24,216 bases of DNA, taken from the IMG/VR virus record IMGVR_UViG_3300042480_000974, positions 1 to 24,216 of that record; one strand, 5' to 3'. The position numbers and the translations under genes were made by a program. This DNA comes from a virus. A model generated the notes under the pieces. The model did no database searches. It worked only from the letters and a program-made list of their open reading frames with translations, and was not told the DNA's origin. Shown here in pieces: positions 1 to 24,216 of this stretch. Position 1 is the first letter of the stretch; each line of letters begins with the position of its first letter.

Positions 1-83
1 CCACCGATGACGCGGTGAAGGCCAACAGTCAGCGCATCAAGGCGATTGAAGATGCCCTGCGCGCCTGCTTCCTGATTAACTGA
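1..83 (+). CDS. C-terminal end of an upstream phage gene (partial)
   Basis: An open frame (codons in the phase of position 3) enters from the left edge and ends at the TGA at 81-83, giving about 26 residues that end in ACFLIN. The visible part is helical and amphipathic (KANSQRIKAIEDALRA), like the tail of a small coiled-coil or structural protein placed just before a lysis cassette. Too little is present to name it. The next gene starts 24 bases downstream on the same strand, so it is probably in the same late operon. Confidence 0.6.
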   Translation, partial: TDDAVKANSQRIKAIEDALRACFLIN

Positions 84-107
84 CCCTTAAGAGCGAGTGA
101 CCCGCTA

Positions 108-401
108 ATGACGCTTGAACCTAGCCACCTCATCACGCTCGGCTTTGCGGCTGTCGCTGTCATCATCTGGCTGGTGCGGCTGGAAGGTCGCGTCAACGGT
201 AAGGCGACGACAGATCAGGTTGCGGCTGTGTCAGCGCAAATCGGCACGACCGCCGCTGTCGTCGCCACGTTGCAGGCCAAGGACGCCTCGCATGACAATA
301 CGCGCGACGAGGTCATTCGGTTGCAAGAGCAGATCAAGCACCTGACGGATTTAATCGAGCGCCTGCTGCCGCTGCCAACCCGCAGAAAGCCAACCGCATG
401 A
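108..401 (+). CDS. Small membrane protein with coiled coil, lysis-cassette associated
   Basis: This 97-residue protein has one hydrophobic segment near the N terminus (about residues 9-24, LITLGFAAVAVIIWLV). A charged, heptad-like helix follows (about residues 40-88), and the end is basic and proline-rich. One transmembrane segment plus a coiled coil is common among small phage proteins next to holins. It could be a holin accessory protein or a pinholin/antiholin-type partner. Its stop overlaps the start of the next gene by 4 bases (ATGA), so the two are probably translationally coupled. I do not recognise the family. The role is inferred from topology and from its place directly before a holin-like gene and an endolysin. 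Confidence 0.7.
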   Translation: MTLEPSHLITLGFAAVAVIIWLVRLEGRVNGKATTDQVAAVSAQIGTTAAVVATLQAKDASHDNTRDEVIRLQEQIKHLTDLIERLLPLPTRRKPTA

Positions 402-643
402 CAAACGCAGACGATCCACTGCCCGAGCCTTCGTTCCACTGGCGGCGCTGGGTGACGATTGGTTATGTTTCCGTCACCCTGATCCTTCTTGCGGCTATTG
501 TCTGGAAGCTGTCAGACGGTGGGCCGCTGCGGGACATCGCGCTGGCCCTGATCGGCTCGCAGGCGTTCTTTGCCCTCCTCTACATGGGCGGCGCGTCGGC
601 TGCTGATCTTGCCCGCATCATCGCAAGCTGGAAAAAGCCATGA
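398..643 (+). CDS. Putative holin (two transmembrane segments)
   Basis: This 81-residue protein has two clear hydrophobic stretches, about residues 18-37 (VTIGYVSVTLILLAAIVWKL) and 46-63 (IALALIGSQAFFALLYMG). Its N terminus is acidic and its C terminus is short and basic (SWKKP). Size, topology and charge pattern fit a class II phage holin, which forms lesions in the inner membrane and lets the endolysin reach the peptidoglycan. It overlaps the gene before and the endolysin gene after by 4 bases each. No family-specific motif is recognised, so the call rests on topology and on the holin-endolysin-spanin order. An antiholin, or the 108-401 product acting as the true holin, cannot be excluded. 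Confidence 0.7.
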   Translation: MTNADDPLPEPSFHWRRWVTIGYVSVTLILLAAIVWKLSDGGPLRDIALALIGSQAFFALLYMGGASAADLARIIASWKKP

Positions 644-1065
644 CCTATGCGCTAGGCCCCCAGTCCCGCGCTCGGCTCAAGGGCGTTCATCCCGATCTGG
701 TCAAAGTGGTCGAGCGGGCCATCGAACTGACGGATCAGGACTTTATGGTTCTGGAGGGCGTTCGGACGCCAGCGCGCCAAAAAGAGCTTTACGCTCAAGG
801 CCGCACCGCGCCCGGCCCCAAAGTGACATGGACCCTGAATAGCAACCATTTCATCAACCCTAAGACAGGGTTCGGACACGCCGTCGATCTTGTGCCCTTC
901 CCCGTGGATTGGTCGCACACCAAGCTCGACGTGGTTAGCAAGGCCATGTTTGCGGCGGCGTGGGAACTAGGCGTTCCGATTCGCTGGGGCCGTGACTGGA
1001 ATAGGAACGGAAAGCCTGCCGAAAAAGGCGAGACAGATAGTCCGCATTTTGAGATTATGATTTAG
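640..1065 (+). CDS. Endolysin, peptidase M15 family (VanY/CwlK-like L-alanyl-D-glutamate or D-Ala peptidase)
   Basis: This 141-residue protein has the M15 zinc peptidase signature. An LEGVRTPARQKELYAQGRT block (residues 38-56) is followed by a SxH...GHAVD region (S68, H70, H80, D83) and then DSPHFE (H136), which supplies the last zinc ligand. Such phage enzymes cut the peptide stem or cross-link of peptidoglycan. The length is normal for phage M15 endolysins and no signal peptide is seen, so release would depend on the holin upstream. The gene is unusual at its 3' end. The last codons (KPAEKGETDSPHFE) recur, recoded, at 1532-1573, beyond an HNH endonuclease gene on the other strand. The present end (IMI, stop at 1063-1065) therefore looks imported with the endonuclease, while the native end was left behind downstream. 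All catalytic residues remain, so the enzyme is probably active. Confidence 0.93.
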   Translation: MTYALGPQSRARLKGVHPDLVKVVERAIELTDQDFMVLEGVRTPARQKELYAQGRTAPGPKVTWTLNSNHFINPKTGFGHAVDLVPFPVDWSHTKLDVVSKAMFAAAWELGVPIRWGRDWNRNGKPAEKGETDSPHFEIMI

Positions 1066-1523
1066 GCGGCTCGGTAAAACTCGCCATGCACTTTTTGTGC
1101 CTTCGCGTTGCGCGCCTCGACGGCCTCTTGCTGAGTTGCAAACCGTCCTAGCCGGTAGCGTTTTCCGCCGAACTGAACTTCGGCCCGCCATTTTTGAGTT
1201 TGCCCGTCAAAATGAACGCCTTTAACGTTTTTGTTTGAACAGTTCTGACTTCTAGTCGCGGGACGCAAGTTTGCTCGGCTATTGTTAAGCCCGTCTCCGT
1301 CTCTGTGATCGACCTCTGGCACACCAGAGAGAATGACACGATGAAGATAGACAAGCCCGTCCCTTCTCCTACCCTTCTGGTACCCCCTGACGTAGAGTTT
1401 TGCCCCCGAACGGTGTATGTGCCATTGATGGCTTTCTAGCAGGCCCACGTCTTCATCGGATACGATGACGCAATGGCCGGAAATGAATGAGTGTCCCATT
1501 GCCCCACAATAGCGCACCCGCAC
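1062..1523 (-). CDS. HNH homing endonuclease with C-terminal AP2-like DNA-binding domain
   Basis: Read leftward, this protein of about 153 residues (GTG start; an ATG at 1499 is an equally good alternative) contains an HNH core. A YLHRVIL strand is followed by VDHRDGDGLNNSRANLR (about residues 71-87), with the H, N and N/H metal- and DNA-contacting positions. The C-terminal part (about residues 107-150, KWRAEVQFGGKRYRLGRF then EAVEARNAKAQKVHGEF) is the AP2-like DNA-binding module typical of phage HNH-AP2 homing endonucleases. Its stop codon overlaps the endolysin stop region. It is the only leftward gene in an otherwise rightward lysis cassette, and the end of the endolysin gene is duplicated on its far side. 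This marks it as a mobile insertion within the endolysin gene. Confidence 0.9.
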   Translation of the reverse strand: MRVRYCGAMGHSFISGHCVIVSDEDVGLLESHQWHIHRSGAKLYVRGYQKGRRRDGLVYLHRVILSGVPEVDHRDGDGLNNSRANLRPATRSQNCSNKNVKGVHFDGQTQKWRAEVQFGGKRYRLGRFATQQEAVEARNAKAQKVHGEFYRAA

Positions 1524-1525
1524 CT

Positions 1526-1585
1526 GAAAGCAAGCCGCGCGAGAAGGGCGAGACTGACAGCCCCCACTTTGAGCTTCATCGTTAA
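1526..1585 (+). pseudogene. Stranded native 3' end of the endolysin gene
   Basis: In the + frame, codons 1532-1585 read KPREKGETDSPHFELHR and stop. This matches the end of the intact endolysin (KPAEKGETDSPHFEIMI) at 13 of 14 positions up to the shared FE. By my count the two 42-base stretches differ at 10 positions, all in third codon positions except in the A/R codon. The downstream copy has no start codon or body. It ends TAATG, with its stop overlapping the spanin start by one base, which is the usual tight junction of this genome. It is therefore most likely the original end of the endolysin gene, cut off by insertion of the endonuclease gene. Confidence 0.85.
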
Positions 1586-2025
1586 TGCGTTATCTCCGCA
1601 TCATCACCCCGACCGGATGGCTTGTCATTGCAGCGGTTGCGGTGGTGCTGTTTGGTCTCGCCGGTCTGGCCCGTCCTAGCTTTCTCGGCCTCAAGTTTGA
1701 CCCGTTCGGCATTGATGCCCGCAAGATTGACCGGCTGGAAACGGAGGTCTCGGTGTTAGAGCGCGAGGCGACCGGCAACGCTGAAATAGCAGCGGCGACA
1801 CAAACCTTTCACACGCGGGAGGTTGTAATCCTCGACCTTGCCCGCCAAGCTGAAACCGAAGCGAGGACGGCACCCGATGCTGAAACGCCCCTTGACCCTG
1901 ACCGCGTGGCTCGTATTCGGGCTGCTGATCACCGGCTGTGCATCGTCGCCCCGTCAATCTGCGCCAATCCTGACCTTGCCGGAAGCGGCGCGGACGCCGT
2001 GCCAGTTACCGACCCTGCCCGATAG
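1585..2025 (+). CDS. Rz: Inner-membrane spanin (Rz-like i-spanin)
   Basis: This 146-residue protein has a short cytoplasmic basic N terminus and one transmembrane segment at about residues 11-28 (GWLVIAAVAVVLFGLAGL). A periplasmic helix predicted to form a coiled coil follows (about residues 46-100). This is the architecture of Rz-type i-spanins, which span the periplasm with an outer-membrane lipoprotein partner and fuse the two membranes in the final step of lysis of Gram-negative hosts. The partner gene is embedded in another frame within its 3' half, the classical Rz/Rz1 arrangement. The start overlaps the stop of the old endolysin tail (TAATG). Sequence identity to named Rz proteins is not evident; the call rests on topology and the nested lipoprotein. 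Confidence 0.82.
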   Translation: MRYLRIITPTGWLVIAAVAVVLFGLAGLARPSFLGLKFDPFGIDARKIDRLETEVSVLEREATGNAEIAAATQTFHTREVVILDLARQAETEARTAPDAETPLDPDRVARIRAADHRLCIVAPSICANPDLAGSGADAVPVTDPAR

Positions 2026-2176
2026 CCCCACCATCGCTGACCTTGAAGTCACACACGACGCTAGGGGCTTAATGCTGGCCGTGTGCGACGGGCGAAGGGA
2101 TTTGGCGGTCCAAGCCTTCGACGCTCAATCTCGCGCCTTGGCGACCCCTCCCCGCCCATTCTGGCGCTTTTGGTAA
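1877..2176 (+). CDS. Rz1: Outer-membrane lipoprotein spanin (Rz1-like o-spanin)
   Basis: This frame lies largely inside the i-spanin gene and extends past it. From the ATG at 1877 (99 residues) it begins MLKRPLTLTAWLVFGLLITG followed by CASS. That is a signal peptide ending in the lipobox LITG/C, so the cysteine at about residue 21 would be lipidated. The mature part is proline-rich (SAPILTLPEAARTPCQLPTLPDSP), as expected of Rz1. The product would sit on the inner face of the outer membrane and bind the i-spanin. The frame can be opened further upstream at 1838, but that would put basic residues before the signal sequence, so 1877 is preferred. The spanin pair implies a Gram-negative host. 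Confidence 0.85.
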   Translation: MLKRPLTLTAWLVFGLLITGCASSPRQSAPILTLPEAARTPCQLPTLPDSPTIADLEVTHDARGLMLAVCDGRRDLAVQAFDAQSRALATPPRPFWRFW

Positions 2177-2182
2177 TCTGAC

Positions 2183-3367
2183 ATGGCCTTGTCGTTTATT
2201 CCGCCGGAAAATGACGAGTATCCCCGATGGGTGACTGAAACCCAGATTAGATATCTAGAAGCGGTAAAAGAACACGGCGGCCAGAACGCCGCAGCTAGGG
2301 CGCTCGGTGTTGCGAAGAGTTCGGTCAACGAAGCGATTGCGACATACAAAAGGGAAGCGGCTAGGCGAGGACACGCTCCCGGCCATTTTGACGACGGCGT
2401 AGCCCCGGGCTTTGTTATGGGCAAAGTCACCATTCAGCGCGGCCCCGGCGGCGTTGAGAGGGTTTGGGAACGGCAGTCCCCAGACGCTGAATCGCAGGCT
2501 GAACGGTTGCAAGCTATCAAGGCGGGGCTTCTTGATGGGCTAGAGCCTATCGCGCCGCTTTCTGGGCCTGATTACACGGATGACGACCTTCTAACCGTCT
2601 ATCCTCAAGGCGACCCCCACGCGGGCCTGTATGCGTGGAAAGACGAAACTGGACAGGCTTTTGATCTGGTCGAATATGAGCGGGTGATGAAGGCCGCGAT
2701 TGATCGGCTTGTGGCGTCCGCTGCCCCGTCATCCCATGCGCTGTTTATTGACCTTGGCGACAGTCTCCATGCTGATAACAACGCGGCTCGAACGCGGTCT
2801 GGGCATCATCTAGACACGCATGGCCGTCACGCCGAAGTCGTCCGGGCTGTCATTCGGTGCAAGCGCCACCACGTCGCTCGGATGCTGGAAAAGCATAATC
2901 ATGTGACCGTGCGGATTAACCCCGGAAACCATGACGGCATAACGGCCCTGATGCTGGCCGAAATGATGGCGGCGATTTACGAAAACGAACCGCGCGTCAC
3001 GGTCTCGACTAGCCCTAACCCCTATTGGTTTCACGGCTTTGGCGCGAACTTGATCGGGACCACACACGGCGACGGGGCAAAGGGCGCAAATCTGCCCTTG
3101 CTGATGGCGGTGGATGCCCCCGCTATGTGGCTGGCGTCGGAGCATGGCTCGCGGGTCTGGTTCGTCGGCCACGTTCACCACAAAGACGTTAAGGACCATC
3201 CGGGCGTCACGGTGGAATATTGCCGGACCCTTGCGGCCCCTGACATTTGGAGCCACGCGAGTGGCTATCGCTCCAAGCGGTCAATCGAGGCGGTGACATA
3301 CCATCGGCTGGATGGCGAGGTTGAACGGCATACTTGCTCGATAGCGAGGGTGAACCGTGAACCTTAA
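2183..3367 (+). CDS. Calcineurin-like metallophosphoesterase with N-terminal helix-turn-helix
   Basis: This 394-residue protein has two parts. Residues about 17-56 look like a DNA-binding HTH (QIRYLEAVKEHGGQNAAARA then LGVAKSSVNEAI). Residues about 135-390 carry the metallophosphoesterase motifs in order: DPHAG (D144, H146), IDLGD (D190, D193), NPGNHD (249-251), THGDG (H295) and GHVHH (329-333). These bind a two-metal centre and hydrolyse phosphomono- or diesters, often in nucleic acids. The full motif set suggests an active enzyme. Similar HTH-phosphoesterase fusions occur in phages, but I know of no firmly assigned role; DNA or RNA processing is a guess. It follows the o-spanin by 6 bases and shares 11 bases with the next small ORF. 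Confidence 0.88.
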   Translation: MALSFIPPENDEYPRWVTETQIRYLEAVKEHGGQNAAARALGVAKSSVNEAIATYKREAARRGHAPGHFDDGVAPGFVMGKVTIQRGPGGVERVWERQSPDAESQAERLQAIKAGLLDGLEPIAPLSGPDYTDDDLLTVYPQGDPHAGLYAWKDETGQAFDLVEYERVMKAAIDRLVASAAPSSHALFIDLGDSLHADNNAARTRSGHHLDTHGRHAEVVRAVIRCKRHHVARMLEKHNHVTVRINPGNHDGITALMLAEMMAAIYENEPRVTVSTSPNPYWFHGFGANLIGTTHGDGAKGANLPLLMAVDAPAMWLASEHGSRVWFVGHVHHKDVKDHPGVTVEYCRTLAAPDIWSHASGYRSKRSIEAVTYHRLDGEVERHTCSIARVNREP

Positions 3368-3536
3368 TCCGTTCGCCCTTTTGCTAGGTATCGCCGCCGC
3401 CCGCGCTCTTAATCGCAAGGCGTCGGCAAAGCGAGCAAGATGGGCCGCGCACATTGGCAGACCCTTCCCGCGTTCCGTTACGGACTTGCGCCCAGACCCC
3501 GGCACACTTGACGATGCCGACATTGAGCTAGGCTAG
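3357..3536 (+). CDS. Small hypothetical protein overlapping the phosphoesterase
   Basis: A GTG-initiated frame of 59 residues begins inside the last codons of the phosphoesterase (11-base overlap) and ends TAG at 3534-3536. The N terminus is hydrophobic (FALLLGIAAARAL), then basic (NRKASAKRARW), and the C terminus is acidic (PGTLDDADIELG). GAGGG lies 8 bases upstream of the GTG. Codon choice resembles its neighbours. I do not recognise it. It could be a small membrane-associated peptide. It is the last rightward gene before the strand switch at 3537-3542. Confidence 0.5.
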   Translation: MNLNPFALLLGIAAARALNRKASAKRARWAAHIGRPFPRSVTDLRPDPGTLDDADIELG

Positions 3537-3542
3537 ACGGCT

Positions 3543-3629
3543 TTAACGCCTCTGGTCTGCCCAAAGCCACAACTGACAGAACGCGGCCACGGCGATAAAG
3601 AACCCGGCGAGAAGCAAGTCGGTCATCAT
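3543..3629 (-). CDS. 28-residue single-pass membrane peptide
   Basis: Read leftward from tandem ATG codons (3629 and 3626), the frame encodes 28 residues: MMTD, then a 17-residue hydrophobic helix (LLLAGFFIAVAAFCQLW), then LWADQRR and TAA. AAGGA lies 7 bases before the ATG, a good ribosome site. The ATGs overlap the stop of the preceding leftward gene (ATGATGA), the same coupling used throughout this cassette. It is the last gene of the leftward cassette. It resembles tiny phage membrane peptides, with a short N-out tail and a positively charged C-terminal tail, but no function can be assigned. Confidence 0.6.
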   Translation of the reverse strand: MMTDLLLAGFFIAVAAFCQLWLWADQRR

Positions 3630-3820
3630 AGTCCAATCCTTTCCAGTTCGTCTGCAATTGAAGGAGGTTCTGGCCATGTTTTGTGCCAGTCAGCGGCTTT
3701 GAGCGCGGCGGTGCGGCTTCGATAGTTCCGCCCTCCGCTATGCCAGATGCCGTTCTGAGTGAGCGTGAAGGACCATCTGTCGCCGTCCTGCTCAAGCTCG
3801 GTGTGCCATGTGTCAGTCAT
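3626..3820 (-). CDS. Small hypothetical phage protein
   Basis: The ATG at 3820 is chosen because AGGAG lies 6 bases upstream; an in-frame start at 3859 lacks a good site. The 64-residue product is MTDTWHTELEQDGDRWSFTL..., rich in W and charged residues, with alternating beta-like stretches (RWSFTLTQNGIWHSGGRNYRS) and a helical tail (PSIADELERIGL). It looks like a small soluble fold. It overlaps the preceding gene by 8 bases and the following membrane peptide by 4. No family is recognised. Confidence 0.65.
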   Translation of the reverse strand: MTDTWHTELEQDGDRWSFTLTQNGIWHSGGRNYRSRTAALKAADWHKTWPEPPSIADELERIGL

Positions 3821-4220
3821 GGTCTTCTCCTGTAAGGGCGGCTCGGGCGATGGCTTCAAAGCCGTCAGCTACAGATGTGACCATCTCGGCTGCTTCGCTT
3901 TTTCCCACGAGGACCAAGGCGGAAGTTGCAATACGCAGCGTCTTAGCCGTTTTCGATATTTCAGCTAAAGCCCCCCGCAGTCTCGCTATCTCAGCGGCTT
4001 GGCGTTCAAGGGTGTCGAGAAGCACGGGAGCGGCCTCGCGGGACAGTGCGATGAAGGCGGCGTCTTTTTCTGACACATAACTCGCCACCGGACACCCGCT
4101 GTCGCCCTCGATTATCCTCAAGCCCGACCGACCCCTAGTGTCGTCCCAAGGCCCCGGCGTGACACCTTTCAATGCAGCCCGCAGCCTCTCGCACAGATCG
4201 GCTATGTCAGGGGTGGTCAT
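3813..4220 (-). CDS. Ea22-like/hypothetical phage protein
   Basis: This 135-residue protein begins MTTPDIADLCERLRAALKGV, then TPGPWDD, a short central beta-like segment (GLRIIEGDSGCPVASYVSEK) and DAAFIALSREAAPVLLDTLE. A long helix predicted to coil follows (ERQAAEIARLRGALAEISKT). The TPGPW plus 'DAAFIA..R...P.LLD.LE' pattern is typical of Ea22-like (ead/Ea22) accessory proteins found in the leftward accessory regions of many phages. Their function is largely unknown. Overlaps of 4 bases upstream and 8 bases downstream tie it to the cassette. Recognition is by pattern only. Confidence 0.75.
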   Translation of the reverse strand: MTTPDIADLCERLRAALKGVTPGPWDDTRGRSGLRIIEGDSGCPVASYVSEKDAAFIALSREAAPVLLDTLERQAAEIARLRGALAEISKTAKTLRIATSALVLVGKSEAAEMVTSVADGFEAIARAALTGEDHD

Positions 4221-5131
4221 GCTTCCCTCCCTGTATCGGTAGGGCGAAGGGCTGCGAGGATGGCGTCAACAGCCTCCTCAACGCGGACTAGGGTGCCGTC
4301 GCTGTCCACGATGGCGTGGAGCAGTCGCGCAATATCCCCCCTGCTCACCCCTACCGGAACGACAGGCTGGCGAAGGGCTGCCATGATGGCGTCGGCGGAT
4401 TCATCGCGTCTCCACGAAGTCCGCCGCTGACCATGAAGCCACGCCTTGTCAAGCTCGTCCAAGACCCGCTCTCTCACCCCTACCGGAAAGACAGGGGATG
4501 CTGCGAGCATGGCGCGGTAGGCGGCTCGGTAACTGCCTTCGCTGAGGATATACGCGGTGAACATTGCGTCCAGCATAGCCTCTGTCGGCTCTATCGGAAC
4601 AGTCCGCCAAGCCTCCCCCTCTGGTGCAGGAACGACAGGGGATGCTTCGTCCGACACAGCCGCATTGAGCCGCTTTTCAAAGTCGCCCCACGACGCAGGG
4701 TCATCAGCATCCAGCCACGCCATGACGACAGCCTTGATCTCGTCGGCTGTTTTCGGAACGACAGGGGATGCGTAGAGGGGGCGGACCACCATATTCATAT
4801 CAGCGGCGACCTGTTCGGCGGTGGGCCTGTCACGGAAGACATACCGTGGGTCTATTCCGTTCCCGTCAGCGCAGCCCCAAAGCGAAGCCTCCCCCTCTGG
4901 TTCAGGAACGACAGGGGATGCGAGGTTGTTGGATGCGAACTTTGCAGCCTGCGCCATTTCCTCTTGCGAGACGTGCCGCCAAGCCTCCCCCTCTGGTGCA
5001 GGGGTGCGGGCCTTGATCAGTGCTAAAATCTGCGGCGCGGCTTCGGCTAGGCTTTCGCTGGCGTAGTGGTAGGACGTGTCTGTTTCAGCGTCGATGACGG
5101 CTTGGAGCAGGGCTTCCAGTTTCTCGCTCAT
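4217..5131 (-). CDS. Modular Ea22-like accessory protein with repeated linkers
   Basis: This 304-residue protein starts MSEKLEALLQAVIDAETDTS and is built of several short alpha-helical or WxxV-type modules. They are separated by a recurring linker, ASPVVPxPEGEA(W/S). Linker copies end or begin at about residues 44-51, 71-82, 122-127, 165-175 and 211-217. Modules resemble pieces common in Ea22-like phage proteins (for example PTEQVAADMN- and TEAMLDAMFTAYILSEGSYRAAYRAMLAAS-type units). The near-identical DNA of the linkers (see the repeat entry) suggests growth or exchange of modules by recombination in the linkers. Cellular role unknown. It overlaps both neighbours by 4 bases. Confidence 0.75.
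   Translation of the reverse strand: MSEKLEALLQAVIDAETDTSYHYASESLAEAAPQILALIKARTPAPEGEAWRHVSQEEMAQAAKFASNNLASPVVPEPEGEASLWGCADGNGIDPRYVFRDRPTAEQVAADMNMVVRPLYASPVVPKTADEIKAVVMAWLDADDPASWGDFEKRLNAAVSDEASPVVPAPEGEAWRTVPIEPTEAMLDAMFTAYILSEGSYRAAYRAMLAASPVFPVGVRERVLDELDKAWLHGQRRTSWRRDESADAIMAALRQPVVPVGVSRGDIARLLHAIVDSDGTLVRVEEAVDAILAALRPTDTGREA
4344..5003 (-). repeat. Dispersed linker repeats inside the modular Ea22-like gene
   Basis: On the + strand, AAGCCTCCCCCTCTGG followed by T(G/T)CAGG occurs at about 4609-4630, 4885-4906 and 4981-5002. The first two copies continue into AACGACAGGGGATGC (4631-4645 and 4907-4921), which also occurs alone at 4757-4771. A related CTCACCCCTACCGGAA(A/C)GACAGG occurs near 4344-4366 and 4473-4495. 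In protein terms these encode the ASPVVPxPEGEA linkers. The copies are far more alike than the modules they separate. Confidence 0.85.
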
Positions 5132-5379
5132 CGTTCATCACCAGCTTCGGCGGCGATCAGATTCGGCATGGCGTCCAGCACCTGCCGCTGCAAGGTGAGG
5201 CCAAGCGCGGTTAGCGCATCTGGGTCGCCACCAACGATGCGTATTTCCAGTGTCGGCAGGTGTTGCCCTGCGAAACCATCGAAACCCATTTTGGTCGTCA
5301 ACAGAGGGTGGGCTTTTGTGATGCGACGCCGCTCATCCTCGCGGGCCTTGATAATCTTGTCTCCGGTCGTATCGCTCAT
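5128..5379 (-). CDS. Hypothetical phage protein
   Basis: This 83-residue protein has a highly charged N-terminal helix (KIIKAREDERRRITKAHP), a beta-like centre (LPTLEIRIVGGDPDALTALG) and a helical tail (LQRQVLDAMPNLIAAEAGDER). It has no transmembrane segment and no recognisable motif. Its stop region overlaps the start of the modular Ea22-like gene by 4 bases, and its start overlaps the stop of the preceding gene by 4. The tail AGDER closely resembles the QKGDER tail of its upstream neighbour, and the DNA at the two junctions is nearly the same (the + strand reads CTCATCGTTCATCACC both near 5128 and near 5376). This suggests duplication or exchange of the junction. Confidence 0.7.
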   Translation of the reverse strand: MSDTTGDKIIKAREDERRRITKAHPLLTTKMGFDGFAGQHLPTLEIRIVGGDPDALTALGLTLQRQVLDAMPNLIAAEAGDER

Positions 5380-5639
5380 CGTTCATCACCTTTCTGGTTG
5401 AGGGCGGTGTCAGCGATTGCCTTGACAGTTAGGTGCAGGTCTCGCGCTGTCGTAGCGTTTGCCGTTTCCGGCGTGAGTGCTGATAGCCGCTCCAAAGCCC
5501 GGCGCTGCTCTTGATATGCTTTCAGGAGGGCGCGGAGGTCGCGTTGGCCGACGTTGATTGTTCCAAGTGCTGCCGCGCGAGAGCCTGAAACATCACGCTC
5601 AAGCCGCCAGAGAACCGCCTCCATATCGCCGGGGGTCAT
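5376..5639 (-). CDS. Hypothetical phage protein, helical
   Basis: This 87-residue, mainly helical protein reads MTPGDMEAVLWRLERDVSGS..., then RDLRALLKAYQEQRRALERLSAL, and ends NQKGDER. The middle has coiled-coil character. Similar small helical proteins (LxxLLxxYxxLRxxLE) are frequent in accessory operons of phages and may be truncated relatives of Ea22-like helices. No motif gives a function. It is joined by 4-base overlaps to both neighbours, and its end shares the GDER junction sequence with the next gene. Confidence 0.7.
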   Translation of the reverse strand: MTPGDMEAVLWRLERDVSGSRAAALGTINVGQRDLRALLKAYQEQRRALERLSALTPETANATTARDLHLTVKAIADTALNQKGDER

Positions 5640-5971
5640 GATGCTTCTCCTGTGGCTTTTCGGATAGCGTCGAGCGCCTGTCGGCCTTCATCGGTGTCCT
5701 CAAGCCGCCAGTTTCCTGCGTCGCCGCTGTCGGCCAGCGCTTTGTAGCTGGCATACAAGGCCGTCAGCGCCTCCAAAAGATCAGGAGCGGATGCGATAAG
5801 GCGAGCGTTGGCTTCGCTTTCTTGAGAAGCGGGCGCAGCCATGCCACCCCAGTTGACAATGTTTTTCGGCGTTGGTCCGCGCTTTCCGGCGCTAATGCCA
5901 TACGGGCGCTGTCCGTGACACTCGCTAGTTCTGTCAATCGTCCACGGCCCCGGCGTATGTTTCGACCCCAT
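5636..5971 (-). CDS. HTPGPW-type Ea22-like phage protein
   Basis: The ATG at 5971 overlaps the stop of the preceding gene (TGATG) and is chosen over an in-frame start 12 bases upstream. The product of 111 residues begins MGSKHTPGPWTIDRTSECHG. It then has a glycine-rich beta-like middle and the block SEANARLIASAPDLLEALTA followed by LYASYKAL. The pair HTPGPW and NARLIAxAPDLLEAL is a well-known signature of small phage accessory proteins of unknown function. The C terminus (TDEGRQALDAIRKATGEAS) is the usual helical end. The cassette thus holds at least three proteins of this broad type. Role unknown. Confidence 0.8.
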   Translation of the reverse strand: MGSKHTPGPWTIDRTSECHGQRPYGISAGKRGPTPKNIVNWGGMAAPASQESEANARLIASAPDLLEALTALYASYKALADSGDAGNWRLEDTDEGRQALDAIRKATGEAS

Positions 5972-6165
5972 CACAGCCACCACAGGCTGATGACGCCAGC
6001 GAGGGCCAGCAGGATGATGAGGCTGCGAGGCCTGAACACCTCGGCCACGGCGCGAAGGGCGATGTGAGGCTCGTCGGAGGGGCGGAAGTCAAACCCGCGA
6101 TTAGATTGGTTGGTGGCCTGAGCCGCTTTCATGCGGTGGCAAACGTAGTCGGAACGGTCAATCAT
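5971..6165 (-). CDS. Small C-terminally anchored membrane protein
   Basis: This 64-residue protein has a soluble N-terminal part (MIDRSDYVCHRMKAAQATNQ) and one hydrophobic helix at the extreme C terminus (about residues 48-64, SLIILLALAGVISLWWL). That gives a tail-anchored layout with the N terminus probably in the cytoplasm. It overlaps the HNH gene before it by 4 bases and the HTPGPW gene after it by 1 base. It is one of two predicted membrane proteins in this cassette (the other ends it at 3543). Function unknown. A role in altering the host envelope or in superinfection exclusion is only a guess. Confidence 0.7.
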   Translation of the reverse strand: MIDRSDYVCHRMKAAQATNQSNRGFDFRPSDEPHIALRAVAEVFRPRSLIILLALAGVISLWWL

Positions 6166-6653
6166 TTCTGAGTCTCCCTTTTTTTGATTCTGTATTTTAC
6201 GCTGTTGGGCCTGATGCTGAACGCCTTGGCGATTGCCCTCAAAGAAGCGCCGCCGTCAGCCATTTCAAGCAAAGACGCCAACTGTTCTTTTGTCAGCTTC
6301 GGACTTCCGCCGCCTCCGCTGCATGATCGGCCTTTCGCCGCCATGTCCGCCATGTTCTCAGCGTGAGTGCCGAGAAAAAGGTGGTCTGGATTGATGCAGG
6401 CCCGAACGTCACATTTGTGTAGTACGTGAAGGCCCAGCGGGATAGGTCCGTTGGCAACAATCCACGCCATCCGGTGAGCGAGTGCGGGCCGCTTATTGAC
6501 TTTGATCGTCCCGTAACCAAAAGCCTGCACGGCAGCGGTCCACAGACGGCACCCGCTGTTTAACTCGGGCTCCGACCACTTTTCCAGACGCGCCGGGATT
6601 CCCGTGTGGCTTGGGCTAAACCGGCGAATCATTGTTCTTCTCGCTCTCCCCAT
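6162..6653 (-). CDS. HNH endonuclease (HNH_3-type, homing-like) with C-terminal HTH
   Basis: This protein of 163 residues (ATG at 6653; the ATG at 6632 is an alternative) has a GCRLWTAAVQAFGYGTIKV entry and AHRMAWIVANGPIP. The HNH core LHVLHKCDVRACINPDHLFL follows (about residues 77-97), then GTHAENMADM. This is the common phage/homing 'xHxCDxxxCxNPxHLxxGTxxxN' form with two cysteines. Residues about 118-160 (KLTKEQLASLLEMADGGASL, then RAIAKAFSIRPNSVKYRI) form a resolvase-like HTH for site recognition. It overlaps the preceding HTH gene by up to 38 bases and the next gene by 4. It was probably acquired as a mobile nuclease that kept the frame of the cassette. Confidence 0.9.
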   Translation of the reverse strand: MGRARRTMIRRFSPSHTGIPARLEKWSEPELNSGCRLWTAAVQAFGYGTIKVNKRPALAHRMAWIVANGPIPLGLHVLHKCDVRACINPDHLFLGTHAENMADMAAKGRSCSGGGGSPKLTKEQLASLLEMADGGASLRAIAKAFSIRPNSVKYRIKKRETQK

Positions 6654-6828
6654 CCCTCTCCATAGAGAAGGCTTTTAGCTTTTCACGAACCCAAGCTGAA
6701 TGTTTCTCGGGCACTCCGGTAGCAGCGTAACGGCGGCTTGTGCGTTCAGTCACGCCTATCGCCTTAGCCGCCCCGATCTGTGACAGACCAAGGGCGGCAA
6801 TCGCGGCGCGGTATTCGGTGTTTGTCAC
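6616..6828 (-). CDS. Small helix-turn-helix DNA-binding protein
   Basis: The GTG at 6828 overlaps the stop of the preceding gene (GTGA) and is preferred to the GTG at 6837. The 70-residue product contains a clear HTH (LSQIGAAKAIGVTERTSRRY, about residues 15-34) followed by AATGVPEKHSAWVREKL, then a polar tail. This layout matches small phage HTH proteins of the XRE/YdaS-like kind that bind operators or act as Cro-like regulators. It could regulate the leftward cassette from the region to its right. Its 3' end is overlapped by the HNH gene. Confidence 0.75.
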   Translation of the reverse strand: MTNTEYRAAIAALGLSQIGAAKAIGVTERTSRRYAATGVPEKHSAWVREKLKAFSMERDGESEKNNDSPV

Positions 6829-7106
6829 TTGACCCACATTCCTTGAGGCTCACTCCAATTGACGCTTACGATCTGAGTGCGCACGCCGGGAGCGGTTGCG
6901 ACGGCGCGGGCGTGAATGGTTTTCTGTCCAGCCCACTGATGACCCCTGCGGTATTTGCTGGCTTTGTAGAACGTCCATTCCAGCTTCAAGCCGGGGTTCT
7001 TAGCGGCCAGTTTGGCGAAGGCTTGGGCTTTAAAGGTCTTACCGTGCATCTGGTTTAGTTCCGGGCGGCGGGCTTGATTGCCCTTCCGATAACCAGACAA
7101 TGACAC
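6825..7106 (-). CDS. Hypothetical phage protein, first gene of the leftward cassette
   Basis: The conserved-looking core runs from MHGKTFKAQAFAKLAAKNPG through LKLEWTFYKASKYRRGHQWA to GMWVK at the stop, with many basic and aromatic residues (KxxxRxGxQW). This suggests a small nucleic-acid-binding or beta-rich fold. The start is uncertain. The GTG at 7106 has an AGGA-type site 5 bases upstream, the ATG at 7049 begins the best-looking core, and the frame is open back to an ATG at 7157 that has no ribosome site. It overlaps the HTH gene by 4 bases. No family is recognised. Confidence 0.65.
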   Translation of the reverse strand: MSLSGYRKGNQARRPELNQMHGKTFKAQAFAKLAAKNPGLKLEWTFYKASKYRRGHQWAGQKTIHARAVATAPGVRTQIVSVNWSEPQGMWVK

Positions 7107-7664
7107 CCCTGTCCTATGACAGTCAAGTCCTATCTCCACCCCCCCCTTAAAAAACATTGGGGTTAGGTGCTGGCCAAGCTGCTTTTACGCTTTAGGCAAT
7201 AGTCCGCTTTCCGCGAACTCCCCTATCTACCGATAGGACGCGGTTGGGAGCCTGCTTCTGCCTCGACCGTATAGCCTGACTGCCTTTTAATGAGGGCCAG
7301 CTCACTCCCCACCCAAAATTTGCCGGGTCAGCGTAGGGGGTCGATAGGTCAGGTTGCTCCCTCAAGCCGCAGGGCCAGTCGGGACGCTCGGAAGTCCCTC
7401 ATTTAATTGAGGGCAAAGTTCGCGCGGTCGTCATCGCTTGGCTTTGGGGACGGGAGCCATGCAAACCGGGGGCACGACATCGGCTGAAACTCGTCTGAAA
7501 CAAAAATGGCCGGTTGAAACTTTTTAGTTTCGTGGCTATTCTTGTAACGCGCTCCCCGGAGAGCCTTGCATATATCCGGGTCGATCTTCAGGGCGGTGGG
7601 ACTCGTGCCAGAGACCACCGCCCGCGCACCTTAGCCTAGATAGCTTCAACGTCAAGCGCACAGC
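7107..7664. other. Largely non-coding control or origin region with short repeats
   Basis: No convincing gene fills this span. It contains several repeated hexamers. CCTATC/GATAGG occurs at about 7129-7134, 7223-7228, 7233-7238 (the pair CCTATC-TACC-GATAGG is a perfect inverted repeat) and 7343-7348. TGAGGG/CCCTCA occurs at about 7291-7296, 7359-7364, 7397-7402 and 7408-7413; the last two form a hairpin around TTTAAT. Three GAAAC words and an inverted AGTTTC lie between 7486 and 7531, giving GAAACT-TTTT-AGTTTC. The region lies between the terminator of one leftward operon and the first gene of the next, so it should hold the promoter and operators of the cassette and could hold a replication origin. 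I found no strong -35/-10 pair. Confidence 0.55.
7403..7618 (-). CDS. Doubtful small ORF in the control region
   Basis: A 71-codon leftward frame begins at GTG 7618 and ends TAA at 7403. The predicted product (DPDICKALRGARYKNSHETK in its first half) has no recognisable motif, the ribosome site is weak, and the frame crosses the GAAAC repeat hairpin. Third-base composition is only mildly gene-like. It is listed because it fills part of an otherwise empty region, but it may well be untranslated. Confidence 0.2.
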   Translation of the reverse strand: MVSGTSPTALKIDPDICKALRGARYKNSHETKKFQPAIFVSDEFQPMSCPRFAWLPSPKPSDDDRANFALN

Positions 7665-7699
7665 AAAAAGCCCGACCGGCGCTAGGCTGATCGGGCTTT
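7665..7699 (-). terminator. Rho-independent terminator of the leftward replication/modification operon
   Basis: AAAGCCCGA (7667-7675) pairs with TCGGGCTTT (7691-7699) around a 15-base loop. Read leftward, the stem is followed by a run of T (complement of AAAAA at 7665-7669). It lies about 50 bases past the stop of the gene ending at 7750. A second short hairpin (AACTGGCT/AGCCGGTT, 7707-7726) sits between the gene and the terminator. Confidence 0.85.
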
Positions 7700-7749
7700 A
7701 AGAAGGAACTGGCTCCGCAGCCGGTTTCCATCGCCTAAGCGTCGCAACG

Positions 7750-8235
7750 CTACTCCTTCGCGCGTATTCCGACAAGCCCCGCCGCTTTCAAATCACGGCC
7801 TCGCTCTCGCAGCTTGCCTTTCGCGTATTCCGTCGCTGGCGTAATCCACCCGTCCGCGTGTATGGTTGCAGGGTCAATGTAGCTAACCACAAACGGCTCC
7901 CCAAGGGCCGCTATCAGCGCCGGGCGTTGCGGATAGGGCGGGCGCTCGATCTTCGCCACAGCCTCCGCAGACGGAAGCCAATGATCGTATTTCTCGCCGT
8001 TTAGCCAAACGCTCAGGCCGCAGAAACCGCACGTCGGCTCCTTCTCCCTTAGATACCCCCGCAAAGCCTCTAGAAGCCGCTCCTGACCGACTTTAGCAGC
8101 ATGGCGGTTCCATAGCTTGCGGGTTTTGTCCTGACCGTCTCCGCGCTTACGCATCTGGCCAGCGCGAGCCTGCCAAGCGTCATCAAACGTATTTGCTTCA
8201 CGCATGGGAAACGGTATAACGTTCGCTGCTGTCAT
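7750..8235 (-). CDS. Phage protein resembling the C-terminal domain of replication initiators or helicase loaders
   Basis: The ATG at 8235 is chosen for its strong upstream GGGGAGGAAG. The product (161 residues) starts MTAANVIPFPMREANTFDDA. It has a helical segment with WNRHAAKVGQERLLEALRGY, then a two-cysteine knuckle (PTCGFCG), then LSVWLNGEKYDHWLPSAEAV. The 'WxxH...G...LLxALxxYL...FxxWLNGxxxxxW' pattern is the usual C-terminal motif of phage replication proteins (DnaT/replisome-organizer-like). It lacks the N-terminal winged helix of full initiators, so a loader or accessory role is likelier. It is the last gene of the leftward operon, and a hairpin lies just upstream (8266-8297). Confidence 0.6.
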   Translation of the reverse strand: MTAANVIPFPMREANTFDDAWQARAGQMRKRGDGQDKTRKLWNRHAAKVGQERLLEALRGYLREKEPTCGFCGLSVWLNGEKYDHWLPSAEAVAKIERPPYPQRPALIAALGEPFVVSYIDPATIHADGWITPATEYAKGKLRERGRDLKAAGLVGIRAKE

Positions 8236-8265
8236 GCTTCCTCCCCTTGTCATGGTGGCTAGACT

Positions 8266-8302
8266 GGCCCGGCGCGTGAAATAATCCGCGCCGGGCCTTT
8301 TG
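8266..8302 (+). terminator. Strong rho-independent terminator-like hairpin, + orientation, inside a leftward operon
   Basis: GGCCCGGCGCG (8266-8276) pairs perfectly with CGCGCCGGGCC (8287-8297) around a 10-base AT-rich loop and is followed by TTTTGTCTT on the + strand. Read leftward, the stem is not followed by Ts. It therefore looks like a terminator for rightward (antisense) transcription, or a processing/stability hairpin in the leftward message between the methyltransferase and the replication-like gene. Confidence 0.8.
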
Positions 8303-8304
8303 TC

Positions 8305-9249
8305 TTAAGCCTTGAACAAGCCCCGACCGATTTTCTCGATCTCCGCTAGGTTCTTGACGGCTTGCGCGAAGTAGGACGGCTTAAGTTCAACGCCGATGCC
8401 TTTGCGTCCCATGCGAGCCGCGCAATAGACCTCGCTCCCGATGCCAAGGAACGGGGTCAGAACCGTATCGCCTTCATTGCTCCAAAGGTCGATACACCGC
8501 TCGATCACGTCAAGCTGGAGAGGCGAGATGTGCTGTTCATCTTTCTGGTCGCGCCCGCCACGATATTGCAGGGTCCGCGTCTGGTTAATGTCCAGCCAGA
8601 CCGGCGAGGCGTAGCGTTGCCAGACCTCGATTGAATACCAGTTCCGCCCGTCTGTGTTAGTCGTGTATTTCGTAAAATCCGGGCCGTCGCTGTCGCCATA
8701 ATAAGCGTCGAAGCATCCGCTAACCGGCTCCGGGTTTTCGCCACGCTTGCGGAACGTGACGATGTAATCCGCCAGACCCTGCCCGCTGATCGTGCTGTCT
8801 TTGACGATTTGCTTGTGAAGCAGCCGGATGCTTTTCGTCCGTTGTTGCGCGACTACGGGGTCTTTCCAGATGCAAACCTCGCTATGGAAAATCCAGCCCG
8901 CATCCTCATAAGCCCGGATGACCTCGCCTCTGAAATCCCGCATCCCGATATGGCCGTGCCTGATCTTGCTAGTGGGCAGTTGCATGACGTGAACGCTATG
9001 CAAGCGCCCCGGCATAGTGACCCGGTGCAGTTCCTGAATGAGAAAGGCGTAATGCTCCCAGAACGCCGGGCCATCATTGTTCGATATGTCGCGGTCGCTG
9101 TTCGAGAACTTGTAAAGCCCTTCAAACGGCGGCGAGTGGATGCCGAAATGGATGCTGTCTGAAGGTATCTCGCGGATAACCTCGCAGCTATCGCCCAGAT
9201 AGACGGCGTAATCATCAGTGATGACTTGATCGATGCACTTATAGCTCAT
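8305..9249 (-). CDS. DNA methyltransferase, beta class (N4-cytosine or N6-adenine)
   Basis: This 314-residue protein starts MSYKCIDQVITDDYAVYLGD and shows the catalytic motif IV SPPF (39-42) near the N terminus. The AdoMet-binding motif I lies near the C terminus (TPFLGIGSEVYCAARMGRKG, from about 265). The order IV...I defines the beta class of amino-methyltransferases. SPPF is found in both N4-C and N6-A enzymes, so the modified base is unsure. About 180 residues between them would contain the target-recognition part (WKDPVVAQQRTKSIRLLHKQ...). It probably protects phage DNA from host restriction or marks it for regulation. No partner nuclease is evident. It overlaps the SNF2 helicase gene by 4 bases. 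Confidence 0.92.
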   Translation of the reverse strand: MSYKCIDQVITDDYAVYLGDSCEVIREIPSDSIHFGIHSPPFEGLYKFSNSDRDISNNDGPAFWEHYAFLIQELHRVTMPGRLHSVHVMQLPTSKIRHGHIGMRDFRGEVIRAYEDAGWIFHSEVCIWKDPVVAQQRTKSIRLLHKQIVKDSTISGQGLADYIVTFRKRGENPEPVSGCFDAYYGDSDGPDFTKYTTNTDGRNWYSIEVWQRYASPVWLDINQTRTLQYRGGRDQKDEQHISPLQLDVIERCIDLWSNEGDTVLTPFLGIGSEVYCAARMGRKGIGVELKPSYFAQAVKNLAEIEKIGRGLFKA

Positions 9250-10640
9250 TGGTTTCCCCTTATGAAATCCGGCAGAATGATAGTTTGTTGCGGGTTATAG
9301 TCGGCACGGTCGCGGACGGAACCGCGCACCGCAAGGCTGGACAGGTCGGCCATGTGCAGGACCATTGAAGCGGCCATGCGTTCGGCGTCACTTTCTTTGC
9401 GCTTGATGTTGGCCACGGTCGCGCCTTCCGTTTCAGCGGCGATGATGTGGCAGTTTACGGGCTGAGTTTGGCCAAAGCGCCAGAACCGGCGAATGGCCTG
9501 ATAAAACTGCTCGAAGCTATCCGACAATCCGACAAAGCCCGTATCCGCGCAATGCTGCCAGTTCATGCCAAAGCCGCAGATTGACGGCTTAGTGACCAGA
9601 ACACGGATGCGGCCCTCGGTGAAGTCGATTAGCTTACGCTCTTTCGCCGCGTCATTGTCAGACCCGCGAACCTCGACTGCGCCCGGTATTGCCTTCGCCA
9701 GCGCCTCGCTCTCGCTGTTGAGATTGCACCACCAAACGAACGGGCGGTCTGTCGGGGTGATGTCAACGGCCATCTTGACCCGATCATCCACGGTGTCGCG
9801 CCGGGCTGAAATACGCTCCGAAAGCGTGGCGGCTTGGATAGGGAAAAGCATCCCTGTTTCAATGCTAGGCCGATATTCCACCCCGACCGTGTGTTGATGA
9901 TAGTGCAACGGGGGAAGGTCATAACCTTCGTTTGGATAGCCAAGGTCTGACGGCTTGCGAAGCATCACCGCCCATGACGCCATCCACTTCCAGAACTCGT
10001 TTTCAGCGTGGCCTTTCAGACGCCAGTTTTGCGTTGAGCCGCCGTCATGGACAAAGAACGTCGCGAGCATATCCGTGTAGGACATGACGCCCAGAAACTC
10101 GGCGTGATTGCCTAGTTCCATAAAGTCGTTTGGAGCGGGTGTAGCAGTCGCGGCAAGGCGGAATGGCACGACCTGACAATCCTGAATCAGCTTGTTTCGA
10201 TAGTGGCCGTCCGTCGATTTCAGGATGCTGCTTTCATCCAGAATGACGCCGCCAAACGACGCGACATCAAAATGCTCGATCTTTTGATAGTTCGTGACGC
10301 AGATGCCGCCGTTTTCGCAGTCGGATTGTTTCGTAACGAGCCGGGCCGGAATGCCGAACTTATCAGCCTCCCGAACAAGCTGAGATGACACGGCGAGCGG
10401 CGCAAGATGCAACACGGGCTTGCCAGTCGTTTCGGCCACGACCTGACCCCATGCCAGTTCCATTAACGACTTGCCCAGACCAGTCCCCGCGAACAAAGCC
10501 GACCGGCCACGACGCAACGCCCATGACACGATGTCTCGCTGATGCGGGAACAAACAGTCGGGCAACGGTGGAAATTCTGATATACCCGTGAACGGGTCTG
10601 TAACGGCTTTTGCCGCTAGGAACGCCTCATATTTAGTCAC
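9246..10640 (-). CDS. SNF2-type superfamily 2 helicase/translocase
   Basis: The GTG at 10640 follows AAGGGGAAAAC and is chosen over an upstream ATG at 10700 that would overlap the HTH gene. In the 464-residue product, a Q-like FPHQRDIVSW precedes Walker A AGTGLGKS (51-58) and Walker B VILDESS (132-138). Motif III is AATATP (163-168) and motif VI QAIRRFWRFGQ (381-391) is typical of SNF2 proteins. Such ATPases translocate on duplex DNA. Similar phage genes are usually annotated as DEAD/SNF2 helicases. The 4-base overlap with the DNA methyltransferase suggests the two are made together. Functions in replication, recombination or counter-defence are all possible. No nuclease domain is present. 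Confidence 0.92.
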   Translation of the reverse strand: MTKYEAFLAAKAVTDPFTGISEFPPLPDCLFPHQRDIVSWALRRGRSALFAGTGLGKSLMELAWGQVVAETTGKPVLHLAPLAVSSQLVREADKFGIPARLVTKQSDCENGGICVTNYQKIEHFDVASFGGVILDESSILKSTDGHYRNKLIQDCQVVPFRLAATATPAPNDFMELGNHAEFLGVMSYTDMLATFFVHDGGSTQNWRLKGHAENEFWKWMASWAVMLRKPSDLGYPNEGYDLPPLHYHQHTVGVEYRPSIETGMLFPIQAATLSERISARRDTVDDRVKMAVDITPTDRPFVWWCNLNSESEALAKAIPGAVEVRGSDNDAAKERKLIDFTEGRIRVLVTKPSICGFGMNWQHCADTGFVGLSDSFEQFYQAIRRFWRFGQTQPVNCHIIAAETEGATVANIKRKESDAERMAASMVLHMADLSSLAVRGSVRDRADYNPQQTIILPDFIRGNQ

Positions 10641-10687
10641 GTTTTCCCCTTGTGTGTGTTGGTTAGTGATTGATCGAAAGCCTAGCC

Positions 10688-11065
10688 TCAATCCTCCCAA
10701 ACGCTAAACAAATTGTTTCGCTTTGCAGGGACGGGCCTTGTCCTGACCGGCTTGGGCTTAGGCGCTGGCAAATGGTCTCCCCGCTGAAACGCAAGGGCTA
10801 GGGCATAGACGAAGCGTTCGTCTGCTGCCCGTTGCCGTGTCTCCGCCTCCCGGTCTTTGTCAAAGCCGGTGGGAGTGCTGTTTACCAGAACGGAGCTTCC
10901 GGGGTCTTTCTGCCACGGGATGCCCATAGTCCGCGCTCGTTCCCTTACGGTGTATTCCGTTCGGCCCAGCTTCTCGCCAATCTCGGCGGGGCTAAAGCCT
11001 AGTCGCTTCATCTTGCGAAGCGTGTTATCTTGAACGGAGGTGAACCAGTCTCTGGGTTGTCTCAT
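10688..11065 (-). CDS. SANT/GcrA-like helix-turn-helix protein
   Basis: This 125-residue protein has an N-terminal HTH (about residues 10-50): W-F-T-S-V-Q-D-N-T-L, then KRLGFSPAEIGEKLGRTEYT, then VRERARTMGIPW. The 'LGxSxxEIGxxLGRTxxxVRxRAxxLGI' pattern is that of SANT/Myb-like or GcrA-like DNA-binding domains common in alphaproteobacteria and their phages. The C-terminal half is basic and proline-rich (LPAPKPKPVRTRPVPAKR) after FQRGDHLP. It is clearly related to the next gene upstream (11062-11400), which has the same HTH and an IQRGENLP counterpart. Probably a regulator or DNA-binding accessory factor of the operon. Confidence 0.75.
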   Translation of the reverse strand: MRQPRDWFTSVQDNTLRKMKRLGFSPAEIGEKLGRTEYTVRERARTMGIPWQKDPGSSVLVNSTPTGFDKDREAETRQRAADERFVYALALAFQRGDHLPAPKPKPVRTRPVPAKRNNLFSVWED

Positions 11066-11400
11066 TTGGCTAAACGGGGCAGATTTTCACCGCGCTGGAT
11101 AGCACCCGCCACGGCCCGCACAAGCCGCCTGCTGCTTTCCTCAAGGCGGGAACGGTTCTCTTGCGGGAGGGCGATGTCATAGGGGCGAAGGAAACCGCCA
11201 TAGGTGTCGCGCCTAAAATGAAGCCCAAGGGCCTGAGACCGCCCTTTGATGGCCATGTGGGTCCGGCCCATCAGGTCGGCGGCTTCCTTTCGAGAGAACC
11301 CGGATAAGGCCAGAACCCGCAAGCGTTCGTCCTGTTCGTCGTCCCACGTCTCGCCGTAAGCCGGTGAAAGTTTCCGTGCTGGATTGATCGGCGCTGTCAT
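11062..11400 (-). CDS. SANT/GcrA-like helix-turn-helix protein (paralogue)
   Basis: The ATG at 11400 with AGGGGGAA upstream is chosen over a longer frame opening at 11460. The 112-residue protein begins MTAPINPARKLSPAYGETWD. It then carries DEQDERLRVLALSGFSRKEA and ADLMGRTHMAIKGRSQALGL, which make a SANT/GcrA-like HTH. The tail EESSRRLVRAVAGAIQRGEN ends in LPRLAK. The tail and HTH parallel those of the neighbour at 10688-11065, suggesting an old tandem duplication. GcrA-like factors work with methylated promoters in Caulobacter, and the presence of two methyltransferases nearby is suggestive, but the link is inference. It overlaps both neighbours by 4 bases. Confidence 0.75.
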   Translation of the reverse strand: MTAPINPARKLSPAYGETWDDEQDERLRVLALSGFSRKEAADLMGRTHMAIKGRSQALGLHFRRDTYGGFLRPYDIALPQENRSRLEESSRRLVRAVAGAIQRGENLPRLAK

Positions 11401-11774
11401 GTTTCCCCCTTGGGCTTCCGCTGGAAACCTCTTGATTGGATTTTGACCCCTTTGGGCCATTCGTTGCGGCTTTGCATCCTGCTAGGCTTACGGGTCAGCG
11501 GATCAGCCTTCTTGATTAGCCGATTGACCTTCCCTCGGGCGGACGCCTCGCCAGACGTTTTGGAGGCGTGGCAAGCCGGTATCCAAGCCTCAAGGTTTTC
11601 AATGTCGTTTGTTCCGCCGCGCCACAGTGGGTTTCGATGCTCAATGTGGAAGCCCGGCTGTAGCTTCTTGCCGCATCCGCACTGGCACCGACCCTCAGCC
11701 CGATTGAATATCTCCAACCGTTGCTTTTTGGTGAAAGACTTGCGCGGGTGGATTTCGACGGGCTCACGCTGCAT
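11397..11774 (-). CDS. HNH endonuclease (McrA-like fold)
   Basis: This 125-residue protein has a basic N terminus and FTKKQRLEIFNRAEGRCQCG, with cysteines in CQCGCG. The HNH core follows as FHIEHRNPLWRGGTNDIENL, then EAWIPACHASKT. The H-E/D-H...N...H layout with zinc cysteines (C-C-C...C) is the classical McrA-type HNH found in many phages, often with a structural or packaging role. Here it lies within the replication/modification operon. It lacks the AP2 or HTH targeting domain of the other two HNH genes, and its junctions with neighbours (4 and 11 bases) are native-looking. It is therefore more likely a phage functional nuclease than a homing element. Confidence 0.9.
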   Translation of the reverse strand: MQREPVEIHPRKSFTKKQRLEIFNRAEGRCQCGCGKKLQPGFHIEHRNPLWRGGTNDIENLEAWIPACHASKTSGEASARGKVNRLIKKADPLTRKPSRMQSRNEWPKGVKIQSRGFQRKPKGET

Positions 11775-12513
11775 GGAAGTCAGCCAGAATCGCGCGCCCG
11801 ATCATTTCGGGAATCTGAGGAACCACAGCGTTTCCAAGGGCCGCTAAGGCAGCCTCGTCCACATAGGAGGGAACCCCATCATGCCCTCCACACACATAGG
11901 GCACGGAGCCTTCATGAAAAGCGCGCTCAAGCCCACTTGCTTGCCGATACGCATCCGACGTTGCACGGAGGGCAATAGCAAGTTGCCTCTGTCGCGGTTG
12001 TCGCTTGCCAATGGGGTAGGCAATAATCCAAACGCGGTCCCGGCCATGGGGCGCGCCAACGTGGGAAGCCGGTATGCAATGCCATTCCGCATCAAACCCG
12101 AGCGTGGCCAGCGGCCCGAGTATGTCTCCAATCCATCCATCAAGCAGCTCTGGGCTGTTTTCCACGATGACAAATTGGGGTCGAACCTCGCCAATAAGGC
12201 GAGCGAACTCACTCCATAGTCCGCTGCGCTCTCCGTCGAGGCCCTTGCGGCTTCCCGACGTTGATAGGTCCTGGCATGGGAAGCCTCCGACGATAACGTC
12301 GGGGTATATTCCGGCGGCAGCAAGCTTGCCTGCTGTGAGGGTCTGAACGTCTTCATAGCAGGGAACCTCGGGCCAATGTTTCGCCAATACGGCGCGGGGG
12401 AACGGTTCGATTTCACAGAAGGCAACGGTTTTAAATCCGCCAGTGCGTTCAAGCCCAAGGGAAAAACCGCCAATACCGCTGAATAGGTCCAGAACCTTTA
12501 GTTTCTCGGTCAT
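11764..12513 (-). CDS. DNA (cytosine-5) methyltransferase
   Basis: This 249-residue enzyme has the C5-methyltransferase motifs in order: I DLFSGIGGFSLGL (9-21); IV GGFPCQDLS (76-84) with catalytic Cys80; VI IVENSPELL (116-124); VIII GRDRVWIIAYP (157-167); and X LGNAVVPQ (226-233). Motif VI has ENS where most enzymes have ENV, a change often seen in phage enzymes. The target-recognition region between VIII and X is short, about 55 residues. It would methylate C5 of cytosine in a short target, probably to evade host restriction. No cognate restriction enzyme is visible. It overlaps the RusA gene by 4 bases and the HNH gene by 11. Confidence 0.95.
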   Translation of the reverse strand: MTEKLKVLDLFSGIGGFSLGLERTGGFKTVAFCEIEPFPRAVLAKHWPEVPCYEDVQTLTAGKLAAAGIYPDVIVGGFPCQDLSTSGSRKGLDGERSGLWSEFARLIGEVRPQFVIVENSPELLDGWIGDILGPLATLGFDAEWHCIPASHVGAPHGRDRVWIIAYPIGKRQPRQRQLAIALRATSDAYRQASGLERAFHEGSVPYVCGGHDGVPSYVDEAALAALGNAVVPQIPEMIGRAILADFHAA

Positions 12514-12851
12514 TGCATAATCTCAATTCGAACCAGACCGCCAGTAATCGGCTCTCCAAAGGTTAGTAAGGGCGCGTTAAACTGCTTGTCATCAACGCCG
12601 AGCGCCAGCGCCAAGCCGTCCTGATACGCCTTCAAGCTGGCCCGCGCGTTGTCGTCATCTATCGCGTGAGCGGTCTTTGGGTGTATAGTGACGGACCAGT
12701 TAATGCGGCCCGGTTCCCGTCGCTCTTTAAGAGGTACGTAAGCCGCAACATAGGCCCACTGTTTGTGAGCTTTAAATGCCTTGGCCTTCGTAGCCCAATG
12801 GCCCCGACCGTTAGGCCAGAGGATTGTGGCAGGCATCGGCAACTCGATCAC
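12510..12851 (-). CDS. rusA: RusA-like Holliday junction resolvase
   Basis: This 113-residue protein begins with a beta strand (MIELPMPATILWPNGRGHWA), where PNGRGHW matches the RusA N-terminal loop. The catalytic acidic cluster is AIDDDNARASLKAYQDGL (D65-D67, K74, D78), followed by LGVDDKQF (D87, D88). These positions correspond to the metal-binding aspartates and catalytic lysine of RusA. The enzyme cuts four-way DNA junctions during recombination or replication, for example to remove branches before packaging. Its length is normal. Together with ERF, the SSB-like protein and NinB on the other arm it completes a phage recombination set. Confidence 0.92.
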   Translation of the reverse strand: MIELPMPATILWPNGRGHWATKAKAFKAHKQWAYVAAYVPLKERREPGRINWSVTIHPKTAHAIDDDNARASLKAYQDGLALALGVDDKQFNAPLLTFGEPITGGLVRIEIMQ

Positions 12852-13111
12852 TTGCCCGCCTCCACCCGCAATTCCTCAATCGACAAAGCCCGCAGAGCCG
12901 CATAGATCGGCGCTCTTGCCTTCTTTGCCTTGATAGCCTTTGCCAGTTGGTCCTTCAGTGCATCACGCTGGCGGGCAATCTCGGCAAGGCGTCGGGCTTT
13001 GTCGCTTCTGTAGAAAGGGTGGGCTTGCCAGTCGTCCCGCTTTTGCGGTGCGGGCGAGCGATGAAAGCCGTAGCGGCTGAATAGGCGGCGGATAAAAGCA
13101 AGCACGGTCAT
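12848..13111 (-). CDS. Hypothetical basic helical protein
   Basis: This 87-residue protein has an N-terminal MTVLAFIRRLFSRYGFHRSP segment (amphipathic, possibly membrane-touching), then PQKRDDWQAHPFYRSDKARR. A long charged helix follows (ARQRDALKDQLAKAIKAKKA) and the end is EELRVEAGK. The helix-rich, basic composition suggests nucleic-acid or protein binding, but no family is recognised. It overlaps both neighbouring genes by 4 bases and lies near the promoter end of the leftward operon, where early regulatory or host-takeover peptides are common. Confidence 0.7.
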   Translation of the reverse strand: MTVLAFIRRLFSRYGFHRSPAPQKRDDWQAHPFYRSDKARRLAEIARQRDALKDQLAKAIKAKKARAPIYAALRALSIEELRVEAGK

Positions 13112-13275
13112 TCTCCCTTTTTAGCTTTCCGACGTTCCGCGCGTTCATGCGCTTCCGCCATTTGATGAACGATAGGGCTGAGAGGCGTGTTATCCTCTCG
13201 CGCCCGGTCAATGATGCGTTGCAGGGCTGTTCCCTGTTTCGGCCTGACGCCAATTGGTTTGGTCGGGTTAGGCAA
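13108..13275 (-). CDS. Small hypothetical protein, first gene of the leftward operon (TTG start)
   Basis: A 55-codon leftward frame starts at TTG 13275, with GTGGAGA 11 bases upstream, and ends TGA overlapping the next ATG (ATGA). It encodes MPNPTKPIGVRPKQGTALQR, then IIDRAREDNTPLSPIVHQMA, then a charged helix ending AKKGE. A predicted leftward promoter places transcription start near 13307, leaving a 30-base leader with this ribosome site. The 4-base overlap is the signature of genuine genes here. It is easily missed because of the TTG start. Function unknown. Confidence 0.55.
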   Translation of the reverse strand: MPNPTKPIGVRPKQGTALQRIIDRAREDNTPLSPIVHQMAEAHERAERRKAKKGE

Positions 13276-13313
13276 TGGCTAACGTCTCCACGCGGGCCAA
13301 TCCCGCTGCCGAC

Positions 13314-13342
13314 ATAAAGGCCGAAAGCGGCGCGGCTGTCAA
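13314..13342 (-). promoter_or_regulatory. Leftward sigma70-like promoter
   Basis: Read leftward, TTGACA (13342-13337) is separated by 17 bases from CTTTAT (13319-13314). The -35 is perfect and the -10 matches at several positions. Transcription would start near 13307 and enter the leftward operon beginning at 13275. Confidence 0.65.
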
Positions 13343-13347
13343 ACGGA

Positions 13348-13358
13348 TTGTTGAACAA
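13348..13358. promoter_or_regulatory. Candidate operator palindrome between the divergent promoters
   Basis: TTGTTGAACAA is a perfect palindrome about a central base, lying midway between the two -35 boxes (13337-13342 and 13366-13371). A matching half-site TCAACAA occurs at 13399-13405, near the rightward transcription start. A dimeric repressor could control both promoters here. Confidence 0.45.
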
Positions 13359-13365
13359 ATAGTCG

Positions 13366-13394
13366 TTGACACCCTCCCCGGCGCTGTGTTTTAT
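13366..13394 (+). promoter_or_regulatory. Rightward sigma70-like promoter
   Basis: TTGACA (13366-13371), then a 17-base spacer, then TTTTAT (13389-13394). The start would be near 13401, with GGGAGAG at 13407-13413 and ATG at 13419. It drives the rightward recombination operon. Confidence 0.7.
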
Positions 13395-13418
13395 GGTTCT
13401 CAACAAGGGAGAGACGTT

Positions 13419-13586
13419 ATGCCTATCGAAGAAATGACCAACACCGATCTGCTGGCCGCGCAACGCGAGCTGATGGCCAAAGCCCGTGTGGCTCGCGCCT
13501 CTGGCGATCTGGATATGGCGCAGCGTTATTTGCGCGTCATCCGCCCGATGAACTTTGAAATGCAGCGCCGCATGGAGGCAATGTGA
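13419..13586 (+). CDS. Small helical hypothetical protein, first rightward gene
   Basis: The ATG at 13419 is chosen because GGGAGAG lies 5 bases upstream and a promoter lies just before it. The frame can be opened back to 13275, but that would run through the promoter. The 55-residue product MPIEEMTNTDLLAAQRELMA then KARVARASGDLDMAQRYLRV is all helical with many methionines and charged residues. It resembles short early phage proteins and carries no motif. It is followed by a 1-base overlap (TGATG) with the next gene, which has its own GGAGG. Confidence 0.7.
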   Translation: MPIEEMTNTDLLAAQRELMAKARVARASGDLDMAQRYLRVIRPMNFEMQRRMEAM

Positions 13587-13945
13587 TGAAGCCGTCAAAA
13601 GAACTCTGCAAACTGGATGATGATATGTGGGAGGCGCATCGCGACTACGCATATGAAAACGCAGGCGACGGCGGCGAGCGCGACTGGGCCAACGCTGACG
13701 AACTCCGCGAAGAAGGTCTCGCAATCGGTGAGGAAGCATACAAGCTCAACCCCGAAAACGATTACGAACACGACGTGGGGGATTGGGAAACTTACATCGA
13801 GGAAGAGCTGGACAGGTATCACGAGCATCAGCAATCCGTCGTTGCCCGCGCCGCCTATTACCGCGTTCAAGAATGCGCTGAGGAAGCCGCTGACAAGGCT
13901 GCTAAGGCTCTGGCGATGGCCGCTGACATTACGGGAGCAGCATGA
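13586..13945 (+). CDS. Acidic hypothetical protein
   Basis: The ATG at 13586 overlaps the previous stop (TGATG) and has GGAGG 7 bases upstream. The product has 119 residues and is very acidic and rich in W/Y (for example WEAHRDYAYENAGDGGERDW and NDYEHDVGDWETYIEEELDR). Its C terminus is alanine-rich and helical. Such strong negative charge can mimic DNA, as in some phage anti-restriction proteins, but no specific family is recognised and the idea is speculative. It lies early in the rightward operon, where host-takeover genes are common. Confidence 0.7.
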   Translation: MKPSKELCKLDDDMWEAHRDYAYENAGDGGERDWANADELREEGLAIGEEAYKLNPENDYEHDVGDWETYIEEELDRYHEHQQSVVARAAYYRVQECAEEAADKAAKALAMAADITGAA

Positions 13946-14145
13946 TGACAGACGTTATCGACGCCCTCCGCACCATCCGCCACTCCGGCAAGTTCGAGCC
14001 GTGCCTTTCAACCCTTACCGTTGCAATCGGTGACGTTGAAAGGCTGACTGATCTGGATGAAGCCCAAGTCGCCCGCCTAAGAAGCGCAGTAACCCGACTA
14101 ACAGCCGCGTATTATAAACACTCGCTAGGCCAAGCCGATGACTGA
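13942..14145 (+). CDS. Small helical hypothetical protein
   Basis: A frame of 67 codons starts at 13942 in ATGATGA, overlapping the previous stop by 4 bases. The product MMTDVIDALRTIRHSGKFEP then TLTVAIGDVERLTDLDEAQV is predicted to be mostly helical, ending YYKHSLGQADD. It overlaps the next gene by 8 bases. No family or motif is recognised. Its support is the coupled start and composition like its neighbours. Confidence 0.65.
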   Translation: MMTDVIDALRTIRHSGKFEPCLSTLTVAIGDVERLTDLDEAQVARLRSAVTRLTAAYYKHSLGQADD

Positions 14146-14347
14146 CAGACCGCTTGCCAAGTTTGACGATGACCGCTTGTGGCTGGACGACGGCGGCATC
14201 TATAGGCCCGCGACAGATTTTGCCGTCCGGATGACGGCCCGGATGTTTGAAGCTCGCCCCGGCCCAGACGCGGCCCGATACGTCCAAGATTGTCGTAGGG
14301 CGCTGGCAGAATACGACAAGGCAATGGCAATGGAGGAAACCGAATGA
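14138..14347 (+). CDS. Small hypothetical protein before ERF
   Basis: The 69-residue product MTDRPLAKFDDDRLWLDDGG then IYRPATDFAVRMTARMFEAR has alternating charged and aromatic residues and an acidic helical tail (LAEYDKAMAMEETE). The frame begins 8 bases before the previous stop and ends with a 4-base overlap (ATGA) with the ERF gene, so it is likely coupled to ERF translation. No function is recognised. GGAGG sits just before the ERF start, inside its last codons. Confidence 0.65.
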   Translation: MTDRPLAKFDDDRLWLDDGGIYRPATDFAVRMTARMFEARPGPDAARYVQDCRRALAEYDKAMAMEETE

Positions 14348-15024
14348 AAAGCAGCGACACACTAACCAAAATCAGCCCGGCGCTGGTGAAGGCTATCAAC
14401 GCAATCGAGGGAGTGAAGAAGGGCGCGGATAACCCGTTTTTTAAGTCCAAGTATGCGAACCTCGAAAGCGTCATTGAGGCTGCCCACGACGCCTTGTCGG
14501 CTAACGGTCTGGCCGTCATGCAAGGCCCCGGCCCGATGGACGGAAATTGCATCACCCTGACGACCCGCCTCGTTCACGAAAGCGGCGAATGGATTGAGAC
14601 AGACTTTTCCCTTCCCGCTGGCAAGATGGACCCGCAGGCTGCCGGTTCGGCGATCACATACGCTCGCCGGTATTCCCTGATGGCCATGCTTTGCATTCCA
14701 GCGGTGGATGACGACGGCGAGGCGTCTATGCCCCGTTCAACCAAGCCCGGCGAGCCTAAGAACCCGAACGTAAGCGTTCACCCCGAAGGCCCGGACTGGT
14801 ATAAAACCGAAGGCGCTGGAATGAGCGCGGCTAAGGCTAAGGCCGAGGGGCTAGGCGAAAAGGTGAACCAGTGGCTTGGCGACCTTGAGACTATTCCAAC
14901 CGTTGCCGCTCTGCGAGATTGGGCAGACGAAAACGGCGACACCATCCGCACCATGCCGAAGGGCTGGCGCATTGAAGTCCGCGAGGCATTTGACCGGCGC
15001 GGACGTGAACTGGGAGCGATGTAA
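14344..15024 (+). CDS. erf: ERF-family single-strand DNA annealing protein
   Basis: This 226-residue protein shows the ERF core: ISPALVKAINAIEGVKKGAD, then NPFFKSKYANLESVIEAAHD, then ALSANGLAVMQ. The hallmark DPQAAGSAITYARRYSLMAM follows (residues 97-114), then IPAVDDDGEA. ERF proteins anneal complementary single strands and pair homologous ends, promoting phage recombination and circularisation. The C-terminal third (after about residue 130) is variable, as usual. The start overlaps the previous gene by 4 bases with GGAGG upstream. The stop is followed by the SSB-like gene with 1-base overlap (TAATG), so annealing and ssDNA-binding functions are made together. Confidence 0.93.
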   Translation: MKSSDTLTKISPALVKAINAIEGVKKGADNPFFKSKYANLESVIEAAHDALSANGLAVMQGPGPMDGNCITLTTRLVHESGEWIETDFSLPAGKMDPQAAGSAITYARRYSLMAMLCIPAVDDDGEASMPRSTKPGEPKNPNVSVHPEGPDWYKTEGAGMSAAKAKAEGLGEKVNQWLGDLETIPTVAALRDWADENGDTIRTMPKGWRIEVREAFDRRGRELGAM

Positions 15025-15326
15025 TGGCGTATGAGCAGAAACCCGGAGACATTGCCGTCTTCAAAGAACGCGAAAAGCGGAACGACCGTGCGCCAGACTG
15101 GCGGGGGAATCTGATCGTCCCCGAAGGCGCGAAACCCGGCGACAAGCTGGAAGTGGCGTTTTGGGCAAAAGGTGACAGCGGAACGATGCTGGCGGGGTCG
15201 GTTAAGTTTCCGAACCAAAGGGACGCGGGACCGGCGCGAGATGCGCCCGCAGAACGCGGCGTGGCATTCAAGCGAGAAAACGGCTCGGTTGGACATTACG
15301 ATCTAAACGACGACATTCCGTTTTAG
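15024..15326 (+). CDS. Small ssDNA-binding-like protein with SSB-type acidic tip
   Basis: This 100-residue protein has an N-terminal part of beta character (GDIAVFKEREKRNDRAPDWR, then GNLIVPEGAKPGDKLEVAFW, then GTMLAGSVKF). That resembles small phage OB-fold proteins with the pattern 'PDWRG...L.....GD.LE...W.K..G....G.VK'. A disordered linker follows, and the protein ends DLNDDIPF. This DDIPF end is the interaction tip by which bacterial SSB proteins recruit partners. Together with the 1-base overlap with ERF upstream and NinB downstream, it is probably the phage SSB. The classic SSB fold motifs are not evident, so the assignment rests on the tip, pattern and context. Confidence 0.75.
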   Translation: MAYEQKPGDIAVFKEREKRNDRAPDWRGNLIVPEGAKPGDKLEVAFWAKGDSGTMLAGSVKFPNQRDAGPARDAPAERGVAFKRENGSVGHYDLNDDIPF

Positions 15327-15329
15327 GCC

Positions 15330-15725
15330 GTGTCTGACCGTGCGATTATCACCCTGCGTTCACAAGCTGACCGAGACAAGGCCAGCAAGTGGGCGCAGGG
15401 CGTCACCATAGGGAGCAAGATTGTCTTTCATGGCCCCGGACGCACAATCCCGCAAAACGACGCCCTACACGCTGCCATTGGCGACATCGCCAGACAGAGG
15501 GATTATCATGGTGTCAAGCTACCAGTCCGGGAATGGAAACTGCTATTTCTGGACGCCGTGGACCGTGAAGTCAGGATGCTGCCGAACCTCGATGGGACGG
15601 GGTTTGTCAGCGTCGGCAAATCCACGTCGGCCCTAAGCAAAGAAGAGTTCACCGCCCTGCTGTCCGTCGTTTACGAATGGGGCAACCGGAACGGCATCAA
15701 ATGGAGCGACCAGCCGAATGAATGA
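15330..15725 (+). CDS. ninB: NinB-like recombination protein
   Basis: This 131-residue protein starts at GTG 15330, 3 bases after the previous stop, and matches the NinB family over most of its length. An N-terminal strand RAIITLRSQADRDKASKWAQ is followed by FHGPGRTIPQNDALHAAIGD, with its conserved QND/NxxLH region. LPVREWKLLFLDAVDREVRM and LSKEEFTALLSVVYEWGNRN come next, and the end is GIKWSDQPNE. NinB (lambda Orf-type) binds single-stranded DNA and acts with SSB as a recombination mediator. Its place beside ERF and an SSB-like protein agrees with that role. The next small gene begins inside its last codons. Confidence 0.93.
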   Translation: MSDRAIITLRSQADRDKASKWAQGVTIGSKIVFHGPGRTIPQNDALHAAIGDIARQRDYHGVKLPVREWKLLFLDAVDREVRMLPNLDGTGFVSVGKSTSALSKEEFTALLSVVYEWGNRNGIKWSDQPNE

Positions 15726-15891
15726 CCCGATCACCTCCGTCCGTTCCTACACTTGCGAGAAAAGCAGGGCCGCGCGTGACCGATGGCTTGCCCACCGTGC
15801 AGAGGCTGGAATGCCTGTGTTCCGCATCTCGGATAAGCATGGGGAGCCGCCGGGAGCGTTTATGCGGCAATTTCAAAAGGCGCAAAAATAA
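15718..15891 (+). CDS. Small hypothetical protein overlapping NinB
   Basis: ATG at 15718 lies inside the end of ninB (8-base overlap), and the frame of 57 codons ends TAA at 15889-15891. The product MNDPITSVRSYTCEKSRAAR, DRWLAHRAEAGMPVFRISDK, then HGEPPGAFMRQFQKAQK is basic and looks like a compact helix-rich protein. Another frame over the same bases from 15722 is longer but has unlikely composition, so this frame is preferred. No family is recognised. The tight coupling is typical of the nin region of lambdoid-like phages. Confidence 0.6.
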   Translation: MNDPITSVRSYTCEKSRAARDRWLAHRAEAGMPVFRISDKHGEPPGAFMRQFQKAQK

Positions 15892-15956
15892 TCACGCGGG
15901 CTATTGCGTAACCGGAAACGGTGTGGGATAAGGGTGCATCAAAGGGAGAGAACGAC

Positions 15957-16214
15957 ATGACCAAGATTCATCTTCGCCAAGGCAAAAACGGAACCACAGC
16001 CTGCGCCTCGCTCGGTGTCGATAGCCGGGGCAATGTCGTTCGCAACGGTCGCCAGACTTATCAATGCATGGCTTCGGAAGTTGTCGGCGTTAACGAGTTC
16101 ATGGCAACGCCAGCCGCTGATCGTTGCGCTCATTGCTGCGACCGTTTCGTGCCAATGATGACCGCCCGTCACGCTAGGCTGGGCTTGCCCCCGTTCACGG
16201 GAGCGCTGGCATGA
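15957..16214 (+). CDS. Small cysteine-rich hypothetical protein
   Basis: The ATG at 15957 with GGGAGAG 6 bases upstream is preferred to an opening at 15921. The 85-residue product has MTKIHLRQGKNGTTACASLG, a middle with RNGRQTYQCMASEVVGVNEF, and a C-terminal RCAHCCDRFVPM. The cysteines C16, C38 and the CAHCC knuckle could bind zinc. It resembles small phage proteins ending in a CxxC-F element, of unknown role. It is preceded by a 65-base gap and overlaps the next gene by 4 bases. Confidence 0.65.
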   Translation: MTKIHLRQGKNGTTACASLGVDSRGNVVRNGRQTYQCMASEVVGVNEFMATPAADRCAHCCDRFVPMMTARHARLGLPPFTGALA

Positions 16215-16420
16215 TGACCGCCACCCTCCGCACTCAACGCGCCCGTTCCCGCCAAGCCCAGTCAGGAGCAAAGCGTGTCGAGGTAGTGCTAGACGCTGGC
16301 CAGCTTGCCGATCTGCAACAAATCAAAGACCGTTACGACTACACAACGGCAAACGCTATTTCCTACGCCATTAGCGCCGCACTGGTCGTTATGGCGCGAG
16401 ACACCCCATTGAGCAGCTAG
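16211..16420 (+). CDS. Small ribbon-helix-helix-like protein
   Basis: The 69-residue product starts in ATGATGA, overlapping the previous gene by 4 bases. After a basic N terminus (TATLRTQRARSRQAQSGAKR) comes a beta strand VEVVLDAGQLADLQQIKDRY, then YTTANAISYAISAALVVMAR. The order basic tail, strand, helix, turn and helix fits a ribbon-helix-helix DNA-binding fold, as in Arc/CopG. It could be a small regulator. It is followed by a strong hairpin at 16438-16476 and a possible promoter. Confidence 0.6.
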   Translation: MMTATLRTQRARSRQAQSGAKRVEVVLDAGQLADLQQIKDRYDYTTANAISYAISAALVVMARDTPLSS

Positions 16421-16437
16421 GAGTTAGAGGGCCTAGT

Positions 16438-16476
16438 GGGCGCGGAATAACGGGTTTCACCGGACCCGCCGCGCCC
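16438..16476. other. Strong GC-rich double hairpin after the ribbon-helix-helix gene
   Basis: GGGCGCGG (16438-16445) pairs with CCGCGCCC (16469-16476). Inside, CGGGT (16451-16455) pairs with ACCCG (16464-16468). No T-run follows, so it is either a rho-dependent or processing structure, or an operator-like element, rather than a textbook terminator. Confidence 0.6.
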
Positions 16477-16489
16477 TGCTCATACTAAC

Positions 16490-16518
16490 TTGACCGGAAA
16501 GCCCCTCTAATGCATCAT
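16490..16518 (+). promoter_or_regulatory. Possible rightward promoter
   Basis: TTGACC (16490-16495), a 17-base spacer, then CATCAT (16513-16518). The predicted start near 16525 precedes the small gene at 16558. It would add a separate promoter for the two genes just before the structured late leader. Confidence 0.45.
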
Positions 16519-16557
16519 CCCTCTCGCAACTACGCCCCCGCTACGGCTTAAGGCTAG

Positions 16558-16719
16558 ATGAAAAAACACGTCCTGAACTGCGCCCGCCGGATAGACGGGC
16601 AGTATTCCGTTATCATCGCTGACACTTGCGGCGCTAAGAATATGCGCGTCGTTCTATCTGATAGGCCCGTAAAGGCCGGGACAGACGTTCAAGTCAGTGA
16701 AGGCAAGGTGGTTCACTAA
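16558..16719 (+). CDS. Small 53-residue hypothetical protein
   Basis: ATG at 16558 with AAGG just upstream opens a 53-residue frame: MKKHVLNCARRIDGQYSVII, then ADTCGAKNMRVVLSDRPVKA, then a short strand-rich end (GTDVQVSEGKVVH). It looks like a small beta barrel or ribbon. Its TAA overlaps the ATG of the next gene by one base (TAATG), supporting that it is real. No family is recognised. Confidence 0.65.
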   Translation: MKKHVLNCARRIDGQYSVIIADTCGAKNMRVVLSDRPVKAGTDVQVSEGKVVH

Positions 16720-17285
16720 TGGCCCGCCGCAAAAAGCCGACAGACCCGCAGGACATGGAAACGATTGCCGAACGCCGGGCCGAACGCCGCGAACTGGAAA
16801 GCCGTGGCATCGTCGTCAATGTGGACCCGCGCACCGAGGAGATAACCGCTCGGTATCGTCCCGACTGCTTCACGGTCCTGCTGAAAGGACGCCCAGACGA
16901 ACAAGCGGCGGTGCAATGGTTAGAGACCCTAATCCGCACGGCATCTGGCGAGAACGGTTCTGACCGTCGCCCTGATTATATTCGAGGTTCATCGGAGGGA
17001 GCGCCGGGGCAGAACATTTCACAGGCCATGATCGACGCTGACCTGTATCTGGTCGCGGCGGTTGAGGCCCTGCCCCCACAATGCGCCCGGATGCTCTTTG
17101 ACCTTCTAAAGCCCGATCAAGCCCTCCTGTCCCGCTGGCGTCCCATTGTCGAGCGTTGCACCGGAGAGACGAACCCGGTCGCACAAGGCGCGGCGGTAAG
17201 GGCGGCTTGTGGCCAGCTTAGATGGGTGCAAGTTAGCATTGACCGTCTGGTGAGAGAGCGCCGCGACCGTCGCATGGCCGCTTGA
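16719..17285 (+). CDS. Hypothetical protein in the position of a late regulator
   Basis: This 188-residue protein has a basic N terminus (MARRKKPTDPQDMETIAERR, AERRELESRG), a beta-like centre and a helical C-terminal half. That half includes MIDADLYLVAAVEALPPQCA, then LSRWRPIVERCTGETNPVAQ and GAAVRAACGQLRWVQVSIDR, and the protein ends RERRDRRMAA. The last helices and the tryptophans recall alphaproteobacterial phage/regulatory proteins whose names I cannot confirm. It lies after ninB-like genes and immediately before a structured leader and the virion genes, where lambdoid phages encode the Q antiterminator. A late-gene regulator is therefore a reasonable hypothesis, not a demonstrated one. 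Confidence 0.6.
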   Translation: MARRKKPTDPQDMETIAERRAERRELESRGIVVNVDPRTEEITARYRPDCFTVLLKGRPDEQAAVQWLETLIRTASGENGSDRRPDYIRGSSEGAPGQNISQAMIDADLYLVAAVEALPPQCARMLFDLLKPDQALLSRWRPIVERCTGETNPVAQGAAVRAACGQLRWVQVSIDRLVRERRDRRMAA

Positions 17286-17636
17286 CCCGCGATTAAGTTC
17301 GTGCAAGAGTAATCCGTATTGAGGCGCTTTGCGCCGGTTTAGTTCTCTTCCCTTCGCCGGATTGTTTCAGCGAAGGATGCGGCAGGTAAAAACGGACTGG
17401 GGTTTCTCGGTCGGGCCTGCCGCTCTCGTTTCCGCTGGGCGAATGGCCCCGGCAAGAGCGCAGATAGCCCCATAGCTGAATAGCCGAACCGGGGACGGGC
17501 GCTGACTTAATCCGCGTCCAGCCGACACGTTCCCCCGGCCCACAGGCATTTAGACAAGAGCGGTTGAGGCGCGGATGCCTGCCGCTGTCAGCGTTGCCGC
17601 GCAATAAGCCCAAATCACAATCGACAGGACGGCCCG
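17286..17636 (+). other. Highly structured non-coding leader before the virion genes
   Basis: No convincing gene lies in these 351 bases. On the + strand it folds into consecutive perfect stems. GGCGC/GCGCC (17323-17335) is followed by GGTTTAGTT; CCTTCGC/GCGAAGG lies at 17351-17376; GCGGCAGG (17379-17386) pairs with CCTGCCGC (17416-17423); and CGCTCT (17421-17426) pairs with AGAGCG (17455-17460). The third and fourth stems share 17421-17423, so they are mutually exclusive. GCGCGG/CCGCGC around CGCTGTCAGCG lies near 17570-17602. This looks like a leader with attenuator-like alternatives, or a small RNA. A leftward open frame across it (17293-17649) is probably chance. Confidence 0.55.
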
Positions 17637-19841
17637 ATGTCTCACACACAATACATGGCGGCGGACGGGATTAACCGGGTCAATGTCAGCGAGGAAAGCC
17701 CGCTCCCTGTAGCGGCGCAGAACATTACGACCAAGTTCCGCGATGCGTTTGAAACCCTGAGCGCCGATAACTGGACGACCGTTGCCGCGACCGGCGACAT
17801 TGTGCAGGTTGACGGCAACGCGGCTGCGGCGTCGTATCTGTCTATCTCTAAATCCCCGTGGGATGCTGGCACCGAGACCGAACTAGAGACGGTCGCGCGG
17901 TTTAATATGCCGGTTGAGATTGCAATCGGGGCGCATCGTTCGCAGGCGACGCTTGGGCAAGAGTTCTCGCTTGAGTTTGTTGATACGGACCCGGAACTTG
18001 CTCCGGTCGCTGATCTTGCCATTTCGTCCATCACGCAATCGACGACCGTGCTGACCGTTGACACGGTGGCCGATCACGGCCTTGTGCCCGGTAAGAGCAT
18101 CGGCATCCGGGATTGTTCTAACCAACTGGCCAACTATCCTGCGTTGGTGGTGGCCTCTATCCCGTCGCCGCGCCAGTTCACGGCTACGGCTGGACCGGGC
18201 GGAACTATCCCGTCGCAGACCATCACTAACCCGGTCGGGGCCAAGGGGTCGGTGTATTTCCGTGAGCGATTTGGTCGCGCCAATGATGGCGTGTCGCAGA
18301 TTTTCGAGAACGCGACGGCCACCAACGCCAGCTATTACATCCGTTCGGAAAGCGGCGACGCCCTGCCGTCCGGCACGGTGATTGGCAACCACGCCATTAC
18401 GGTCGGCACTACGGCGTCCGTTCAGACGGTCAACGCGCCTTACACTTACGCGTTCTCTCCCACGACTGAATACCGGATTAACCCGCAGGCCGACCGCGTT
18501 CAAACGTCGGACGTGGCGGTTGATGCGGTGGCGCAATCGACAAGCCGCGTTCTCCGCACTCAGGTCTGCCCGAACCCGTCGAAGGAATACAAGTTCCGCA
18601 TCCGGGCCACGAACAATAAGGCGCTGACGGTCCTAACTGCCAAGGTGGTTAGCGTCAGTAAGCCCGGCACAACCGTCGGCACGTTCACAACGGCCACAAA
18701 CCACGGCCTGACGACCGGCGACCTGATCGTCTATTACGGCAACAGCAACGTGGCGGCTTCGGCTTTCCCGAACCTCGTTACGGCCACGGCTGTAACGGTC
18801 CTAACCCCGACCACGTTCACGGTCGCTGCAATCGGCACGGCTGCGACGGTCACCGGCTACGGCGGTGTCATTTCCAAGGTTCAGGGCGGCAACCTGCTGT
18901 CGGCTCTTGGGGTGGTCAACAACTCGGGTGTCAACGCCACGCTTTCCACTCTGACAAGCGGTCAGCGTCAACTGGTCCTGACCGGCGCTGCCGCATGGTC
19001 TGGCCTGTCGATTGGCGATTACGTCAACGTCGAAGGGGTTACGAACGTTACCAACGGCGCGACCCTTGGCGTTGACGGCGCATGGAAGGTGGCTAACTCG
19101 GTCACGACGGCCCTGACGCTTGTGCCTTGCACGACGGCTTTCGCCGCGACCCTGCCCGCTGATTTCGTTCTGACCAACTCGGCTGGCGCTGTCGTCAAGC
19201 GTTCGTGCCTGCGCCTGTCGTATGTCCGCATCTTTGACTACGAGCGCCAGCGCGTTGAGATGCTGAACCGCCCAACTGGAGACATCTCTGGCGGCGCTCC
19301 GGTGGTAGTCCAGAACGTCCCGGCTGTCACGGTGTCATCTGGCACGGTAACGACTGTCACGACCCTGACTGGCGGCGGCGCAGCAGAGGACGCGGCGGCG
19401 GGCACAAACCCGCTCACTGTCGGCGGCGTGGTTCGTGATGCTGCTGCCCCGGTGACGCTGGTTGCCGGTGATGCGGCTCGCCTCACGATGTCTCGCGGCG
19501 CGGCGGCTATTGTAAAGCCGTTCTCTGTCGCGGAAGCGGGATGGAACGCATCGCTTAACCTGACGACTGCAACTGCGGTGGCCATTCAGGTCGCGGGGGG
19601 CGCCAGCCTTAAGCGTCACATCACGGCCATTCAGGCGATCAACACTGGGGCGGCGGCGGTCGATCTTATCATCCTTGACGGCGCAACTGAGCGGTGGCGT
19701 TTGCCTCTGCCGATCAACGTCCCTCTGACTTTTGACTTCCCGACCGAACTTGTGACGACGGCGGCGACTGCCCTCAACGCCAACCTGAGCGCGGTCAACA
19801 CTGGCGTTCGTGTGAACGCTCAAGGCTACACCTCCGCTTAA
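17637..19841 (+). CDS. Large virion structural protein with repeated beta domains
   Basis: This 734-residue, Thr/Ala/Val-rich protein has almost no long helices. Its N terminus (GINRVNVSEESPLPVAAQNI) resembles virion proteins that begin with a short strand and linker. Three segments of similar plan lie at about 130-200, 335-412 and 425-512. Each has a 'T...(H)GL..GD.I.I.G.....FPNLV..(V/I)....FT' pattern, suggesting repeated small beta-sandwich modules. A linker at about 575-625 (GGGAAEDAAAGTNPLTVGGV) leads to a C-terminal domain (650-734) with HITAIQAINTGAAAVDLIIL, then GATERWRLPLPIN. That domain resembles jelly-roll-like tips of phage fibre or decoration proteins. It is probably a capsid decoration, fibre or receptor-binding protein. 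It lies unusually far upstream of the terminase. Start ATG at 17637. Confidence 0.8.
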   Translation: MSHTQYMAADGINRVNVSEESPLPVAAQNITTKFRDAFETLSADNWTTVAATGDIVQVDGNAAAASYLSISKSPWDAGTETELETVARFNMPVEIAIGAHRSQATLGQEFSLEFVDTDPELAPVADLAISSITQSTTVLTVDTVADHGLVPGKSIGIRDCSNQLANYPALVVASIPSPRQFTATAGPGGTIPSQTITNPVGAKGSVYFRERFGRANDGVSQIFENATATNASYYIRSESGDALPSGTVIGNHAITVGTTASVQTVNAPYTYAFSPTTEYRINPQADRVQTSDVAVDAVAQSTSRVLRTQVCPNPSKEYKFRIRATNNKALTVLTAKVVSVSKPGTTVGTFTTATNHGLTTGDLIVYYGNSNVAASAFPNLVTATAVTVLTPTTFTVAAIGTAATVTGYGGVISKVQGGNLLSALGVVNNSGVNATLSTLTSGQRQLVLTGAAAWSGLSIGDYVNVEGVTNVTNGATLGVDGAWKVANSVTTALTLVPCTTAFAATLPADFVLTNSAGAVVKRSCLRLSYVRIFDYERQRVEMLNRPTGDISGGAPVVVQNVPAVTVSSGTVTTVTTLTGGGAAEDAAAGTNPLTVGGVVRDAAAPVTLVAGDAARLTMSRGAAAIVKPFSVAEAGWNASLNLTTATAVAIQVAGGASLKRHITAIQAINTGAAAVDLIILDGATERWRLPLPINVPLTFDFPTELVTTAATALNANLSAVNTGVRVNAQGYTSA

Positions 19842-19851
19842 GGATAGGCTC

Positions 19852-20040
19852 ATGGCAACAAAAACTTGCAACATCGCTGAAAGCGTCTTTACGCCGGGAG
19901 AAGATGGCGCTCCGGGCCTGTGGGCGGTGCGGGCTGACGTGAAGGTCGGTGAAAACAGATATAGCACAACCCATGTTATCGAGGGCGCGGAAGGCTGGAC
20001 CGATGCCCAGCTCTCGGCTGAGGTTATCAAGCTCTACTAA
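19852..20040 (+). CDS. Small hypothetical virion-region protein
   Basis: ATG at 19852, 10 bases after the previous stop, with AGGATAGG upstream. The 62-residue product MATKTCNIAESVFTPGEDGA, PGLWAVRADVKVGENRYSTT, then HVIEGAEGWTDAQLSAEVIK is mostly strands with a final helix. It is probably a small structural or accessory protein encoded with the 734-residue gene. No family is recognised. Confidence 0.7.
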   Translation: MATKTCNIAESVFTPGEDGAPGLWAVRADVKVGENRYSTTHVIEGAEGWTDAQLSAEVIKLY

Positions 20041-20085
20041 CTGCGCCCTGTCAGTAGGGCTAACCCAAAACTATAGGAGGGCCAC

Positions 20086-20481
20086 ATGGCCACAATTCTG
20101 CAAAAGATGGAGGCTAACGGCCTTCTCCGTCGCGTCGTTCGAGTGCCTATCACTGTCGTCAACGGCGCGGCTGCTGGCACGTTCGTCATCCCGACTGGCG
20201 CTGTTGTTCAGCACGTCAACCGGGACACGCCAGCCGACATCCCCGGCTCTCCCACCAACGTAAACCTTCGTCTCGGTTCTGCTGCCAACGGCCAGCAATA
20301 CGTCGCTGACGTTGACCTGAAAGCCCAAGGCTATTCGGCCCTGACCGTTCTGTATGCGGCTCGCAATGTCGCCGCATCAGCCCCGGCCACGTTCCACTTC
20401 ACTGTTGCGTCGTCCGGTGGCACGACTGCCGATCAAGACGGCTCGATCATCCTGTATGTGGAATACGCTATCGTTCCGTAA
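20086..20481 (+). CDS. Beta-rich virion-associated protein
   Basis: ATG at 20086 has a strong ribosome site (TAGGAGGG). The 131-residue product has strands such as RRVVRVPITVVNGAAAGTFV, IPTGAVVQHVNRDTPADIPG, VNLRLGSAANGQQYVADVDL and a C-terminal strand IILYVEYAIVP. This alternation and Gly/Ala-rich composition fit a small jelly-roll or decoration fold. Its neighbours (734-residue virion protein, terminase) support a virion role. It could be a capsid-stabilising protein, but no named family is recognised. Confidence 0.75.
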   Translation: MATILQKMEANGLLRRVVRVPITVVNGAAAGTFVIPTGAVVQHVNRDTPADIPGSPTNVNLRLGSAANGQQYVADVDLKAQGYSALTVLYAARNVAASAPATFHFTVASSGGTTADQDGSIILYVEYAIVP

Positions 20482-20683
20482 TCATCCCGCGCCCTCTCTC
20501 ACTGGACCCACCCCGAGCGGGGCAGTTACCATCCGACCTTACAGGCTGAGAAGCCGACCAGTGGCGCGGGGCACCCCTTGGGGTGTATTTGTTGACTGGC
20601 AAGGCGGAAACGCTCGGACATAACCCACACAGTCGCCAAGCCCTGAGCAGCGACTAGGGAGCGTCTAAGATAGACGAAAATAG
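20482..20683 (+). other. Structured non-coding region before the terminase genes
   Basis: No gene fits in these 202 bases. CCCGCGCC (20486-20493) and ACTGG (20501-20505) pair with CCAGT GGCGCGGG (20558-20570), enclosing two hairpins, CCCC-GAGC-GGGG (20511-20522) and GGCT-GAGA-AGCC (20544-20555, a GNRA loop): a three-way junction. Next are CACCCC-TT-GGGGTG (20572-20585) followed by TATTTGTTG, AGTCGC/GCGACT (20631-20655), and CGTCTA-AGA-TAGACG (20662-20676), which sits 7 bases before the small terminase ATG. A TTGACT lies at 20592, but I see no good -10. It could be a terminator plus leader, a packaging (pac/cos) site, or a small RNA. Confidence 0.55.
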
Positions 20684-20968
20684 ATGGCGATAGGCGTAAA
20701 GACTGGCGGGCGTCAAAAAGGGACGCTTAACAAGGCAACTGCTGACATTAAGGCCCTTGCAAGAGAGTTCACGCCAACGGCGATGGAGCGGCTTGTTAGG
20801 ATTATTCAGGAAAGCGACAGCGACGCTGCTGTGGTCTCCGCGATTAAGGAAGTTTTCGACCGAGGCTACGGCAAGGCGAAACAACCAATAATCGGTGGCG
20901 ATGACGATGACCCGGCCATGAAGATGGTTGCGGCTATCGAGTGGAGGGTCGTTGATAGTCGCCCCTGA
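20684..20968 (+). CDS. Terminase small subunit-like protein
   Basis: This 94-residue protein begins MAIGVKTGGRQKGTLNKATA (GGRQKGTLNK is the usual N-terminal signature of such proteins) and continues ADIKALAREFTPTAMERLVR. A second helix block (DAAVVSAIKEVFDRGYGKAK) and an acidic linker follow. Its size, HTH-like helix pattern and position directly upstream of the large terminase indicate a DNA-recognition small terminase (or DUF5681-like relative). No strong ribosome site precedes the ATG; instead a hairpin (20662-20676) lies just upstream, suggesting translational control. The large terminase start lies inside its last codons. Confidence 0.8.
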   Translation: MAIGVKTGGRQKGTLNKATADIKALAREFTPTAMERLVRIIQESDSDAAVVSAIKEVFDRGYGKAKQPIIGGDDDDPAMKMVAAIEWRVVDSRP

Positions 20969-22226
20969 AGTCGCGCGGGTGTTTCAGCCGCTGTTGGTCC
21001 CGACCCGATATAAGGGGGCGCACGGTGGCCGAGGCTCTGGAAAGTCGCACTTCTTTGCTGACTTGATGGTGGCGAAGGCTATCGCCAAGCCCGGCTTTCG
21101 CGGAGTGTGCATCCGAGAGGTCCAGAAAGACCTCAACCAATCGGCAAAGCGGCTGATTGAGGACAAGATCGCTCAACACGGTCTGGGGCATCTGTTCGAT
21201 TGCCAAAAGGCTGTGACGGTTACGCCGGGCGGCGGGATTATCATTTATCAGGGTATGCAGGACCACACGGCGGATTCGGTGAAGTCGCTGGAAGGCTTTG
21301 ACGTGGCATGGGTTGAGGAAGCCCAGACGCTTTCTCCGCGCTCGCTGACCCTGCTTAGGCCGACAATCCGCAAGCCCGGTTCTGAGCTTTGGTTCTCATG
21401 GAACCCGCGCCGGAAAAAAGACCCGGTGGATTTGATGCTAAGGGGTGAGGACCGGCCTACTGGTTCTGTCGTCGTTCGCGCTAACTGGTCGGATAACCCG
21501 TGGTTTCCTGCCGAGCTAGAGCAAGAGCGGCTAGACGACTTCCGTATGAAGCCGGACCAGTATGACCATATCTGGGAAGGCGGTTACGAGGCCGTCACCG
21601 AAGGCGCTTACTTTGCCAAGGCGCTGGCGCAGGCTAGGGCTGATAATCGGATAGGTGAGATCAGCCGCGACCCGCTAATGGCGTTGCGGGCTTATTGGGA
21701 TATCGGCGGGACGGGTGCCAAGGCTGATGCTACGGCCATTTGGATTGCCCAGTTCGTCGGTGAGAAGATTAAGGTTCTGGCGTATTACGAAGCGCAAGGG
21801 CAGGACTTGGCAACGCACGTCAACTGGCTGAGACAGTCGGGCTTTGGCGCTGCTGAGTGCTTCCTTCCCCACGATGGCGCATCGCATGAAAAGGTTTTCG
21901 ACGCGTCTTACCAGAGTGCGCTAGAACAAGCGGGCTTCTCTGTGAGGGTAATACCTAATCAGGGGCGTGGGGCGGCTTCACAGCGCATTGAGGCGGTTCG
22001 GCGGTGGTTCCCTCGCATTTGGTTTAATCAGGCGACCACGCAAGCCGGACTGGATGCGCTAGGGGCGTATCACGAGAAGAAAGACGAAGCCCGAGGGATT
22101 GGGCTTGGCCCTAACCACGATTGGGCAAGCCACGGGGCTGATGCGTTCGGCCTGATGTGCTCTACATACGAAGAGCCGAGGGTTATGGCTGCAATCCTCG
22201 ATATACCTAGCTACGGAGCCGTGTGA
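20952..22226 (+). CDS. terL: Terminase large subunit
   Basis: The TTG at 20952 has GGAGGG just upstream; a TTG at 20928 is an alternative. The product is about 424 residues. Its ATPase half has a Walker A GGRGSGKS after VPTRYKGAH, and a Walker B FDVAWVEEAQ. The C-terminal nuclease half has the acidic residues in AYWDIGGTGAKADATA, FLPHDGASHEK and HDWASHGADAF, an RNase-H-like nuclease. The order is that of the terminase_3/PBSX-type large subunit, which translocates and cuts phage DNA into the capsid. It overlaps the small subunit gene by up to 41 bases. Its TGA overlaps a 13-codon minicistron and then the portal gene. Confidence 0.96.
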   Translation: MIVAPEVARVFQPLLVPTRYKGAHGGRGSGKSHFFADLMVAKAIAKPGFRGVCIREVQKDLNQSAKRLIEDKIAQHGLGHLFDCQKAVTVTPGGGIIIYQGMQDHTADSVKSLEGFDVAWVEEAQTLSPRSLTLLRPTIRKPGSELWFSWNPRRKKDPVDLMLRGEDRPTGSVVVRANWSDNPWFPAELEQERLDDFRMKPDQYDHIWEGGYEAVTEGAYFAKALAQARADNRIGEISRDPLMALRAYWDIGGTGAKADATAIWIAQFVGEKIKVLAYYEAQGQDLATHVNWLRQSGFGAAECFLPHDGASHEKVFDASYQSALEQAGFSVRVIPNQGRGAASQRIEAVRRWFPRIWFNQATTQAGLDALGAYHEKKDEARGIGLGPNHDWASHGADAFGLMCSTYEEPRVMAAILDIPSYGAV

Positions 22227-22267
22227 TGACCCGACTGACTGCATCTAGCACGGTAAGCGCAAACTGA
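22226..22267 (+). CDS. 13-codon minicistron linking terminase and portal
   Basis: ATG at 22226 overlaps the terminase TGA (TGATG) and has GGAG 7 bases upstream. The frame MTRLTASSTVSAN ends TGA at 22265-22267, which overlaps the portal ATG (TGATG). The portal start itself lacks a good ribosome site, so ribosomes finishing this peptide may restart on the portal. It may be a translational-coupling leader rather than a functional peptide. Confidence 0.55.
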   Translation: MTRLTASSTVSAN

Positions 22268-24216
22268 TGGCAAGCGACCGCCTCGCCCTTGTAGCTGATG
22301 AGTTCGCGCGGGCCGTTGGCCGCAGCACGGACGAACTGAACGCGCAACGCGAGAAAGCCCTTCAATACATCAAGGGCGTGATGGATGATGTTCCATCGCT
22401 GCCCGGTCGTTCGTCGGCCTGCTCTACGGACGTGTCAGACGCTATCGAGATGGCGCTGCCCGACCTCATTGAGATTTTCACGGGTGAGGACATCGCGACG
22501 TTCCGGCCTGTCGGGCCAGAGGACGTTGACGCGGCGCAGCAAGAGACGGATTACGTCAAGCACGTCTTCTTTGAGGAAAATCCCGGCTTTCTGAACCTGT
22601 ATAGCGCAATCAAGGATGCGCTCTCGATCAAGACCGGCGTGTTCAAAGTCTTTGGCGAGGAATACGAAGAGCCGGAGGAGGAGTTTGAGGGCCAGAGCCT
22701 CGATCAACTCGCATCGGCGGTGCAAAAGCACGGCGACCGGGTTTATCTGAAGTCTGACCTTGGGGACATGACTGACCCCGAGATGACGGTTGATTTCTGC
22801 ATCCGTGCCAAGAAGAAGTGGCGGGCGCGGGTGATGGCGGTTCCGCCTGAAGACTTCGGCGTCTCGAAGGATACGGTTCTGCTGACGGAAAGCCCGTATT
22901 GCTTTCACAAGACCCGCTTGAGGGCCTATGAGCTTAAGCGCCGGGGCATTGATGCGGCTAAGGTCGATGCGCTTCCTGCCTATGGCGTGATTGATAATCA
23001 GGTAAAGCAAGCGCGGGACCGCACCGATCAAGAGGTTGACGACCGGGGCGGGCTTGGCGACCATCGTATTGTCGAGGTCATTGAGCATTATATCGACGGC
23101 GAGGACGGGCGTTACAGGCTGCTGACGGACGGTTCGGCGCTTACCCTGCTCGAAGAGGACGAACACCCTACGGTGCCGTTCTCGGCCATTACGCCTTACA
23201 TCGTGCCTCACCAGTTTATCGGGGAATCGGTTTCTGACCGCCTGATTGAGATACAGAAAATCAATACCGTGCTGACACGGATGACGCTGGATTCGGGGTA
23301 TTTCGCCCTTAATCAGCGGATGTATGTCAACATGGACAAGGCGAACGACTGGACGATTGCCGACCTTCTCCGCAATGAGCCTAACGTTCCGGTTCGCGGC
23401 AAGGGCGACAACGCTATTGTTCCGCTGACCTCTGGCGGGCTGTCGTTTGATACCTTGTCGGCTATCGAGCATTTCTCGGTGGCGGGTGAGAAGCGGACGG
23501 GCATCGTTCGCAACTCGCAAGGGCTTAACCCGGACACGCTGCATGACACGGCACGGGGCGCGATGGCGCTTATGTCGGAATCGCAAAAGCGTGTGCGCTT
23601 GATCGCGTCCATTCTTGCCCATACCGGCATTAAGGACGTGTTCCTGCTGCTGCATCGCCTGTTGCGCCAGAACGCGACACAAGCGGAGACCGTGCGGCTT
23701 CGCGGCAAGTGGATTGATATTGACCCGTCGTCGTGGGCTAACCGGCAGGACATGACGATTGAAGTCGGCGTCGGGTCGGCTGGCAAGGATGCCGAGATGG
23801 CGCGACTGCAAGCCGGTATGGTGACGATGCAGGAAATCATCGGGATGCAGGGCGGCGTTGAAGGCCCGCTGGTGAAGCTCGATAACATCTATGCGTATCT
23901 GAAGCGGTATTTTGAAAAGGGTCTCGACTTCAAGTCTGCCGAACCGTTCCTGACTGACCCCTCGGTGCAATCGGAAGAGCCGCAAGCCCCGCCGCCGCCT
24001 GACCCGGCTGTTCTGGAAGCCCAAGCCAAGCTCCAAATGGCGCAGCAAGAGGCGATGGCAAAGCAGGAACTGGCGCAGCAGCAAGCTCAAGCCGATGTGC
24101 AACTAGCCCAAGTCAAGGCGCAGGCCGAGATTGAGACCGCCCGCGCTATCGCTCAAGAGAAGGCTGCCCTTGCCCGTGCGGAGGCTGAGGAACGTGCATT
24201 GCTGAAGCGTCAAGAG
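22267..24216 (+). CDS. Portal protein (partial, open at the right edge)
   Basis: The frame runs 650 codons from ATG 22267 to the end of the window with no stop. The N terminus MASDRLALVADEFARAVGRS leads into SDAIEMALPDLIEIFTGEDI, a typical early helix of P22/podovirus-type portals that surround the DNA channel. The middle has VPPEDFGVSKDTVLLTESPY and IVEVIEHYIDGEDGRYRLLT. PFSAITPYIVPHQFIGESVS is followed by the IEIQKINTVLTRMTLDSGYF helix. LNPDTLHDTARGAMALMSES is the conserved portal-region block. The last visible part is a Q/A-rich coiled coil. It would form the dodecameric ring at the packaging vertex. A long open frame on the opposite strand is a shadow. Confidence 0.9.
   Translation, partial: MASDRLALVADEFARAVGRSTDELNAQREKALQYIKGVMDDVPSLPGRSSACSTDVSDAIEMALPDLIEIFTGEDIATFRPVGPEDVDAAQQETDYVKHVFFEENPGFLNLYSAIKDALSIKTGVFKVFGEEYEEPEEEFEGQSLDQLASAVQKHGDRVYLKSDLGDMTDPEMTVDFCIRAKKKWRARVMAVPPEDFGVSKDTVLLTESPYCFHKTRLRAYELKRRGIDAAKVDALPAYGVIDNQVKQARDRTDQEVDDRGGLGDHRIVEVIEHYIDGEDGRYRLLTDGSALTLLEEDEHPTVPFSAITPYIVPHQFIGESVSDRLIEIQKINTVLTRMTLDSGYFALNQRMYVNMDKANDWTIADLLRNEPNVPVRGKGDNAIVPLTSGGLSFDTLSAIEHFSVAGEKRTGIVRNSQGLNPDTLHDTARGAMALMSESQKRVRLIASILAHTGIKDVFLLLHRLLRQNATQAETVRLRGKWIDIDPSSWANRQDMTIEVGVGSAGKDAEMARLQAGMVTMQEIIGMQGGVEGPLVKLDNIYAYLKRYFEKGLDFKSAEPFLTDPSVQSEEPQAPPPPDPAVLEAQAKLQMAQQEAMAKQELAQQQAQADVQLAQVKAQAEIETARAIAQEKAALARAEAEERALLKRQE

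Follow-up and report, generated by a model that had tools for sequence, protein, structure and literature searches.

It is usually assumed that a mobile endonuclease can enter an essential gene without killing it only by means of an intron or intein. The stretch of phage DNA analyzed here (positions 1 to 24,216 of the IMG/VR record IMGVR_UViG_3300042480_000974, hereafter the window) raises the question of how an endolysin gene can be complete next to an endonuclease gene when what looks like its own 3′ end lies stranded on the far side of that gene. The endolysin ORF (640 to 1065, plus strand; 141 aa) was identified as an M15C L-Ala-D-Glu peptidase using PHROG 465, an alignment with 2mxz and an AlphaFold model, and it terminates in ...DSPHFEIMI, a replaced C-terminus as argued below. 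Convergent with it, the two stop codons overlapping, is a minus-strand ORF for an HNH_3-AP2 endonuclease (1062 to 1523; 153 aa from GTG, with an internal ATG at MGHSF as alternative start), identified by Pfam and PHROG 99. The stranded endolysin end, KPREKGETDSPHFELHR-TAA (1532 to 1584, plus strand), follows and runs via TAATG into the ATG at 1585 of a candidate inner-membrane spanin in Rz-like position (1585 to 2025, plus strand), which an Rz1/LysC-like candidate outer-membrane spanin overlaps (1838 to 2176, plus strand; PHROG 456, 3e-6, and, short of the Pfam cut-off, LysC at 2e-4).

The endolysin's final 14 codons up to PHFE (1012 to 1053, KPAEKGETDSPHFE) recur at 1532 to 1573 (KPREKGETDSPHFE), beyond the opposite-strand HNH gene, as the original prediction had noticed; 13 of 14 residues are the same and 10 of 42 bases differ, eight of these differences being silent and two falling in a single Ala/Arg codon. 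The prediction further claimed that the downstream copy is the native junction with the spanin gene and that the upstream one was imported, and it proposed a comparison with relatives lacking the HNH gene. Three IMG/VR contigs (L001, L002, and L047) are syntenic with the window except for the missing HNH gene, and all of them bear both claims out. Their endolysin genes end uninterrupted in KPREKGETDSPHFELHR-TAATG-spanin, and neither both ends together nor an end in IMI is present in any of the three. The downstream copy is therefore the native end, and the spanin candidate, found after the intact endolysin in all three, is its native downstream neighbor. The endolysins of L001 and L002 share 96% protein identity with that of the window, and L047 is 94.4% identical to window positions 1530 to 2188. 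Over the 42 bases of the repeat the stranded copy is one or two bases from L001 and L002, whereas the upstream tail is eight to ten away. Over 56 bases the stranded end differs from L002 at two positions and from L001 at four, and these few, all-silent differences suggest that the insertion was recent.

The extent of the foreign sequence was determined from the position at which the endolysin gene ceases to resemble its relatives. Up to gene position ~345 the window differs from L001 at 14 of 344 bases and thereafter at 18 of 73 (Fisher 2e-7); the corresponding counts for L002 are 18 of 344 and 20 of 73 (Fisher 2e-7). At the same switch GC3 of the window endolysin drops from 0.70 to 0.50, and no such fall is seen in L001, L002, or L047. 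The foreign stretch spans about 970-990 to 1531, and the replacement 3′ end of the endolysin was annotated at 984 to 1065 (plus strand; left boundary within 970-990). That the 3′ end was replaced, as predicted, is thus upheld, but the foreign part starts before the 14-codon repeat: about 28 native bases left of the break have been replaced, a co-converted flank around the insertion. When the endolysin body up to 1011 is read directly onto 1532 to 1584, the frame stays open and ends in KPREKGETDSPHFELHR, as in the relatives. Since the differences in the imported tail are mostly silent, it has evolved as a working endolysin end; a donor endolysin ending in FEIMI was found neither in phages nor in IMG/VR.

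The similarity of the endolysin to the PHROG 465 endolysin is strong (E 2e-47), and among solved structures it is closest to L-Ala-D-Glu (M15C) peptidases, namely RB49 (23ri), LysECD7 (8q2g), T5 (2mxz), and ChiX (5opz); the AlphaFold model (pLDDT 87) matches ChiX 5opz and RB49 23ri. With the zinc ligands of the T5 enzyme as reference, alignment with 2mxz places the ligands of the window endolysin at H70, D83, and H136. The last of these aligns with the final zinc-ligand His of T5, in agreement with its predicted role as third ligand, and it lies within the duplicated end, so that its loss should kill the endolysin. Nothing is missing from the upstream gene, which has a stop codon of its own and, by this alignment, all three ligands. 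The HNH ORF matches Pfam HNH_3 (5e-6, above cut-off), AP2 (4e-5, below cut-off), and PHROG 99 HNH (4e-32) and keeps the conserved HNH/AP2 residues of its family, so that its nuclease domain is apparently intact. Elsewhere in the window, all on the minus strand, an ORF at 6162 to 6674 (..SGCRLWTAAVQAFGYGTIKVN..) resembles another HNH endonuclease by eye only, and ORFs at 8305 to 9294 (SPPFEGL motif) and 11764 to 12522 (LDLFSGIGGFSLGLERTGGF motif) look, again by eye, like DNA methyltransferases. A long minus-strand ORF at 4217 to 5131 consists of repeated PEGEAW / ASPVVP segments, and the L001/L002 DNA that matches it is in several short pieces.

The best explanation, and in our judgment a quite probable one, is intronless homing, in which an HNH endonuclease brings along a replacement C-terminus for the endolysin. 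A free-standing HNH gene, with the end of its previous host's divergent but related endolysin gene attached, would have entered the endolysin at the conserved C-terminal zinc-ligand codons (approximately GGA/AAG-CCG-CGC). The enzyme would nick or cut the native site, and repair would copy the tail together with the HNH gene from the donor phage, the left boundary being set by homology within the endolysin and the right junction (1531/1532) forming almost without homology. The imported tail would keep the endolysin whole without splicing and, being recoded by silent changes, should escape cutting by the HNH enzyme. An HNH domain, an empty site in relatives, the lack of an intron or intein, and a co-converted flank are all features of intronless homing found in the window element. 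What preserves the stranded end may be the spanin's TAATG start context within it, and this end might conceivably be translated as a short leader by which translational coupling of the next gene is maintained. A possible 32-codon mini-ORF (1487 to 1584, plus strand) begins within the insert, at an ATG that shares the frame of the stranded end, and finishes on the spanin start; an in-frame ATG also precedes the stranded end of the second case described below, there with a strong Shine-Dalgarno sequence, although such in-frame starts are not rare by chance.

The second, independent lysis-gene case is L014 (IMGVR_UViG_3300033052_000128), in which an endolysin ending in SDSPHFEIMTD is followed by a same-strand HNH gene and then by a stranded SPHFELAR. 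The HNH gene is of a different family (PHROG 374/3377) and of opposite relative orientation to that of the window. The stranded end is preceded by GAAGGAG-CGCCC-ATG, its TGA overlaps the next start (ATGA), and the uninterrupted counterpart FELAR-ATGA is present in L126, a Caulobacteraceae contig that is not a close relative; L014 has no close empty-site relative. Among 120 distinct endolysin tails, those of the window and L014 are mutual best matches, sharing 17 of 18 bases over DSPHFE and 22 of 24 when the unique IM codons are included. In IMG/VR, DNA encoding DSPHFEIM recurs in the L014 contig and in one unrelated match (L044), and no endolysin other than these two has the motif. Short as they are, these sequences suggest that both tails may derive from one unsampled endolysin lineage despite the unrelated HNH genes. 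An HNH relative directly follows the endolysin in three of 120 distinct endolysin ends with at least 1 kb of downstream sequence, the third being L096 (231 to 800), where an endolysin with an atypical tail (FEEVI) precedes an HNH-AP2 gene that looks frameshifted and decayed, and where a stranded end is absent.

To place these loci in a wider context, ~170 IMG/VR loci with relatives of either HNH protein (window or L014) were scanned for a gene end recurring across the HNH gene. A first flank scan by blastp returned mostly low-complexity noise. It gave way to a C-terminally anchored test, in which the match is anchored at the stop codon and the null is obtained by mixing left and right flanks between different loci. 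The window scored 75 against a null maximum of 44 (p ~8e-5 in a restricted test); its end duplication is not due to chance. L338, with a score of 51 and, in the restricted test, p 2e-4, has a NikA-like gene ending in ..LRFIINIDSVTNIISKLKGEK, an HNH_3-AP2 gene, and then ..IKLIISLDASSGIIKKLKEEK; L339, from a second metagenome, has the same arrangement without a difference over 1200 bases, and the pair is likely a further case in another phage gene. L303, with a borderline score equal to the null maximum (44), has a MuF-like head gene ending in IRRGARSSVGL and, beyond an HNH_3-AP2 gene, the sequence IRKGVRSSVGL, which begins at the stop of the HNH gene, and L437 has a ninB gene, an HNH gene, and a NinB-like end (p 7e-4 among ~170 tests); as further cases these two are weaker. 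None of these loci has an empty-site relative, and as cases they range from probable to possible. The restricted test missed L014 and L303 through its handling of HNH ORF boundaries, and their support comes from reading the sequences directly. In INPHARED no empty-site relatives of L338 or L303 were found, nor was a duplicated gene end in the flanks of five HNH relatives there.

Some loci of the scan have further features. The MuF-like gene of L303 (443 to 2692) contains an intein-like segment (Pfam Intein_splicing, below its cut-off) and a long opposite-strand ORF (1526 to 2491). In L285 the start of a VRR-NUC-like gene (MSAPRPLPGMG) is copied at the start of the HNH ORF (2833 and ~3468), a possible mirror-image 5′-end version of the arrangement. 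In L323 (1930 to 3284) a resolvase gene precedes an HNH ORF whose C-terminus is similar to the HTH end of that resolvase; this locus could be either a replacement-end event or an ordinary HNH-HTH fusion, and it was not counted, given that HNH enzymes can carry HTH domains.

Ordinary mosaic recombination also took place at the window locus, which is 91% like L002 upstream and 94% like L047 downstream, and HNH genes can adjoin intact genes; the neighboring endolysin and HNH genes of a donor might thus have been joined illegitimately to an L047-like end, with the HNH gene a passenger. We regard this as unlikely, since in L014 the anatomy recurs, at the conserved codons also occupied in the window but with an unrelated HNH gene, and since end duplications flank other HNH genes above the null. 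These two observations suggest the endonuclease as the common factor, and we infer that the HNH enzyme was itself the driver. That the closest relatives differ between the two sides of a single metagenomic contig would also fit a chimera in which assembly fused two phages at 1531/1532. Yet no shared sequence that could have led to a misjoin is visible across the junction, and the recurrence of the anatomy in L014, together with the identity of L338 and L339 in two metagenomes, makes such an artifact very improbable.

Group I introns often house HNH genes, and it is the stranded copy that represents the native end, both of which a self-splicing intron or intein would account for if the tail and HNH gene were removed and the endolysin body joined to the stranded end. 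Against this, an Rfam search of positions 500 to 2300 returned nothing even at E 5, the HNH gene runs on the strand opposite to the endolysin, and the upstream gene needs no splicing to be complete; we therefore consider splicing extremely unlikely. The two homologous ends in tandem could finally be remnants of a tandem endolysin duplication that lost its second body and received the HNH gene later between the copies. This is barely credible, as L001, L002, and L047 each have a single endolysin whose end at the spanin is exactly the downstream copy, and no remnant of a second endolysin body is left in the window.

Homing with a replacement gene end has a precedent in fungal mitochondria, to which the original prediction had rightly pointed. 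Mobile ORFs with a replacement C-terminus are described from atp6 of Allomyces macrogynus, atp6, atp9, cox2, and nad3 of Glomus sp., atp9 of Rhizopus, and cox2 of Mortierella, and in Allomyces and Glomus the C-terminus brought by the insert has diverged, and the native one that remains downstream is close to that of relatives (PMC3630166). The window has the same anatomy, an endonuclease ORF in a gene with a divergent in-frame foreign C-terminus upstream and the native one downstream, and in both systems the protein is far better conserved than the DNA (PMC3630166). The Glomus elements, in contrast, are mitochondrial, encode LAGLIDADG or GIY-YIG enzymes, and are in some cases in frame with the host gene (PMC3630166), whereas the window has an opposite-strand HNH-AP2 gene in a phage lysis operon. 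Judged by its HNH_3/AP2 domains, its PHROG 99 assignment, and its phage host, the window element would function like the fungal mobile ORFs and not be a member of them. Within phages, the excerpts of PMC2988022 describe T4-type mob and seg genes as intergenic, with mobE and mobA splitting a host gene in two in related phages; free-standing T4-like HNH genes (mob, intronless homing) resemble the window in lacking an intron, in being absent from syntenic relatives, and in lying beside or in a conserved gene, but those excerpts describe no replacement gene end. Group I introns with HNH genes such as I-PfoP3I (PMC3428280) likewise place an HNH gene inside a conserved phage gene, in contrast to the window, in which no intron was detected and splicing is unneeded. 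In the open-access literature, to which the search was confined, no phage example of a replacement-end insertion was found. The prediction that this arrangement is not known from phage lysis genes is now extended by the second lysis-gene case, L014, and by probable cases in other phage genes. What appears new is the pairing of an HNH enzyme with a replacement end in phages, the mechanism itself being known from fungal mitochondria.

Phages may, or may equally well not, carry a general class of HNH cassettes with a recoded replacement end, which would need no splicing to enter conserved catalytic codons of essential genes and whose ends would be reusable by unrelated HNH genes, as the ..DSPHFEIM.. 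shared by the window and L014 would illustrate; its cases would be the endolysin, ninB, MuF-like head, and NikA-like genes and possibly a 5′-end version. By supplying the missing gene end instead of an intron or intein, the window cassette would represent another way for phages to host elements in coding sequence, and such cassettes may be vehicles for swapping the C-terminal ends of lysis enzymes. They would also make this mechanism, whose other known examples are in fungal mitochondria, accessible in tractable phages, and HNH genes adjoining phage genes can conceal stranded gene ends.
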